From Methanosphaerula palustris E1-9c (lineage in GTDB: Archaea; Halobacteriota; Methanomicrobia; Methanomicrobiales; Methanospirillaceae): a stretch of 64,000 nucleotides of DNA. A program made the position numbers and the translations under genes. Below, one piece after another: positions 1-64,000 of the stretch (the stretch's first letter is position 1; every line of letters begins with the position of its first letter). Where the stretch lies: contig NC_011832.1 of the NCBI RefSeq assembly GCF_000021965.1, positions 2,397,242 through 2,461,241 of the forward strand. The letters run 5' to 3'. The notes under the pieces were generated by a model. That model did no database searches. It saw only the letters and a program-made list of their open reading frames with translations, and was not told where the DNA came from.

Positions 1-2
1 TA

Positions 3-449
3 CAAAATACAGACCTGGTCAGGGTGATCAGATCTGAGGCAGAGCACTTCGATGAGACCAGGATCGCTGTTCCTTCGGGGGAAGTGATGGTGATGGTCGA
101 CGATCTGGTCGCCGAGATCTTCACCAACCTGATCGGGAACAGTCTGAAGTATGGGGGGCCGTCGGTGAGAGTACAGGTCCGGATCAGGGATCTCAGGGAG
201 ATGGTCGAGATCTCCGTCGAGGACGACGGCCCCGGTATCCCGGATTCTCAGAAGGAGATGGTCTTCAACCGGTTTTCACGGGGAGATCAGGACTGTTCCG
301 GGAAGGGGCTCGGCCTCTTCATCACCAGATCCCTGGTCGAGCGTTACGGTGGCACAATCCAGGTTGAGGACCGGATACCAGGCGACCCCGGAAAGGGGGC
401 GGCCATCAGGTTCACCCTTATGAAAGGATCTCCGACAAAGGGGAACTGA
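3..449 (+). CDS. Sensor histidine kinase, C-terminal ATPase domain (5' truncated by window)
   Basis: The frame is open from base 3 to the stop at 447-449, so the gene begins outside the window. About 148 residues are visible and form a HATPase_c domain: N-box EIFTNLIGNSLKYG, G1 box DDGPGIP, F-box FNRFSRG and G2 box GKGLGLFI. This domain binds ATP and phosphorylates the histidine of the missing HisKA domain. The GTG at 24 is internal to the frame and is probably not the start. Sensor domain and partner cannot be seen. The kinase assignment is secure; the signal is unknown. Confidence 0.9.
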   Translation, partial: QNTDLVRVIRSEAEHFDETRIAVPSGEVMVMVDDLVAEIFTNLIGNSLKYGGPSVRVQVRIRDLREMVEISVEDDGPGIPDSQKEMVFNRFSRGDQDCSGKGLGLFITRSLVERYGGTIQVEDRIPGDPGKGAAIRFTLMKGSPTKGN

Positions 450-503
450 CAAGGTATTTACCAGTACAGGCTTAAGATATCTTATCCAGAATCCGGTGAC
501 CTG

Positions 504-1667
504 ATGATACCGACAAACACATCAAGACTCAGGAAATTTGTATCTCCAGAGTTTGTCTACGGTAGCGGTGCTCGTATGCTCGCCGGGCAGTATGCTCGGA
601 ACTTCGGGGCCAGAAAGGTGTTGCTGGTTACCGATCCCGGGGTGGTCAGAACCGGATATGTAGATGAGGTGGTACAGACGCTGACCGAGGTCGGTGTCAG
701 TGTTCATCTCTTTGATCAGGTCTCTTCTAATCCCCGGGTGGAAGAGGTGATGGAAGGAGCACTGCTGTATCAGGCTGGCGGATGCAATGGAATCGTCGCA
801 GTGGGAGGTGGATCGGCCATCGACTGTGCAAAGGGGATCGGGATCGTCTCAGCACACCACGAGCATATTATCTCTTTTGAAGGGGTTGACCAGGTGAAGA
901 GGCCTGGTCCACCCCTTGTCTGTGTTCCAACCACCGCCGGCTCTTCAGCAGATCTCTCACAGTTTGCGATCATCTATGACCAGACCAGGCGTCGGAAGTT
1001 CGCGATCATCAGCAAGGCAATCGTCCCCGATGTCTCGCTGATCGACCCGGATACCCTGATCACCCTCCCGTCGCACCTGATCGCAGTGACCGGGTTCGAC
1101 GCCCTGGCCCATGCCATCGAGGCCTTTGTCTCCAACGCCAGTTCCCCGATCACCGATCTCCAGGCCCTGGCGGCGATCCGGCTGCTGGCCACTACCCTTC
1201 CACAGGTAACTGAAAGCACCACAAATGGACAGCGGGAGAGCCTGATGCTTGCGAGCCTAGAGGCAGGACTGGCCTTCTCGAATGCGAGCCTCGGGGCCTC
1301 CCATGCAATGGCTCATGCCCTCGGCGGTCTTCTGGACATCCCACACGGGGTCTGCAATGCCATCCTCCTCGAAAAGGTCGTCGCATTCAACTTCTCTGCG
1401 GTACCGGAACGATACACCCGTATCGGAGAGATATTTGGGCTGGATCTCAAGGATAAATCTGACCAGGAAGTGAAGGAGTCGGTCTGCGCCGGGATCAGGG
1501 GACTGGCCGCAGGCATTAAGGATATGCCGGATCTCAAAATGCTTGGGGTAACCAGGGACGTGATCTCGTTAATGGCTGCCGATGCTATGGAGGACCCCTG
1601 CATGGTCACCAACCCAAAGAAGCCGACGGTGGAAGAGATCGAGGCGATCTATGAAGAACTCCTCTGA
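504..1667 (+). CDS. Iron-containing alcohol dehydrogenase (group III)
   Basis: 387 residues, the normal length for the Fe-dependent ADH family. An N-terminal nucleotide-binding fold contains the GGGSAIDCAKG loop (about residues 101-111). The C-terminal helical metal domain supplies the expected ligands: Asp in SLIDP, His in FDALAHAIEA, His in SHAMAHALGG and His in DIPHGVCNA. Family members reduce or oxidise short alcohols and aldehydes with NAD(P); in methanogens the substrate is often unknown. The next gene's ATG at 1651 lies inside this gene's last codons, so the two are probably co-transcribed. The start at 504 follows an AT-rich stretch (about 452-482) that could be the promoter. Confidence 0.92.
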   Translation: MIPTNTSRLRKFVSPEFVYGSGARMLAGQYARNFGARKVLLVTDPGVVRTGYVDEVVQTLTEVGVSVHLFDQVSSNPRVEEVMEGALLYQAGGCNGIVAVGGGSAIDCAKGIGIVSAHHEHIISFEGVDQVKRPGPPLVCVPTTAGSSADLSQFAIIYDQTRRRKFAIISKAIVPDVSLIDPDTLITLPSHLIAVTGFDALAHAIEAFVSNASSPITDLQALAAIRLLATTLPQVTESTTNGQRESLMLASLEAGLAFSNASLGASHAMAHALGGLLDIPHGVCNAILLEKVVAFNFSAVPERYTRIGEIFGLDLKDKSDQEVKESVCAGIRGLAAGIKDMPDLKMLGVTRDVISLMAADAMEDPCMVTNPKKPTVEEIEAIYEELL

Positions 1668-2706
1668 TGATCACTGGGATCACCTGCGTGAGCAGATTAT
1701 CGGACTTGGTGAACATTCCACCCGTAAGAACTATTACCCGGAACTGCAAGCACAACTTACAGATCTGGAACGGTTCAGGGCCCTCCTCGACCAGTCCAAT
1801 GATGCTATCCTGCTGATCCAACTGCCTGTAGGGAGAATAACAGACCTGAACTGGTCCGCCTGCGAACAGCTTGGGTACCGGCGGGACGAGTTGCTCAATC
1901 TCCAGATCAGCGATCTGACACCCCCCGGTACCCCCGATCCCTCCAGACTGGTAACTGCAGACCTGCACCCAACGCAGACCCTGACCACCTGCCTGCTCAG
2001 GCAGGATGGAAGCAAGATCTGCGTGGAGATGACTATTCGGTTCACCAGTTTTGGCGGAAATGACTATCTGGTGGCCGTGGCCAGGGACATCTCCGAAAGG
2101 AATCGGATTCTGGAGGCACTGACCGAGTCGGAGAACCGGTACAGGAGGGTCGTTCAGCAGGTCTCCGATGGGCTGATGATCGTGGACCCGGAGAACGAGG
2201 GGATTGTGGAGACGAATATGGCACTCCAGCAGTTGCTTGGATATACAGCTGGGGAACTGGTCCACCTCTCACCTGTCGATCTGGTGGCTGACGGGTCGAC
2301 AACTCTGACCGCAGATCCGTCCGCCACAGTCCCGGTCGAGGGGGAACTGATCCGCAAGGATAGAAGCCGGGTTCCGGTGGAGGTCCGGAAGAACCCGATC
2401 ACCTATCCAGAAGGAAAGGTGGTCTTCTGCTGGATGATCCGGGACATCCGGGGACGCCGGGAACTCGATCGGATCAAGCGGGAGGCCCTACAGCAGATCG
2501 AGCAGAACATCGTGCAGTTTGCAACCCTCGGCGACCATATCAGAAACCCGCTGGCGGTGATCGTCGGGCTCGCAGACCTGGAGGAGGGGATATATACCAA
2601 ACAGATTCTCAGGCAGGCAGAGGAGATCGACAGGATCATCGACCGTCTCGACCGAGGGTGGTTCGAATCAGAGAAGGTCAGATCCTTCATCAAGAAGTAC
2701 TATTGA
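1651..2706 (+). CDS. Two-PAS signalling protein with histidine-less HisKA-like C-terminus
   Basis: 351 residues if started at ATG 1651, which overlaps the upstream stop by 17 bases; the frame is open further upstream, but that part reads as shadow of the dehydrogenase. Two PAS domains lie at about 20-140 and 145-265 (phrases such as RYRRVVQQVSDGLMIVD and the closing WMIRDIRGRREL). The C-terminal ~75 residues resemble a HisKA helical hairpin (DHIRNPLAVIVGLADL), but the H-box position that should be His is Asp and no ATPase domain follows. The protein at 21477-24197 ends with the same module. It is probably a cytoplasmic sensor acting by protein contact and not by autophosphorylation (inference). 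Confidence 0.85.
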   Translation: MKNSSDDHWDHLREQIIGLGEHSTRKNYYPELQAQLTDLERFRALLDQSNDAILLIQLPVGRITDLNWSACEQLGYRRDELLNLQISDLTPPGTPDPSRLVTADLHPTQTLTTCLLRQDGSKICVEMTIRFTSFGGNDYLVAVARDISERNRILEALTESENRYRRVVQQVSDGLMIVDPENEGIVETNMALQQLLGYTAGELVHLSPVDLVADGSTTLTADPSATVPVEGELIRKDRSRVPVEVRKNPITYPEGKVVFCWMIRDIRGRRELDRIKREALQQIEQNIVQFATLGDHIRNPLAVIVGLADLEEGIYTKQILRQAEEIDRIIDRLDRGWFESEKVRSFIKKYY

Positions 2707-2763
2707 TCGTTCACGATCACTTTCACCCTGCAGCCTTCAACCCTTTTATCCAGCCGACACCAG

Positions 2764-3852
2764 ATGCTGATCATCCCTATGTCTACCCCGATCGACCAGA
2801 TCTGCAGCAACCTCGCCGCCAGGATCGACGTTTCCCGTGACTATACGGTAATCACACACGACAACATCTATCGGGCAGGATTCAGCGATTCATACCTCTT
2901 TTCATCCACCTATCAGCGGGGGCTGTCCATAAAGCAGGAACTGCTCGAAGCCTACCTGAATGTTTCGTTCGATGATGCACTGAACGGGGAAGTGATCGAA
3001 ATGCCGGACGGCCGGAGCTGTTACCAAGTCACCGATTCTGTTGACTGCAGGCTGGACCGGCCTGACCCCGACCTGCTGCGGACCCTGCTCTGGGAGGATC
3101 TGACGTTGATTCCGGGAATCGGGGCCAGGACGGCGGCGAGCCTGCAACGACGGGGATATCGAACGATTAACGACCTCATCTGGAATCGGCGGTTCAGGGA
3201 GGAAGCGAGCAGGGTGCAGCGACGGATCGAAATGACTGACCGAAACGACCTGCTCGACCTGGTTCTATCGCGCCATTCTCGTTCCCACCGGCTCGCCTTC
3301 CTGGCAGGGTCACCCCTGCAGAAGAGCGACCTCCTCTTCTTCGACATCGAGACGCTTGGGTTCTTCTCCCGTCCGATCATCCTCTTCGGGCTAGCCAGGC
3401 TCAGGGAGAACCAGTTGATCACCACCCAGTTCCTGCTGAAGGGGGTCCGGGACGAGCAGGCGGCCCTGATGGCCACGCTCAAACTGTTCTCGCCGGGGAC
3501 CGTACTGATCACCTTTAATGGTCGGTCCTTCGACCTGCCGTATCTGCAGGAGCGATGCGCCTACTACCGGCTGCCGGAGCCGAGGCTGCCTCAGATCGAT
3601 CTCCTCCACCACAGCCGATCGCTCTGGAAGAACCAATTCCAGGACTGCAAACTCGGTACTTTGGAGGCAAAACTCTGCGGGACGGTCAGAGAGGACGATC
3701 TCCCGTCGGCGATGGTCCCTGAGTTCTACGCTGCCTATCAGCAGACAGGTAACCCCGGGCCGCTGGTGCCGATCGTCGAGCACAACCGGCAGGATCTGGT
3801 CACCACGGCACACCTCTACGGGCTGATCCAGGAGATCTATCATGACCGCTGA
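2764..3852 (+). CDS. RNase H-like DEDDh exonuclease, YprB/MrfB-like
   Basis: 362 residues. A helix-hairpin-helix segment (IPGIGARTAASLQRRGY, about 116-132) precedes a RNase H-fold exonuclease: DIET (D194/E196), NGRSFDLPYL and EHNRQDLVT give the D-E-D-D set with the HxxxD motif of DEDDh nucleases. It overlaps the helicase gene by 11 bases, so the pair is translationally coupled. In Bacillus the corresponding neighbours are YprB (MrfB) and YprA (MrfA), which repair mitomycin C lesions; the role here is inferred from that pairing. Bacterial MrfB has a C-terminal TPR region that I do not see here. The start could be ATG 2764 or 2779. Confidence 0.85.
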   Translation: MLIIPMSTPIDQICSNLAARIDVSRDYTVITHDNIYRAGFSDSYLFSSTYQRGLSIKQELLEAYLNVSFDDALNGEVIEMPDGRSCYQVTDSVDCRLDRPDPDLLRTLLWEDLTLIPGIGARTAASLQRRGYRTINDLIWNRRFREEASRVQRRIEMTDRNDLLDLVLSRHSRSHRLAFLAGSPLQKSDLLFFDIETLGFFSRPIILFGLARLRENQLITTQFLLKGVRDEQAALMATLKLFSPGTVLITFNGRSFDLPYLQERCAYYRLPEPRLPQIDLLHHSRSLWKNQFQDCKLGTLEAKLCGTVREDDLPSAMVPEFYAAYQQTGNPGPLVPIVEHNRQDLVTTAHLYGLIQEIYHDR

Positions 3853-6103
3853 AGCCCTGCTGGCAGCCCTGAAGGGTTCGGAACGCCACAGCAGGCGAAT
3901 TGCTGCAGTTAGGTCTATCGAGGGGCGGGAGGCTGCGTATGGCTCCCTGGAACGTCCGCTCTCCTTGCGCCTCGAAAGGATGCTCGACGAGCGGGATATC
4001 CGCCTGTACACCCACCAGTGCGCGGCTATCGAGGAATGCAGACTGGGGGGAAGTCTGATCCTCACCACCCCTACGGCCAGCGGCAAGACCCTTGGGTTTT
4101 CGCTGCCGGTGCTTGAGCGACTCGAAACAGAGCCGGCTGCCACCGCTCTCTTCCTCTACCCGACCAAGGCGTTGGCCAGGGACCAGATGCGAGTGCTCCT
4201 CGATCTGGAGGCTGCCAGTGGTATCCGGATAGGACCGGCGGTCTACGACGGGGACACGCCCCAGGGAATGCGGCCGCAGATCCGCAACCAGTCCAGGATT
4301 GTAATCATGAATCCGTATGAACTGCACCAGGTCCTTCCCTGGCATTATAAGTGGTCCCGGTTCCTGGCAGGACTGCAGTTCATCGTTATCGATGAGGCGC
4401 ACCGGTATCGAGGGGTCTTCGGCTCCTCGATCGCCCTGCTGCTTCGGCGGCTGGAACGGATCTGCCGGGGGTACCGGCGGACCCCGCAGTACCTGCTCTC
4501 GACCGCAACATTGGCGAACCCGGAGGAGTTCGGGAAGATGCTGACCGGCCATCCCTGTCGATTGATCGAGAGGAACGGCGCGCCGCAACAGAAACGGCAC
4601 GTAATCCTGTACAACCCATATATACCCGGGGAGACAGGGTCGACGATCACGGCCGCCGCCGAGGTGATGCTCACCTCGGTCAGACATGACCTGCAGACCC
4701 TCTGCTTTGCCCAGTCCAGGAAGACCGCAGAGGTGATCACCACAGTAGCGAAGGAGTACCTGCAGCAGGCCGGGGAGGTGGACCGATACGAACTGGCGGC
4801 CTACCGGGCCGGGTACCTGCCGTCCGAGCGGCGGGACCTCGAGAACCGGCTCCAGCAAGGTCAACTCCATGGGCTGACCACCACCTCCGCCCTAGAGGTC
4901 GGGATCGATATCGGCTCGCTCGATGCGGTGGTGCTCTGCGGGTATCCCGGCACGATGATCGCGACCTGGCAGCAGATTGGCAGGGCCGGCCGACGGGAGG
5001 TGCCGTCGGTCGCAACCGTCATCGCCCAGCAGGGACCGCTGGATCAGTATTACATGCATCACCCCGAGGCGTTCTTCGCCGCCCCGCACGAGCAGGCTAT
5101 CATAGACCTGGGAAACCCGGCGATCGTCTCAGGACAGCTCCTCTGCGCTGCTGCAGAACTGCCGCTGACTGACGGCGACCAGGATCTCTTCGGTCCGCTC
5201 TTCTCGCCGCTGACGACTGCACTCGTCAGAGAACGGCTGCTGGCAGAGACCGAGTCTGGCCTTGTCTATGCCGGAAGACAGCGGGCTACCGAGGCCGTCA
5301 AACTCGACGGGTTGAGCGGTGACATCTTCCGGGTGGTCGCTGGCGGCAGGGTGCTGGAGACCCTTGACCGACACCAGGCCTACCGGGAGGCCTTCGCCGG
5401 AGCCATCCTCCTCCACCAGGGGGAGACTTTCGCAGTGACGGCGATGGAACCGGAGAACCTGGATATTACCGCCGAACCGGTCGACGTCGAATACACCACA
5501 AAGCCGCTCCATGCCACCGAGATCACCGCCGGCACCGTCGCAACCACCACTGTCCGCCCAGGACTTACCATCGAGACCGGGGAGGTGACCGTGCAGGAGA
5601 CCTTCACCGGTTACCAGATCAGACAGTACGGCGAGGTGCTCGCGACCCATCACCTCGGCCTGCCACCCCTTACCTTTCAGACCCGAGGGGTCTCGCTGAA
5701 GTTCTCTGCGACGCTGCTCCAAGACCTGACTGTAGCCGGCCTCGACCCGGCCGGTGCGCTTCATGGGGCAGAACACGCCCTGATCGCAGTGATGCCGGTC
5801 CACCTGCTCTGCGATCGGCAGGACATCGGCGGAGTCTCGATGGTGATGGCACCGGAGACCGGCGGGCCGCTGATCTGTATCTATGACGGCTGCCCGGGCG
5901 GGGCAGGATTGACAGCGAGGGTGCCGTCCCTGCTCGGGAAGTTGGCGGCAATGGCCGGGGACCTGGTCACCTCCTGCCCCTGTACCGACGGCTGCCCGGC
6001 CTGCATCCACTCCCCTAAATGCGGAAACGACAACTGTCCGCTCGACAAGCAGGGGACGATCATGGTCCTTGCGAAGATCCAGGCGGCACTCTCAACACCC
6101 TGA
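3842..6103 (+). CDS. DEAH-box helicase with DUF1998 zinc-binding C-terminus, YprA/MrfA-like
   Basis: 753 residues. Superfamily 2 helicase motifs are complete: Walker A TPTASGKT (about 76-83), DEAH in [20 protein letters not shown] (motif III) and QQIGRAGRR (motif VI). The C-terminal region carries a four-cysteine cluster ([17 protein letters not shown]), typical of DUF1998 helicases such as Bacillus MrfA, where cysteines bind zinc. It is expected to be a 3'-5' DNA translocase working with the overlapping exonuclease. Its stop is about 70 bases before the likely DP2 start, so repair and replication genes may share an operon. Confidence 0.92.
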
Positions 6104-6171
6104 ATCCAAGTCCAATAACCAGAGGTCTCACACCCTCGCTCTTATATCAGGTGTGCGACCATCTGATCCTG

Positions 6172-9100
6172 ATGTTGCAGGTCTCCCCGATGATGGCAGC
6201 CTATCATAAGAGGCTCCAGGATGGCCTCTACGAGGCGATCAGTGTTGCAGAGCAAGCGAGGGCTCTGGGGATCGACCCCAAGACCAGGGTCGAGATCCCG
6301 ATAGCCAATGACTTGGCCGACCGGGTCGAAGCGTTGCTCGGAATCACAGGCGTCGCGGCACGGATTCGGGAACTCGAACAGACGATGTCCCGAGAGGAGG
6401 CTTCCCTCCGGATCGGCGACGACTTCGTCGCCAAGCGCTTTGGAGAGACGACTCGGGAGGAGATCCTCGATCATGCGATCAGGACCGGGATGGCCCTGCT
6501 GACCGAAGGGGTGGTGGCGGCCCCCACCGAGGGAATCGGGAATATCTGTCTTGGCAGGAACGATGACGGAACCGATTACCTAAAGATCTATTATGCCGGC
6601 CCGATCCGGAGCGCCGGCGGAACAGCACAGGCGCTCTCGGTGCTGGTCGGCGACTATGTCAGGCAGCAACTTGGGATCGGGAGGTTCATCCCGCGCCCCG
6701 AGGAGGTCGAACGGTACATCGAGGAGATCAAGCAGTATAACTCGATCATGTCGCTCCAGTACCTGCCGAGCGAGAAGGAGATCAGAACGATCGTCTCCAA
6801 CTGTCCGGTCTGCATCGATGGTGAGGCAACCGAGCAGGAGGAGGTCTCAGGGTACCGGAACTTGGAACGGGTCGAGACGAACGTTGTCCGGGGCGGGATG
6901 GCGCTGGTCGTCGCCGAAGGGATGGCCCTCAAGGCCCCGAAGATCCAGAAGAACGTCCGGAAGATGAAGATGGAGGGCTGGGAATGGCTCGACGAACTGA
7001 TCAGCGGGACGGTGAAGACTGGTGACGACGACGATGAGATCGGGGTTAAACCCAAGGACAAATACATCCGCGACCTGATCGGCGGTCGGCCGGTCTTCTC
7101 ATATCCTATGCGTAAAGGGGGTTTCCGGTTGCGGTATGGCAGGGCACGGAACACCGGGTTCGCGGCGGCCGGCCTCCACCCGGCGACGATGCACCTACTC
7201 GGCGATTTTCTGGCGGTCGGTACCCAGATGAAGGTCGAACGACCAGGCAAGGCCGCGGGGATCGTGCCGGTGGATACCATCGAGGGGCCGACGGTCAGGC
7301 TGGTGAACGGGGACGTCCTCCGGGTCGATGATCTGGCGCTCGCCCACCAGATCTCCGGGTCGGTGGAGCGGATCCTCGATGTCGGTGAGATGCTTGTCTC
7401 GTACGGTGAGTTTCTGGAGAACAACCATCTGCTGGTACCCTGCGGATACTGCGATGAGTGGTGGCAGTTGGAGAGCAACGGAGCAAGCCGCCCGACGGAC
7501 GAGACCGAGGCGATCCTGCTGGCCCTCGACGGGGGATACCTCCATCCAGAGTATACACAGATGTGGGACGACATCACGCCAGAACAACTGATTACTCTCT
7601 CAGACTGGGTCAGCCGGACCGGGGCGGTCACCAGAGCCGGGCTCGTCCTTCCCTGCGAAGCGGAAGGGAAAGCGATCCTCGAGGAGTTGCTGGTTCCACA
7701 CACAGTCAGGGACGACCGGATCATCATCTCCCGTCATCTGGTGCTGATAGCAGCCCTCGGGCTCGACCTGCACCTGCAGAGGCGAGGAGTCTGGGCGGAT
7801 GCGCCGACCGACGGCCATAATGCATTGTCGCTCGCCTGCCACCTCGCCGGGTTTGCGATGCGGCAGAAGGGAGGGACGCGGATCGGGGGTCGGATGGGCA
7901 GGCCCGGCAAGTCCAAGGCGCGGGAGATGAAGCCTCCGCCCCACGCACTCTTCCCGGTCGGCGAGGCCGGCGGCGCCCGTCGTTCATTCCAGGAGGCCTC
8001 GACCTACGCTCCGGAACGAAACCGGGACGGTGGAGTGATCACTGCAGAGGTTGGGGAGCGGCGGTGCCCCGCATGCAAGACGATCACCTACAAGAACCGA
8101 TGCACCTGCGGGGCTCACACTGAACCTGTCTTCCGGTGCCCGAAGTGCAACATAGAGATCAACGCGGACAGGTGCCCCCGGTGCGATGGCGGGACGGTCT
8201 GCACCCAGACGGTCTCGATCAATGTTAAGAACGACTATGCTACGGTCCTTGAGGAACTCGGCCTCAGGACTGGGATGGTCCCGCTCGTCAAGGGGGTAAA
8301 GGGACTGATCTCACGGGAGCGGGTCGTCGAAGACCTGGCCAAGGGGGTCCTCCGGGCCCGGCACAGCCTCTATGTCTTCAAGGACGGGACGGTCAGGTAC
8401 GATATGATCGATCTTCCCCTGACCCATATCCGGACCGACGAGTGCGGAGTGACCCCCGAACAACTGGTCGCCCTCGGGTACACCCAGGATGTCTACGGGG
8501 TGCCGCTGACCGACCCGACGCAGGTGGTGGAACTCCGGCCTCAGGACATCCTGGTCTCAGAGAAGTGTGCCGTCTGGCTGCTGGAGGTGACGGCTTTCAT
8601 CGACGATCTGCTGGAGAAGGTCTACCACCTCCCCCGATTCTACAATGTCACGTCCCGGGCCGACCTGATCGGCCACCTGGTAATAGGACTTGCACCGCAC
8701 ACCAGTGCCGGAGTACTGGCCAGGCTGGTCGGGTTCACAAAAGCGAATGTCGGCTATGCCCACCCGTTCTTCCATGCTGCGAAGAGGCGGAACTGTTTCT
8801 ATGGAGATACGGTCATCGAGGTCTATGATTATCGCTCCTGGACGAAGGTGCCGATCCGGCAGTTCGTCCTCGAGAACTTTGACCTTTCAAATCCAGGGCT
8901 CGACCATTTCGGCACATTCTACTCTGATCCAAAGAGGTCGTTTCTGACCCGATCGGTAGATACGCAGGGAACGATGCATCTCAAGAAGATCACCTCGGTT
9001 TCGGTGCACCGGGCCCCGCCCGCCCTGATCCGGTTCGGGACCTCCCGGGGAAAGGTAGTCTCGGTCACCCCCGAGCATGCGATGCTGATCTGGGACGTGG

Positions 9101-10041
9101 ACTACCTCAAAAAGATCCGGGCCGACGAAGTTAAGATCGGAGACGCTGTCCCGGTCTACGAAGGCGGGCAGGTGCTCGCCGACCGGATCACCGAACTGGA
9201 CATCGTTCCCTGCCCCGACGATAGGGTCTTCTGCCTGACGGTGGCCGATGACCACACCCTGGTCGCGGACGGAATCTTCACCGGCCAGTGCGACGGGGAT
9301 GAGGACTGTGTGATGATGCTCCTCGACGGGCTGATCAACTTCTCCCGTTCGTTTCTGCCAGAGACTAGGGGCGGATCGATGGATGCTCCGCTGGTGCTCA
9401 CCTCCAGGCTCGACCCGGCCGAGATCGACAAAGAGTCGCTGAACGTCGATGTCGGGTCCAGTTATCCACTGGAATTCTACCTGGCCGCCCAGCAGTACAC
9501 CCACCCAAAAGACCTCGATGCCCTGATCGATCGGGTGGAGCGGCGGCTCGGCACCCCAGCCCAGCTGGAGGGGTTCATGTTCACCCATGATACTTCCAAT
9601 ATCTCGGAAGGGCCGCTCGAGTCCACCTATACGATCCTCGAGTCGATGGTCGACAAGCTCGGCGCCGAACTCGACCTGGCCGAGAAGATCCGGGCCGTCG
9701 ACGCCGACGATGTGGCAGAGCGAGTGCTCAAGACCCACTTCATGCCCGACCTGATGGGAAACCTATCCGCCTTCTCCAAGCAGAAGTTCAGGTGCACCCG
9801 GTGCGGCTCCAAGTACCGTCGGATGCCGCTCGCCGGACGGTGCATCAAGTGCGGGAATACGATCATCCCGACTGTGCATGAGGGGTCAGTGAAGAAATAC
9901 CTGGAGATCTCCAAGGGGATCTGTAACAAGTATGCGGTCTCGGAGTACACCCGCCAGCGGGTCGAGGTGCTGGACATGGCGATCCAGTCCACCTTCGGGG
10001 CGGCGAAGGAGCAGCAGCTCGGCCTCGCGGACTTTATGTGA
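6172..10041 (+). CDS. polC: DNA polymerase D large subunit DP2, intein-containing
   Basis: This is the catalytic large subunit of the archaeal family D replicative polymerase (partner DP1 is not in the window). The N-terminal region begins with [11 protein letters not shown] and the [19 protein letters not shown] block follows. Zinc-binding clusters lie in the middle ([32 protein letters not shown]) and near the C-terminus ([11 protein letters not shown]...CIKCGN). The catalytic motif CDGDED is split from the preceding Asn by a 165-residue intein (8794-9288). Without the intein the protein is about 1120-1125 residues, normal for DP2. The frame is open back to 6019 inside the helicase gene; ATG 6172 or 6190 is the likely start by homology of the first residues. 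Confidence 0.95.
8794..9288 (+). mobile_element. Mini-intein inserted at the DP2 active-site motif
   Basis: 165 residues starting with Cys ([10 protein letters not shown], block A) directly after KRRN, and ending [11 protein letters not shown] before the extein CDGDED. Block B is VTPEHAML (TxxH) and block F is [13 protein letters not shown]. No LAGLIDADG endonuclease domain fits in this length, so it cannot home by itself. The last two residues are Gly-Gln, not the standard His-Asn. A C-terminal Gln is known for the Pyrococcus abyssi Pol II intein, which sits in the same protein. The +1 extein residue is Cys, as required for transesterification. Splicing must restore the aspartates of CDGDED, so the polymerase depends on it. 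Confidence 0.93.
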
Positions 10042-10083
10042 GAGGCACGGGGGACTGGAAGCGTTCCTCCTGCGAATGTACCG

Positions 10084-10099
10084 GATCGATTATACGATC
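10084..10099 (+). promoter_or_regulatory. Conserved upstream element of kinase copy 1 (TATA/operator candidate)
   Basis: GATCG-ATTATA-CGATC, an inverted repeat around an AT core, preceded by ACCG. It lies 28 bases before the ATG of the decayed kinase. The same element, at nearly the same distance, precedes both intact copies. The AT core may be the TATA box of a transcript with a very short leader (inference). Confidence 0.5.
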
Positions 10100-10126
10100 A
10101 GACGGTGATCTTCTCATCAATATGGT

Positions 10127-11763
10127 ATGATCACTGGGTACTCTCTCTTTCTGCTCGCTGCAGCCATTATCACCGCTCTCCTCGCCACTTACACCAGATG
10201 GCACCGCCGGCAGGTGGCCAGCAGTGCTACCGGCATAACCCTCCTGCTGATCGCCATCACGCTCTACGTCGGCGGATACGGGATGGAACTGATCAACACC
10301 GACCTGCCCGGCATGCTCTTCTGGAGAATGATTGAGTACGTCGGGATCGCACCAATACCACCCCTGTTGCTGATCATGGTGCTCGGACACATCGACCTGA
10401 CCCGGCAATCTCTCCGGCAGTCCTCGCTCTCCTCTCCATCATTCCGGCGATCACCCTCATACTGGTTCTGACGCAGAACCTCTTCAACTACCAGACGATT
10501 GGCACCGATACATCGGCGCCCTTTCCTCAACTGGTCTTCACCCCAGGATCCAGGTATTGTATCAATTCGGGGTACCTGTTCATTTCACAGGCTCTAGGGA
10601 CCGCGTTGCTCGTGGGAGCGTACCGCAGAAGCACACAGATTTTGTTTAGAAGACAACGCCTGATCATGGGGCTCGGGCTGATAGCCCCATTCATTGCCTT
10701 CATCCTCTATCTCACCGGCCTCTCCCTGATCCCGCCCGATCCCGCATATGAACCCGACCCCGATCGCCCATTCGGTCATCCTCCAGAAGACTCGGTCGTG
10801 GTGAGGGTCCTCGACGACCTGGAACTGGTCACCAAGGTGAACCCCACCGCTGAAGCGGCGTTCGGCCTCGCTCCTGGCGAGGGGATCGGCCTACTGGCCG
10901 CACAGTTGACAGACCTGTTTTTGGACCTGCCCGCGATCCTCAAGCATGCCCATCCCAGGTGGAGGAGGAAGTCAGGCATGGCAACCAGCACTTCACCTAC
11001 GAGGTGGTCGACCTCAGAGACGAAAGGGATCGACTGGCGGGATCGGTGCTGCTCATCCGGGATATCAGCCCCTGGCAACAGGCTGAGGATGCGCTCCTCA
11101 GATGGACCGTCGAACTCGAGGTGGCCAACCAGCAACTGGCCCAGATCTCGGCGATCACCGGCATGACATTAGCAACCAGTTAGTGGTGATCGGTGGGAAC
11201 CTGGACCTGCTGCTTGAGGATGGGATGCAGGCTGAGCAGACACGAACGGTGGAGCAGGTCCTGGAAGTCACCGGCCGGGTCAGAGAGATGATCGCCTTCA
11301 TGCGTGACTACCCGGCGATCGGCACCTCGACTCCGGTCTGGACCGACCTCAGGCATTTGACAGAGCAGGCTGCAGCAGAGGTGGCACTTGGGAACGTGCA
11401 GATCGAAAACCTGCTCCTCATTATTGAGATGTTGGTCGACCTGTTGGTCGAGAAGGTGATCGCCACCCTCTTTGAGAGGGCGATCCGGCACGGGAAGACG
11501 GCCTCCAAGATCAAATTCTCTACCTAGACCGATCCTGCCGGCCTCACAATCGTCTGCGAGGACGACGGGGGGTGGCAGATGATAGAAAAAAATGATATTT
11601 GAACACGGATACGGCGAAAACACAGGTCTCAGCCTCTTCCTCGCCCGCGAGATCCTTGCGATCACCGGAATGACGATTGCAGAGACCTGTCCTTATGGGC
11701 AGGGGCCAGATTCGAGATCTGGGTACCCCGCGGGGAGATACAGAACCGGATCTCACACAATAG
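10127..11763 (+). pseudogene. Decayed copy 1 of the tandem 7TM-PAS histidine kinase
   Basis: Homologous along its whole length to the intact genes at 12204-13904 and 14007-15788. The reading frame changes several times: the 7TM start is in one frame to about 10403, later 7TM/PAS in a second, the middle in a third, then the HisKA part returns. An in-frame TAG lies at 11525-11527. One lost base before the H-box (ACCGGCATGAC where the others have ACCAGRCAYGAY) breaks the phosphoacceptor region. The end is placed where the sequence matches the C-termini of the intact copies. Similarity remains high, so the decay is fairly recent. Confidence 0.9.
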
Positions 11764-11869
11764 GAGATCAGAGTGAAGGAAATGTATCATTGACAAAACC
11801 CATCACCAGATCAGAGGGTGCTGATACCCCGGGCTGAAGACTAAACAGAGACGACCGATATAAGGACGG

Positions 11870-11954
11870 ACACGGAAGAATCAGGAGACCATAGGTGGAC
11901 GCCGCAAGAGCGTCTCCTGCAGAAGGTCAAAGATTGGAATTCCTTTTCCTGTGT
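11870..11954 (+). pseudogene. Decayed tRNA-Leu(CAA) copy
   Basis: Aligns with the intact tRNA-Leu at 15824-15906 through the D arm (AGGTGG), anticodon arm (GCAAGAGCGTCTC) and T arm region. The residue corresponding to U33 is G, the T loop TTCGAAT has become TGGAATT, and the acceptor stem no longer pairs properly (ACACGGA against TCCTGTG). The upstream sequence (CTGAAGACTAAACAGAGACGACCG) also matches that before the intact tRNA. It therefore looks like part of the segmental duplication that produced the preceding kinase pseudogene. Confidence 0.8.
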
Positions 11955-12160
11955 CGAAACAGAGACCGATCTTCCCTGAATTTCCTGTATTTCATAGGGA
12001 CTCAGATCGAAAACACCCTCAATATCCACCCGTCACTTTAACTTCGCAGTGAGAGAAACCACAGACGAGATCATCGATGAACACCACCACCCCCTCGCTG
12101 GACTTCATCCAAAGCCGACAAGGAAGGGACCGGCAGCGTTCGTCCGCTGTGAACGTACCG

Positions 12161-12176
12161 GATCGATTAAATGATC
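12161..12176 (+). promoter_or_regulatory. Conserved upstream element of kinase copy 2
   Basis: GATCG-ATTAAA-TGATC preceded by ACCG, 28 bases before ATG 12204. It is the diverged counterpart of the elements at 10084 and 13964; the left half and AT core are kept and the right half has one change. Confidence 0.5.
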
Positions 12177-12203
12177 TGTCGATGATCTTTCTTCTAGTTC
12201 GAT

Positions 12204-13904
12204 ATGATCACCGGGTATTCGATCTTCCTCATCACTGCGGCCGTCGTCACCGCTCTCCTCGCCGTTTACACAGGGTGGCAACGTCGCCAGGCCATCAGAA
12301 GTACCACCGGGATTGTCCTGCTCCTCATCGCCATCGCCCTGTACCTCAGCGGATACGGGATGGAACTGGCCAGCACCGACCTGGCCGGCATGCTCTTCTG
12401 GAGCAGGATCCAGTACTTCGGAATCGCATCGATCCCGCCCCTGCTGCTGATCGTGGTGCTCGGATATACCAACCAGACCCGGCACCTCTCCCCAGCGGTT
12501 CTCGCCGTTCTCTCGATCATCCCGGTGATCACCCTCGTGCTGGTCCTGACCCAGAACCCTCTCCACTACCAGACCGTCAGCGTCGATACCTCCCTCCCAT
12601 TTCCACGGCTGGCCTTCACCCCGGGGGTCTGGTATTTTGTCAATACATGGTACCTGTTCACATCGCAGGCTGTTGGGGTAGCACTGCTCGTGCGGGCGTT
12701 CTACAAAAATACCCAACCACTGTATAAGAAACAGATCCTGATCATGGCTATCGGTGTGATCGCTCCGTTCATCGCTTTCATCCTCTACCTTGCCGGCCTC
12801 TCCCCGGTCCCTCACCTGGACCTGGTCCCGTTCGCACTCGTCATCACTGCAACAGCGTCCTTCATCGGGATCCTCTCATTCCGGCTCTTCGACCTAGTCC
12901 CGATCACCCACTCAGTCATCCTCCAGAGGATCCCAGTCGGGGTGATGGTCGTCGACGATCTGGAACGGGTCACCAAGGTGAACCCAGCAGCTGAAGCGGC
13001 ATTCGGCCTTGCTCCAGGGGAGGGGATCGGCCAGCTGGCCGCGCTGCTGACCGAGCAGTTTCCAGAGTTGCCCGCGATCCTCAGGCACGCCCGTCCGGGC
13101 ATCGAGACGGAGATCAGATATGGCAACAAGCACTTCACCTTCGAGGTGGTCCACCTCGGAGATGAGGATGACCGGCCGGTGGGAGGGGTGCTGCTCATCC
13201 GGGATATCAGCCTCTGGAGACAGACCGAGGAGGTGCTCCTCAGACGAACCGACGAACTTGAGGTGGCCAACCGGCAGCTCGCGCTCATCTCGGCGATCAC
13301 CAGACACGATATCAGCAACCATCTGGTGGTGATCAGCGGGTACCTGGATCTACTCCTTGAGGACCAGTTGACACCTGCACAGGCCGGGGTGGTTGAACTG
13401 GTTCAAGATGCTGCCAGTCGGGTCGGCCAGATGGTCACCTTCATGCGCGACTACCAGGCGATCGGCACCTCGGCTCCAGTCTGGACCGACCTCCGGTGTA
13501 TAACAGAGCAGGCTACAGCAGAGGTGGCACTTGGGAACGTGCAGATCGAAAACCTGCTCCCTGCCATCGAGGTGCTGGCCGACCCGCTGATCAAGAAGGT
13601 AATCACCACTCTCTTTGAGAATGCGATCCGGCACGGAAAAACGGTTACCAGGATCCTCCTCTCTGCCAAGACCGATCCGGCCGGCTTCACGATCGTCTGC
13701 GAGGACGACGGGGGTGGGGTGGAGGCTGACAAAAAGGAGCGAATCTTTGAACGTGGATATGGTAGCAACACCGGCCTCGGCCTCTTCCTGGCCCGCGAGA
13801 TCCTCGCGATCACCGGGATGACGATCGCGGAGACTGGGATCCCCGGCGTCGGGGCACGGTTCGAGATCCAAGTGCCTCCCGAGCGGTACAGAACCCAGTC
13901 CTAA
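12204..13904 (+). CDS. 7TM sensor histidine kinase with PAS domain, copy 2
   Basis: 566 residues. About seven hydrophobic segments occupy 1-230 (N-terminal 7TM histidine-kinase sensor type), a PAS domain lies at about 235-345 (IPVGVMVVDDLERVTKVN), and a HisKA helix follows with the phosphoacceptor H368 in TRHDISNHL. The HATPase_c domain has ENAIRHG (N-box), EDDGGG (G1) and GLGLFLAREI (G2). It should sense a membrane or extracellular signal and phosphorylate an unidentified regulator, since no receiver gene is adjacent. It is a close tandem paralog of the next gene; both keep all catalytic motifs, unlike copy 1. Confidence 0.93.
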   Translation: MITGYSIFLITAAVVTALLAVYTGWQRRQAIRSTTGIVLLLIAIALYLSGYGMELASTDLAGMLFWSRIQYFGIASIPPLLLIVVLGYTNQTRHLSPAVLAVLSIIPVITLVLVLTQNPLHYQTVSVDTSLPFPRLAFTPGVWYFVNTWYLFTSQAVGVALLVRAFYKNTQPLYKKQILIMAIGVIAPFIAFILYLAGLSPVPHLDLVPFALVITATASFIGILSFRLFDLVPITHSVILQRIPVGVMVVDDLERVTKVNPAAEAAFGLAPGEGIGQLAALLTEQFPELPAILRHARPGIETEIRYGNKHFTFEVVHLGDEDDRPVGGVLLIRDISLWRQTEEVLLRRTDELEVANRQLALISAITRHDISNHLVVISGYLDLLLEDQLTPAQAGVVELVQDAASRVGQMVTFMRDYQAIGTSAPVWTDLRCITEQATAEVALGNVQIENLLPAIEVLADPLIKKVITTLFENAIRHGKTVTRILLSAKTDPAGFTIVCEDDGGGVEADKKERIFERGYGSNTGLGLFLAREILAITGMTIAETGIPGVGARFEIQVPPERYRTQS

Positions 13905-13963
13905 AGATCTCCAACAAACCAACAGAAGAAGGGCAGGTTATGCTCCTCTGTCTGATCTCACCG

Positions 13964-13979
13964 GATCGATTATACGATC
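13964..13979 (+). promoter_or_regulatory. Conserved upstream element of kinase copy 3
   Basis: GATCG-ATTATA-CGATC, identical to the element before the pseudogene copy, preceded by ACCG and 28 bases before ATG 14007. Conservation in all three copies while nearby spacer bases differ suggests promoter or operator function. Confidence 0.5.
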
Positions 13980-14006
13980 TGGCGATGATCATCTTATCAG
14001 TCTGAT

Positions 14007-15788
14007 ATGATCACCGGCTACTCAGTCTTCCTCTTCGCGGCAGCCACCGTCACGGGCCTTCTCGCCGCCTATACTGGATGGTACCGCCGTCGGGAGATCA
14101 GCAGTGCCACCGGGATCCTCTTGCTCCTCATCGCAATTACCCTGTACATCGGGGGAGCCGGAATGGAACTAGCCAGTAGTGATCTAGCCGAGATCCTCTT
14201 CTGGGTTAAGGTTGAGTATCTAGGGATCGCATCGATCCCGTCCCTGCTGTTGATCGGGATGTTCGGATACGTCAACCGGACCCGGCACCTCTCCCTTCCA
14301 CTCCTCGCCCTCCTCTCGGTCATCCCGGTGATCACCTGCGCCCTGGTATTGACCCAGAGCCCCCTCTTCTACCAGACGGTCGGCATCGATACCTCAGCAC
14401 CGTTTCCACGGCTGGTCTTCACCCCGGGACCGGGGTATTATCTCAACGCATGTTATCAGATTATTGCGCTGTTTACTGGAACGATACTGCTCGTGCGGGC
14501 TTACCGCAGAAGCACCCAACCACTGTACAGAAAGCAGATTCAGATCCTAGGGATCGGCATAACCGCTCCATTCATCGCCTCCATCCTGTACATCTCAGGG
14601 CTCTCCCCGATCCCGCACCTGGACCTAGCCCCATTCGCCCTCGTCATCACTGCAACGGCGTTCACCATCGGGATCTTCTCATACCAGCTCTTCGACCTGG
14701 TCCCAATCGCCCACTCGGTCATCCTCCAGAAGATTCCGGTCGGGGTGATGGTCGTCGACGACCTGGAACGAGTCACCGAGGTGAACCCGGCCGCTGAAGC
14801 GGCGCTCGGCCTCGGAACTGGGGAAGGGATTGGTCAGCCAGTTGCATTGCTGACCGAGCGGTTCCCGGAGTTGGCCGGGATCATCAGGGACGCCCGTCCC
14901 GGGATTAAGAAGGAGGTCCGGTATGGGGATCGGCATTACACCTTCGAGGTGGTCCGCCTCGGAGAAGAGGGGGATCGGCCCGCGGGATCGGTGCTGCTCA
15001 TCCGGGATATCAGTCCCTGGCGACTAGCCGAAGAGGAACTCCTTCGACGGACCGACGAACTTAAGGTGGCCAACCAGCAACTGGCGCTCATATCAGCGAT
15101 CACCAGGCACGACATCAGTAACCAGCTGGTAGTGATCGACGGGTACTTGGACCTGCTCCTCGAGGACGGGATGCCGGCAGACCAGGCCAAGACAGTGGAA
15201 CAGGTCCTGGACGCCACCGATCGGGTCAGAGAGATGGTCACCTTCATGCGCGACTACCAGGCGATCGGCACTTCAGCCCCGGTCTGGACTGATCTTCGGA
15301 ACCTCCCCGAGAGAGCGGCGACAGAGGTGGCTCTCAGGGGGGTGCAGATCAACAATCTCCTCCCTGCCATCGAGGTGCTCGCCGACCCGCTGATCGAGAA
15401 GGTGCTCGCCACCCTCTTTGAGAATGCGATCCGGCATGGGAAGACGGTGACGCAGATCCTCCTCTCCGCCAGGACCGATCAGGCCGGCCTCACGATCGTC
15501 TGCGAGGACGACGGGGCTGGGGTGAATGAAGACAAAAAGGAGCGAATCTTTGAACGTGGATACGGCAGCAACACCGGCCTCGGCCTCTTCCTGGCCCGCG
15601 AGATCCTCGCGATCACCGGGATGACGATCACAGAGACTGGGATCCCCGGCGTCGGGGCACGGTTCGAGATCCAGGTCCCCCCCGGACGGTACAGAACCCT
15701 GGATCAAGCAAAAAAAGACCATAAAGAGGAGCAAGAGCAAATGCTGCCCTCCGGCGCCGGGTCAGATGGTCCAGACACCCCTGCCTGA
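14007..15788 (+). CDS. 7TM sensor histidine kinase with PAS domain, copy 3
   Basis: 593 residues with the same order as copy 2: 7TM region 1-230, PAS about 235-345, HisKA with TRHDISNQL, and HATPase_c with ENAIRHGK, EDDGAGV and GLGLFLAREI. The main differences are scattered substitutions and a hydrophilic C-terminal tail of about 27 residues (AKKDHKEEQEQ...) beyond the ATPase domain. The stop is 36 bases before the tRNA-Leu gene. The signal and partner regulator are unknown; possibly it overlaps functionally with copy 2. Confidence 0.93.
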   Translation: MITGYSVFLFAAATVTGLLAAYTGWYRRREISSATGILLLLIAITLYIGGAGMELASSDLAEILFWVKVEYLGIASIPSLLLIGMFGYVNRTRHLSLPLLALLSVIPVITCALVLTQSPLFYQTVGIDTSAPFPRLVFTPGPGYYLNACYQIIALFTGTILLVRAYRRSTQPLYRKQIQILGIGITAPFIASILYISGLSPIPHLDLAPFALVITATAFTIGIFSYQLFDLVPIAHSVILQKIPVGVMVVDDLERVTEVNPAAEAALGLGTGEGIGQPVALLTERFPELAGIIRDARPGIKKEVRYGDRHYTFEVVRLGEEGDRPAGSVLLIRDISPWRLAEEELLRRTDELKVANQQLALISAITRHDISNQLVVIDGYLDLLLEDGMPADQAKTVEQVLDATDRVREMVTFMRDYQAIGTSAPVWTDLRNLPERAATEVALRGVQINNLLPAIEVLADPLIEKVLATLFENAIRHGKTVTQILLSARTDQAGLTIVCEDDGAGVNEDKKERIFERGYGSNTGLGLFLAREILAITGMTITETGIPGVGARFEIQVPPGRYRTLDQAKKDHKEEQEQMLPSGAGSDGPDTPA

Positions 15789-15823
15789 AGATTTAACAGA
15801 GATCACCGGTAATAAGTACAGAC

Positions 15824-15906
15824 GCGGGGATAACCAAGAGGCCAAAGGTGGGCGCCTCAAGAGCGTCTCTCGCAGGAGTTCAAGGGTTCGAATCCCTTTC
15901 CCCGCA
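15824..15906 (+). tRNA. tRNA-Leu (anticodon CAA)
   Basis: 83 nt without encoded CCA. Acceptor GCGGGGA pairs with TCCCCGC, discriminator A. The D stem ACC/GGT closes a loop with GG, and the anticodon stem GGCGC/GCGTC carries loop CTCAAGA with anticodon CAA at 15860-15862. A long variable arm (CTC/GAG) marks a class II tRNA, and the T arm AAGGG-TTCGAAT-CCCTT is perfect. It decodes UUG. ATTTAAC about 30 bases upstream is a plausible TATA-like box, and a T-rich tract follows. Confidence 0.95.
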
Positions 15907-15935
15907 TCTGCGATCACACCGGTGATACCAGCACG

Positions 15936-15952
15936 TTCTTTTTTATCTTTTT
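15936..15952 (+). terminator. T-rich terminator after tRNA-Leu
   Basis: TTCTTTTTTATCTTTTT begins 30 bases past the tRNA 3' end. Archaeal terminators are typically T-rich tracts without a required hairpin, so this probably ends the kinase-tRNA transcript. Confidence 0.55.
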
Positions 15953-16052
15953 CAAGCGAGTGAAAACCGGGTTTATCGAGGCTGGATTAATAGCCTGATC
16001 CGACTCCCAATAATCTCATAATGCTACTTCCCAGACTAGAGAAAACCATACA

Positions 16053-17370
16053 TAGTAGTTCGCTAATTTTGTGAAACGTCTAAATATGCAGTTGATCATA
16101 AATTTATCAATAGAATAGAAAGGTCTATATCCTTTGCAGGCTGTCCCTTATGGTCTCACAAACCGGGAGCAGACCCTGCACAGATGTTTCTTGCGTTCGT
16201 CCGAAAGAATGTTGTGATCTGGCTGTAGCCGCTCTGAACTGTCATGTGAATATTCCTTTTCAGGGATCCCTGACCCAAACTACTATCTTTAGTACACTCG
16301 TTGAGATGGCCGTTGAGCAACAGTCTATCCATTCGATCAGCTCGCTTCTGGAGAAGAGTCCATGTGAAACTTCACTTCGGTATCATCTTGCCAAACTCCA
16401 CATAGATGACCTCGAAGCTACAAACTTGGCGATTCTAACTCATTCGATCACATCGGTCCTGATACCTGGAAAGGCATACAACGTTCGCCATTGATTACAC
16501 CAATGACCCGTATTATGGGACGGTTTCATCAGAAAACGAGGGATATGTCATTCAAAGTCGGCTCAAGAAATCAACAAACGAGTTCTATTCCTACGTTACG
16601 ATTTATGCGATCACCCAGGACCGCCAGGTAACCCTGGCGGTCTACCCTGTGACACAGGGTACATCCAAGGTCGCGTATATCATCCGCTGTCTGGATGCAA
16701 TCACGACAGCGGGTCTGAGGATCCAAGCACTCTATCTTGATCGGGAATTCTATGCACGAAAGGTAATCGACTTCCTGACAACCGTTCAGATCCCATTTAT
16801 CATCCCGGTCCGAAAACACAGTCGAGCGATGAAACAACCCCTGAACAGAACAAGATCACGGTTTGGGGAGTATATTATGCGTGGAAAACCCTCGCTTCGT
16901 CTGAAGATTGCGATAAATGTGAAGTATGCAAACGGAAAAAGAGTGAAACATGGGGTCAAGAACTTTGAATATGTGGTACATGGCATATCCTGGGATCCCC
17001 AGCGGATTCATAAGACCTACCGATCTAGGTTTGCGATCGAGTCGTCATACCGGATGCGGAACCTTGTCAAACCCAGAACCTCAACCCGCAATCCGGTGAT
17101 CCAATATCTCTTTGCTATTATCTCGTTTCTGATAAAAAATCCCTGGATAGCAGTGCTTTGGACACGATTCTCACCTGTGAAACAAGGTCCAGGAACCATT
17201 GAGATAGGCACGTTCAGATTTGATCAGTTCAAGTTGTTTGTCTGGGAGGCAGTAAGAGTAAACCTAAAGGTCGTGATAAAAATTCCTGCCCTCAGAAATC
17301 CAGTATAACTGAAGAAGATTTGGAACGCTGATGAAAGAAAAAGACACGAAGGATAATTAGCTAAGTACTG
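16053..17370 (+). mobile_element. ISH3-like insertion sequence with degenerate transposase
   Basis: About 1318 bp. The left end (TAGTAGTTCGCTAATTTT, 16053-16070) is an imperfect inverted match of the right end (ATAATTAGCTAAGTACTG, 17353-17370). The element is flanked by the 5-bp direct repeat ATACA at 16048-16052 and 17371-17375, the target duplication size I associate with ISH3 elements. The internal gene encodes a DDE transposase broken by a frameshift. The conserved flanking duplication suggests the insertion is not very old. Ends were found by eye and could be off by one or two bases. Confidence 0.75.
16150..17308 (+). pseudogene. ISH3-like DDE transposase, frameshifted
   Basis: The first part (16150 to about 16482) reads SIHSISSLLEKSPCETSLRYHL in one frame. 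From about 16484 the protein continues one frame over (FAIDYTNDPYYG ... to the stop at 17308). One extra base near 16483, between AAC and TTC, explains the break. The DDE triad candidates are D in AIDYTND, D in LYLDREFYARK and E in RFAIESSYRM, as in the ISH3/IS4-type transposases of haloarchaea and methanogens. The element is probably not autonomous unless frameshifting is programmed, for which I see no clear slippery site. Confidence 0.85.
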
Positions 17371-17578
17371 ATACAACAAACTCAAGCGGGCGCTCCGGAC
17401 TGAAGTCGACGAGGGTGCATGGTCGGCGCTCGACCGAGCCGAGAACTGGCCATTCTCCCGGCCAAAGCAGGGATTGATCGCCATCATGGTGATCAACCAC
17501 TATAGGGACGAGGTGCTGAAAGTGTGTGGGTGCGAAATGAGATCCCACCAGGTGAAATCAGACTATCTGGGTCGATAA
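17371..17578 (+). pseudogene. 3' remnant of a gene cut by the ISH3-like insertion
   Basis: An open frame from the insertion edge to TAA 17576-17578 encodes about 65 residues (NKLKRALRTEVDEGAW, then IAIMVINHYRDEVLKVCG). It has no start of its own and begins exactly at the target duplication, so it looks like the tail of a disrupted gene. The INHYRDEVLKV phrase resembles C-termini I associate with adenine-specific DNA methyltransferases, but this is a weak recollection, not an identification. The 5' part is not evident before 16048, where the joined frame meets a TAG. Confidence 0.4.
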
Positions 17579-17675
17579 TGGGTTCCCAAATGTCCCGAAC
17601 AGACTGTCAAGGAGTATTGAGGCTCTCACCCGATCAATCGTCCCCTTCCAATGTTAGCCCCGCCGGACTCGACGA

Positions 17676-18221
17676 TCAGAGTACCGATATAAGCAGACAG
17701 ACCCCGACCGGGATGAGCAGGTTATCGTCGACCGGGGCATAGAGTTCGACCAACCCTGCGACGACGGAGATCAGAACGGCCAGAGGAGGGGGGAGAAGGA
17801 AGATGAGGATTCCGACCGTCACCACGATGCCGGCCCCGGTCCCTTCAGCCGTCTTCTTCAGGTAGACCCGATGCCGGCCGAAGTTCATCCCGACCAGGGC
17901 CGTCACGCTGTCCAGCACTGCCAGCACCAGTACCCCGGTCGCCGCTGTCGTACTCCCGAAGAGGACCAGACAGGTGAGCGCACTCATCACAAAGAAGAAG
18001 GTGCCCTGCCCGGGGACCGTCCCTTCTCGCTCGGCATGGGCCAGGATCCAGGAGATCAGGGGGAGATGGAAGCCCCGGCTGACCGCATCGGCAACCACCA
18101 TTCCCCCGAGCAGCCCCACCACCAGCAGCGGAGTCGTCACGGCGGGATCGAAGAAGCGGATCAGTGCGGCGATCAGCAGGCCGATCAAAAGATGCAGCAC
18201 CTGGCGGAGGTCCTCGCGCAT
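17676..18221 (-). CDS. Polyprenol/diacylglycerol kinase family membrane protein
   Basis: 181 residues, mostly hydrophobic, with five to six membrane segments. The pattern LDSVTALVGMNFGRHRV followed by KKTAEGTGAG matches the CTP-dependent dolichol kinase/phosphatidate cytidylyltransferase-like superfamily (SEC59-like), where a similar K(S/T)xEG segment is conserved. It probably phosphorylates an isoprenoid alcohol at the membrane. It is divergent from a PAP2-type phosphatase (18321), a logical partner in polyprenyl-phosphate turnover. The substrate cannot be assigned from sequence. Confidence 0.72.
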   Translation of the reverse strand: MREDLRQVLHLLIGLLIAALIRFFDPAVTTPLLVVGLLGGMVVADAVSRGFHLPLISWILAHAEREGTVPGQGTFFFVMSALTCLVLFGSTTAATGVLVLAVLDSVTALVGMNFGRHRVYLKKTAEGTGAGIVVTVGILIFLLPPPLAVLISVVAGLVELYAPVDDNLLIPVGVCLLISVL

Positions 18222-18320
18222 ACAACCATCTTCAACCTTCGAGATTATAAGGAAACCCAGGATCCACCATCAAAGAACCTATCTCCCGGTAGGGGCAAAT
18301 GCTGAAACGAGGAGAAAACT

Positions 18321-19211
18321 GTGACAAGTATCGCCGTACTGGCCGGAGAGATCCTATCGAACCTGCTGTACCTGGTGCTGCTCCTGCTCCCTGCACTCTA
18401 CTGGTGTGTCGATCCCGCCCTCGGGCTTCGGGTGATGCTTTTGACGATGGTGAGCGGCGGCTTGAACATCGGGCTGAAGATCCTCTTCCAGGTGCCCCGC
18501 CTCTCGTGGGGTTCCTCGCTAGCAGGGGGCGGACCTGGAGAACAGTCGTACGCCTTCCCCTCCACCCATGCCGAGCAGACCGCCACTGCTGTCGGCTGGC
18601 TTGCCTGCACGACCAGAACCCTGCCTGCGTTCGCTGTTGCCGTCGTCCTGATTGTGATCGTCGGGGTGGCCAGGGTGCTGGCGGGTGCACACACGCCTGT
18701 CCAGGTGGTCGGTGGGACGCTGGTCGGCCTAGCACTGGTGGCCGTGATGCTGGTCCTCGACCATCCGCTGGCCGGATGGCTCGGAAACCTGACGATGGGC
18801 GGACAGATCCTGGCGGCAGTTGGGGGATCGGTCCTCCTGCTTGTGCTCTACCCGGCCTGCCTGGCTGCCGGTGGACTCTGGCCTGTCCCGGGATCGCTCC
18901 TTTCGTCGTTGGCCGGGCCGCTCGATCCCTCGGCCCACCTGATCTGGACAGGGCTCTTCTTCGGCATCGCTACCGGGGCGGTCCTGACGGCGCACCACCA
19001 GGGATTCCCGCCGGCCCCGACAATGAGGAGAATGGTGATCAGGTACACCTGGGGGATCACCGGGGTCCTCCTGATCGGGCTCACCTTCCAGGCACTGGCA
19101 GGGCATGCTATCCCACCCCTCTCCTGGATGCTCGTCTCGCTGGGAGCCGTGGTCTGCGGGTGGTGGATCACTGCCGTGGTACCGGCCATCTGCCGACACG
19201 GCGGAAGGTGA
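18321..19211 (+). CDS. PAP2-family membrane phosphatase
   Basis: 296 residues with a GTG start preceded by GAGGAG at suitable spacing. The three phosphatase motifs are recognisable: KILFQVPR (motif 1, final R), PSTHAEQ (motif 2, variant of PSGH) and VARVLAGAHTPVQVVGG (motif 3, catalytic His). About eight hydrophobic segments extend beyond the motif core, so the C-terminal half is an added membrane domain. It is expected to hydrolyse lipid or polyprenyl (pyro)phosphates on the outer membrane face. The neighbouring kinase-like gene on the other strand suggests a lipid-carrier recycling module (inference). Confidence 0.85.
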   Translation: MTSIAVLAGEILSNLLYLVLLLLPALYWCVDPALGLRVMLLTMVSGGLNIGLKILFQVPRLSWGSSLAGGGPGEQSYAFPSTHAEQTATAVGWLACTTRTLPAFAVAVVLIVIVGVARVLAGAHTPVQVVGGTLVGLALVAVMLVLDHPLAGWLGNLTMGGQILAAVGGSVLLLVLYPACLAAGGLWPVPGSLLSSLAGPLDPSAHLIWTGLFFGIATGAVLTAHHQGFPPAPTMRRMVIRYTWGITGVLLIGLTFQALAGHAIPPLSWMLVSLGAVVCGWWITAVVPAICRHGGR

Positions 19212-19227
19212 AGACCCTGGCGCAGGG

Positions 19228-20007
19228 TCAGGTGATCTCCGGAACCGGGACCACAAAGCAGCAGTGATCGTCGCCCATCGCATAACAGGCCGTCTCCTGC
19301 GCAGTGATGGTCTGGTGATAATAATCAGAGAAGACGGCGCTGAGCAGCCCGGCATCGAAGGCGCAGGCCGGTCTACCAATATTTGGAAGATCTCCACACT
19401 CAAAGCAGTCGTACACATACAGGGTTATCGGATCGAGCGAGATCACCTCGACCCGGCCGAGCCGATGCTTCTCCCAGAAATGGGCCAGGTTCCCGAGCAG
19501 GGTCGCAAGGTCCGGGCCGGCGACCGTCGGGGCGATCGCCTCGCCGACGTGCAGTCCAGAAGAGAAGAGGAGGGGATCGATGTTGATCCCGTCAGCGAGG
19601 AGGGTGACCCTGAGGGTCTGAAAGAGCAGGCGAAAGAAATCGGGAGGGGGAGCATCAGCGCCGGCGTAGCCCATCAGGTAGGTGCTCAGGTCCGACCGGT
19701 GCAGATCTCCTGAGGAGAGATCCCCGAGATGGCGGGAGGCGAGCGAGAAGATCTTCTTCCGGCGGTCGACAGGATCAGTCCTGACCGTGAGAACCCCTCC
19801 TTCAACCAGCCCCTTCAGATGGACCGAGACCGTGGACTTCGCTCGCCCTGAACGGGAGACGATCTGATCGAAACTCAGGTCCTCCTCCTTCAGCATCGCA
19901 AGGATCCGCATCTGGATCATACCGCCGACCGTCCGAACCCCCTCCTCCGTCGAAAAGAGGGCGACGGCGAGTGTATGACCTTCCTCTCCTTGCTTCTTCA
20001 CTGACAT
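19228..20007 (-). CDS. Winged-helix regulator with V4R domain
   Basis: 259 residues. An ArsR-like winged helix lies at about 25-90 (RILAMLKEEDLSFDQIV...KSTVSVHLKGL), followed by a linker and a V4R (vinyl-4-reductase-type) domain at about 115-255. The cysteines YDCFECGDLP, PACAFDAG and DDHCCFVV fit the metal- or ligand-binding pattern of V4R domains. It is transcribed away from the flavodiiron gene, with direct repeats in the 79-bp spacer. It is probably a small-molecule- or redox-responsive repressor of fprA and itself (inference). The ligand is unknown. Confidence 0.85.
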   Translation of the reverse strand: MSVKKQGEEGHTLAVALFSTEEGVRTVGGMIQMRILAMLKEEDLSFDQIVSRSGRAKSTVSVHLKGLVEGGVLTVRTDPVDRRKKIFSLASRHLGDLSSGDLHRSDLSTYLMGYAGADAPPPDFFRLLFQTLRVTLLADGINIDPLLFSSGLHVGEAIAPTVAGPDLATLLGNLAHFWEKHRLGRVEVISLDPITLYVYDCFECGDLPNIGRPACAFDAGLLSAVFSDYYHQTITAQETACYAMGDDHCCFVVPVPEIT

Positions 20008-20028
20008 ACCGTAATCTACATATAGTAT

Positions 20029-20056
20029 TGTTCGTATATAATGGAATGTTCGTATA
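20029..20056 (+). promoter_or_regulatory. Direct-repeat operator candidate between V4R regulator and fprA
   Basis: TGTTCGTATA occurs at 20029-20038 and again at 20047-20056, an 18-bp period that places both copies on roughly the same DNA face. The repeats overlap TATA-like sequence (TATATAATGG, TATAATATAG), so a bound protein would compete with TBP on one or both divergent promoters. Confidence 0.6.
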
Positions 20057-20086
20057 ATATAGAACTAATTACCGGAGAAGAATCAG

Positions 20087-21310
20087 ATGAAAGCCACAGC
20101 AACAGAACTGGCCCCCGGCGTCTACTGGGTCGGGGCAATCGACTGGAACCTCAGGGAATACCATGGATACACGCTGCCCGGCACCACCTACAACGCCTAC
20201 CTGGTCGTCGGTACCGAGAAGGTTGCCCTGATCGACAACACCTATCCCGGGTTTGAGAAGCAGCTGCTCGCCCGGGTTAGCGAGATCATCGACCCGGCAA
20301 AGATCGATCTGATCGTAGCGAACCATGTGGAGATCGATCACTCCGGCGGACTGCCTGGCATGGCGAAACTGATCCCTGGCGTACCGATCTACTGCACCGA
20401 AGCTGCGGTGACCGGGTTCGGACGCCACTACGACACCACGAACTGGAACTTCGTCCAGACCAAGAGCGGGGACTCGGTGAATCTGGGCGGAAAGACGCTC
20501 GTCTTCCTCGAGGCGCCGATGCTCCACTGGCCCGATTCGATGTTCACCTACCTCGCCGAGGAGAAGATCCTCTTCTCAAATGATGCCTTCGGACAGCACA
20601 TCGCATCAGCGGCCAGGTTCGACGACGAGATCGGGAAGGACGAGGCACTCCTCCATGCCAAGAAATTCTTTGCAAACCTGCTCACCCCACTCGCCAAGAA
20701 GGTGCTCAAAAAGCTCGACGAGGTAGGAACCCTCGGGATCGAGATAAAAATGATCGCCCCAAGCCACGGAGTGATTTGGCGGTCCTACGTCGCCGATCTC
20801 CTCGGGGCGTACGTGAACTGGTCGAAGGGTGTCTCCAAGGACAAGGTCACAATCGTCTTCGACACCATGCACCACTCCACCGACATGATGGCCCAGGCCC
20901 TGGCCGAGGGTGTCATGGCCGAAGGGGTCGACGTGAAGGTCTGCATCCTCAAGGACGGCAAGGTCGAGGGGACGCACAGATCCAATATCGCCTCTGAGAT
21001 CTTGGACTCCAAGGCGGTGCTGGTCGGCTCCCCTACCCTGCAGGACGAGGTCTACCCAACCGTCGCCGACTTCCTCAGTTATCTGCGCGGACTGCGGCCT
21101 GGAAAACTTGAGCATAAGAAGATCGGGTTCGCCTTCGGTTCGCACGGCGGCAAGGGCGGGGCGATTCACTACATCACCGATTCATTGCGGACGGCAGGGA
21201 TAGAAGTGATCAATGAAGGCTTCGAAGTGCACTATCGCCCCGATGGTTCTGAACTCGACCGTTGCTTTGAGATGGGCCAGGACATCGCACGTAGGGTCAA
21301 AACCCTCTAA
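20087..21310 (+). CDS. fprA: FprA-type flavodiiron protein, F420H2 oxidase
   Basis: 407 residues. The N-terminal metallo-beta-lactamase-fold domain has the diiron ligands NHVEIDHSGG (HxExDH), MLHWPDSM, SNDAFG and PSHGVIW. The C-terminal flavodoxin domain (about 255-405) has the FMN phosphate loop DTMHHSTDMMA and GSHGGKGGA. In methanogens this enzyme oxidises F420H2 and reduces O2 to water, protecting the anaerobic pathway. The start at 20087 is preceded by GGAGAA. It is divergent from a V4R-domain regulator that may control it. Confidence 0.95.
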   Translation: MKATATELAPGVYWVGAIDWNLREYHGYTLPGTTYNAYLVVGTEKVALIDNTYPGFEKQLLARVSEIIDPAKIDLIVANHVEIDHSGGLPGMAKLIPGVPIYCTEAAVTGFGRHYDTTNWNFVQTKSGDSVNLGGKTLVFLEAPMLHWPDSMFTYLAEEKILFSNDAFGQHIASAARFDDEIGKDEALLHAKKFFANLLTPLAKKVLKKLDEVGTLGIEIKMIAPSHGVIWRSYVADLLGAYVNWSKGVSKDKVTIVFDTMHHSTDMMAQALAEGVMAEGVDVKVCILKDGKVEGTHRSNIASEILDSKAVLVGSPTLQDEVYPTVADFLSYLRGLRPGKLEHKKIGFAFGSHGGKGGAIHYITDSLRTAGIEVINEGFEVHYRPDGSELDRCFEMGQDIARRVKTL

Positions 21311-21317
21311 TATTCCC

Positions 21318-21340
21318 ATTTTTGTATTTTTTTGTATATC
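21318..21340 (+). terminator. T-rich terminator after fprA
   Basis: ATTTTTGTATTTTTTTGTATAT starts a few bases after the fprA stop. T-rich tracts of this kind end archaeal transcripts. Confidence 0.6.
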
Positions 21341-21476
21341 ACTTACTTCTGCCCACACCATCAGATGCATAACCAAGGCGGTTGTTTACCCTCCCATCAT
21401 CCCCCGGATCAGGCCGGACCTACAGCAAGTACATGAGAAACTATTTTGTAGTGAACCCCGCATTAGAGAATACCAG

Positions 21477-24197
21477 ATGGAGGGTAAAACGTTGATCACG
21501 GTGCTCCTCGTCGACGACGAGCAGGACCTGCTGGATATCGGAAAGAGGTCGCTTGAAAAGACCGGAGACTACAGTGTTCAGAGCGCGACCTCGGCAGAGG
21601 AAGCCCTGGAGCAGATTGGGATCGATCCCCCAGATGTGGTGGTCGCCGATTACATGATGCAGGGGGCTGACGGGATCGAACTCCTGCACGAGGTTCGGAG
21701 AGCATACCCCGGGCTGCCCTTCATCATCTTCACCGGCAGGGGAACAGAGGAGATCGTCGCAGAGGCCTATGAAGCCGGGGCCGACTTCTATATCCAGAAG
21801 AAAGACATGGCCAGGGTGCAGTTTGCAGAACTGGCAGAGAAGATCACTAGGGCCCTGCAGCAACGGCGCGGGGAGGAGCGAATGACCCGATTGGGTCGGC
21901 TCAATACCGTACTCCAATCGACCAACCACGCCCTGATCAGGATCCACGATCAGGTACAGCTCCTCTCTGCATCCTGTAGAATCGCAGTCGAGGATGGAGG
22001 GTTTATCCAGGCCTGGGCAGGGATCACCGATCCGGTAACCGGGATGGTGGTTCCGGTGGCCTCGGCCGGCCATGTCGCAGGCTACCTGGACAGGATAGCC
22101 ATCTCCGTGGATGATATCCCCGCCGGTCGGGGGCCGACCGGAACAGCGATACGCGAGAGGCGGCCGGTGCTGATCAATGACATCGCATCCGATCTCAGAA
22201 TGGAACCATGGCGGGAAGAGGCACTTGCCCGAGGATACCAATCCTCGGCGTCCTTTCCCCTGATAGCCGAAGATGGGATGATAGGGGCACTTATCTTTTA
22301 TGCGGCGGTCCCGGACTTCTTCGATGGGCAGGAGGTGCGGCTCCTCTCCGAACTGACCGCAGACATCTCCTTCGGCCTCTCGACGATCAAGAGTGAGCTG
22401 GAGCGGAGCAAGGCCGAAACACTGCTGCGAGAAAGCGAGGCACGGTACCGGGCGCTTGCCACACACTTCCCGAACGGAGGGGTCTTCCTCTTTGACCATG
22501 ACCTCCGATTTATGCTCGCAGACGGAAAGGACCTTCCCGCCACCGGGCTCTCGACCGAGGAGATGATCGGAAGGACAGTCGATGAGGTCTTCTCCGGGGA
22601 AACGCTCGAAAATATCCGTCCTTATTACCTCGAAGCGCTGAATGGAAGAGAGAGCACCTTCGAGATGGAGTATATGGGAGAGGTCCTTGAGGTACATACG
22701 CTCCCGGTGCGGGACGACAAGGGGGTGGCCACCGGGGGGATGGCGATGGCCCAGGTGATCACCGGCAGAAAGCAGGCCGAAGAACATCTTCTGGGATTAA
22801 ACCAGCGCCTTACGCAGATCATCGAGTTTCTGCCCGACGCCACCTTTGTAATCGACACCGATCAGCAGGTGATCGCCTGGAACAGGGCAATGACCGAGCT
22901 GACCGGGGTCGACGAGTCACAGATCCTTGGAAACAGGGACCATGTCTATGCCAGTCCCTTTTATGGCGAGGACCGGTTGATGCTGATTGATCTGGTCGCT
23001 GGCGGGCGGAAAGGAGAACGACCACCCTTCACCCGGTTTGAAGAGCAGGGAGACCGCCTGATAGGCGAAGCGGTGGCCCCGGCGATCCGGCAGGGCCGGG
23101 GCGGCTTCCTCTGGGGGATCGCCTCGCCCCTCTATGATCGCACCGGCAGGGTGGTCGGGGCGATCGAATCGATCCGGGATATCACCGATCGGAAAGAGCA
23201 GGAACGGGCCCTTCGCGAGAACGAGGAACGGTACCGGTCGCTCTTCGACAATAACCCTGCGGCGATGATGTTGATAAAACCCACAACCCTGGAAATCGTC
23301 GACGCCAACCCGGCCGCCCTGAAGTTCTATGGTTACACTCACGAGAGGATGACGCACCTGCATACAACCGATATAACCGATATGATCCCCTTACCCGAAC
23401 AGGATCCGCGAACCACGATCGAACGGGCAGAAGTACGGACCCATTATGCCCGCCATCGCCTCGCTGACGGTATGGTCAGGGAAGTTGAACTCTATTCAGG
23501 CCCGCTGATCATCCACGGAGAGCAGTTGCTGTACACGATCGTCCACGACATCACCGACCGGATCCAGGCCGAGAAAGCTCTGGCCGAGAGCGAGGAGAAG
23601 TTCCGGACCCTCTTCAACAGTACCAGCGACCTGATCTTCCTGATTCAGGCAGACCCGGTGGAGCACCCGATGATGACCGAGGTGAACCGGGCGACCTGTG
23701 CCCGGCTCGGGTATTCCCGGGAGGAACTGCTCGCCATACCCTTTGAAGAGGTGCTGGCCTCAAATTCAGAGCAGATCAGAACCCTGCAGACCGAACTTAG
23801 GTACTATGGGTACATCTCGCTCGAGTCGACGCTGGTCGGACGGACCGGGTCAAGGGTGCCGGTGGAGATCAATGTGGTACTGATCGAACTGCAGGGCACG
23901 CAGGTCGGACTCGCCGTGGCCAGAGACATCACAGAACGGCGTGAGTTGCAACAGCTCGAGAGGGCTGCACTCGAGCAGATCCAGGAAAATCTGGCACAGA
24001 TGGCAGCGTTGAACGATGAGATCCGGAACCCCCTGGCGGTGATCGTCGGACTAGCCGACCTCGAAGAACCGGCATTTGCCCAGAAGATCCTCGTCCAGGT
24101 GAAATCGATCAATGATCTCGTCACCCGGCTCGATCAGGGGTGGGTCGCCTCAGAGAAGGTCCGCGGGTTTCTCAGGAAACATTACCAGATCTCATAG
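21477..24197 (+). CDS. Receiver-GAF-multi-PAS signalling protein with histidine-less HisKA-like tail
   Basis: 906 residues from ATG 21477; the frame is open back to 21213 but the extra part overlaps fprA antisense-like sequence. A response-regulator receiver lies at about 5-125 (LLVDDEQDL, phosphoacceptor Asp in VVADYMMQGADG), then a GAF domain (about 140-290) and four PAS domains to about 830. The C-terminus has NDEIRNPLAVIVGLADL, an H-box-like motif with Asp in place of His and no ATPase domain. It is the same module as in 1651-2706. It may accept phosphate and sense ligands, passing the signal by protein interaction; output is unknown. Confidence 0.87.
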   Translation: MEGKTLITVLLVDDEQDLLDIGKRSLEKTGDYSVQSATSAEEALEQIGIDPPDVVVADYMMQGADGIELLHEVRRAYPGLPFIIFTGRGTEEIVAEAYEAGADFYIQKKDMARVQFAELAEKITRALQQRRGEERMTRLGRLNTVLQSTNHALIRIHDQVQLLSASCRIAVEDGGFIQAWAGITDPVTGMVVPVASAGHVAGYLDRIAISVDDIPAGRGPTGTAIRERRPVLINDIASDLRMEPWREEALARGYQSSASFPLIAEDGMIGALIFYAAVPDFFDGQEVRLLSELTADISFGLSTIKSELERSKAETLLRESEARYRALATHFPNGGVFLFDHDLRFMLADGKDLPATGLSTEEMIGRTVDEVFSGETLENIRPYYLEALNGRESTFEMEYMGEVLEVHTLPVRDDKGVATGGMAMAQVITGRKQAEEHLLGLNQRLTQIIEFLPDATFVIDTDQQVIAWNRAMTELTGVDESQILGNRDHVYASPFYGEDRLMLIDLVAGGRKGERPPFTRFEEQGDRLIGEAVAPAIRQGRGGFLWGIASPLYDRTGRVVGAIESIRDITDRKEQERALRENEERYRSLFDNNPAAMMLIKPTTLEIVDANPAALKFYGYTHERMTHLHTTDITDMIPLPEQDPRTTIERAEVRTHYARHRLADGMVREVELYSGPLIIHGEQLLYTIVHDITDRIQAEKALAESEEKFRTLFNSTSDLIFLIQADPVEHPMMTEVNRATCARLGYSREELLAIPFEEVLASNSEQIRTLQTELRYYGYISLESTLVGRTGSRVPVEINVVLIELQGTQVGLAVARDITERRELQQLERAALEQIQENLAQMAALNDEIRNPLAVIVGLADLEEPAFAQKILVQVKSINDLVTRLDQGWVASEKVRGFLRKHYQIS

Positions 24198-24588
24198 CCT
24201 TCCGGGACAATGCCACCACCCCCTCAAAAGCCGACCAATGAGAGGGGATCTGATACAGGGATACGCTCGACAGGGAGGATTGATACCACTTTCACCCTGT
24301 GCAACGGCCAGCCAATTAAACATCTTCTTGCTGAAGAAGATCTATGACGCATACGATTCAGATCACAATTTACGCCAGAAATAGAGGTTGGATCCCCAGA
24401 GAAGAACTCTGGGTTTGCAGCAGAACGAGGGGCGGAGAGAAGATGGGATCCGGCTCTCCTCTGGGGGAAAACCGTGACTCCAACCCCCAACACGGTACAC
24501 CCAGCCATGACGATTGTCGATCTTCCCCGGCCACCAGAGCAGGTCGGCGAACATATATAATGGGAATAATGGGACATGCCAGGCGGGG
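24198..24588. other. Intergenic, promoter for the next relic
   Basis: No convincing gene. Short open frames here have no recognisable composition or motif. ACATATATAATGGG at about 24551-24564 is a good archaeal TATA box for the small relic gene that starts at 24589. Confidence 0.5.
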
Positions 24589-24961
24589 ATGATATGCAAG
24601 GGAACAGCGTGGAGTGCCGGTCACCAGGTCCGGACACAGGGGGTATACGCCGTCGACTCATGGTTCCGACAGCAGGGGTACCTGATGGTCAGAACCCGTC
24701 AGGGTACCAGACCCCTCGACCTGCTGGCCGGGTTAGCCGAGGAACTGGTGCTGATGAAAGGTCAGTCGAACGAGAAAGGTGCCACCATCACTTCATGTGA
24801 TCGCGGACTCCTACAGAGAAGAGAGCCTGACTCTCCGCAACCTCCCGGATCCGGAAGGATCCCGCTGTTCGTACCAGTTCTGGCTCTCGATCTCCTGCCA
24901 CGGCTGGCAGGTCTTTGAGGTGATGAAGGGCGGGATCCAGGAGATCACCAGGGATCTCTGA
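24589..24961 (+). pseudogene. Small frameshifted gene, possible PDDEXK-like nuclease relic
   Basis: From ATG 24589 the frame gives a segment ending with WFRQQGYLMVRTRQG, TRPLDLLAGLAEELVLMK and GQSNEKG, after which coding character moves to another frame near 24785 (IADSYREESLTLRNLPDPEGS to the stop at 24961). The first half resembles the spacing of small PDDEXK proteins (basic strand, Asp after R-x-x-x-R-P-x-D, then strand with Lys). A TATA box lies about 30 bases upstream. The frameshift truncates the product unless it is a sequencing error. The nuclease-fold suggestion is weak. Confidence 0.45.
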
Positions 24962-25382
24962 TCCTTTCGGCCGGACGGACCACCATCCAGTACCAGAACG
25001 ACTGGATCGAGAGGATCACCTCGATGAAACGCTCCAGATCCATCGGTTTATGAACATAACAGTTGGCATGCAGATGATAGGAGGTCAAAATGTCCTCATC
25101 AGCGGTCGAGGTGGTCAACACCACGACAGGGATCGTCCTGAGTTCCGGGTCACCCTTCACATCGGCGAGCACCTCCCGCCCGTTCTTCTTTGGCAAGTTC
25201 AGATCGAGAATGATCAGATCTGGACGGGGATGATCTGGAGAACTGCCCGAGGTACGCAGGAACTGCAGGGCTGAAACCCCATTCATCACCACATTCAGGT
25301 TCACCTTCTGATCAGCCTCTTTTAGCGCCTCCTTCGTCAACCTGATATCAGCCGGGTTATCCTCGACCAGAAGGATCTCCAT
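24945..25382 (-). CDS. Single-domain response regulator, CheY/Rcp1-like
   Basis: About 145 residues starting at MEILLVEDNPAD. The acidic pocket is in EDN, the phosphoacceptor Asp in LIILDLNLPKKNG, the conserved Thr in VVVLTTSTAD and the Lys in CYVHKPMDL. The extended LPKKNGREVL loop is typical of Rcp1-type regulators paired with PAS/GAF kinases. It has no output domain, so it acts through protein contact. It lies next to the chemotaxis-like cheW relic and the soluble chemoreceptor on the same strand, but 360 bases away, so it is probably a separate transcript. Confidence 0.9.
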   Translation of the reverse strand: MEILLVEDNPADIRLTKEALKEADQKVNLNVVMNGVSALQFLRTSGSSPDHPRPDLIILDLNLPKKNGREVLADVKGDPELRTIPVVVLTTSTADEDILTSYHLHANCYVHKPMDLERFIEVILSIQSFWYWMVVRPAERIRDPW

Positions 25383-25415
25383 CACCCTCGCTCTCTCTCC
25401 CAGTCCCATGGTCAT

Positions 25416-25744
25416 CTCAATGGCACCGGAAAACCATATATAGTTTTTTATCCGGGATTTTCATCAGGGGTGGGATTTCAAAGGAACCGAGACCTTCTCC
25501 TGCCGCAGATCCACTCCCACCCCATGCCGTCCGATACCACGCTCAATCTGATGGATCAGAATGGCATACTACGTCCGGGAGCCTCCCAGACCGAATCGGC
25601 CGTCATCACCTGGAATCTACCCCCCACTTCAGGTAGATCGTCCGATATCGAAAATGATGAGTTCATCATCGATAGGCAGCAGGCGGATCAGTTTTGATCC
25701 AGAACAGGGGGTGGATCCCGTTCATTCTCTCCCACAATTTCAAT
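25416..25744. other. Intergenic between response regulator and cheW relic
   Basis: No supported gene. CCATATATAGTTTTTTATCC at about 25433-25452 read on the minus strand gives a TATA-like box for the response regulator. The remainder shows no clear coding frame. Confidence 0.45.
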
Positions 25745-26262
25745 CTACCGGTCCTGAACCAAGTGCCGGATATCGATCCAGATCAGCAGGTCAGTCTTCC
25801 CCTGCTCCCCATGGGCCACCGGCCTCTTGATAATCCCCAGGATATGAGTCACATTCTGGCTGGAAAGGATCATTGTCCGGTCGATCTGCGCCCGGTTGAA
25901 GGTCGAAACCGCCTGCACCTCATCGACCAGGATCCCAACCATATAGGAGAGGATCGTCTCATCGAGGACGATGATCCGCTGTTCTTCCAGCGGAATCTCA
26001 CAATTATTACAGTCTAGGGAGAGTGTCGTTGAGAGATCGATGATCGTCGTGATCTCCCCCGGAGATCGATGATCCCCAGGATAGAAGAGTCCATCCTGGG
26101 GAGCGGGGTGATCGGCGTGTACTCGACCACCTCCCGGACATCGAAGAGATCGAGCGCAAACTGCTCCCTGCCGAGGGCGAATTCAAGCACCTGAACCTCT
26201 TCTTCCTCTGGTGAAACTGGCGCAATCGGCGACGTCAGTACTCCCTGCAGGATCGCTTCCAT
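25745..26262 (-). pseudogene. cheW: CheW-like coupling protein, one-base frameshift
   Basis: Begins MEAILQG, 11 bases after the chemoreceptor stop. The first half has the CheW pattern VQVLEFALGREQFALDLFDVREV and PLPRMDSSILGIIDLRG. Immediately afterwards the frame breaks in a run of five G (C at 26056-26060 on the plus strand). A sixth G would restore EITTIIDLSTTLSLD and carry on into MVGILVDEVQAVSTF and a normal CheW C-terminus ending at 25745. CheW links receptors to CheA, so the break would uncouple the adjacent receptor unless the base count is a sequencing error or varies in the population. Confidence 0.82.
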
Positions 26263-26272
26263 CGAACCATCG

Positions 26273-29200
26273 TCACACCCGAAAGATGGCAATCTCACCA
26301 CGGATCCGTTCTGAAGAGTTCTTCGCCTCGCCGATCATCCGGCTGATCTCCTCGATCGACGCTGTCGACTCCTCGGTGGCGCTGGCTACATCGGTCGAGT
26401 CCCTGCTCGTCTCCTCGATCTGTGAGGTCACCTCATGGATGCTGGCCGTGATCTCCTGGACCGCCGCAGCCTGTTCCTCAGTGGCGCTGGCCACCTCCTC
26501 GGTGTTCTGTGAGATCTTCTGGACCGACTCTACGATCTTGTTGAATGATTGAAGTGTCTCGTCGAGAACCAGGTCTCCCTGCTCGATCAGGGTACTCGTC
26601 TCGTTCATTGCGATCAACGCCTCCTCTGATCGGGATCGGAGACCAGTGATCAGTTCCTCGATGTGCTCTGCAGAGCCCCTCGACTCCTGGGCCAGAGATT
26701 TAACCTCTGCGGCGACCACCGCAAACCCGCGACCGTGTTCTCCTGCCCGGGCGGCCTCGATGGCTGCGTTCAGGGCGAGCAGGTTGGTCTGACTGGCCAG
26801 TTCCCTGATGATCTTGACGATCTTGCCGATGTCGTTCATCTGCATTCCGATCTCGTTGACGATCCGACCGGCCTCATTCCCGGCATTCCCGATCGCATCC
26901 ATACTCGCCTCCGCTTTCCCGGCCAGGACAACACCGTCCTTAGAGAGGAATTCAGTCTGCTTGGCGAGGACGGCAACCGATTCCATCGAAGCGGTCACCT
27001 CCTCGACGGCCGCGGATATATCCTCCATCGCATGCAGCACCTGCTGTGTCCCGAGCATCGCCTTTTCGGTGTTCGCACTGACATCGATCGTCGAGACGGC
27101 GACCTGCTGGGCACCCCTGCTGATCTCCTCGACCTGTGCCCCGACCCCCGTCAGGTCCTCGTTCAGATCATGGATCTGGTCCCTGGTGACCCTGAATGCC
27201 TCAGACACCTCGACACCAATGCTGTTCAGTGCCTTGCCCATCGTCACGAAGTCGCCGGCCAGGTGGACGGCCGGATCGACCCTGCTCGTGAAATCGCAGC
27301 CTGCGTAGGCAGAAGAGACCTGGGAGATGGCACCAATGGCAGCACTTACCCGAACCCCTATGTTGTCGAGCGCCTCCCGGAACTCGAGGAAATCGCCGGC
27401 CATCGGAATGGACCGATCCATCCGGGTGGAGAACGATCCCTCGGCATAGTCCCGCGAGACCCGCCTCGCCTCGTTCAGCGGGGCTATCACAGCATCGAGA
27501 GTCTGGTTGACGCCGTCGACGATCTTCCGGTAATTTCCCTCGTGCTTTGAAGCATCCGCCCGGGTTTCTAGCCTGCCTTCGACGGACGCTCTGGCGAGCA
27601 TCCCTGCATCATCGGTCAGCCCCTGCAGATGATCGAGGGTCCGTGTGAGCCCCGGAACCAACCTATCCTGCTCTGAACGCTTTCCAATAGTGCGGTACTC
27701 CTGATACTCACTAAGGTCGCCATTGCCGATCTTCTCGATCGAGCCGGCGATATGGTTGAACCGGTCCCGAACCGTGTTGACATGAACCTTGACCTCCCCA
27801 AAGAGACCCGGGTAGTTCCCTTTCACCTCTGTACTGTGGTCGTTCACCGCCATCCGTTTGAGGACAGCGTTCACCTCAACCAGCCCACTGAGACCGTCGA
27901 TGCAGGCATTCAGGTTGTTTTTGAGGTCATCGAACTCGCCCGACATCCCGGCGGTGATCCGTTCAGGGATCACGCCCCTCCCGATCAGACTGACCGAATC
28001 GGATGCAATATGCAACCCACGGATCAGTTCATCGAGCGTTCCGTTGACCCCTTCGATGATATGTCTGAAGTCTCCCTGGTGCCGGGTTGCATCCGCCCGG
28101 GTGGCGAGCCTGCCTTCAACAGCGGCCACCGAGAGCATCGTCGCATCGGCGACGAGTGCATTGAGGTTGCCGACGGTCTGGGAGATGGCATGGTTGATCT
28201 CATCAAAGTCCTGGGCAATGACCTGTGTGTCCTCATCTGCAGGGGCGATCGCAGACGGGATTACCAGATCACCGCCAGCAATCTTTCCGAGCACCTCCAC
28301 AACCTTCTTCACCTCCCTATCCTGATAAAGGGCCTGCTTCTCTGCAGTCCTAGTTGCAGTCTTCTCGGCGGTCATGTCCCTGATGAACTCCATCGATCCG
28401 ACGACCTGACCGTGCCGGTCTAGGATCGGGATCCCGGTGACATCGATCTCAAAGGTCAGTCCCCGCGGTCGTGCCACCGTCTCAGCCTTCACATTATGAT
28501 GCTGCAATAAGCACTGCTGGGCGACACATCCACTGGTTCCACATGCATCAGCATGGACGACCTCAGCACATGGCATCCCGATAGCTTGCTGTGGGGAGAC
28601 CCCTCCAATTGCAGCTGCATGCCTGTTGATGTACTGGATCCTACACTCATTATCGATGGTAAAGATCGAGGTCGGCATCTGATCGAAATACCTGACCAGC
28701 GCATCGAGGGTGGTGTTCACGCCCCCGATCGCCGAGCGGTAGACTCCCAGATGGTCCTGATCCCCGGCCCGGACGCCAAAACGGCCGTGAACAATGGCCG
28801 TCTCCAGTTCATCAATTTCGCTCACCAGATGGGTGAGCGAGGCAGCTACCCGGGCGATCTCCCGATTGATCCCAATGAACTGCTCCCCTGCCCGGGCCGT
28901 GGTCGAATCGGTCGGCCCGATCGATAAATCCAGATCCAACGACCCATCTGCCAGGTGACAGATGCTAGTATTGACCTTCGCAACCTCATCTGCAAAAAAT
29001 CTGGAGAGATCTGCCTGCGCGGTTATATTTTGCACCTGCCCGGCCAGCAGGTTCACGATCCCATTGATCGCGTCGATGGCATCGGCTTGGATGGTGTCGG
29101 GCTTTCCCGGGGCCATGCGTGCATCGAGGTCCCCGGCAGCGAGACGCCCAGCAAGGTCCCAGATCTGTGAGAGGAGTTCCTTCTCCTCGGAGAGATCGCG

Positions 29201-29587
29201 GATAAGATAGTTGATAGTTCCGCTCACCTCCCCCCTGGCATCGAAGAGTGGCGTGGCCTGGAATCGGATCGGGATCTCCCTCCCCCCCGGAGAGATCACC
29301 GTATCGGCGACCTGGGACTCTGCCATCGTCATCGCACGCTGAATCGTCCCCCTTCCACGGGTCGACCCGTTCAGGTTGAAGAGCGTGTCGCAGGTCTGGC
29401 CTATACAATCCTCGGGCTTAAAACCGATGAACACCGAGGCCGCACGGTTCAATCCCAGTACATGTTGGTCGCAGTCGGTCCGGATGATCGGCACTTCGAT
29501 TGCGTCGAAGACCTTTTGCAGTTCCTGCTGATGCTGAAAGGAAGATTCTTCGAGTCCCACCCCGCTAAATTGTTCTATTTTGGCCAT
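26273..29587 (-). CDS. Soluble methyl-accepting chemotaxis protein with PAS and repeated HAMP-like modules
   Basis: 1104 residues with no membrane segment. A PAS domain starts at about 20, followed by a HAMP-like region. A second PAS (about 305-430) contains a cysteine cluster ([17 protein letters not shown]...QQC). Related units around [18 protein letters not shown] recur three times (near 265-300, 505-540 and 690-725), forming a poly-HAMP-like stalk. The C-terminal signalling domain has the hairpin tip [20 protein letters not shown] and flanking coiled coils. It should sense an internal, perhaps redox, signal and drive CheA through CheW. The downstream cheW is frameshifted; no cheA is in the window. 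Confidence 0.93.
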
Positions 29588-29729
29588 CGTATATCACCCA
29601 TAAGGAATGAATGCCAGTTAATCTATATAACAATATCAGTAATGTATAATCATTAATTCGTATCGACAGTTTTAATCGACTTTCCCTTACCAGAAGAGGA
29701 GATATAAGTGACCGTCTGACCAACGGATA

Positions 29730-32513
29730 GTGAAGATGATTCAAAACAATCAGCGTCTGGACCTGATTCGGGAACTGCTCAGTGCGCACCCCCAGGGACT
29801 CAGCGTCACCGAGATCGCAGCGGCTCTTGGCGTCAATAAGAACTCTACGGGCAGGTCTCTGGACACCCTCTATGCCGCTGGGGAGATCAGGATGCGCCGG
29901 TTCGGCATGGCAAAACTCTACACTAGCGCCGCACGTATGCCACTCTCTGCCATGATGTCCCTCCTCTCGAACCCGATTCTCATCGCCGATGCCGACCAGA
30001 CAATCACCTTCATCAATGACCCTTTCCTCTCCCTGCTCAACCTGACCAGAGAGCAGGTGATCAACAGGCACATCACCACCGTCAGAGGGGTAGCACCCGA
30101 CATCGAAGGGCTGGAGGCCGCCTTCGACGCCGCCACCGAGCAGGGAGAGGTGAAGGAGATGATCCGGTTCAGCGGAGAGGAGGAGAGGATCTTCCTGCGG
30201 CGGTGTGTTCCGGTCACCCTGGAGACCGACGCAGCCGGAACCGCCGTGATTATGAAGGAACTCACCGCCCAGATCAGGGCTGAGCAGGCGCTGCATGAGC
30301 AGGAGAACCAGTTCACAGAGGTCATCGAGAACCTTCAGGACATCTACTACCAGACAGATCAGGACGAGATCCTGACGTATGCAAACCGGCAGATCCTCCC
30401 ATTCCTTGGCTACGACTCGATGGATCAGGTGCTTGGACACACTGCATCCTCATTCTGGGCAGAGCCGGAGAAACGAAAGAAGTTTCTCAACCTTGTGCGG
30501 AAGCGAGGGGCTATCAATGATTTTGAGACCTCCCTGTTGAGGGCAGATGGATCCCAGGTTCCGATCTCGACCAGCAGCCACCTCCGCTTCGCCCGTAACG
30601 GAGAGGTTCTGGGGCTGGGCGGTACTATAAGGGATATCTCCTGGAGAAAGAAGAATGAGGAGAAAATTCAGGTCCTGAGTGCACATAATCGGGCGATGAT
30701 CGAGGCGAACTTGGACCCGATCGTATCGGTCGACCGCGACGGGCTCATCACTGATGTGAACGAGGCCACCGTAGCCATCACCGGATATCCACGTGAACAA
30801 CTGATCGGATCGCGATTCAACCAGTACTTTGCTGACCAGATCCAGGCCGAGCAGCTCTTCGGAGAGGTCGTCCATTCCGGGCAGATCCGGAACAGACTTG
30901 CCAGCATGCTGCATGCAGACGGGCACAGGACACCGGCCCTCTGCAATGCCGCACTCTGCCGTAACGAGGATGGGACGATCAGCGGGATCTTTGTTTCGCT
31001 TCGGGACATCACGGATCAGGAGAAGATGGATCGCGATCTGACCCGAAATGAGAGGATGCTCCAGATGACGGAAGCGGTCTTCACCCTCTCAGAACAGCCG
31101 ATCGTAATCGGGTTCCCAGATGGAGGGGTTGCCTATGCGAACCCAGCCCTCTGCAGGATGCTCGGGTTCACCGAGAAGGAACTGAAAGCGCTGGACTGGA
31201 GGACCGACCTTACATCACAGGAGTGGCAGGAGACGGATTCCAGCGTTCTGGAGAAGCAGGCGCTGACCGGGGAGCCACAGAAGTATAGGAAGGAATTGCT
31301 GCACAAGGACGGATATCCGGTGCCAGTGGAGATCGTCATGCACCTCATCCGCGTGACCAGAGATCAAAACCCCTGCTTCTGCTGCTACCTCACCGATATC
31401 AGTAGGGACCTGCAAGCGGCGAAGCAGCGGGCTGCAGGCGAACTGCGGTTCCAACACTTCTTAAACGCTGCACCGATCGGCGTGCTGACCGCTGACAGTG
31501 GAGGGAGGATCGTGACGGTCAACAGGAGGATGGCCCGGCTGTTCGGGCACTCTTCCAATGATCTGGAGGGGCGGTTGACCATCGAGGTGCTTGAACAGGC
31601 TGATCTCGGAGAGAAGCACCGTTTTAGAGAGATACTCATCAACGGAGCAGAGAACATCCCGGTAGATATCAGGCAGAAGGATGGAAGACCTGTCGAGATG
31701 CTGCTGACCGTGGCTCCGGTCACGGATCAACAGAACCAGTATCAGGGAATGGTCGGGTTCCTGATCGATCAGACCAAGACGAAGAAACAGGAACGGATAC
31801 TGATCGAAGCCGGCCGGCGAATCTCCGCAATGATCGATCAGGTCCCCCTGATAGCGCTGAAATTCGATCGGACCGGAGAACTCATCTCATGCAACGATGC
31901 TCTGATCGCAACGACCGGCTGGACCAGAAACCAGGTGCTGGGCAGGGACTGGCACCGGCACCTGGTCCCGCCCGGAGAGACAGGGGACCGCGACCTGACC
32001 ATGCAGGATCTGGTCAAGGGAGACCAGAAGGACTGGACCGGACCAGTGCTGACCGCCGACGGACGGAAACTGCAGATCCGATGGACCTGCCTGATGCTTC
32101 TGGACGACCAGCAACAGTTTGAAGGGACCATCTGCCTCGGCGAGGAGGTCACCGAGCAGCGTCAACTGGCCGTGCTTCTCTCCAGAACCGAGGAGGAGTA
32201 TCAGGACCTCATAGAGATAAATCCGTATCCGACAGTGCTGATCGATGCCGACTGGACGATCACCCGGGTCAACCGGGAGTTCACCACCGCCCTGCATTAC
32301 ACGGTCCCAGAGAGACCGAAGAAACTGACGTTCCTCTCGATCGTCAGCCCGGAGAACAGACCGGCTGTGACTATGCTGCTGAATGAAGAGGTCAGCCACG
32401 CAACCTGCACGCTGGTCCAGGAGGACGGGAGACCGATCATCGCCACGATTCGGCCCGGCCCCTGCAGAGGAGACCGACCCCGGATGCTGGTGTTGATGAT
32501 CGATCAAGTATAG
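29730..32513 (+). CDS. HTH regulator with multiple PAS domains
   Basis: 927 residues with a GTG start (ATG 29736 is the alternative). An N-terminal winged helix (RLDLIRELLSAHPQGLSVTE, IAAALGVNKNSTGRSLDTLY) is followed by about seven PAS domains covering residues 75-927, several ending in the typical TDISRDLQ or RDITDQEK linkers. There is no kinase or receiver domain, so this is probably a one-component sensor that binds DNA directly. It is divergent from the chemoreceptor; the 142-bp spacer has TATA-like boxes for both. Multi-PAS HTH proteins of this kind are frequent in Methanomicrobiales (family knowledge). Confidence 0.85.
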   Translation: MKMIQNNQRLDLIRELLSAHPQGLSVTEIAAALGVNKNSTGRSLDTLYAAGEIRMRRFGMAKLYTSAARMPLSAMMSLLSNPILIADADQTITFINDPFLSLLNLTREQVINRHITTVRGVAPDIEGLEAAFDAATEQGEVKEMIRFSGEEERIFLRRCVPVTLETDAAGTAVIMKELTAQIRAEQALHEQENQFTEVIENLQDIYYQTDQDEILTYANRQILPFLGYDSMDQVLGHTASSFWAEPEKRKKFLNLVRKRGAINDFETSLLRADGSQVPISTSSHLRFARNGEVLGLGGTIRDISWRKKNEEKIQVLSAHNRAMIEANLDPIVSVDRDGLITDVNEATVAITGYPREQLIGSRFNQYFADQIQAEQLFGEVVHSGQIRNRLASMLHADGHRTPALCNAALCRNEDGTISGIFVSLRDITDQEKMDRDLTRNERMLQMTEAVFTLSEQPIVIGFPDGGVAYANPALCRMLGFTEKELKALDWRTDLTSQEWQETDSSVLEKQALTGEPQKYRKELLHKDGYPVPVEIVMHLIRVTRDQNPCFCCYLTDISRDLQAAKQRAAGELRFQHFLNAAPIGVLTADSGGRIVTVNRRMARLFGHSSNDLEGRLTIEVLEQADLGEKHRFREILINGAENIPVDIRQKDGRPVEMLLTVAPVTDQQNQYQGMVGFLIDQTKTKKQERILIEAGRRISAMIDQVPLIALKFDRTGELISCNDALIATTGWTRNQVLGRDWHRHLVPPGETGDRDLTMQDLVKGDQKDWTGPVLTADGRKLQIRWTCLMLLDDQQQFEGTICLGEEVTEQRQLAVLLSRTEEEYQDLIEINPYPTVLIDADWTITRVNREFTTALHYTVPERPKKLTFLSIVSPENRPAVTMLLNEEVSHATCTLVQEDGRPIIATIRPGPCRGDRPRMLVLMIDQV

Positions 32514-32785
32514 TCAGGACTGCACCCACGGAGATCTGAAAAACTGGAGGATATAACAAGATGAGCAGGGAAGATGGCACTGATGGCCACAGTGCCTGAC
32601 CTGGCGAACATCCCGGACGCCCCACCAGTGTTAAGATCCGTCCCTTCCCTGCCCCCAGAGATAATTGAAGGTGTTATTGCATTGAGGTTGTTGATGACTC
32701 TGTTCTAGGTGGTGTTTGATCATCCCCCAGACCCAGGGGATGATCCTCACATATACACTGATATTATAAATATTTTTCTTGAGAT

Positions 32786-33517
32786 TCAGAGCAGGTACTC
32801 CCACTCCTGCTCCTTAAGGTGCTGCCGCTCCTGCAGGTATCCTGGAAGAACCGTTCCCACCCTCTTCCAGAACCGGGGGGAATGATCCATGCAGCCGATA
32901 TGGCAGAGTTCATGGACGACGACATACTCGACCTGCGAGAGCGGAGCCATCACCAGCCTGATGTTGAAGTTCAGGTTCTTCTTCGACGAGCAGGAACCCC
33001 ACCGTTTCTGGAGCAGTTTGAACCTGACCCCCTGCACCCCACCACCGGTCACGACTGCATATCGGTCGACCAGGGGAGGGATGATGGCCTCGGCCTGCTG
33101 CCGATACCACGCGATGACTGCAGACCTGACCTGAGACCGGTCGACCGGATCGCCGATCGCAACCAGGAGTCGCCCGTCCGCAGCCGTGACCCGGAGAGTA
33201 TCCCCACCCCTGCTGATCGAGAGACGATAGCGTTCACCGAGCAGCAGGAACGTCTCCCCCTCACGATAGGTTCGGGAGAAGGTGCGCTCAGGGGATGACT
33301 CCAACCGGGCGAGGGTTGTTGCGATCCAGTCCGCCTTCTCGCTGAGGAGACGATCTATCGCGGCCCCCCCGGTTTTCTCCGGCACCAGCACTTCGACCCT
33401 GAGGTCGGTATGGACAGCCACCGCGAGATGTTTGCGCCGCGGGCGGTATTGGATGGTGTAGGGAACGGCCCGGCCTCTGCAGAAACAGGTCCCCCCGGCT
33501 CTTTCACGTGTGTTCAT
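32786..33517 (-). CDS. YgjP/SprT-like zinc metallopeptidase (DUF45 type)
   Basis: About 243 residues from MNTRERAGGTC; the longer frame upstream to 33691 overlaps the promoter of the divergent gene and looks non-coding. The zinc site is VVHELCHIGCMDHSPRFW (HExxH plus a third His), preceded by QKRWGSCSSKKNLNFN, the signature of the YgjP-like family. The natural substrates of this family are not well established. It sits alone, divergent from a small conserved-looking gene. Confidence 0.88.
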   Translation of the reverse strand: MNTRERAGGTCFCRGRAVPYTIQYRPRRKHLAVAVHTDLRVEVLVPEKTGGAAIDRLLSEKADWIATTLARLESSPERTFSRTYREGETFLLLGERYRLSISRGGDTLRVTAADGRLLVAIGDPVDRSQVRSAVIAWYRQQAEAIIPPLVDRYAVVTGGGVQGVRFKLLQKRWGSCSSKKNLNFNIRLVMAPLSQVEYVVVHELCHIGCMDHSPRFWKRVGTVLPGYLQERQHLKEQEWEYLL

Positions 33518-33632
33518 CTGCCAGATCAGAGGTTGTCGGTTTGCCGGTTTATAGGTGTGTGAGGAATGGAGGGCCCGGACCGGGCATCTAGATAATCCAA
33601 GAGGGCAAACAGTATTAACAGAGAGCGTGTAG

Positions 33633-33863
33633 ATGGAGACCGATAGGCTACTAGAACGGATCGCACAGAAGTATGGGCGCGAGATAACCACAGAGATCGA
33701 ACGGTACGAGCGCTGCGACAGGGCGATTAAATACTACTTCAATACCCATAAAGAGAGCGAAATGGACTACGATACGCTGGCCGATCTGTACTTCCAGCGG
33801 AACAGAACCGAATGCGCCAAAATGATCGTCTCGATCGCACGCGGAGAGGAGGAACGGCGCTGA
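33633..33863 (+). CDS. Small charged protein of unknown function
   Basis: 76 residues, rich in Glu, Arg and Lys, predicted helical (METDRLLERIAQKYG, YYFNTHKESEMDYDTLADLY). Composition and codon use match neighbouring genes, and it fills most of the gap before msrA. I do not recognise the family. It could be co-transcribed with msrA 43 bases downstream. Confidence 0.6.
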   Translation: METDRLLERIAQKYGREITTEIERYERCDRAIKYYFNTHKESEMDYDTLADLYFQRNRTECAKMIVSIARGEEERR

Positions 33864-33906
33864 CCCACCAGTGAGTTTATCTCACATCCCGTAGATCTGC
33901 TCTCAT

Positions 33907-34404
33907 ATGGTGAGCAGAGCAGAAGAGGACAGGATTGAAACAGCGACGTTCGGAGGTGGTTGCTTCTGGGGAGTTGAGGAGGCGTTCCGAACGATCAGAG
34001 GGGTGACAAAGACCACCGCCGGGTACATGGGCGGCACTACCCCTGACCCCACCTATGAGATGGTCTGCACCGGCAGGACCGGACATGCCGAGGTGGTGCA
34101 GGTTGAGTTCGATCCGAATCTGATCGAGTACCAGGCTCTGCTGGCGATCTTCTTCTCACATCATGACCCGACCAGCCTCAACCGACAGGGGCCTGATGTC
34201 GGCGAGCAGTACAGGTCGGTGATCTTCTTTCATACACCGGTACAGGAAGAGGAGGCACGACGGATGATCCAGGACCTAGATCAGTCCGAACGGTTCAGGG
34301 GTCCAATCCAGACAGCCGTGGTTCATGCCTCCCGATTCTATCCTGCAGAGAAGTATCACCAGCAATATCTGGTCAAACACGGCAGATCCGGCTGCCACCT
34401 CTGA
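33907..34404 (+). CDS. msrA: Peptide methionine sulfoxide reductase A
   Basis: 165 residues. The catalytic motif GGGCFWGVEEAF is near the N-terminus. GYMGGTTPDPTYEMVCTGRTGHAE and FFSHHDPTSLNRQGPDVGEQYRS are the other MsrA signatures. It repairs S-methionine sulfoxide in proteins with thioredoxin-type reductants. The C-terminal resolving cysteine is present in GRSGCHL. It ends 9 bases before the next gene. It fits with the other oxidative-defence gene in the window (fprA), though they are not linked. Confidence 0.95.
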   Translation: MVSRAEEDRIETATFGGGCFWGVEEAFRTIRGVTKTTAGYMGGTTPDPTYEMVCTGRTGHAEVVQVEFDPNLIEYQALLAIFFSHHDPTSLNRQGPDVGEQYRSVIFFHTPVQEEEARRMIQDLDQSERFRGPIQTAVVHASRFYPAEKYHQQYLVKHGRSGCHL

Positions 34405-34413
34405 AGTAAGGCG

Positions 34414-35586
34414 ATGATGATCCGCCTGACTGTTCTCAACGGGCTGCTGGCCGGGTTGCTGTTGATCGCCACTGCAACGGCCGCACCGGTTATAGAAGGG
34501 TGCCCGATCTTCCCGCCGGATAATGTCTGGAACACCCGAATCGATACACTCCCGACCGACGCCTACTCGGCAGCTTACATCTCGACGATCGGCTCGTCCA
34601 GGCCGGTCCACCCGGACTTCGGGTCAGGGACCTGGGAAGGCGGTCCGATCGGGATCCCGTACGTGGTGGTCAACGGGTCCCAGCCGGCAGTCCCGGTCTC
34701 GTTCTACTATCCGGACGAGAGCGACCCCGGGCCGTACCCGGTCCCATCGACAGCGCCGGTGGAAGGGGGTTCGGAGGCCACCGGGGACCGGCATGTGCTG
34801 GTGATCGACCGGGACAACCACCAACTCTATGAACTCTACGACGCGCACCTGCAGTCCGACCGCTCCTGGGATTGCGGGTCAGGGGCGGTCTTCGACCTGA
34901 ACTGCTCCGCCCTCCGCCCGGTCGGCTGGACCTCAGCCGATGCCGCAGGGTTGCCGATCCTCCCCGGGCTGGTCAGGTACGACGAGGTGGCCGACGGGGC
35001 GATCACCCATGCGATCCGGTTCACAGCCCCCCAGACGAGGGGAGCGTACATCTGGCCGGCACGTCACGAGGCCTCCTCGCTGACCGGCAGCCAGTATCCT
35101 CCACTCGGGCAGCGTTTCCGGCTGAAGGCCGACTATGACATCAGTGGGTTTTCGCCGGAGGTGCAGGTAATTCTGACCGCACTAAAGGAGTACGGGATGA
35201 TTCTGGCAGACAATGGATCATCATGGTACCTCTCCGGAGCCCCAGATGAGCGATGGAATAACGATCTCCTCCACGAATTGCAGCAGGTGAAGGGGTCTGC
35301 CTTCGAGGCCGTCGACGAGTCCTCCCTGATGATCAGTCCGGATTCGGCAGCGGCCCGGCAGCGGCCGTTGTTGATTCCAGGCGGGAAGATGATCCCGTCC
35401 GATCCGGACCTGGACGGGCGGTACGAGGACCTGGACGGCAGTGGGGTGGCCGACTTCTCTGATGTGGTCCTCTTCTTCAACCAGATGGACTGGATCGGCG
35501 AAGACGAGCCTGCCGGCCTCTTCGACTTCAATGGAGATGGTCGGGTCGACTTCGATGATGTCATCAGGGTCTTTGGGATGCTCTGA
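34414..35586 (+). CDS. Secreted protein with dockerin-like calcium-binding tail
   Basis: 390 residues. A signal peptide covers about 1-24 (GLLAGLLLIATATAAP). The main domain (about 28-320) has no catalytic motif I can name. The C-terminal ~60 residues contain two EF-hand-like loops, DLDGSGVADFSDVV and DFNGDGRVDFDDVI, separated by LFFNQMDWI. This dockerin-like module is frequent at the ends of surface proteins in Methanomicrobiales and may anchor or assemble proteins. The same module ends the relic at 44450-45053. The protein is likely extracellular; the substrate is unknown. Confidence 0.82.
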   Translation: MMIRLTVLNGLLAGLLLIATATAAPVIEGCPIFPPDNVWNTRIDTLPTDAYSAAYISTIGSSRPVHPDFGSGTWEGGPIGIPYVVVNGSQPAVPVSFYYPDESDPGPYPVPSTAPVEGGSEATGDRHVLVIDRDNHQLYELYDAHLQSDRSWDCGSGAVFDLNCSALRPVGWTSADAAGLPILPGLVRYDEVADGAITHAIRFTAPQTRGAYIWPARHEASSLTGSQYPPLGQRFRLKADYDISGFSPEVQVILTALKEYGMILADNGSSWYLSGAPDERWNNDLLHELQQVKGSAFEAVDESSLMISPDSAAARQRPLLIPGGKMIPSDPDLDGRYEDLDGSGVADFSDVVLFFNQMDWIGEDEPAGLFDFNGDGRVDFDDVIRVFGML

Positions 35587-35692
35587 ATAGCGTTCAACCC
35601 ATATAACGTCATGCGTTTCAGTAATCTCTGAAAGCAGGGATCCAGCTGGGCCAGGGGGTGTTGATGTCATCGACCAGAATCTGGGTGTCGGC

Positions 35693-38213
35693 ATGACAGG
35701 CGGTCCGTTCTGCCGGCAGATCGACCAGATGTGGAAGTATCTGAATACGCTCCAGGCCTCTTTTTTGGACCAGCAAGCCGGTACCACCCAGGGGACTGTT
35801 CAGTCATGCATCAGACTTATGCACCTGCTGGACAGACTGGAGATGGAGAGCAGGGAGATCCTGAAGACAATCACAGAACGACTTCGACGCGGCGATGTTA
35901 TCCATGCTGCCGAGGTACACCTGCAGCCAAGGAACAGGGCTTCATGACTGATCGCCGTGAAGGCGAGACCCTCCGGTACAGGACTGGTCAAAGGGATCCT
36001 CTGGCAGGTCAGAGTGGTTCCGGAACGGCGGAATATCCACCACTCGCTGCGTACTGCAGAGGAACGGTTTCTGATAGTCGCGAAGATTACCCAAGACCTG
36101 ATCGACGAGCATGACGTCGCCACCAACCTGATCTGCGGGTTTGGGAAGGGTGAGGAGGAGCATCTGTACCCAATGACCCGCAATGGGTGGCAGGAGGGGA
36201 TCCACCCGGATGATCGCGAACAGGTGAAACAGGCCACGATCATGCATCTCCAGACTGGTGCCCCATTTGCAGGAGGAGTGCGGGCTCAGACTGTGGGATG
36301 GTCGGGAAGTCGTGATCGCAGACATGACCACGGCCATCAGGGACAGGGCCGGAAGAGACAAGGGGGAACCAGGCCCTCCCCAAGGAATTGGAGTACTGGA
36401 TCCGCCGAAAGGACGGCACGTGCCGCTGTATTCAGAACCGGTTCACTGCCATTAAAAACGGGCGGTATTCGGTGATCACGACCGACACTAGGCGGGGGGA
36501 GGTCGACGAAGAGAACGCCCGGCATGCTAAGGACCTGAAACTGAAGAACGAGGAACTGGATGCAGCGGCCGACCACCTCCGTATGTTGACCGCCGATCTC
36601 GATGATCAGAAGGAACGGTTGCGTGCGGTGCTGACCATGTCTCCTGAGGAGATCCTGATTTTCAGCAGAGATCTTCGAATCTCGTACCTGAACCCCCCAG
36701 CAGCCGCAGCACTTCATATGAAAAAAGCAGATGAGGCGATCGATGCGACACTCGGGGAGCCTGGGATCCGGGTCGAACAGGTACTGCCATCCCTTGAAGA
36801 GGTGATCTGGGTCTTCACCGAGGGGACTGTCGTCAGAGGACAGTACTCGCGAAGAGAGAATGATACCATCCAGCATCTGGCGTACATCATGAGCCCGACT
36901 ACGACCGGACCGGGGGATTCGAGGCAGCCCTCGTAGCCTCACACGATATCACTTCCAAGATGGTGGCCGAGGAGGCGTTGGCTGATAGCGAAGGCGGTAC
37001 CGCTCCCTGGTGGACCTAACTCCTGATGCGATTGTACTCCATCAGGATGGTAGATTTGTTTACCTGAACCCTGTCGGGGCCAGACTCCTGGGGACCGAGT
37101 CCGCCGATAAACTGATCAGTACAGGGATGACCGCACTGCTCCATCCGGATGATCGGGGAGAGAGCAGTCGACGGATCAGGGATATCGAGTCCGGGGCGAT
37201 GAAAACCTCACCGCTGACCGAGGTGCGAGTGCACCGAGCGGGACGGGATGCAGGTGATGGTCGAGATCACCTCGGCGGCAATCCCGTATAATGCCGGCCA
37301 GGCGATCCACTCGGTTCTGCCGGATATCACCGCACGAAAGAGGGCGGAGATGGATCTGCAGAAGGCGATCCACACTCTTCGGAAGTCCAACCAGGACCTG
37401 GAGCAGTTTGCATATGTAGCCTCCCATGACCTGAACGAGTCGCTCAGGACGGTACTCAGTTATATTTATCTCCTCGAAAAGTGGTATAAAGCGGAGCTCG
37501 GTCCAGATGCCGCAGAGATGATCGGATTCATCATCGACAGAGGAGAGCGAATGAAGGAACTGATCGCCGACCTGCTTGATTACTCGCGGCTCACCCGGAA
37601 GGGATCGGCATTTCACACAGTGGACTGCGAGGACCTGCTCATAACAACCCTCGCCCAACTCGGGCATCTGATCGAAGAGGAGCAGGCTCAGGTCACGCAC
37701 GATCAGCTCCCCTGTGTATGCGGGGATGCCGGCCAGTTGTTACAGGTCTTTTTGAATCTGATTACTAATGTGATCAAGTCCCATGGTCCGGACCGCCCCG
37801 AGGTTCAGATCAGTGCAGCCCGGAGTGGGGAGACCTGGACCTTTGCATTCAGGGACAACGGAATCGGGATCCCGGCAGATGCCCACGAACGGATCTTAAT
37901 TATGATATTTCAGCGGCTACACACCCAGGCAGAGTGCCCTGGCACCGGGATCGGGCTCGCGATCTGCAGAAAGGTGATCGAACGACACGGGGGCGAACTC
38001 TGGGTGGAGAACTGCGAGGGGCGGGGGTCCGCGTTCTTCTTCACCCTTCCGACGCTGGGCCTACCCTGCGACGGTCAGGTTCCCGGACTCCCGGGCCAGA
38101 TCCGAGGCAAGAAGGGACTGTTCATGCAGTTCGGCAGTCGTGGCCGTACCGGCGGCGATCGCGGCGGTGACAGTCTGATATCGGGTGAGTCGGGCCAGCG
38201 ATTCCTGCGCTGA
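35693..38213 (+). pseudogene. Decayed multi-PAS sensor histidine kinase
   Basis: Fragments of one kinase in changing frames: an N-terminal helical part to TGA 35945-35947, a PAS domain (RFLIVAKITQDLIDE, GIHPDDREQVKQ) from about 36040, further PAS pieces to 36936, another (MDLTPDAIVLHQDG) from about 37010, then HisKA (VASHDLNESLR) and HATPase_c (DNGIGIPADAHER, GTGIGLAICRKVI) from 37248. At least three frame changes and an in-frame stop make a functional full-length product unlikely. The natural stop seems lost: the last frame runs about 150 bases into the 3' end of the opposite-strand gene. Confidence 0.85.
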
Positions 38214-38864
38214 CGTTGGGGAGGTATAGTCCCAGCCGCGGTAATAGAGTGGGTGGTCGATCATCTCCATGATCTGTCCGGTCACCGGATCGCCGGCGAT
38301 CCAATGGCCCGGTTCGACCTCAGCCATCACCCAGGCTCGGTCAGTGGCCGTCAGGTTCTGTACCATCCCCACCAGGGACCCAAACCGAATCCGGACCGGA
38401 ACCCCGGTCTTGTTGAGGGAGGACCAGGCCGTCACCGCGGCGGCTTCACTCCCGGTCAGATTCTCACCAGGGGCCGGGATGGTGCCAGATACCTCCTTGA
38501 GCACCCCCTCCAGTTCCATCCTCGTCTGTCCAGGACCCAGGTGAATATAGACCTGCCAGAGGAGGAAAGAGGCGATCACCACGACAATCAAAAGGTAGAC
38601 GGCCAGGAATGGGTTGGACCGGATCGGGTGACGCTCGCGCTCTGCGATCGGATCCTTCGCCGTGGCCAGGAGGACTGCCATCGGGTTATCGGGGATCCGC
38701 CTGGTCGGGATGATCGCGTTGCAGAATCGGCAGGTCCGGTCCCCCTGCCGGATCGGCGTCCCGCAGTGGACACAGCGTTTGGTCGCTTCAACTGCATTAA
38801 AACAGTAGGGACAGATCGTGACATCCGGCTGGATCTCCATGTTGCAGTGGGTGCATCTCCTCAT
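38061..38864 (-). CDS. Double zinc-ribbon membrane protein
   Basis: 267 residues. The N-terminus has two zinc ribbons (CTHCNMEIQPDVTICPYC and CVHCGTPIRQGDRTCRFC), then a single membrane segment at about 84-104 (AVYLLIVVVIASFLLWQVYI) and a C-terminal domain of about 155 residues likely outside the cell. I do not recognise the outer domain. The 3' end overlaps the run-on frame of the kinase relic. Function unknown. Confidence 0.75.
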   Translation of the reverse strand: MRRCTHCNMEIQPDVTICPYCFNAVEATKRCVHCGTPIRQGDRTCRFCNAIIPTRRIPDNPMAVLLATAKDPIAERERHPIRSNPFLAVYLLIVVVIASFLLWQVYIHLGPGQTRMELEGVLKEVSGTIPAPGENLTGSEAAAVTAWSSLNKTGVPVRIRFGSLVGMVQNLTATDRAWVMAEVEPGHWIAGDPVTGQIMEMIDHPLYYRGWDYTSPTSAQESLARLTRYQTVTAAIAAGTATTAELHEQSLLASDLARESGNLTVAG

Positions 38865-38944
38865 GTGCCCTCCCCGGGGCGAACCTCAGCCCGGTTATTC
38901 AGATCTCTGAACCAGAGGTGATGAACGTATTGGTGGTATCGGGA

Positions 38945-39169
38945 TCAACGGATGGTGATCACATGGACCGGGCAGGCGTCTGCCGCCTCAGCAGCATATA
39001 CATCCTGGTTCGAAGGGACTGTCCCCTCTGCCAGCAGGCCGTCGATCTGGCAGGAGGGCTGGATGGAACTCTTCATATCCCCTTTCTCCTCTGTGAAGAT
39101 CCCCGGGCAGAGAAGCCAGCAGGCCGCACACGAGATGCACGCGTCACGGTTGATCGAGACGATTTTCAT
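38945..39169 (-). CDS. Small 4Fe-4S (or 3Fe-4S) ferredoxin
   Basis: 74 residues from MKIVSINRDAC; the 11 residues upstream in frame are probably untranslated. Cysteines CISCAACWLLCP and the distal CPVHVI form a single-cluster ferredoxin pattern. The central linker (about 30-55) is longer than in the 2x[4Fe-4S] clostridial type. It should carry electrons in the cytoplasm; partner unknown. It has its own short transcription unit between divergent and convergent neighbours. Confidence 0.87.
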   Translation of the reverse strand: MKIVSINRDACISCAACWLLCPGIFTEEKGDMKSSIQPSCQIDGLLAEGTVPSNQDVYAAEAADACPVHVITIR

Positions 39170-39252
39170 CGAACCGTTTTGGTTGTTGAGGCATAAATAC
39201 ACTTCAGATCGATTCAGGTTTCCTTATATGCGTTCTGCACCAACCGGTACGC

Positions 39253-40281
39253 ATGGATATGAAGTTGAACCTGCTGATCGTGGCCTGCTTTGCCGTGGTT
39301 CTCTTCGCCCTTTTTGGCGGGTTCAGTTACTTCTTTCCCAAGGTGAACCCAATCACGATCCCGCCGATCTCGGTCCAGCCGCACGAGGTGATGCCGAACA
39401 CCAGCCCCCGGATAGTGACCCAAGAAGTTCCGACGCCTGAGCCGGCCGAGACGACGGAGATCGCCCCCTCGGTGCCGGAAGAGGGACTCTTGATCGTCCA
39501 CTTCATCGATGTCGGGGAGGGGGACGCCGCTCTGATTATCTCGCCGTACGGGCATACGATGCTGATCGATGCCGGCCCGAAGGAGACCTCGGAGACGGTA
39601 GTAAACTATCTGAAAGCACAGAAGGTGACTTCCCTGGATATGCTGGTAGCGACCAACGGTCAGGCCGATCATACGGGTGGGATGGAGACGGTAATCCGAA
39701 CGCTCCAACCCAAACAGTTCCTCGACAACGGCGGACCGAACGGCCACCCGCTCGATTACCAGCGGATTTTGGACCTTTTACAGGCACAGCAGGTCCCGGT
39801 CTCCCATCTGGCAGCCGGGGATACGATCGATCTCGATCCGTCACTCTCGATCACGGTGCTGAACCCCGGGGCGGCAAGGACCGGAAACCAGCAGGAGGAC
39901 TCACTGGTCTTCAAACTGGTCTACAAGGAGACGTCGTTCCTCTGCTGCGGGGACATGGGAACAGCGACCGAGCAGCGATTACTTGCATCCGGGACCGACC
40001 TGAAGAGTTCGGTGCTGAAGGTGGCCGGGCATGGCGACGGGAAGATGACGAGCGGGGATTTCCTGGCCAGAGTCTCCCCAGATATCGGGGTGATCAGTGT
40101 TGGGGAGAACATCTATGGGTTCCCAAGTTCGCGGATCACCGGGACGTTGACGATGCGGAACGCGAAGGTTGGGAGGACGGACTGGGATGGAAACGTGATC
40201 GTCACCTCGGATGGGAAGACCTGTTCGCTCTGGCAGGAATACACCAGCGGAGACCCCCTGTACCGATCGAGTGACGAGTAA
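39253..40281 (+). CDS. ComEC/Rec2-like metallo-beta-lactamase-fold protein with altered metal motif
   Basis: 342 residues. A membrane anchor or signal lies at 5-28 (LLIVACFAVVLFALFGGFSYFF), then a Pro/Thr-rich linker to about 75, then a beta-lactamase-like domain similar to ComEC C-termini (IVHFIDVGEGDAALI, MLIDAGP, FLCCGDMG, VLKVAGHGDGK). The usual HxHxDH is NGQADH here, so two ligands are replaced, and the later HHG is GHG. It may bind fewer metals or be inactive. The domain probably faces outside. It is not linked to a DNA-uptake membrane channel gene in this window. Confidence 0.82.
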   Translation: MDMKLNLLIVACFAVVLFALFGGFSYFFPKVNPITIPPISVQPHEVMPNTSPRIVTQEVPTPEPAETTEIAPSVPEEGLLIVHFIDVGEGDAALIISPYGHTMLIDAGPKETSETVVNYLKAQKVTSLDMLVATNGQADHTGGMETVIRTLQPKQFLDNGGPNGHPLDYQRILDLLQAQQVPVSHLAAGDTIDLDPSLSITVLNPGAARTGNQQEDSLVFKLVYKETSFLCCGDMGTATEQRLLASGTDLKSSVLKVAGHGDGKMTSGDFLARVSPDIGVISVGENIYGFPSSRITGTLTMRNAKVGRTDWDGNVIVTSDGKTCSLWQEYTSGDPLYRSSDE

Positions 40282-40372
40282 CGTCGCAACATGAAGCGGA
40301 TCTCCCTAAATATGCCAATCTCTAACATTTTTTCAACGATTGATCAGGGATGGTGCTCTTTAAGCACAATTA

Positions 40373-41219
40373 GTGGTTCCATTCGTCCTCTGTCAACACG
40401 TAGTATACAAATACAACAACGAAAAACTTGAAGACGATACAGACCCGAATACGAGATTTTTGAAGCGATCCCCTTCTATTTTCATCTTCCTCGCACTGCT
40501 AGTTGTCTGGATATGCGTTGCCAGAGGCACGACAAACCCATCTGCTGAAACAGGTACATCGGTGTCTCCGTCATATATGACAGCACCCCATTCTCCAACT
40601 GCAGAGGTACGCAACACCACAATCAACCATTTATAAGTACGCAGAAAACGCGCGGCAGGCCAGGAACGTCCAGGGCAAGGCTGTCGCCAATATCAAAACT
40701 AGTACGATCGTCTTTGCAAAGGGCTTCGGCGTGAAGACAGCCGGCGGTTCCGATCCCGTCACCACGGATACCGTCTTCCAGATCGGTTCTACCTCTAAAG
40801 CATTCACGGCCGCCTTCGCGGCCATGGAGGCCTAAGATGGCAGGATGAACTGGAGCGATCCGGTCATCCAGTATGTACCGGGCTACAAGATGAACGATCC
40901 ATAGGTCACGAAGGAGTCCACCTGCACTGATTCGCTCACACAGAGGAGCGATTACGTTGCCTTCTTGTCGAACCTGACCACGTGTCCCTCCACACGATCG
41001 ACGTCCGGCCCAACAACACGACGGGGGCGATCCCCATCGATCCCGACTGGCAGTTCAATGATATGTGTTTTATGTGATGGGGCCGGCCGGGGGTATCGAT
41101 TCAGAGTATGCGGGCAGGGGTCGTGCTCAATACAGGACCGGATGGCTCGGTTCAGCGGATGACAATGACACTCTGGATTGATAATCCTCATAATGCAACC
41201 TATACCTGGGCCATGTAAC
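40373..41219 (+). pseudogene. Relic of a secreted serine beta-lactamase-family protein
   Basis: A membrane/signal segment (SPSIFIFLALLVVWICVA) near 40470-40525 is followed, after a frame change about 40630, by VFAKGFGVKTAGG and TVFQIGSTSKAFTAAFAAMEA. The latter has the SxxK active site of class C beta-lactamase/PBP-like hydrolases. Stops occur right after MEA (40833-40835) and after MNDP. A last piece with DGSVQRMTMTLWIDN runs to TAA 41217-41219. About half of a typical gene is missing from the middle. It was probably a peptidase or esterase of the cell surface. Confidence 0.75.
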
Positions 41220-41315
41220 GAGATGGAAAAAAATTAATCCCCGGTTTTTTCATATCCTTGCCGGCAGGCAAAGCTCTCTTTGCTGATGAGGTCGATGTTT
41301 CACCACTGATCTCCC

Positions 41316-41966
41316 ATGATTCTTCAGATCTTCACCCTCACGCTCACTTCTCCAGGGATGAGTACGGACGCCGCCCGCGACCTCCTCCGGCTCTTTTCGA
41401 TGGCGGTGAGCGAATATACAATCCTCCATCCGGCCGGGGCGATTCACCAGTATCCAGTCGTGCAGTACAAGGACGTCGACGGGGTGCCGACACTGGTCGG
41501 GATCAACGAGGGGGCGGCAGTTCTTGCAGCGGTCGGCGACCGAATTCCCATGGGGGCAGAGACCTACGAGGTCCAGAGCCGGGATGCATCCGTCAGGGAG
41601 GAGGCGTTCGGGATCGCACCGGAGTTGATTGGATACGAGTTCATCACCCCCTGGCTCGCGCTGAACCAGGAGCAAGCCCGGACGTTCTACACGCTGAAGA
41701 GGAAGGACCGGCGGGCCGGATTTTTGCAGAAGATCCTGGTCAAGCAGATCGGGACGCTCGCCCGGGCGGTCGGGTATACGATCCCCGACCCGGTCAGCGT
41801 TGCGTCAAATCTGCACTTTCAGAAGAGCCGACTCAACGGGGCCGGCGTCATCCTCTTCACCGGGACATTCTCGGTGAATTTTGTCATTCCAGACCTGCTC
41901 GGCTTCGGGAGATCGGTGCCGACAGGGTTCGGGGCGGTGAGGAGAAGAGTAGTGAAGGAAGAGTGA
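41316..41966 (+). CDS. Orphan Cas6b-like CRISPR RNA endonuclease homolog
   Basis: 216 residues. The C-terminal part NFVIPDLLGFGRSVPTGFGAVRR matches the glycine-rich signature of the Cas6 fold, and LIGYEFITPWLALNQEQAR plus VQYKDVDGVPTLVGINEGA agree with the Cas6b subgroup of methanogens. Cas6 proteins cut precursor crRNA at repeats. Here no other cas gene and no CRISPR array is recognisable nearby, and both neighbours are relics. It could process crRNA from a distant array or have another RNA role. The start at 41316 is plausible but not fixed by a clear ribosome site. Confidence 0.72.
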   Translation: MILQIFTLTLTSPGMSTDAARDLLRLFSMAVSEYTILHPAGAIHQYPVVQYKDVDGVPTLVGINEGAAVLAAVGDRIPMGAETYEVQSRDASVREEAFGIAPELIGYEFITPWLALNQEQARTFYTLKRKDRRAGFLQKILVKQIGTLARAVGYTIPDPVSVASNLHFQKSRLNGAGVILFTGTFSVNFVIPDLLGFGRSVPTGFGAVRRRVVKEE

Positions 41967-42356
41967 AGGGGGTCTGGCCGGACATGACAGCGACCAGGAG
42001 CCGCGGTCAAACACTTGTCAGCAAGCAGTTTATATCGTGTTTCAAATGCGACCATGAAAAACTGGTAAATCAGCCCGTCTGGGGAAACGGATGATATACC
42101 TTGCGTACTGAGAGAAGGATAGTTCTACACAGCTGATATGAAGAGCACCCACCCTCACATGAGGGGAGGGCGTGTGTCACTGCATGTGTTCCGGAAAAAA
42201 ACTGCGACCAAAGATCAAATCTCAGTATCCAACCCCGATTCAGAAATCAGACTGGCAAACACCTCATATAGTCTGCAGCGAAAACTGCAAAGATGCTGCT
42301 AACGCCGCCTGGCAGACATCGAACCGACACGACCTGCGCCGGTAAACACCACGACG
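41967..42356. other. Intergenic, no recognisable gene
   Basis: No frame with convincing coding character. The stretch separates the Cas6b-like gene from the CBM6 relic. Confidence 0.5.
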
Positions 42357-42728
42357 GTGCCCACGATACTGGTTCCAGCGATCACGACGGTTGCACCGAG
42401 GGTGGTAGCCGGCACCCCATACAACAGTCCGCATACCATCTCCGGCCAATCATTACAGGCAGAGGACATCGACACTGGTGGTGAAGAAGTAGCCTCCCAT
42501 GATACCACTCACGGGAAAAAGGGCGGAATCTATCATCAGAGTGATGTCGACCTCGAACATCTCGACATCGAAGGGTCGCCGAACGTCGGCTGGATCCAGG
42601 CCAGCAACTGGCTCGCGTTCACCGTAAACATCGGCACAGCCCACACCTACGATGTCGGGTTCCAGGTTGCCACATCCCCACAGGATCCTCGGTCCAGATC
42701 TATCCAGACGACGAGACGACTCAGGTAG
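42357..42728 (+). pseudogene. Relic of a CBM6-type carbohydrate-binding module
   Basis: One frame encodes AEDIDTGGEEVASHDTTHG, DVDLEHLDIEGSPNVGWIQA and NWLAFTVNIGTAHTYDVGFQ, the hallmark pattern of family 6 carbohydrate-binding modules in extracellular glycan-binding proteins. After GFQVATSP the frame is lost (a following frame gives ARVNMLNTGDPVG). There is no signal peptide or catalytic domain in front, so this is a fragment of a larger surface protein. The 43250-43561 stretch may hold another piece. Confidence 0.7.
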
Positions 42729-42823
42729 CGAGGGTCAACATGCTGAACACCGGCGACCCTGTCGGCCCATCCAGCCTCTCGAATGCGGGTCAGAACTCCA
42801 CACGTGTTAGTCATGGAAACGTG

Positions 42824-43249
42824 TCAGTCCTTGCAGTGTTCGATAGCGTTTTCCATCACATTTTCCAGAAGTTTTTCAAAAACATCACGTTCGAGATCAC
42901 TGAAGTTTTCCGTCATCTTCCGATGCCACGCATCTCGTATCTCCAGTATTTCAGGATAGACGGCAAGAGCTTTATTCGTCGGATATATCTTTAATTCACG
43001 CCGATCCTCAGGATTGACTACTTTCGTGATGAACCCATTCGTCTCGAGTTGGGGTAGAACCTTTGCCACGGTGCCCTTGTCGATGATCAGTCGTTGAGAC
43101 AGTTCATCCTGTGTTTGAGCAACGTTCTCACAGATACAGACGATGAACATATACTGTCCGCTACTTAGTTCCAATTTTTTGAGATGTTCCGTGTAAAACA
43201 TCTGTGCACGACGATGAGCCACAGAGATATACTTTGATAAATTTTTCAT
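42824..43249 (-). CDS. MarR-family transcriptional regulator
   Basis: 141 residues with a winged helix at about 35-100: TQDELSQRLIIDKGTVAKVL (recognition helix) and GFITKVVNPEDRRELKIY (wing with the typical D-x-R-x motif). Flanking helices form the dimer interface. Base composition is clearly more AT-rich than the core genes, as is the membrane protein at 43562-44221 on the same strand. The two were probably acquired together and the regulator may control that gene (inference). The ligand is unknown. Confidence 0.9.
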   Translation of the reverse strand: MKNLSKYISVAHRRAQMFYTEHLKKLELSSGQYMFIVCICENVAQTQDELSQRLIIDKGTVAKVLPQLETNGFITKVVNPEDRRELKIYPTNKALAVYPEILEIRDAWHRKMTENFSDLERDVFEKLLENVMENAIEHCKD

Positions 43250-43561
43250 GGAACCCCCTCACTTTAGTTTCATATGCAACTTTTACACTCTAATAGATTT
43301 GTACGCTGATCATTACTTGTCGATAAATTACCAACGGGATCAAGAAAAGCCAGCACTCGTCCTTCTGCATCGATGACCTCCACAGGCAGCTCCAGAGCAT
43401 CAACCCGTCCATCGGTTTCCGGTTCTACATCACCATCACACCGGTTAATATAAACCCGGGGATCGTGAAAAAATCGCCTTTTGCCGTACAATTCGAAGGC
43501 GGTCTCCCAGAAGAGTTACGCCGGTATCGCTACAAGAGAGTATAGTTACAACAGAAAAAGA
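43250..43561. other. Spacer with a possible surface-protein fragment
   Basis: A plus-strand frame ending at TAG about 43542 reads SINPSIGFRFYITITPVNINPG and then SPFAVQFEGGLPEELRRY, which looks coding but has no start and no family I can name. A minus-strand frame (43270-43491) covers the same bases and is less convincing. Confidence 0.3.
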
Positions 43562-44221
43562 TCAGTGATCAGAATGCAACAACTCCTTTTTGCTATTGAA
43601 CTGAAAAAAGATGGTGCTGATTCCGGTTATGATATACCCGACTAGTAAAGCAGATATGACAGTTCCCTCCCCCAGGCCTTTAATTGTCCCGAATACAGAG
43701 AGTGAAATAAGTCCTGCAACGCAACACAACGTGGAATCAAACATAATTTTTGTGGTTCCAAATTTCTTTCCCGATTTCTGAGCAATTACCTTCACAATGG
43801 CATCGGCAGGATACAGGAATGAATTGGCCGATATTTCCAGATAAACTCCCAGAGCAAGAACAATGCAGCCGAGGAGTAACGTGACGATCTTTGCAGCATA
43901 AAATTCCGGATTTACAAAGGCGGAGAGGTACATTCCTACATCGATGAAAACACCCAGAAGTACGCCGATAAAAAGTTGAAGAAGTTGTTTTTTTGGGAAA
44001 TCCTTACCCAGTATAAGGATCTCCATGACTAAAAAGAGAAGACCCAGCAAGAAGGCAAATCCTCCAAAGGTGATAGGAAATATCAGACAGAGCACATAGG
44101 GAACACTCGAAATGGGAGATGTCCCCAGGTACGATCGTGTGATCAGACTAATTCCCAGACCCATGAAAAATAAACCAATCAGTAATAATATCCCTCTTTT
44201 GAGAGTATGAGAGGTTAACAA
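43562..44221 (-). CDS. YczE/YitT-like integral membrane protein
   Basis: 219 residues with five or six membrane segments. LFFMGLGISLITRSYLGTSPISSVPYVL at the start and ISANSFLYPADAIVKVIAQ in the middle match the YczE/YyaS/YitT family of bacterial and archaeal membrane proteins, whose substrates are mostly unknown. AT-rich codon use differs from the surrounding methanogen genes, suggesting horizontal acquisition with the adjacent marR gene. It is probably a small-molecule transporter controlled by that regulator (inference). Confidence 0.8.
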   Translation of the reverse strand: MLTSHTLKRGILLLIGLFFMGLGISLITRSYLGTSPISSVPYVLCLIFPITFGGFAFLLGLLFLVMEILILGKDFPKKQLLQLFIGVLLGVFIDVGMYLSAFVNPEFYAAKIVTLLLGCIVLALGVYLEISANSFLYPADAIVKVIAQKSGKKFGTTKIMFDSTLCCVAGLISLSVFGTIKGLGEGTVISALLVGYIITGISTIFFQFNSKKELLHSDH

Positions 44222-44449
44222 GTTTGAAGGTCCCCTCTTGTAATTTGATCTTTCAGGGATTTAAATAGTGGCACATGCAACTAAACACATGGACTCGGGT
44301 GGTGTACAGGTACGCATCAACCCTGCGACGTTCCCCGGCGGGAGAGCATGTCGCACAGGAGGGAACCAGCCCTCGACCTCATTCCGCTCGGAAATCTCCC
44401 GGTTTTGCGCTACAGTATTCGGATATAAGGAGACAGCCATTGAACACAT

Positions 44450-45053
44450 ATGCACTTCTCTGCACTGCCTCTGTTACTTCTGCTGCCCGTCGCTACGCCG
44501 GCGGCCGCGATCAATTCCAACACCGGCCTTCCCCACTATATTGTCAGGGACATCCTCGGCACTGCGACCGCGCCGGAGACCGGGATGGTGGTCGCGAACG
44601 TGTCGACCAAGACCAGGGCTATCTACCTCGCGGACTAGATGGTGAAGAACGGCACCGGTTGGGAGATCCTGAAGTACTTGGCACAGGGACTTCAATTCCC
44701 CTGATAAGGTGTTTTTCGGCATGGGTATGCATCGATTCACCCACGTGGACCCGCAGACCATAGTCGTGACGGACACGACGATCACCAGCCTCTCGTTCGG
44801 TGAGATCCTGGAAGGCATGCTGCCGGAGCGGCCAGCACCAGTACCCCCTGGAACAAACACTCCCGGGGACCTTAACCATGAAGGCCTCTACGAAGACATC
44901 AACAGCAACAGTCTCCTCGACTTCAGCGACGTCGTGGTCTTCTTCAACCAGATGGACTGGATCACAGAGAACGACCCGGTCAGTGCCTTCGACTTCAACA
45001 AAAAAAGCCGGATCGACTTCAATGATATCGTCATCCTCTACAACGAACAGTAG
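44450..45053 (+). pseudogene. Relic of a secreted dockerin-like surface protein
   Basis: A signal peptide (ALPLLLLLPVATPAAA) and LPHYIVRDILGTATAPETG are followed by an in-frame TAG at 44636-44638, another TGA, and a frame change before MGMHRFTHVDPQTIVV. The end keeps a dockerin-like module, DINSNSLLDFSDVV and DFNKKSRIDFNDIV, with the same FFNQMDWI linker as 34414-35586. Loop residues in the second repeat (NKKS) have lost calcium ligands. The relic is short, so the central domain was mostly deleted. Confidence 0.78.
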
Positions 45054-45927
45054 GGATTGATGAGGTGGATCACTCCCCCGGTAATACCAGATGGTGATTC
45101 CAGGGGAGATCAACCGCCCTGTCGGCCAGCCCTCCTTCCCGTTTTTCAGATCTCCCGGCTGGTTGACTGGTATCAAACGACTGAATCAAGCAGCCTTCGA
45201 CATGAGAAGAGAAGAGGGACCGGAAAACGGTGCCTTAACTCAATTATATTGAGCGAGGTATTATATATATATATGAGCAGATAATACGAGGCTGGTGACC
45301 TATATTGAATGCGCACGACCCGCACACCTCTCAGAAGATGCTCTTCTGGAGGTACATTGACTTGAGGAGAAGATTGGGGCAACCCTCGTCGGCTATGAAA
45401 AAATCCCCCCTACAAGAAACACTCTCCCCAGGAACTGTCCAGCATCCAGTCCCTTGAGAATGAGACTGGATCGATCCTCGTCGCCTACGAGGGTTGAAAC
45501 CTAAAATTCCCCTCTTTTTTCCCTGCGTACCGGGCAGAACACAGTTCAACTATCCAAGATTCACCTTGAAGATAAGGGATCTTCCCTGTCGACGAGCCTA
45601 GTCACCTGCCTCCACCATCGGAGATCTCGGGAGATCTCGCCCCCGATCCGGTGATCGTCGACAGTGATAGAGGTAATTCTAGATCCCCAGCATGCGAACA
45701 TTCCCCCCGGAGAGGCCTGCGGAAGAGATCAAGGGCATCACTCCAAACGGGTTGGGCGAGTGGCCACCCGATCATCAACACCAGAGTATAGGAGCCCTGA
45801 TAATAGTCAGAAGATTCCACGGAATCGGGTCAGGTCGACTGCAGGGTAGGAGGCTGAATATCGAGGGAATACCAAAACCTCTATGTTTATTAACTATTCT
45901 CTCAAAATTTCTTATATTGGTGACAGA
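45054..45927. other. Long intergenic region with structured repeat
   Basis: No protein-coding gene supported. It contains an alternating AT tract (GGTATTATATATATATATGAG, about 45256-45276) that could be a strong TATA box, then the repeat/hairpin region described separately (45360-45520). The last 300 bases show only weak short frames. Confidence 0.5.
45446..45520 (+). ncRNA. Candidate structured RNA: two hairpins and a T tract
   Basis: Two consecutive perfect stems: CCAGTC (45446-45451) with GACTGG (45464-45469), and CCTCGT (45476-45481) with ACGAGG (45487-45492). The second is followed by GTTGAAACC and a CTCTTTTTT tract (45513-45520). An imperfect copy of the CTTGAG...CCTCGTCG segment lies 92 bp upstream (45361-45398) with broken stems. 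It may be a small RNA, a terminator, or the last decayed repeats of a CRISPR array. Confidence 0.35.
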
Positions 45928-46515
45928 ATGAAACCACTCACATTAGTCATCTCCTTTTTACCCTAGATCCTTTTTGGGATTCTGGCCGGCCACAGCCTCA
46001 TCAGTTTGGAAGAAGCCCTCATCATCTGTCTGGTAGCAACGGTTCTGGTCGGATATAAAGATCTAGCCAACAAGATCATCAGTCAATGGGTGACGGTCTT
46101 CTTCTTTGCCCTGAACAGCCTCCTGATCATCGTCCTCCATCAATATCAGGTCATCCCTTACATCAGCATCTCCTCATCGGCAGTGCTCACTCTGGTCGCC
46201 TTCGGTACCCTCGCAATTGGAATGCCATTCACTCTGCAGTACGCCAAGCTGGATGTCCCCCGGGAGACCTGGGAGAACCCGATATTCATCCAGATCAACA
46301 AAGAGATGACCTTTGGATGGGGACTACTCTTCGCTGTGGGCCTGATCAAGAGTGTGATTGAATTCTTTTACAATGACCTCTTTGGCGTCCTCGGCGATGC
46401 CACGATGTATATCACGATCATCATCGGCATGATCTTCACGATGAAGTACCCTGTCTTTGCTAAAAGCAGGAAATTGAAGAAACAGACAGAGCAGCAGGGG
46501 TCTGCAGTTAATTAA
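45928..46515 (+). pseudogene. Membrane protein gene with in-frame TAG at codon 13
   Basis: ATG 45928 opens MKPLTLVISFLP, then TAG at 45964-45966, then the same frame continues ILFGILAGHSLISLEEALIICL to the stop at 46515. The downstream part (169 residues from TTG 46006) has four or five membrane segments (VTVFFFALNSLLIIVL, ITIIIGMIFTMKY) and resembles small septation-type/unknown membrane proteins. A single base change (TGG or CAG to TAG) would explain the stop. A shorter protein from TTG 46006 is possible but would lose a membrane segment. Confidence 0.6.
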
Positions 46516-46929
46516 TACCACTACATATCTCTTTTATCTCATATCGATTCACTTTTTCGATTATCCTTGAATTTCAATCCTTCATGAACCGATTTCTGCC
46601 AGACTCACTCAGTAAGGTGGAGAGAATACAATGCCAGGTGAGAGAGCGGTTCAGAACTGGAGCAACCTCTGTTCTGTTGACCATTCTGATCAGAGGTCTG
46701 AATTCGGCAGAACCCTGTTAAAGACCCTCGATCCTGCCAAAAACCTGATGGCAAAATAAGGAACTATCCCAACCAGGATAGTGGTAACCAGAAGATACAA
46801 TTATCGAAGACTGGAAAAAGTCAATACTCTCAGATATGCCCCTAAATCCTCAATCAGCCCGTCTGACCGGATCCTAGATCGTAATCTCTCATTGGCCTAG
46901 TTCAGCGAGACCGATCTCCCGACCGGGTG
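46516..46929. other. Intergenic, no recognisable gene
   Basis: No frame with convincing coding content; several scattered stops in all frames. It separates the membrane-protein relic from the beta-helix relic. Confidence 0.5.
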
Positions 46930-48059
46930 GCTGTCGATTGAGGGTGCGGATGGAATTGGTGTTGAGGTTCCGGCTCCCGAGTCACTCGGATCGTCACCCT
47001 GGTGGGGTCGACAGCCGAGATCGAGGGCGGGTGCACCTCGACGAGGTCAGTTGTTTGGATCATGCACTCGACATTCAGCACGAAGATCCCAGAGAGCGGC
47101 CTCGCGATCCTCCGGTACCAGGCCTAGTCAGTCAGATGAACTGGGACGTCGATGAACTCCAGACGCTTGGTGACCCCAAGGAGGACCAGTTTCCCATGAC
47201 CAGCGAAATCGGCAATCCCAACCTCGAGGTCTGCATTGGTCGCGGGGACCTGGAGGGCCCGGCGGGTCGCACCGGAGGAAGTGAACCTCCTGGCGACGAA
47301 CCTGGTCCCACTATACTCGATCACCAGCCGGTGCCCCACTCCCTTCGTCACGACACCCGCCCATAACCACACTCCCAGCGGCCTCATTTTTGAAGAAGAA
47401 ACCGACCTTCAGGTTCCCCTTCGCCCTACACCGGCGGAGGGTCACGTGGTCCTGCAGGTAGTAACCGTTCTGATACAGTTCGGCCGGGGTGGTCCCTGAA
47501 CAGACGCCGTTCCCCTCGCTCTCACAGTCCTCAAAGAGGAGGTCGGCGGTCTGCTACTCATGCCCCTCCCTGGAGCAGTCGGTGTGGAACCCGGACTTGA
47601 ATGAGCCGACCGCCCGACACCGACGGACTATAAGTCCGAGCAGGTGACTGGTGTCGATCAGATCGAACCCGCAGGATCAGTCCTCGAGCCCTGCCTCCCT
47701 CTGCCCGCTCCCACACGAGACCCCCTAGCAGTCCTCAAAGGTCACGCTCTGAAAGGTAGCCGTCCCCAGGCTGGCTGTGTTACAGGAGAAGCCATGATGG
47801 TAGGCCATTCTGGCGAAACACCAACAGAAGACCAAGTCCATCAATCGCTGCCCGTCCCTCCCCCAGTCATGAATGCAACCGGACACCCACTGTGCTTGCC
47901 GAACGGGAGGCATGAACGGCCATCGAGCGAGTGGCAGATCTCGACCTCTTCGCAGATGAACCTGCTCGCATAGTTCTCGATGACAAGGTATCCCTGCCCG
48001 GAGAACCCCTGAAGGCTCACACCATCCAGAGTACTATCACCAACCAGATCCTGCATCAC
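46930..48059 (-). pseudogene. Relic of a parallel beta-helix repeat protein
   Basis: Read on the minus strand, pieces in different frames show the short repeats of NosD/pectate-lyase-like beta-helix proteins: STLDGVSLQGFSGQGYLVIENY, then FQSVTFEDC, LIVRRCRAVGSFKSGFHTDCS, ADLLFEDCESEGNGV and LRRCRAKGNLKVGFFFKNE. A TAG interrupts the frame after SREGHE (about 47553-47555) and frame changes occur near 47720 and 47300. Such proteins in methanogens are extracellular or carbohydrate-related. A short helical frame upstream on the same strand (to about 48060) may be a separate relic. Confidence 0.72.
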
Positions 48060-48549
48060 CGTTCATTCTTCAAATTCCCGAAATAACCGATCGGCCGCTG
48101 CTGCGAGGGCCTCGGCCTGGTAGTAGATGGCAGCCTCCTCAGCAAAGCTTTCAATCACCATGCTGATGGCGACAAGCCTCTTCGATACGATATACGACCC
48201 CGAGAGGAACTGCAGAGTGCCACCCCAAGCGCAATGATCGTCTCATCGCAAGTCTGCAACGCCACAGTTCAACCTCCGTGCAGGGTCAGTACGAAAGAAC
48301 CCAGCAAAAAGCAACGGATTCCTTGGTAATAATATTATCTTCTCCTCCTCAAATATTCCAATCAGGCCTCCTCCCCCATTCCCCACCCCTATCGTTCTCA
48401 ATCCCTGGACCTTATCCCCTTCGGGACCTGAATTTTCAGGGGCTGAAATAATACATCGATCCACGTTTATGACTAGGGACCTGTCCAGAACCTAACCGGG
48501 AACGGGATGTTCAATACTATAAATACCCTGCCCGCACATTTGATCCAGC
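48060..48549. other. Spacer before the exonuclease gene
   Basis: A minus-strand frame ending near 48060 reads VSKRLVAISMVIESFAEEAAI and ALAAAADRLFREFEE, helical and plausibly the end of a lost gene, but without start or family. A TATA-like CTATAAATACC (about 48519-48529) probably serves the exonuclease gene. Confidence 0.4.
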
Positions 48550-49131
48550 GTGTACCTCTTCTTTGACACCGAAACTACCGGCCTCCCGAAAAAAAAACAT
48601 GCCTCGATGCACAGGGTCGCCAACTGGCCGAGGATCGTCGAGCTCGGTTGGGTACTGACCGACACGAAGGGAACGGTGATCGAGGAGGCAGGGCTGTTGG
48701 TCCGGCCCGACGGGTTTTCGGTGCCGGCTGAAAGCACGGCCATTCATGGGATCACCACCGAGCAGGCTACCGAGCAGGGGTCTGCAATTTCTGAGGTGCT
48801 GGCCCGGTTCCTGCTGGCCCTGGAGCAGAGCGAATTGATCTGTGGCCATCAGGTCAGTTTCGATCACCGGGTGGTCGGGGCCGAACTGATCCGGGCAGGT
48901 ATGCCGGTGGACCAGCTCGATAAGCCCCGGTTCTGCACGATGGAGGCATCGAAGACGCTCAACAGGTCGGCCACCGGCCACAGCCCTCACCCGCTCTCCC
49001 TCTCGGCACTGTATCTGCACCTCTTTGATGAACCGTTCGCCGGGGCGCACCGAGCCCTTGCCGATGCGAAGGCCTGTGCCGCCTGCTTCTTTGTAATCAG
49101 AGATTTGCAGAACAGCGAGGAGGATATATAA
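48550..49131 (+). CDS. DnaQ-like 3'-5' exonuclease (DEDDh)
   Basis: 193 residues, GTG start about 20 bases after a TATA-like CTATAAATAC, so the transcript may be nearly leaderless. Motifs: FDTETTGLP (ExoI), SFDHRVVGAEL (ExoII) and HRALADAKAC (ExoIII, with the His of DEDDh enzymes). Similar to the epsilon proofreading subunit of bacterial polymerase III and to stand-alone exonucleases. In archaea it is not part of PolD, so it probably trims or degrades nucleic acids independently. It is intact, although surrounded by relics. Confidence 0.92.
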   Translation: MYLFFDTETTGLPKKKHASMHRVANWPRIVELGWVLTDTKGTVIEEAGLLVRPDGFSVPAESTAIHGITTEQATEQGSAISEVLARFLLALEQSELICGHQVSFDHRVVGAELIRAGMPVDQLDKPRFCTMEASKTLNRSATGHSPHPLSLSALYLHLFDEPFAGAHRALADAKACAACFFVIRDLQNSEEDI

Positions 49132-49166
49132 AAAAGAAGAGTTTGTTCACCTGTTCCCGGGCAGGA

Positions 49167-49478
49167 TCACGTACCAGGAGACTGTTTCCTGGACCTGGCT
49201 GCCCGCCTGTCCCGATCGAGTGGCCCCAGATCCGGTCCACTCGGTATGGGCCTCATCGATGAAACTCGCTCTGCAGAACCGGTGGGTTGCCCACCATGAG
49301 AGGCCACCCCACCCATCCGTGCAACCCTCTCACGTGTCTCCGGAGAGGCGGCCTGTAACCCTCGTTCGCGATGGGGGGCATACCCCCCCATCCGAGCCAC
49401 CCGTGCCCGGGTCTCCGGATCAGCAGAGGCCAGGCCCCTGTTGGATTCACTTCCCAGATCTCTATCTCTGTCTGACAT
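49167..49478 (-). CDS. Small repeat protein of KGG/stress-induced type
   Basis: About 103 residues from MSDRDRD. Two near-identical 19-residue units, RGLASADPETRARVARMGG and RGLQAASPETRERVARMGG, recur with a ~21-residue period. They resemble the repeats of KGG-motif/Con-10-type stress proteins, with Met in place of Lys before GG. The C-terminal third is rich in Arg, Ser and Pro and may be out of the original frame. It is hydrophilic and probably cytoplasmic. Convergent with the exonuclease gene. Confidence 0.6.
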   Translation of the reverse strand: MSDRDRDLGSESNRGLASADPETRARVARMGGYAPHRERGLQAASPETRERVARMGGVASHGGQPTGSAERVSSMRPIPSGPDLGPLDRDRRAARSRKQSPGT

Positions 49479-49623
49479 AATTCTCCCCAACGATCGGCAT
49501 ACCGCTCAGACTGTGGTCAGATGCATACTGAGCGGCCTGATTATACTGAGTAAACTATTTATATCTATTGCAATTTCAAGCAGGCATCAGGGTTATTTAG
49601 CCGAAAAAAGTCTGATTCTCATT

Positions 49624-49905
49624 ATGGATAGATCACCCGAACCTGCATACAGTACGTCAGGATCTTGGAAAACCAGGACGATAGACCGGTCGTACCTGCC
49701 GGACAGTTTAGGAGAGATCCCAATTCCAGACAAGACTGGAGAAGCTGCCCTAGTATGGTGCCGCATCACAGACAGGTCAGGATCTGTTGGTTTGAATAGG
49801 TGCGATTGGAAGATTACGGCAATAATATCGAGTAACACTAGAACGATTAAAACGTTTTCTCCCAGAAAACAGACTCCGGTATGCCCCTCTCAGAGGTGGG
49901 AGTAA
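49624..49905 (+). CDS. Possible small unknown protein
   Basis: 93 residues from ATG 49624, with a TATA-like CTATTTATATCT about 60 bases upstream (49557-49568). No motif recognised. It ends just before the IS5-like element (49921). Coding status is doubtful: the frame is open further upstream and composition is not distinctive. Confidence 0.25.
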   Translation: MDRSPEPAYSTSGSWKTRTIDRSYLPDSLGEIPIPDKTGEAALVWCRITDRSGSVGLNRCDWKITAIISSNTRTIKTFSPRKQTPVCPSQRWE

Positions 49906-49920
49906 TAAAATGGAAAAATT

Positions 49921-50929
49921 AGCTCTGTTGAAATCCTCTAGTACTATGATCCCACGATAAGGCAAATATCTAATAAGAATCGTTGCTCCTTGAGTCAATG
50001 GCAAAACCAACAACAAGGAGCAGAGATAATGTCAACGAACTGGTATATCAAACTTATCAGATACATCTGTTCAGTACTACGATCCTCCCATTTCCCTCTT
50101 TATTCCTGTAAATATTCTCGGAGAACGTATACTCAGCATCAGCTCATGGCGATCCTTCTCTTTCGTGAAGCCCTTGGTACTGACTATCGTGATGTAGTCG
50201 AACTCATCAATCTGATGGGCAGGATCAAAGACATCCTCAATTTGGACCAGGTTCCCCACTACTCGACCATCCATAAGTTCATGGCTCGAACTCCTTCTGC
50301 AGTACTCTCGATATTCCTGAATAAAACCCTCAAACTGTTTTATTCCTGGGGTGAAATTGTTCCAACAACTGCCATTGATTCTACGGGATTCACAAGTTCG
50401 TACGCCAGTCATTATTACTCCTGGCGTACAGGAAAGACCCGAAAAAACTTCCTGAAAACGTCGATTGCAGTAGATACATGTAAGCAGGTGATCTTCTTTT
50501 CCAAGATCTCGCTAAAACCAGTTCACGACACTAAACATGCTGAACCACTCCTCAGGCAGTGCCAGAGGACCAGAAAAACCGGGTGTTATGTGATGGATAA
50601 AGGGTACGATTCCGAGAAACTTCATCGACAGATCAGGGAAGAAATGGGTGCTGATTCGGTGATACCTGTCAGAACCTGGAAAGGAAAGATCTATTCGGGG
50701 AAATACAGACAAGAGATGTATAACAACTTCGATTCGAAACGCTATTACGAGAGAAACAAAGTTGAAACCGCATTTTCAGTCATTAAAAGAAGATTCGGAG
50801 AGGACCTCAAGGCACGAAAATATTGGTACCAGGTCAAGGAGATCAAGGTCAAAATGATCCTCCATAACCTCACGAAGGTGGTTCAATCAGTCGTGATTGT
50901 TATCATAGTTGAAGCATTTCAACAGAGCC
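49921..50929 (+). mobile_element. IS5-like insertion sequence with 8-bp target duplication
   Basis: The inner inverted repeat GCTCTGTTGAAAT at 49922-49934 matches ATTTCAACAGAGC at 50916-50928 exactly (13 bp). Directly outside, with one base between, GAAAAATT occurs on both sides (49913-49920 and 50930-50937), an 8-bp direct repeat as expected for a target duplication; 8 bp fits the ISH1-type group of IS5. The element is about 1009 bp with one transposase gene. Clean ends suggest recent insertion. Confidence 0.78.
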
Positions 50930-50985
50930 GAAAAATTTATAGAAAAATCGATCTCAAAGACCGCAGCACGGGATCTCGCATGTAA
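50029..50985 (+). CDS. IS5-family DDE transposase
   Basis: 318 residues from MSTNWYIKL (the frame is open back to ATG 49990). The triad candidates are D in [12 protein letters not shown] in [11 protein letters not shown] and E in [17 protein letters not shown], the last being the Y-(2)-R-(3)-E-(6)-K-type signature of IS5/IS4 transposases. The reading frame is intact, but it passes through the right inverted repeat and takes about 19 residues and the stop from flanking DNA, so the C-terminus depends on the insertion site. Confidence 0.9.
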
Positions 50986-51304
50986 GGTCACCCGCAAATG
51001 GTCTCAAAGCCTCTGCTGCCTGCGATGCTGTTTCAAAAGTGCTTATTCCGTTGGCATGGAGCGTAGCGGCGGTGATTATAATGATAAAAAACATGATGAC
51101 TTGAGAAAAAAAACATCCCCAACGATGGTATCCCTATCCATACCAGTAACATTTTGCTGTGTCACCACAGGTATTCCAACGCCTATATCCGAAACATTCC
51201 TATTAACGATCTCCTCTTCAACCTCCTCTGAAACCTGCCAAAAGAACAGATATAGGAGATCGTAGTGCCTAAGATTGACACAACAGTGAGCAGATAGTCT
51301 GCTG
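50986..51304. other. AT-rich spacer, no gene recognised
   Basis: Nothing supportable. The region lies between the IS5-like element and the NRAMP relic and has short frames only. Confidence 0.5.
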
Positions 51305-51818
51305 AAAACTGAATTTGATGGAGCACCGTGTTTTAACAATGATTCCCCAATCCAATTTAACAAAGAAGGTTTTCAGGATGTATGCAATCAATATCAGGGC
51401 CAGATACTTCAGAATTTTAGAATATGTTTTATAGGTTACAAAACCTCCAGGATAATAATGAATCCTGTCATGAGCCATAGTCAGAAATGAAACAGCAATC
51501 TCAGCAGCATCTGCGCCGAAGTGGTCATCGCCGCCAGGTCTGCACCAATATTGATGGTATTGATAATCACCAGCAGAGAAACTGCTAAATATAACACTGG
51601 TTTTGAGTAATGATCGAGAATGACGCCGGCCAACCCTTTTCCAGTCACCATTTCGATACGGCCACACATCTGCGGGATAACAATTATAAATGGAAATGAA
51701 AATAATCACGCCCATAACTGACTGAACCAGAGCACTGCACCGATCTGGGAGTAGGTTCCAATGCCGGAAGGATCGTCATCAGCCGCACTGGTAATAAAAT
51801 CAGACCCCTATTTTTTTA
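51305..51818 (-). pseudogene. Relic of an NRAMP-type divalent metal transporter
   Basis: The minus strand reads ITSAADDDPSGIGTYSQIGAV followed by a stop after FSQLWA. The frame goes on with IVIPQMCGRIEMVTGKGLAG and VLYLAVSLLVIINTINIGADLAAM, then shifts frame near 51485 to FVTYKTYSKILKYLALILIAY. These are the TM1 DPSGI metal motif and following helices of NRAMP Mn2+/Fe2+ transporters. At most 40% of the family length remains. The rest is missing at the 3' side, perhaps deleted when the region was rearranged. Confidence 0.82.
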
Positions 51819-52072
51819 ATCAATGTTTTCAGGTATTTCAACATCAGGACAAACCATTTTTCCTCATCATCAATCTGCCAATCTCATCTCTTCTGGTGAG
51901 GGTTCATGGTGCCGGTCGTGATGTCATTGAATTGGATCAAGCAGAAGTACAGGGGGAAACGGCGTCATGTTCACTCCAGATATTCCGACCTGTCAGTTCT
52001 CACGTCGATCTTCGAGGGAACCACAGAATTGAATAGGAGGTTCGGAATCACTCAGAATAGGTACAAATGATT

Positions 52073-52080
52073 AAAAAAAA
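52073..52080 (-). terminator. T-tract terminator of the tungstate-binding gene
   Basis: Eight A on the plus strand (T8 on the minus strand) start 8 bases past the stop of the binding-protein gene at 52088. This fits an archaeal oligo-T terminator. Confidence 0.6.
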
Positions 52081-52087
52081 TAGTGGG

Positions 52088-53986
52088 TCAGGTGGTGCTG
52101 ACCAGCGACTTCAGTGAGTCCGGCACCGTGCCGGTCGCCGTCATCGGGGTCATGGGGGCCAACCCACTCTTGTTCAGAGCTGCTGCGCCCTGGTCAGAAG
52201 CGAGCGCCTTGATGAACGCGACACCCAGGTCTGGATGCGCAGCCCGGGTCGGGATCGTCAGTCCATAGACGATCGGGGTGGCAGGGATCAGTCCTGATGG
52301 GGTCTTCGCCTGCACCAAAGCGTAATCTTTGCTCATGCTCAGGTTTGCCAGCGAGATCTCATCTGGCAGCTCGATATACGGGAGCCCGGCGTCGACAGCG
52401 CTCGACCGGTAGACCAGGGCATAGTCGGCCTTACCGCTCGTAAGGAGGTCCAGGTAGGTCGGGCCGGTGGCGTTCGGAATCAACAGACCCTTGTTGTCCT
52501 GCTTCGGGTTCGTCAGGTCGATGGTGGTGTTGGCTCCGGTCTTGTTCACTGTGATCGCACTGTGATCACTGACGACCTTCTTGAAGAGGTCGGGGACCTT
52601 GTAATATGACTCGGCCAGGACCAGTGTCATGTAGGCACGGTAACCCCCTGGGTCAGAGGTCGGGTCACTGGTGACGAGTTTGACATTATCCTGACCCAGC
52701 ACCGAGTACCAGTTGTCCTTTGTGATGGTGGACGCACTGGTGCTGTTGTTGGTGTAGACGAGCACCATTGCGTTCCGCGCGAAGTTCAGGGTGAACGAGG
52801 CGTTGTCAGGGACCATCAAACGGGAGATCTGGTCGGCGTCAGCACTGGCGACGATGTCAGCCTTCTCGCCCATCTTGGTCACCTTCTCGATCATCGTGAT
52901 CGAGGAGCCACTGAAGAGTTCTACCTCAGCCCCAGTGGTGTCCTTCTCAAAGATCGACTTGACGGCCTTGAACGGGGTCGCCAGAGAGCCAGCTTGGAAG
53001 ACTATCGCTGGGGTGGTCGCATTCAGCGGGGCCGAGTTGTCGACCTTGAACGTCTTTGCCATCGTTGCATTCATCGGGGAGAAGAGCCCCTTGCCATACT
53101 TGTCCTTCCCATAGTCGGCGATCAATTGCTGGGTGGTGTTGTCGGTCAGGAACGTCGCGAGGGTGTTGGCGGCAGTAATGCTAGCCGTCGCATTGTTCTT
53201 CGGCACCACTGACATCACACTGTAGATGTTGAGTAGGCTATCCCCTTTGATGATCACCGGTATGAGAGTCAGGTTCCCCTTGTATGCGAGGAACGTCCCC
53301 TCATCGGTCAGGGTGTAGGCCTGCTTCTGGTCGGCCATCTGGAGGGTCTCACCCATTCCTTTGCCTGCCTCGACATACCAGTCCCCGGATTTCTCGATCT
53401 GGGTGGCATAGTCGAAGCCGGCGTTCTTCCAGATCTTCTTCTCTGCAGACTGGGTTCCGGACCCGTCACCGCGGGAGACGAAGGCGACATTGGCGGTGTT
53501 GTTTGCGCCGTCCGCTTTGAGCTTCTTAAATGCGTCCTCAGGCGAGAGCCCCTTGATCTGTGCCGGGTCGCTGGCAGGACCAACGATCTCGAAGTAGTTG
53601 TACGCAAACGAGCGCCGGTTGACACCGTTCCCGTTCTCCATGAAGGTCACCTCATCTGAAGGTGAATGGACCAGCAGCACATCAGCATCCCCACGCTGGG
53701 CTAGATCTATTGCCTTTCCAGTCCCCTGTGATGTGATCTTCAGGTGGGTATTGTACTGTTTTTCGTAGATCGGTGCAAGATAATCGAGGAGCCCGGTATC
53801 GTACAGGCTTGTCGTCGTCGCGACCAGCAGTTCCTTCACCGGAGTTGAGGCATTGGATGCACTGGTCACATTGGCTGCCGTACCATTGGCAGACGGTTGC
53901 TGGGTTGTCATGCATCCTGAAATGCAGAGACTGATCAGCAGCAGCACAACCAGAGCGATGCAACATGTGATGGTTCGTTCAGACAT
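52088..53986 (-). CDS. Fused tungstate/molybdate-binding lipoprotein (TupA-like plus WtpA-like)
   Basis: About 632 residues from MSERTITCC. A signal peptide ends in a lipobox (ISLCISGC), so the protein is probably a lipid-anchored receptor. Domain 1 (about 50-315) is TupA-like: ATTTSLYDTGLLDYL, SRGDGSGTQSAEKKI, GMGETLQMADQKQAY. Domain 2 (about 327-632) is WtpA/ModA-like: AIVFQAGSLATPF, ADIVASADADQI, FARNAMVLVYTNNS, SDPGGYRAYMTLVLAE, ADYALVYRSSAVDAGLPYIE. Each is the size of a complete binding protein. It is divergent from tupB/tupC, which should form the membrane part. I know TupA and WtpA as separate systems; a single fused chain is unusual. Confidence 0.88.
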   Translation of the reverse strand: MSERTITCCIALVVLLLISLCISGCMTTQQPSANGTAANVTSASNASTPVKELLVATTTSLYDTGLLDYLAPIYEKQYNTHLKITSQGTGKAIDLAQRGDADVLLVHSPSDEVTFMENGNGVNRRSFAYNYFEIVGPASDPAQIKGLSPEDAFKKLKADGANNTANVAFVSRGDGSGTQSAEKKIWKNAGFDYATQIEKSGDWYVEAGKGMGETLQMADQKQAYTLTDEGTFLAYKGNLTLIPVIIKGDSLLNIYSVMSVVPKNNATASITAANTLATFLTDNTTQQLIADYGKDKYGKGLFSPMNATMAKTFKVDNSAPLNATTPAIVFQAGSLATPFKAVKSIFEKDTTGAEVELFSGSSITMIEKVTKMGEKADIVASADADQISRLMVPDNASFTLNFARNAMVLVYTNNSTSASTITKDNWYSVLGQDNVKLVTSDPTSDPGGYRAYMTLVLAESYYKVPDLFKKVVSDHSAITVNKTGANTTIDLTNPKQDNKGLLIPNATGPTYLDLLTSGKADYALVYRSSAVDAGLPYIELPDEISLANLSMSKDYALVQAKTPSGLIPATPIVYGLTIPTRAAHPDLGVAFIKALASDQGAAALNKSGLAPMTPMTATGTVPDSLKSLVSTT

Positions 53987-54017
53987 AGATATTACCATCA
54001 ATTACCTCAACCGGCAT

Positions 54018-54028
54018 GTATTTATAGG
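54018..54028 (-). promoter_or_regulatory. TATA box candidate for the binding-lipoprotein gene
   Basis: On the minus strand CCTATAAATAC lies about 33 bases upstream of the MSERT start (53986), at the spacing expected for an archaeal TATA box with a very short leader. The 149-bp divergent spacer also contains AT-rich AAAAAAATTAATTACATT. Confidence 0.5.
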
Positions 54029-54135
54029 TTATACCAAAATTCAAAAAAATTAATTACATTCAATTGATAGACATCCTGAACTGACCTAAAGAGCATCATC
54101 ATTTATCTGGACAGCAGGCAAGAACAGTTGAGAAT

Positions 54136-54831
54136 ATGCAGGAGATCATAGACGGCATCGTCCAGGCAGGGGGGCTGATCCTCACCCTGAACCCAGACGT
54201 GATGGAGATAACCGGGCTGACCATCTCCATCTCGATCGTGGCCACGTTGATCGGGGCGGTGATCGCCGTTCCGCTTGGTGGCGTGATCGCCACGAACACC
54301 TTTTTTGGAAAGCGGGCCTTGATGCAGGTGATCCAGACACTGTACGCCGTACCGACCGTTACCATCGGGCTCCTCCTCTTCCTGCTCATCTCCCGGGCCG
54401 GCCCCCTGGGTCAGTTCAGGCTTCTCTTCACCCCTACCGGCATGGTGGTCGGGGACGTGCTGCTGATCCTCCCGATCGTCACCGGGATGACACTCTCAGC
54501 CCTCGCCAACGTGGACCGCGGAGTCCATGAGACCCTCGTCTCCCTCGGCGCGACCAGGCAACAACTCCTCTGGATGGTGATGAAGGAGGCACGATTTGCC
54601 ATCATGGCCGCCATCGCCCTCGGGTTCGGGCGAGCTATCTCCGAGGTTGGATGTGCCATCATGATCGGTGGCAACATCAGAGGATCAACCAGGGTGCTGA
54701 CGACTGCGATCAGCCTGGAGACCTCAATGGGGAACATCGGATTCTCGATCGCCCTGGGTGTGATCCTGCTGTTGATAGCGCTTGCCGTCAACCTCTTTGT
54801 CTCATATCTGCAGGGGGAGGGAAGCCTATGA
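54136..54831 (+). CDS. tupB: Tungstate ABC transporter permease
   Basis: 231 residues with five to six membrane segments. The permease loop that contacts the ATPase is ETLVSLGATRQQLLWMVMKEARF (EAA motif), followed by AIALGFGRAISEVGCAIMIGGN, which matches the TupB/TupA-type permease subfamily. It forms the membrane channel for WO4(2-). The gene overlaps the ATPase start by four bases (ATGA). The start at 54136 is about 25 bases after CATCATTTATCTGG, which may hold the TATA box. Confidence 0.92.
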   Translation: MQEIIDGIVQAGGLILTLNPDVMEITGLTISISIVATLIGAVIAVPLGGVIATNTFFGKRALMQVIQTLYAVPTVTIGLLLFLLISRAGPLGQFRLLFTPTGMVVGDVLLILPIVTGMTLSALANVDRGVHETLVSLGATRQQLLWMVMKEARFAIMAAIALGFGRAISEVGCAIMIGGNIRGSTRVLTTAISLETSMGNIGFSIALGVILLLIALAVNLFVSYLQGEGSL

Positions 54832-55910
54832 TCACCGGTACCTCCCTCTCCAAAACCTACGGTGACCGGACAGCATTGGATGAAATCTCGCTCTCGGTCC
54901 AAAAAGGAGAGATCGTCGGGATCATCGGACCGAGTGGGTCGGGCAAGTCCACGCTCCTTCGGCTCCTCGACCTGATCGAAACCCCGACCACCGGAACGAT
55001 CGCCCTCGACGGGGTGCCAGTGCCGACCGGGAGACACGGGCGTCTGCAGGTGATCAGGCAGATGGGGATGGTCTTTCAGCGGCCGGCGGTCTTCTCCGGG
55101 ACCGTCAGCGAGAACATCAGCGCCGGACTCCGGTTCCGGGGCGAAGAGAAGGAAGTGATCGACAAGGAGGTCAAGCGGATGCTCGGGTTGATCAGACTCG
55201 AAGGATACGGAGACCGGATCGCCTCGACCCTCTCGGGCGGGGAACTGCAGCGTGTCGCGATCGCCCGTGCTGCGGTGACCAGGCCTGTGGTTCTCTTCAT
55301 GGACGAGCCGACCGCCAACCTTGACCCGCATTCTACAGCCGTCATCGAGGACATGATCCACCACCTGGCTACAGAAGAGGAGACCACCATCCTGCTGGCC
55401 ACCCATGATATGGTGCAGGGGCAGCGGCTCTGCGATAGGATCGGAGTGATGATCGACGGCAGACTGGTCCAGACCGGAACCCCGGACGAGATCTTCTCCT
55501 CTCCTGCCACCCCCGCCGTCGCGACCTTCACCGGCATCGATAACCTGCTGAACGGATATATAGAAGCGGTCACCGATGGGATCGCCGACTTTGTGGTGGC
55601 CGGTCATCACCTGCAGGCCATCATCGTTTCCGACAGGTACCGAGGGCCGGCCATCCTCAGCATCCGGCCTGAAGAGGTGACGCTGACCTTCGATCAGGGA
55701 TCGGATGGAAGCGCACGCAACCAGATGAGCGGGACCATCAGCAGGATCCTTCCCCTCGGCCCGCTGGTCAGGGTCACCGTCGACTGTGATGCAGTACAGG
55801 TCACCGCCCTGATCACCAGGGCTTCCAATGAAGAGATGCACCTGACTGTGGGGAGGGTCGTCACGGCCAGGTTCAAGGCCAGTGCCGCGCACATCATTTT
55901 AGAACTATAG
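54828..55910 (+). CDS. tupC: Tungstate ABC transporter ATP-binding protein
   Basis: 360 residues from ATG 54828, overlapping the tupB stop. Walker A GPSGSGKST, Q-loop VFQRPAVF, signature LSGGELQRVAIARA, Walker B VVLFMDEPTANLDP and the switch His in LLATHD are all present. A C-terminal domain (about 235-360; RPEEVTLTF) resembles the TOBE/regulatory domains of molybdate and tungstate ATPases and may sense the oxyanion. It energises import by TupB. The gene is followed directly by the long spacer upstream of mcrB. Confidence 0.94.
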   Translation: MITGTSLSKTYGDRTALDEISLSVQKGEIVGIIGPSGSGKSTLLRLLDLIETPTTGTIALDGVPVPTGRHGRLQVIRQMGMVFQRPAVFSGTVSENISAGLRFRGEEKEVIDKEVKRMLGLIRLEGYGDRIASTLSGGELQRVAIARAAVTRPVVLFMDEPTANLDPHSTAVIEDMIHHLATEEETTILLATHDMVQGQRLCDRIGVMIDGRLVQTGTPDEIFSSPATPAVATFTGIDNLLNGYIEAVTDGIADFVVAGHHLQAIIVSDRYRGPAILSIRPEEVTLTFDQGSDGSARNQMSGTISRILPLGPLVRVTVDCDAVQVTALITRASNEEMHLTVGRVVTARFKASAAHIILEL

Positions 55911-56288
55911 ATCAGTGCGCTTCCAGATTTCCGCCCTGCCGAGCGGACCTTTCCGAAGCGCACAGTTTATTCGAAATATTTAAGATATAAAAATCCACTA
56001 AGTAATACTCTTATAAGAGTATTTCACACGCGGCATTTCTCTGAAACCTACAAATGTACCTATATTTGAATAGAACAGTTCGAATATTTATTATTTTAAT
56101 ATTAATATAATAGATGGACCTAGAGACAAAACGACATCCTTATATGAAGGGAATTAGAATAAATCCATGTTCCCATGAGGGGACGTGCAATTAGTGACAA
56201 TCATTCACACTCAGTGGACCTGTAGAGTGCCTTCCATTATTCAGTTACAGGAAAGAATTGAATCAGAACTTTGAAAGGGAGGAATATT
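55911..56288 (+). promoter_or_regulatory. AT-rich control region upstream of mcrB
   Basis: 378 bp without a gene. It contains several TATA-like stretches (ATATTTAAGATATAAAAAT about 55976-55994; TATTTATTATTTTAATATTAATATAAT about 56086-56112), a perfect 20-bp palindrome (56004-56023), and the repeated phrase TTCGAAATATTTA / TTCGAATATTTA at about 55970 and 56081. mcr is among the most expressed operons in methanogens, so a complex promoter with a long leader is plausible. Confidence 0.6.
56004..56023. promoter_or_regulatory. Perfect 20-bp palindrome, operator candidate
   Basis: AATACTCTTATAAGAGTATT is identical to its reverse complement. No T tract follows, so it is unlikely to be the tupC terminator alone. 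It is about 95 bases after tupC and 265 before mcrB. Confidence 0.55.
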
Positions 56289-57602
56289 ATGGCAAAATAC
56301 CAGGAAACAATTGACCTCTATGATGATGAGGGCAAACTGTTAAAGAGCGGGGTCAACCTCGAAAAGATCAGCCCCCTGGTCAACCCGGGGATCAAGAAGA
56401 TCATCGACCTGACCAAGCGCACGATCGCTGTCAACCTGAATGGTATTCAGGAAGGACTGAAATCCGGAAAACTCGGCGGTAAGGCCAACCAGATCCTCGG
56501 ACGCTCATTGAACTATGACATTGTCAAGGACCATGAAGCGATCACAGAGAGGATCAAGAAGATGATCGAGGTCGAAGAGGGCGATGACACCACGATCAGA
56601 ACCATCGGCAACGGCAAGATGCTGATGATAGAGGTCCCAAGCGCACGGCTGGCCTCTGCATCGACCTATGACGCGGCGATCACCTCCGTGGCATCAGCGA
56701 CCACCCTCGCACTGCTCGACCAGTACAACATCGGGATGTTCGACGCCTCGGTCGTCAAGGCAGCAGTCTGGGGAACCTATCCACAGACGATGGACATGCA
56801 GGGTGCAAATGTCGTCTCAATTCTATCCATCCCACAGAACAACGAAGGTCTCGGTTTCTCGCTTCGTAATGTTGCAGCAAACCAGTCTGTGATGATGACC
56901 CACCGGAACGCATTCCAGGGCGCAGCACTCGCATCCACCTTCGAACAAGCGGGAGAGTTCGAGATGGGTATGGCAATCGGCCCATTCGAGCGTGCACAGC
57001 TGCTGGGATTCGCATACCAGGGGCTCAACGCAAACAATATCGTCTACGACCTGGTCAAGAAGAACGGTGCAACAGGCACTGTTGGTACCGTCGTACAGTC
57101 GCTTGTCGAGCGGGCCCTTGAAGATAAGGTCATCACCCCAGGCAAGAAGGGCAAGAGTGGGTACATCTTCTATGACACCAAGGACCCGATGCTCTGGAAC
57201 GCCTATACCGCAGCAGGTACACTTGCAGCAACCATGGTCAACTGTGGTGCAGGACGGTTCGCACAGGCAGTATCTTCGACACTGCTGTACTTCAACGACC
57301 TGCTTGAGCATGAGACCGGTCTCCCAGGATGCGACTACGGTCGTGTAATGGGTGTAGCCGTCGGTTTCTCATTCTTCAGCCACTCGATCTACGGTGGTGG
57401 CGGTCCAGGTATCTTCAACGGGAACCACGTCGTGACCAGACACGCAGCCGGATTCGGTATGCCCTGTATCGTCTCTGCATGTGCACTTGATGCGGGAACT
57501 CAGATGTTCACCCCAGAAGGCACCGCAAAGATCTTCGAGGACACCTATGGGCAGCTGCCTGAGTTCAAGACCCCGATGCAGACCATTGCAAAGAGCATCT
57601 GA
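56289..57602 (+). CDS. mcrB: Methyl-coenzyme M reductase beta subunit
   Basis: 437 residues from MAKYQETIDLYDDEG; GGGAGG lies 8 bases upstream, so ATG 56289 is preferred to the in-frame start at 56271. The sequence is clearly McrB (LGRSLNYDIVKDHEAI, FDASVVKAAVWGTYPQTMDM, HSIYGGGGPGIFNGNH). With McrA and McrG it forms the (alpha-beta-gamma)2 enzyme that makes methane from methyl-CoM and coenzyme B at coenzyme F430. It is the first gene of mcrBDCGA, with codon use biased as in highly expressed genes. Confidence 0.98.
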   Translation: MAKYQETIDLYDDEGKLLKSGVNLEKISPLVNPGIKKIIDLTKRTIAVNLNGIQEGLKSGKLGGKANQILGRSLNYDIVKDHEAITERIKKMIEVEEGDDTTIRTIGNGKMLMIEVPSARLASASTYDAAITSVASATTLALLDQYNIGMFDASVVKAAVWGTYPQTMDMQGANVVSILSIPQNNEGLGFSLRNVAANQSVMMTHRNAFQGAALASTFEQAGEFEMGMAIGPFERAQLLGFAYQGLNANNIVYDLVKKNGATGTVGTVVQSLVERALEDKVITPGKKGKSGYIFYDTKDPMLWNAYTAAGTLAATMVNCGAGRFAQAVSSTLLYFNDLLEHETGLPGCDYGRVMGVAVGFSFFSHSIYGGGGPGIFNGNHVVTRHAAGFGMPCIVSACALDAGTQMFTPEGTAKIFEDTYGQLPEFKTPMQTIAKSI

Positions 57603-57622
57603 GTCTTTTCGCGTGGAAACCA

Positions 57623-58090
57623 ATGACAGATGCCATATATCCTCAATGTAGGATCGTCCCGGAACGTCTCCTCAACCCCAGTACAGTTGAACGGCTCCTG
57701 AACCTGCTGGTCACCATAGAATCCATCAGAAAGATCCTGATCAAAGGATCCTCAATTCCGCCGGCAGTACCCTACGGTCCTGCCCGAGGGGCATTAAACC
57801 CCCATTCAATGCGGCGTACTATCATGGTCGGGGAGCAGCCTGTGGAGCTCACAGTTCATGTTGGGATCATCGACATGGAACTGGAAGACCGGGACGCATT
57901 GCCGCAGATCAAGGCGGCATGCGAAGAGGTCTTTACACAGTTCACGTACAGTATCAAGGAAGGCAGGTTTATGAAGACCCAGGCCTCGACCTCCGACTAC
58001 GCAAAGTACGGTCCTGATGCGGACGAGTTATTGCTTGGACTTGCTGACCCAAAGAGTCGGAAAGGACCGGTCATAGTACAGGGAACCTAA
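57623..58090 (+). CDS. mcrD: Methyl-coenzyme M reductase operon protein D
   Basis: 155 residues (MTDAIYPQCRIVPERLLNP; VPYGPARGALNPHSMRRTI). McrD is not a subunit of the purified active enzyme. It associates with MCR and is thought to help assembly or F430 insertion (family knowledge). It lies 20 bases after mcrB and 3 bases before mcrC in the standard operon order of Methanomicrobiales. Confidence 0.95.
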   Translation: MTDAIYPQCRIVPERLLNPSTVERLLNLLVTIESIRKILIKGSSIPPAVPYGPARGALNPHSMRRTIMVGEQPVELTVHVGIIDMELEDRDALPQIKAACEEVFTQFTYSIKEGRFMKTQASTSDYAKYGPDADELLLGLADPKSRKGPVIVQGT

Positions 58091-58093
58091 ATC

Positions 58094-58729
58094 ATGCCGA
58101 TGGGACGTGTGACCCAGGTCGTGGACTGCCGTGAGGCGATGGGGATGGGAAAAGGTGGAGGAATGGCCCAGCGTGGGACCATCTCCGAGTGCCGGTTCCC
58201 AGACGTCATCGTCGTCGGCATGTCCCCTGGACGAAGACATGTCACCAAACCAGTCTGTGATATCACCTCTGCGCTTCGGCAGCAGGGTGTCGAGTACAGC
58301 ATCAGCACTTTGATCTTAAATGCAGGCAGTGGAGTACCGCCAGATGCACCGAGCATCGCAGGCGGGGTGCTCGGTGCCTACTTCGGCCTGACTGAGAAAG
58401 AGATCAGGCAGATAGAACGACACAAGGTCGCAATTCTGCATCACGGGAACGTACGGTCCCATGTGGTGCAGAAGGTCAGATATATTCTGCAGTACTGCAA
58501 CATCCCTGCAGTGGTGGTCTCACAGGCTCCCATCGACTTTGAAGATCTGGCTAAAGAAGGCGTGAAGACCGCACTGGTGATGCCCCCTCCTGACAAGATC
58601 AGGACGCAGGGAACAGTCATGGCGATCGTATCAGGCGTCACCAGAGGACAGACACCTACACGTGAGAAGATGGCAGACGTCGTCAGAGAAGTAATGAGAT
58701 TGATGAAAAACCCAAACAAATCGGAGTAA
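58094..58729 (+). CDS. mcrC: Methyl-coenzyme M reductase activation component C
   Basis: 211 residues (MPMGRVTQVVDCREAMG, VVGMSPGRRHVTKPVCDIT, AGGVLGAYFGLTEKE). McrC belongs to the complex that reductively activates MCR in an ATP-dependent way (established for Methanothermobacter and Methanococcus). The start ATG 58094 follows the mcrD stop by 3 bases. The C-terminus ends in a Lys/Asn/Ser-rich tail 5 bases before mcrG. Confidence 0.95.
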   Translation: MPMGRVTQVVDCREAMGMGKGGGMAQRGTISECRFPDVIVVGMSPGRRHVTKPVCDITSALRQQGVEYSISTLILNAGSGVPPDAPSIAGGVLGAYFGLTEKEIRQIERHKVAILHHGNVRSHVVQKVRYILQYCNIPAVVVSQAPIDFEDLAKEGVKTALVMPPPDKIRTQGTVMAIVSGVTRGQTPTREKMADVVREVMRLMKNPNKSE

Positions 58730-58734
58730 TCAAC

Positions 58735-59499
58735 ATGGCATACAAACCACAGTATGGACCAGGAACATCGGTTGTCGCTGAAAACCGGCGCAAGTACATG
58801 GACCCTGGACACAAGCTGGAAAAGGTCCGTGACATCACGGATGAGGACATTGTACTGATTATGGGGCACCGTGCACCAGGTTCGGCATACCCAACTGCAC
58901 ACCCCCCACTGGCAGAGCAGCAGGAACCAAACTGCCCAGTCAGAAAACTGGTCACCCCAACCGAGGGTGCAAAGGCCGGCGACCGTGTCCGATATATCCA
59001 GTTCGCAGACTCGATGTTCAACGCACCAAGCCAGCCCTATGAACGAACCTACCTCGAGATGTACCGCTTCCGTGCAATCGACCCAGGTACGCTCTCTGGC
59101 CGCCAGATCGTCGAGTGCCGCGAGCGCGACCTCGAAAAGTACGCAAAGGAACTGCTCAACACCGAACTCTTCGACCCGGCCCGAGTCGGCGTTAGGGGTG
59201 CCACAGTCCACGGTCACTCGCTTCGTCTCGATGAAGACGGCATGATGTTCGATATGCTCCAGCGCTGTGTCTTCGACAAGAAGGACGGCATTGTCAAGTA
59301 CGTCAAGAACCAGATCGGTGAACCACTCGACCGTGCAGTCCCAGTCGGGAAGCCAATGGATGAGAAGTGGCTCAAGGCACACAGCACGATCTTCCACTCA
59401 CTCGACGGTGTCGCATTCCGTGACGACCCAGAGTACGTTGAGTACATTCAGCGGATCCACTCGCTGAGGACCAAGTATGGCTTCATGCCAAAGGAGTGA
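58735..59499 (+). CDS. mcrG: Methyl-coenzyme M reductase gamma subunit
   Basis: 254 residues. [19 protein letters not shown] and [20 protein letters not shown]-type sequence (here [20 protein letters not shown]) are diagnostic of McrG, which helps shape the substrate channel and contacts F430. The stop is 5 bases before the McrA ATG at 59505. Confidence 0.97.
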
Positions 59500-59504
59500 T
59501 TAAG

Positions 59505-61187
59505 ATGGCAAAAATTGAGAGATCACAGAAGCTCTTCCTGAAGGCACTCAAAGAGAAGTTTGCAGGAGAGGACCCCGCAGGAGAACACACTCACTTTGCA
59601 CGTGCAGGACTTGAGCAGTCCGAGCGGAAGAGAGAGTTCATGAAGGAAGGTAAGAAGGTAGAGATGGAGCGTGGGATCAGCCAGTACGACCCCAAGCGCT
59701 GTCATCTCGGCGGTATCCCTCTCGGTCAGCGCCAGCTGATGACCTACGAGATCAGCGGCACCGGCACCTTCGTCGAGGGCGACGACCTGCACTTCGTCAA
59801 CAACGCTGCGATGCAGCAGATGTGGGACGACATCCGCCGGACGATCATCGTTGGTATGGACCTGGCCCACAACACGCTCCAGAAGCGTCTCGGCAAGGAA
59901 GTCACTCCTGAGACGATCAACGAATACCTCCACATCCTCAACCATGCAATGCCAGGGGCAGCCGTGGTTCAGGAACACATGGTCGAGACCCACCCATCAC
60001 TCGTATCGGACTGCTATGTCAAGGTCTTCACCGGTGACGACGAAGTCGCCGACCAGATCGAGCCACAGTACCTCCTCAACATCGAGAAACTCTTCCCGGC
60101 AAAGTCTGCAGAGAAACTGAAAGCAGCAGTCGGTAAGTCGATGTTCCAGGCAATCCACATCCCAACGACTGTCTCAAGAACCTGTGATGGTGGGACCACC
60201 TCCAGATGGTCTGCGATGCAGATCGGTATGTCCTTCATCGCGGCCTACAGAATGTGCGCCGGTGAGGCAGCAGTCGCTGACCTTTCCTACGCAGCCAAGC
60301 ACGCCGGCGTCATCCAGATGGCCGACATCCTGCCAGCACGCCGTGCACGTGGCCCGAACGAACCAGGTGGTATCAAATTCGGTAACTTCTGTGATATGAT
60401 CCAGGCAGACCGCAAGTATCCAAACGACCCCGCAAAGGCATCCCTTGAGGTTGTCGGTGCAGGAACGATGCTCTTCGATCAGATCTGGCTCGGATCCTAC
60501 ATGTCCGGTGGTGTCGGGTTCACCCAGTATGCAACCGCAGCATACACCGACAACATCCTCGACGAGTTCGTCTACTATGGTATGGACTACCTCAAGTCGA
60601 AGTACGGCGGCTACTCGCAAGCACCGGCAACCCAGGAGGTCGTCAACGACCTCGCAACTGAGGTCACACTGAACGCCATGGAGCAGTACGAGCAGTTCCC
60701 AACCATGATGGAGGACCACTTCGGCGGTTCTCAGCGTGCCAGTGTCATTGCAGCAGCATCAGGTCTAACCACCTCAATCGGTACCGGGAACTCCAATGCA
60801 GGTCTGAACGGTTGGTATCTCTCGATGCTCATGCACAAGGAAGGATGGTCACGTCTCGGTTTCTTCGGCTACGACCTGCAGGACCAGTGTGGTTCAGCAA
60901 ACTCAATGTCGATCAGACCGGATGAAGGTCTGCTCGGTGAACTCCGTGGACCAAACTATCCGAACTATGCGATGAACGTCGGTCACCAGGGTGAGTACGC
61001 TGCTATCTCCGGCGGTGCCCACTTCGGCCGTGGCGATCCATGGGTTCTAAACCCACTGATCAAGATCACGTTCGCAGACCCCTCGCTGGTGTTTGACTTC
61101 TCTGAGCCACGCCGTGAATTCGCCAAGGGAGCAATCCGCGAGTTCATGCCAGCGGGCGAGCGCTCACTGATCATCCCAGCGCGGTAA
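59505..61187 (+). CDS. mcrA: Methyl-coenzyme M reductase alpha subunit
   Basis: 560 residues from [13 protein letters not shown]. Positions modified in characterised McrA are present: His of AAKHAG (N-methylhistidine), Arg of [14 protein letters not shown] (methylarginine), Gly of [11 protein letters not shown] (thioglycine) and the Cys of DQCG (S-methylcysteine). [16 protein letters not shown] is the stretch used for mcrA surveys. The subunit holds the F430 active site. No modifying enzymes (TfuA/YcaO, Mmp10) are in this window. A T tract follows the stop. Confidence 0.98.
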
Positions 61188-61198
61188 TCTCAACACAA

Positions 61199-61207
61199 TT
61201 TTTTTTT
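61199..61207 (+). terminator. Oligo-T terminator after mcrA
   Basis: TTTTTTTTT begins 11 bases after the mcrA stop, a typical archaeal terminator separating the mcr and mtr transcripts. Confidence 0.75.
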
Positions 61208-61414
61208 CCTTAACAAAATTTAATCATAATTAAACAGATATTCTGCTTGTTTTTTCATAATAACGCATAAAAATGTAATTTTCCCGCCAAGTTTCGAAAC
61301 CTTTAACTAAACACTCAACAACTGTTTATTGAACCACAAAGGGTTTGTACTCAACGTAAGTGGCTAGCAATTCGAATACTCTCATGCATCTTACTAAGCA
61401 CGGGAGGAGGCTAA
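61208..61414 (+). promoter_or_regulatory. Spacer and likely promoter of the mtr operon
   Basis: 207 bp, AT-rich (AAAATTTAATCATAATTAAAC near 61215-61236; ACCTTTAACTAAACACTC near 61300-61317). GGGAGGAGG at 61401-61409 is a strong ribosome site for mtrE. A promoter separate from that of mcr seems likely. Confidence 0.6.
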
Positions 61415-62314
61415 ATGGTAGACAACATAGTATTTGGCATTGGAATCACTGCATTGGCAGGAGCTCTTGCTGCCGTAGCCGGTGCTGCGGAAGATGTTGA
61501 ATCTGATATCGGCTCACAAGGAGACCCGAATTCACAGGTTCAACTCGCGCCGCAGATGGGATTCATTCACCGCATCTTCAACAAAGCAGTGGCAGGTGAA
61601 CCCCCCGCATACGGTCTATGGTGCGCTCTCGGCGCAGGTATAGCATGGGCTTTTATGGCAATGCAGTTCAATCCAGTTCTTGCAATCATCCTCGGTTGCG
61701 CTCTGGCGACATTCGTTCAGGGCGTCTACGCGACGACTGCCTACTTGGGCAGGACTGCAAGTTTAGCAAAGTTTGGACAGCCGGTGTATATCGATATCTT
61801 AAAGTCGATGACATCGGTCACGATGGCACACGCATTTGTGGCGGTCTTCACCACAGTGTCGCTCTGCTATCTGATGAACGCAGCACTTGGGCATCCATTC
61901 CCGCTTCCGCTCCTCGGCCTTGTCTGGGGTATCGCACTCGGTGCAGCAGGATCTGCAACTGGCAACCCATTCTATGGGAAGGAGCGCCAGTACCAGAACC
62001 AGAAGTTCGGAGCCGGTGTCCCAATATCAGCATCAGGAAACATCGTCCGGTATGCTGAAGCAGGACAGCGGAACTCACTCGACAACGGCTGGTTCTCCTC
62101 GAAGCTTGGCGGCCCCGCATCAGGGATCTGCTTCGGCCTGATCGTCTTCCTCGAACTCTGGAGAACGGTCATTTTCGAGAAGGTCGGCGGAGGATGGGGT
62201 TCCATCATCGTCGGTGTCATCATGATCCTGATCTTCGCAATCGTTGACCGGTACATCGAGACCTGGGCACGGAAGAACTACGGACCATACACCACAGAGG
62301 AGACGTCCGCATGA
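61415..62314 (+). CDS. mtrE: Tetrahydromethanopterin S-methyltransferase subunit E
   Basis: 299 residues. Membrane subunit of the Na+-pumping methyl-H4MPT:coenzyme M methyltransferase. MVDNIVFGIGITALAGALA, DPNSQVQLAPQMGFIHR and GTASNGNPFYG-like sequence (here ATGNPFYGKERQYQ) are characteristic of MtrE. About six hydrophobic segments are visible. First gene of mtrEDCBAFGH, with a strong ribosome site and an ATGA overlap with mtrD. Confidence 0.97.
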   Translation: MVDNIVFGIGITALAGALAAVAGAAEDVESDIGSQGDPNSQVQLAPQMGFIHRIFNKAVAGEPPAYGLWCALGAGIAWAFMAMQFNPVLAIILGCALATFVQGVYATTAYLGRTASLAKFGQPVYIDILKSMTSVTMAHAFVAVFTTVSLCYLMNAALGHPFPLPLLGLVWGIALGAAGSATGNPFYGKERQYQNQKFGAGVPISASGNIVRYAEAGQRNSLDNGWFSSKLGGPASGICFGLIVFLELWRTVIFEKVGGGWGSIIVGVIMILIFAIVDRYIETWARKNYGPYTTEETSA

Positions 62315-63150
62315 CCGCAATTGCAGCAAAAGGCGGTCCAGCAAGCATGGACATGCCCTCAACACTGATCGGGCTCGTCCTCTTCATTATCCTGCTCGGT
62401 CTGATGTTTGTTCTCGGACCTATCAGCGCGTTCTACGCACTGATCGGAATCGTGGTCGGCGGTGTGCTGATCGGTTTTGGTGTTCACTTTGTACCTGTCG
62501 GTGGAGCACCGGCAGCCATGGGCCAAGCCCCAGGTATTGCAACAGGTGTTGCGATGTTAGCGGCTGGTGCAGGGCTCGCAGGGCTCTTCGGTGGTGCATG
62601 GGCAGCAGAACAGGGAACAACCATCGCCGTTATCACTGGTGGAGTCGGTGGTGCCCTGATGATGGCCATCACCTGTCTGATGGTGAACGCAATCTATGTG
62701 TACGGAATGGGTATCCCGGCAGCATCCGGAAAGGTGGCAAAAGACCCGCTGACCGGCGATACACAGGCAGCCTACAAATCCCAGGGAACTGAAGGACATG
62801 GTCTGCCGTTCATCTCGTATGTCGGCGGTGTCATCGGTGGTTTCTTTGGCGGTGCAGGCGGCACGCTGATCTACCTTGAACTCTTAGGCGTGTACGAGCA
62901 GGCTCTTCCTACACTCTTCAACGCAAAGCTCGAGCAGATCATGCCACTCGCAGTCTCTCTTGCAGGGATCTTCGCAGTCGGTATGTTCCTTGTGAACTCT
63001 GTGCTTGCAGCATACAACATCACTGGTACCATCGAAGGACCGCATGACCCCAAGTTCAAGCGGTTCCCACGTGCAATCGTAGCATCGATGATCGCATCAG
63101 CCCTTTGTGGCCTGGTGGCAATCCTGCTCGTGGTGATGGGGAAGTTTTGA
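62311..63150 (+). CDS. mtrD: Tetrahydromethanopterin S-methyltransferase subunit D
   Basis: 279 residues, overlapping the mtrE stop by four bases. Several membrane segments; GVHFVPVGGAPAAMGQAPGIATG and MVNAIYVYGMGIPAASGKV are MtrD hallmarks. MtrC, D and E form the membrane part through which Na+ is moved during methyl transfer. It ends 9 bases before mtrC. Confidence 0.97.
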   Translation: MTAIAAKGGPASMDMPSTLIGLVLFIILLGLMFVLGPISAFYALIGIVVGGVLIGFGVHFVPVGGAPAAMGQAPGIATGVAMLAAGAGLAGLFGGAWAAEQGTTIAVITGGVGGALMMAITCLMVNAIYVYGMGIPAASGKVAKDPLTGDTQAAYKSQGTEGHGLPFISYVGGVIGGFFGGAGGTLIYLELLGVYEQALPTLFNAKLEQIMPLAVSLAGIFAVGMFLVNSVLAAYNITGTIEGPHDPKFKRFPRAIVASMIASALCGLVAILLVVMGKF

Positions 63151-63159
63151 GGTGTTCTC

Positions 63160-64000
63160 ATGACAGCACAAATTACAGTAACTGAGGGAGGAATTCCTCA
63201 CAACAAGGTCATGATCATGGGGCTTGTCGGCTCGCTGATTGCGATCTACCTCACCTATCTGAACACCCTGATGGGTACGCAGGCTTTCTCCTTCTTTGGA
63301 GGATTCGGTGCCATCGCCGCCCTGATCTGGGGAAGCAGCACCATCAAGCGACTCTGCAGTTATGGTATCGGGACTGGTGTCCCATCCGCAGGGATGCTCG
63401 CGTTTGGTTCAGGTGTGATCGGTATGCTGATGGCAACCAAGTTCGGTATGCTGACTCCAGTCCTCGCACTGATCATCGCCGCAATCGTCGGCGCCATCCT
63501 TGGATTCATCTCAAACAACATCTTAAACATGCGCATCCCTGTGATGATTCAGTCCCTCACTGAACTCGCAGCCGTCGGTGCACTGGTCCTGCTCGGATTC
63601 AGCGCTATGGCAACTGGTGGATTCTCGATGGCTACCCTGACCACCGCCACAACGACGGTGCTCGGCACACAGGTTGCATCATACACTGCATCACTGATCG
63701 GGGGAAGCATCCTCGCAGTACTCTTCATGCTCGGTGCAATCGCACTCCAGCACGGATTCAATGCTTGCCTAGGGCCAAACGAGAAGCAGGATCGGACCCT
63801 GATGCTGACCGCAGAGTGCGGGTTCCTCAGCATGATCATGGTCGCCGTCATCTCATTCGCCTTTATCGGCATCGGCGCTGCAGTTCTCTCTTTACTGATC
63901 TCGCTGGTTGGCTGGTATTACACCTACACGCAGTTCTTCGCACTTTCAAAGCGCGATGCAGCATCATGGCTCGATGCAAAGCCGATCCTCGAAGTGGAGA
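63160..64000 (+). CDS. mtrC: Tetrahydromethanopterin S-methyltransferase subunit C (3' end beyond window)
   Basis: From ATG 63160 the frame stays open to the window edge (280 codons) with no stop. The start MTAQITVTEGGIPHNKVMIM and the middle YGIGTGVPSAGMLAFGSG are MtrC-like, with about seven membrane segments. At this length the gene is nearly complete. GAGGTG precedes the ATG. mtrB and the rest of the operon should follow outside the window. Confidence 0.95.
   Translation, partial: MTAQITVTEGGIPHNKVMIMGLVGSLIAIYLTYLNTLMGTQAFSFFGGFGAIAALIWGSSTIKRLCSYGIGTGVPSAGMLAFGSGVIGMLMATKFGMLTPVLALIIAAIVGAILGFISNNILNMRIPVMIQSLTELAAVGALVLLGFSAMATGGFSMATLTTATTTVLGTQVASYTASLIGGSILAVLFMLGAIALQHGFNACLGPNEKQDRTLMLTAECGFLSMIMVAVISFAFIGIGAAVLSLLISLVGWYYTYTQFFALSKRDAASWLDAKPILEVE

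Follow-up and report, generated by a model that had tools for sequence, protein, structure and literature searches.

A probable MsvR–fprA oxygen-defence switch with a composite operator in Methanosphaerula palustris

The stretch of Methanosphaerula palustris E1-9c DNA analysed here (64,000 nt, hereafter the window) very probably holds an MsvR–fprA oxygen-defence switch, with one composite operator controlling both the regulator gene msvR and the divergent F420H2 oxidase gene fprA; binding, repression in the reduced state and release are proposed by analogy with characterised members of the family. The switch is of a published kind, with a second palindrome that is degenerate in this species. 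Reduced MsvR dimers would bind the composite operator, made up of the palindromes P1 and P2, and would cover the msvR TATA box inside P1 as well as the fprA start region, which a conserved TATA box upstream of P1 would place over P1/P2. Oxidation of the V4R cysteines would then release or rearrange MsvR and derepress msvR and fprA, and the derepressed FprA would reduce O2 to water using F420H2. For this species, the papers searched yielded data on neither binding nor expression.

The two genes diverge from a gap of 79 nt (20008–20086), bounded by two start codons, that of msvR at 20007 on the minus strand and that of fprA at 20087 on the plus strand. The product of msvR scores 294.6 bits against the NCBIfam equivalog NF053755 (cut-off 220) and contains the Pfam domains MarR_2 (residues 31–83) and V4R (197–253), which confirms the winged-HTH and V4R domains assigned to the regulator in an earlier note on this DNA. 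The equivalog score, the N-terminal HTH with a C-terminal V4R, and three V4R cysteines spaced by 26 and 8 residues place it in the MsvR family. An MsvR protein search of the genome (E ≤ 0.001) revealed no second copy, the window copy being the only match. FprA is a two-domain flavodiiron protein (Pfam ODP and Flavodoxin_1) nearest to characterised F420H2 oxidases, its closest solved relatives being FprA of PDB 6frm (E 3e-134) and 2ohh (E 6e-127); a genome search with it returned the window copy, one relative of 34% identity and one short, weak match. Elsewhere in the window, at 16150–17308, nearby ORFs (at least 16649–17308) resemble a broken transposase, as judged by eye from their translations.

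Table 1. Features of the msvR–fprA locus (positions in the window; a dot marks features given no strand).
Feature	Position	Strand	Basis
msvR, 259 aa, N-terminal winged HTH (MarR/ArsR-like) and C-terminal V4R	19228..20007	-	NCBIfam, Pfam
Codons C215 to C249 of MsvR (set C215, E238, C241, C249)	19261..19365	-	invariant in alignment
Probable fprA TATA box ACATATAG, just upstream of P1	20018..20025	+	predicted
R1 profile match (G000:C1:2417268-2417308)	20027..20067	+	E 4.3e-11
TGTTCGTATA copy 1	20029-20038	+	exact match
P1, 16-bp partial palindrome TTCGTATATAATGGAA	20031..20046	.	relatives' consensus TTCGNATANNATAGAA
Probable msvR TATA box ATTATATAC, within P1	20034..20042	-	predicted from sequence
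TGTTCGTATA copy 2	20047-20056	+	exact match
P2, 16-bp partial palindrome TTCGTATAATATAGAA	20049..20064	.	matches published TTCGTAN4TACGAA box in many relatives
GGAG, probable fprA ribosome-binding site	20074..20077	+	predicted from sequence
fprA, 407 aa, F420H2 oxidase (flavodiiron protein)	20087..21310	+	PDB relatives, Pfam

The earlier note had reported two copies of TGTTCGTATA 18 bp apart in the short spacer between a winged-HTH–V4R gene and fprA. Both observations hold: 18 bp is the start-to-start distance, which leaves 8 nt between the copies, and the spacer spans exactly the gap between the start codons. These two are the only exact copies in the window, and the genome of 2,922,917 bp has four in all, the two outside the gap (L192, L193) both lying within long ORFs. 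When the gap was dinucleotide-shuffled 20,000 times, 137 of the shuffles held two identical non-overlapping 10-mers of any kind, so chance alone would account for such a pair in about 0.7% of cases.

Comparison with relatives changes the reading of the repeat itself. Their consensus reads TTCGNATANNATAGAA, then TG or similar, then TTCGTATNNTTACGAA. It amounts to a pair of partial palindromes, each 16 bp long and set in tandem every 18 bp, and a single repeat unit corresponds to just one palindrome arm. The direct repeat of the earlier note is therefore the pair of left arms; its regulatory element stands, and the simple direct-repeat operator has been set aside in favour of the composite. In the window, P2 keeps its left arm but has lost the CGAA of the right one, now AGAA; some genera show the opposite loss, their P2 having TTAG for TTCG on the left with the right arm kept. 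Because of the decayed right arm, the window lacks the published motif in its strict form (TTCGN7-9CGAA upstream of msvR, with neither arm damaged), and it is through homology of the composite site, as judged from sequence, that we name the element an MsvR operator.

The predicted core promoters are interleaved with the palindromes. In 41 of 58 msvR–fprA pairs the letters TATA occur in the 18 nt before P1, against a mean of 11.7 for mononucleotide shuffles, and their distance from P1 is nearly constant at 8–11 nt; P1 lies 43–56 nt (median 45) from the fprA start, except at L111, where this start is masked by N. The usual archaeal TATA-to-start spacing would put the fprA transcription start over P1/P2. 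On the opposite strand, the putative msvR TATA box stands about 27 nt from the msvR start codon, which fits a nearly leaderless message such as that described for msvR of Methanosarcina (accessible text of PMC3729527). This predicted layout, with its putative start sites, agrees with the published Methanothermobacter arrangement, in which boxes sit across the fpaA start site and the BRE/TATA of msvR (same source).

To gauge conservation, 232 genomes of the order were searched for the MsvR family, with matches over the cut-off in 135 genomes and none in 97; only over-cut-off matches were fetched. The 140 loci from this search and two from a single-protein scan of named genomes make 142 msvR loci, of which 141 are distinct (L147 is the same locus as L072). 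An adjacent, divergent fprA is present at 59 of the 142, and 83 have no adjacent fprA. By score, the composite operator is kept in 58 of the 59 divergent pairs of the order, which span 10 genera; the sole pair under the score, L052, does retain an unbroken TTCG-N8-CGAA, though with a spacing of 19 bp. Motif spacings were counted in a set of 58 pairs that keeps L052 and omits L111 (truncated by N, and counted among the 59). TTCG-N9-GAA occurs in 57 of these (shuffle mean 1.0), the TTCG/TTCG pair at exactly 18 bp in 43 (0.24) and TTCG-N8-CGAA in 40 (0.24); since the genomes are related, the counts are not independent. The earlier note had named absence of the repeat from relatives with the same gene pair as a refutation; with 58 of 59 pairs keeping the operator by score, its reading passes this test.

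Kinship-wide conservation of this kind is far stronger evidence for a putative regulatory element around TGTTCGTATA than the shuffle statistic. It also bears on the view that the repeats are chance AT-rich promoter sequence to which no regulator binds: the gap is indeed AT-rich, and a comparable 10-mer pair does turn up in a small fraction of shuffles, as given above. This view is already contradicted by the conservation, and a letter-reversed version (R2) of the site profile R1 described below matches 0 of 231 genomes, R2 being a control with no genome where a match is known. We find it scarcely credible that chance produced the element. As a separate observation, one msvR–fprA gap of 485 nt (L055, G061:C96) contains two operator copies (374–413 and 766–804), one per gene, as if an insertion or duplication had split a shared site.

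The operator is not confined to loci with fprA. Among the 83 msvR loci without an adjacent fprA, 43 score at least 12 of 15 for it, including six from genus g25 that have no P1 left arm and are doubtful, and the 18-bp TTCG pair is found at 36 of 84 loci without fprA, L111 being included in this total. Its retention at many such genes marks it as first of all msvR's own operator, and on this comparative basis the window element, beyond its link to fprA, doubles as a putative operator of msvR itself. Among operator-bearing loci, P2 has an intact right arm at 51 of the 58 msvR–fprA pairs and at 21 of the 43 msvR loci that lack an adjacent fprA; these counts are suggestive of a division of labour between P1 and P2, and are confounded by relatedness.

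Some over-cut-off MsvR relatives, in genus g25 of family f3 and others, have no recognisable operator upstream, and in this they depart from the literature, where known msvR genes are said to have one. Loci L118, L129, L133–L135, L137, L139–L141, L143 and L145 encode over-cut-off MsvR proteins with the invariant cysteines and show no recognisable boxes upstream. At other msvR loci without fprA (L046, ORF at 1022–2341 on the minus strand; L024, L037, L060, L068, L069, L074 and L075) msvR diverges from an ORF that resembles molybdopterin oxidoreductases (TDVICPFCGTLCDDLEV or similar), with Pfam applied to L046 only. We take the neighbour of the L046 type to be, probably, formylmethanofuran dehydrogenase subunit B; the operator at these loci would then face a methanogenesis gene.

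Sites away from msvR were sought with R1, a sequence-only profile trained on 32 msvR sites. Because the window contributed one of them, its own match (Table 1) follows by construction; no second place was found in this genome at E ≤ 10. Across 231 genomes of the order (E ≤ 0.01), R1 finds 108 places in 99 genomes, 94 of them at msvR and 14 elsewhere, and no place in the other 132. All 14 non-msvR places were fetched, and none had entered the training set. Seven (L178, L179, L180, L182, L188, L190 and L191) lie directly upstream of fprA, 10–22 nt before its first aligned codon; L182 and L190 are identical in their printed letters, and the seven come from only two genera, g24 (three) and g27 (four), and thus represent few evolutionary events. 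Two more precede rubrerythrin-family genes (L187 and L189, at 54 and 55 nt), and at L183 (2520–2545) a P2-type site immediately precedes a gene for hemerythrin, which may be an oxygen-binding target.

In 392 genomes sampled from the phylum, R1 finds six places outside the order, all of which were fetched. Three are at msvR: L218, L219, where msvR is divergent from a rubrerythrin gene, and L220, the Methanocella contig of the training site L146. One lies at fprA (L217) in genome G239, whose other copy is the msvR place L218; one precedes a rubrerythrin-family gene (L221), and L222 has no clear target. Taken together, the 17 non-msvR places (14 in the order, three elsewhere in the phylum) include eight before fprA, three before rubrerythrin-family genes and one before a hemerythrin gene, while five (L181, L184, L185, L186 and L222) have no oxygen-related neighbour. 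A wider regulon within this genome was considered and rejected: TTCGTAN4TACGAA with up to two mismatches occurs at 37 places versus 44 for the reversed control, which is chance level.

Operators directly before fprA and away from msvR independently support fprA as a target. They also weigh on the possibility that the site serves msvR autoregulation only and that fprA is a bystander in the common gap. Such an arrangement would fit the many operator-bearing msvR genes without fprA, as well as the finding, in the accessible text of PMC3729527, that Methanosarcina acetivorans MsvR binds the msvR promoter and does not bind upstream of the fpaA homologues there, from which it follows that fprA control is not universal in the MsvR family. 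However, the eight fprA places belong to eight genomes, the eighth in a family outside the order, and amount to about three independent cases; moreover, P2 lies on the fprA side, and at the four fprA-only sites of g27 R1 aligned only by its P2 half. We consider an operator for msvR alone improbable.

Control of both genes by one operator has a close precedent. The system is a known one, MsvR of Methanothermobacter having been reported to repress both msvR and fpaA: the reduced protein bars general transcription factors from both promoters, and its boxes comprise TTCGTAN4TACGAA and a third box, a partial direct repeat (PMC3729527, accessible text). As in the window, a V4R–winged-HTH regulator gene of Methanothermobacter thermautotrophicus is divergent from an F420H2 oxidase gene. 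There fpaA is the first gene of an operon that also contains rlp and rub, whereas the next ORF on the fprA strand of the window is a receiver-GAF-PAS signalling ORF, and the right arm of P2 has decayed in the window; the likeness is one of described layout.

MsvR of M. acetivorans shares with the window its family, autoregulatory boxes and a very short msvR leader, and the spacing of C215, C241 and C249 equals that of C206, C232 and C240 in the Methanosarcina protein. According to the accessible text of PMC3729527, it must be reduced to bind the promoter of its own gene, requires both boxes, and depends on the V4R cysteines, C206 most clearly; the thioredoxin system restores MsvR binding (PMC7278568, accessible text). 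Unlike in the window, fpaA is not a neighbour of its msvR. The first of these sources states that a CX2CX3H motif is absent from M. acetivorans MsvR, and all rows aligned here have CX2C followed by P (C201, C204, P208).

The sensor domain is strongly conserved. All 141 rows of the MsvR alignment (140 different sequences; L037 was omitted for an in-frame stop) keep C201, E203, C204, C215, E238, C241 and C249, so the V4R cysteine ligands noted earlier prove, as cysteines, invariant in the aligned family members. A phmmer comparison aligns MsvR 204–252 with MopR 144–192 without gaps (E 0.0046), setting C215, E238, C241 and C249 against MopR positions 155, 178, 181 and 189, which we take to be the exact zinc-site residues of MopR. 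MsvR thus has three Cys and one Glu at the equivalent positions. A profile of 25 sequences reaches MJ1460 (E 0.0037) and MopR (E 0.004), under many HTH-only matches, and MJ1460 and MopR also come first for the predicted MsvR fold, a moderate model built from three sequences (mean pLDDT 66.3).

In the accessible parts of the literature, MopR-type V4R domains bind zinc through three Cys and one Glu (PMC10715001), the DmpR ligands are Cys151, Glu172, Cys177 and Cys185 (PMC7264223), and zinc in MopR/DmpR/PoxR-type domains is described as keeping structural integrity (both sources). The cysteine spacing of DmpR equals that of MsvR, whereas the Glu precedes the second Cys by five residues in DmpR and by three in MsvR. 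The sensor domains of MopR, DmpR and PoxR resemble MsvR in the V4R fold and in the Cys-Glu-Cys-Cys set (from the MopR alignment); unlike MsvR, these proteins are phenol sensors, DmpR being an AAA+ sigma-54 activator, and the accessible parts of these sources describe no redox role for them.

This kinship raises the alternative that the V4R domain of MsvR senses a small molecule, as in MopR and DmpR, and not redox state, to which both the phmmer alignment and the ranking of the predicted fold lend some weight. However, published MsvR answers H2O2, DTT and the thioredoxin system, its V4R cysteines matter, and redox-dependent binding of Methanosarcina MsvR occurs in vitro with no ligand added (accessible texts of PMC3729527 and PMC7278568). 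Small-molecule sensing is, in our judgement, very unlikely. The earlier note had left the choice between a redox and a small-molecule switch; the regulator–element–fprA link and the redox reading are sustained by MsvR family membership and the comparative evidence, and the small-molecule ligand finds no support.

Returning to redox sensing, we propose that the redox cysteines of MsvR may form a Cys3-Glu zinc site. The accessible text of PMC3729527 mentions zinc for a predicted domain in its Figure 1 and in its references; a zinc site for these cysteines is stated in no title or abstract opening that was found, most subscription papers lying outside reach, and no priority is claimed. Oxidation of the zinc-bound thiolates, perhaps together with the adjacent CX2C pair, would collapse the V4R domain and free the operator. 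A fuller scheme, which we offer tentatively and do not expect to hold in every part, joins O2 sensing by a Cys3-Glu zinc centre common to phenol-sensor V4R domains with autoregulation through P1, control of fprA through P2, and a regulon that takes in rubrerythrin and hemerythrin in the order and a neighbouring lineage.

Methane-making strict anaerobes must sense oxygen, and MsvR is one of the few known archaeal thiol switches. The system is known from other methanogens, and what is new here is the comparative support across relatives, which defines the operator precisely, names a handful of targets and suggests a metal-site hypothesis for redox sensing by the V4R domain.

Follow-up and report, generated by a model that had tools for sequence, protein, structure and literature searches.

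The window, the whole stretch of 64,000 nucleotides of a wetland methanogen's DNA that was analyzed, carries on its minus strand one gene in which a TupA-type and a WtpA-type receptor are joined in a single predicted lipoprotein, with tupB and tupC running divergently from it. The features of the locus are as follows.

52086..52103, minus strand: hairpin resembling a terminator where the fused gene ends, with CACTATTTTT after it; a pattern match at chance frequency
52088..53986, minus strand: fused TupA-WtpA lipoprotein gene, 632 aa from the ATG at 53986 or 636 aa from the ATG at 53998
52097..53005, minus strand: WtpA domain, residues 328-630 (NF003196, TIGR03730, PF13531; AlphaFold2 model)
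53006..53074, minus strand: interdomain linker of ~23 residues (305-327), from the domain limits
53075..53842, minus strand: TupA domain, residues 49-304 (NF041772, PF12849; 3lr1/5my5)
53807..53818, minus strand: TTTS oxyanion motif of the TupA half, residues 57-60 (residues named in PMC5517513)
53912..53986, minus strand: signal peptide and lipobox LCISGC with predicted lipidated Cys25, from sequence
54004..54028, minus strand: candidate archaeal TATA box and ribosome site of the fused gene, read from sequence (TATA-like CCTATAAATAC at 54028-54018, GAGGT at 54008-54004)
54136..54831, plus strand: tupB, permease, divergent (NF038017 231 bits, NF041773 TupB 172 bits, versus WtpB 40 bits)
54828..55910, plus strand: tupC, ATPase with a C-terminal TOBE domain (PF00005, PF03459)

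The frame from 52088 to 53986 is uninterrupted, with 632 codons open from the ATG at 53986. Since GAGGT lies upstream of the ATG at 53998 at a 5-nt spacing, this codon is at least equal to the one at 53986; the start is ambiguous, and 53998 may be the true one. The initial annotation had described two different, complete receptors in series behind one lipobox, and we found the open reading frame, LCISGC and both halves where it had placed them. A lipobox-like motif was present in 27 of the 29 full-length fused proteins described below. A search of the host genome (one contig of 2,922,917 bases) with the fused protein gave no second locus at E ≤ 0.001. A DDE transposase (PF01609; 49990-50985, plus strand) lies ~1.1 kb past the end of the gene, and the interval between the two (51000-52080) contains no convincing gene. 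On the other side, the tup operon directly adjoins mcrB (methyl-coenzyme M reductase; at 56271), both in the window (54828-56300) and in genus g15. In g15, repeated CCAA/TTGG-type elements occupy the region between the divergent fused gene and tupB (L043-L048), and these are weakly echoed in the window's intergenic region at 53987-54135 (CAATTGATAGACATCC), a candidate operator.

Profile searches, a check that the initial annotation had proposed, placed the two halves in different families, TupA for the N-terminal half and WtpA for the C-terminal half. Residues 43-304 have TupA NF041772 as their best NCBIfam match (model positions 7-260; 190.6 bits, E 3e-56), which falls under the whole-protein equivalog cut-off of 400 bits; on its profile scores, the N-terminal half is classed as a TupA-type domain rather than a TupA equivalog. 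Its Pfam match is PBP_like_2 (PF12849) and its PDB matches are TupA of Geobacter and Desulfovibrio (3lr1, 5my5). For residues 324-630, the best NCBIfam match is WtpA NF003196 (267 bits, E 2e-79; the cut-off of 355 is not reached), and residues 328-595 pass the WtpA equivalog model TIGR03730 with 244.4 bits versus a cut-off of 242.75. Here the Pfam match is SBP_bac_11 (PF13531) and the PDB matches are archaeal ModA/WtpA (2onk, 3k6u, 3cfz). We rejected the possibility that both halves belong to one family, given that their Pfam, NCBIfam, and PDB matches all differ. Structure prediction, also proposed there, yielded a complete two-lobed ModA/WtpA fold for the C-terminal half with a mean pLDDT of 84, and the ten best PDB fold matches of this model were all archaeal ModA/WtpA (TM 0.80-0.89). 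The TupA half was modeled from one sequence, and the resulting model is unusable (pLDDT 38). The residues proposed to hold the oxyanion in TupA are TTTS, a His, Arg118, Thr124, and Asp170 (PMC5517513); equivalents of all of them are present in the window's TupA half and, with the exception of one His, are invariant across the 29 fused proteins.

A survey of other genomes, a further check suggested in the initial annotation, recovered the full-length frame in 28 genomes besides the window. Counting the window, 29 of the class's 232 genomes have it, and they all belong to eight genera (g1, g2, g7, g8, g10, g12, g15, and g17) of the window's family; fragments at contig edges add G215 and, from a second family, G004 and G005. 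A missed frameshift or stop hiding two genes was rejected, since the same full-length frame is open throughout these 29 genomes, eight genera of one archaeal family. Likewise, the chance that a sequencing or assembly artefact joined two genes is practically nil, and this explanation is already refuted by the recurrence of the frame in 29 genomes, two of which, G000 and G140, are single contigs. A single-protein scan of genome contigs found only bacterial relatives of WtpA, its peptide patterns being too specific.

Gene order around the fusion varies among carriers. In 18 of the 29, tupB-tupC directly adjoin the fused gene, and in G225 they lie 4 kb off; the other carriers, namely those of g10, g17, and g2 and a single g12 genome, showed no adjacent tupBC, some of them being on short contigs. 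The fused gene and tupBC are divergent and beside mcrB in the window and in g15, and co-directional elsewhere. Other families of the order have separate adjacent genes in the order tupA-tupA-tupB-tupC-wtpA-wtpB-wtpC (L121, L125, L126). These clusters resemble the fused locus in bringing tupA, tupB, tupC, and wtpA side by side and differ from it in that the genes are separate and WtpB and WtpC are present; they probably represent the ancestral state of the fusion. In a FastTree phylogeny of WtpA, 32 fused halves form one clade with a support of 1.0, sister to canonical Methanomicrobiales WtpA, and because of this single clade the fusion probably arose once, in or before the window's family. A lone TupA is kept beside the fusion in three genomes (G146, G160, and G178), and lone and fused forms are intermixed in the TupA tree, which therefore points to duplication and loss after the fusion. 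We also observed a third group of WtpA-like receptors that is widespread in the order, marked by RDGS at the Glu218 region and by FEYRS (L057:11393-14392, L129, L130, L131:14802-15782, L132, L133), with a dedicated permease and ATPase wherever these are visible in the locus.

Fusions in the opposite order were found in G245, a genome of another class of the phylum (L162). One (15055-17277) encodes a WtpA-TupA protein of 741 codons beside tupBC, and the other (6048-8186) a WtpA-ModA protein of 713 codons beside a Mod-type permease and ATPase (modBC); both carry a proline-rich C-terminal stalk and a PGF-type anchor. Other members of the genus of G245 encode only TupA (G270, G298) or only WtpA (G263), and their leaders or C-terminal anchors are similar. 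The two WtpA parts of G245 are 99.25% identical in DNA over 1071 bases, consistent with either recent module shuffling or recombination, or with misassembly of the draft genome. Because of this near-identity, recombination and misassembly have to be excluded before G245 is called convergence. We set it aside as proof, coming as it does from one draft genome, and use it as support only.

To assess whether both halves are maintained, we calculated pairwise dN/dS by the Nei-Gojobori method for each half. Outside the window lineage, the ratio in 11 of 12 pairs was 0.02-0.15 in the TupA half and 0.04-0.20 in the WtpA half, and one g15 pair gave 0.33 and 0.39, respectively. Comparison of the window with g15 gave 0.23-0.33 for the TupA half and 0.43-0.51 for the WtpA half. 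These ratios indicate purifying selection on both halves. The window shares 48-50% identity with g15 in the WtpA half versus 63-69% in the TupA half, indicating that in this lineage the WtpA half evolves faster than the TupA half. The window lineage sits on a long branch in the WtpA tree. In G126 (L071:2-1477), an internal deletion has removed the second lobe of the WtpA half while the frame and C terminus are kept; since this lobe is gone, the WtpA half appears to be dispensable in some circumstances.

We then turned to the metal site, for which Asp153 and Glu218 are what we take to be the A. fulgidus WtpA numbering; a single offset of 28 puts both on acidic residues. In WtpA, two carboxylates hold tungstate, and mutating the Asp abolishes tungstate selectivity (PMC10221389). 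The corresponding positions in the window, all on the minus strand, are as follows.

52652..52654, minus strand: Asp445, kept, equivalent of A. fulgidus Asp153, the W-coordinating selectivity residue (by alignment; role from PMC10221389)
52463..52465, minus strand: Gly508, replacing A. fulgidus Glu218, the second W-coordinating carboxylate, which is lost
52412..52414, minus strand: Val525, at a position occupied by Glu in all 36 canonical Methanomicrobiales WtpA and in 21 of 32 fused proteins

All 32 fused WtpA halves have Asp153 and the same Ser, Ser, and Tyr in the pocket. At the Glu218 position, the same halves have Gly (23), Asp (5), Glu (1), or another residue (3). Canonical Methanomicrobiales WtpA also lack Glu218, with Ser or Ala there in 36 of 36, and all 36 have Glu at position 235, which is Ile in A. 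fulgidus. Glu235 is kept in 21 of the 32 fused halves and lost in g1 (the window, Val), g15 (Thr), and g2 and g7 (Gly). Among unfused proteins, Ile or Gln occupies position 235 (AF_0094 numbering) in those WtpA that have Glu218, and every sampled Methanomicrobiales WtpA that lacks Glu218 has Glu there. This pattern could reflect a carboxylate swap in the metal site. With Gly in place of Glu218 and no Glu at 235, the window's WtpA half has no second carboxylate and so lacks the pair of metal-coordinating carboxylates for six-coordinate tungstate. The changed metal-ligand residues make a different binding chemistry likely for the C-terminal half; and because Glu218 and Glu235 are both lost, leaving one carboxylate, the window's half probably binds in a more ModA-like manner.

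The fused protein can be compared with three known systems. It resembles TupA of the TupABC importer (NF041772; 3lr1, 5my5) in the fold family of its N-terminal half, in the TTTS/His/Arg/Thr/Asp pocket, and in the neighboring tupB and tupC, which adjoin the fused gene as in TupABC, and differs from it in having a second, C-terminal receptor domain and in scoring below the NCBIfam equivalog cut-off. With WtpA of WtpABC (2onk, 3cij, 3k6x, 3cfz) it shares the fold of its C-terminal half, Asp153, and the Ser/Ser/Tyr pocket, whereas the fused half has no Glu218, no signal peptide of its own, and no WtpB partner in the window genome. A parallel in architecture is GlnPQ of Lactococcus, in which two tandem receptors, joined by a linker of 14 residues, bind independently of each other and supply a single transporter (PMC8025302). 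Both proteins have two receptors in series; different specificity and one shared transporter have been shown for GlnPQ (PMC8025302) and are proposed here. Unlike the fused protein, which joins two oxyanion families on a separate lipoprotein, GlnPQ has two amino-acid receptors of one structural sub-cluster that are part of the permease chain. Tandem receptors are thus already known, and what is new here is the combination of two families and its placement on a separate lipoprotein. Mod, Wtp, and Tup are handled as distinct systems in a large survey of Mo/W transport, in whose consulted passages no receptor fusion was noticed (PMC6147048). The initial annotation knew of no described example, and we too found no earlier description of a fused TupA/WtpA in the open-access literature that was searched.

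The initial annotation had stated that only TupB and TupC are present, divergently. This stands in that they are the sole Tup/Wtp permease and ATPase, but the genome also contains two further ModA-ModB systems, both above the ModA and ModB cut-offs. Since the host has these, a need for molybdate does not readily account for the fusion in this genome. The neighboring permease matches the TupB model NF041773 below its cut-off of 320, and the best NCBIfam match of tupC is WtpC (247 bits, under cut-off). No WtpB-type permease was matched at E ≤ 1e-60 in the window genome, and a genome-wide search for a separate wtpABC found none. Across the 29 carriers, 15 have no WtpB-type permease at this threshold, including the window and all g8 genomes, and the other 14 have a WtpB-like permease somewhere in the genome. 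In G140 (one contig, 98% complete), the matches to the ModB model are limited to the tupB next to the fused gene and a two-domain permease of 666 aa, and the SBP_bac_11 model finds the fusion and one protein adjoining the 666-aa permease. As these searches yielded no separate ModA and, other than its tupB, no candidate for WtpB or ModB, G140 seems to import Mo/W solely through the fusion and TupBC. In addition, a lone wtpA comes after tupA-tupB-tupC in G048 (one contig, no fusion; L124:1379-5386), and the genome lacks a WtpB-type permease, which makes G048 a natural unfused test case of WtpA working with TupBC. Together, G140 and G048 suggest that WtpA can work with TupBC.

Based on these observations, we propose that the fused lipoprotein would be the receptor subunit of a Tup-type ABC importer with two receptors in series, the TupA domain next to the lipid anchor and the WtpA-derived domain at the end of the chain. 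Each domain would close on an oxyanion (tungstate, possibly molybdate), and both would dock in turn on the TupB permease, with TupC supplying the power. The tether would keep two receptors over one permease and so widen the range of affinity or selectivity. It is plausible that one permease accepts both receptors and that these differ in affinity or preference; we infer the binding by both halves, their docking on TupB, and the preference of each. We give a two-receptor subunit that feeds TupBC, with both domains binding and docking on TupB, a probability of roughly 0.6. Several points speak against it, namely the loss of Glu218 in nearly all fused halves and of an alternative Glu in the window, the faster evolution of the WtpA half in the window lineage and the missing lobe in G126, and, lastly, the absence of directly adjacent tupBC in g10 and g17 and the two Mod systems of the window genome.

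Some of these points would also fit a WtpA half that never docks on TupB and instead captures or buffers oxyanion at the cell surface for the TupA half, or only reshapes or stabilizes the receptor. WtpA normally docks on WtpB, and the TupB found here is far from WtpB (40 bits, versus 172 bits for TupB); the altered ligand residues and the partial deletion in G126 point the same way. However, the Ser, Ser, Asp, and Tyr of the pocket do not vary among 32 halves and purifying selection acts on the entire half, and we consider this explanation unlikely, if a serious one. A WtpA half that serves another permease, Mod or Wtp-like, so that the fusion merely co-expresses and co-anchors two receptors, would find partners in the two Mod permeases of the window genome and in the WtpB-like permease of 14 of the 29 carriers. 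Against it, 15 carriers lack a WtpB-like permease at E ≤ 1e-60, and in G140 tupB is the only ModB or WtpB candidate; it seems to us improbable. Lastly, the long branch and the loss of both second carboxylates in the window lineage could mean that, in this species, the WtpA half has stopped binding metal and persists as a sensor or a relic. Its dN/dS of ~0.4-0.5 even in the window comparison, its intact frame and fold, and the lack of any attached signaling domain make this highly improbable.

In ABC importers, a receptor and its permease are generally regarded as a matched pair. With a conserved natural fusion of two different oxyanion receptors, in genomes that lack the cognate permease of one of them, it can be tested directly whether a single permease reads two receptor families and how tungstate and molybdate are discriminated. 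Such genomes would be mis-scored for the Wtp system by automated annotation with separate counts of tupA and wtpA. In the broadest form, which we put forward tentatively and at somewhat less than even odds, TupBC would take its ligand from two receptor families in one lipoprotein, so that a cell without a Wtp permease, and sometimes without a Mod permease, would keep Wtp binding chemistry, and WtpA would have been fused to another receptor more than once, as in G245.
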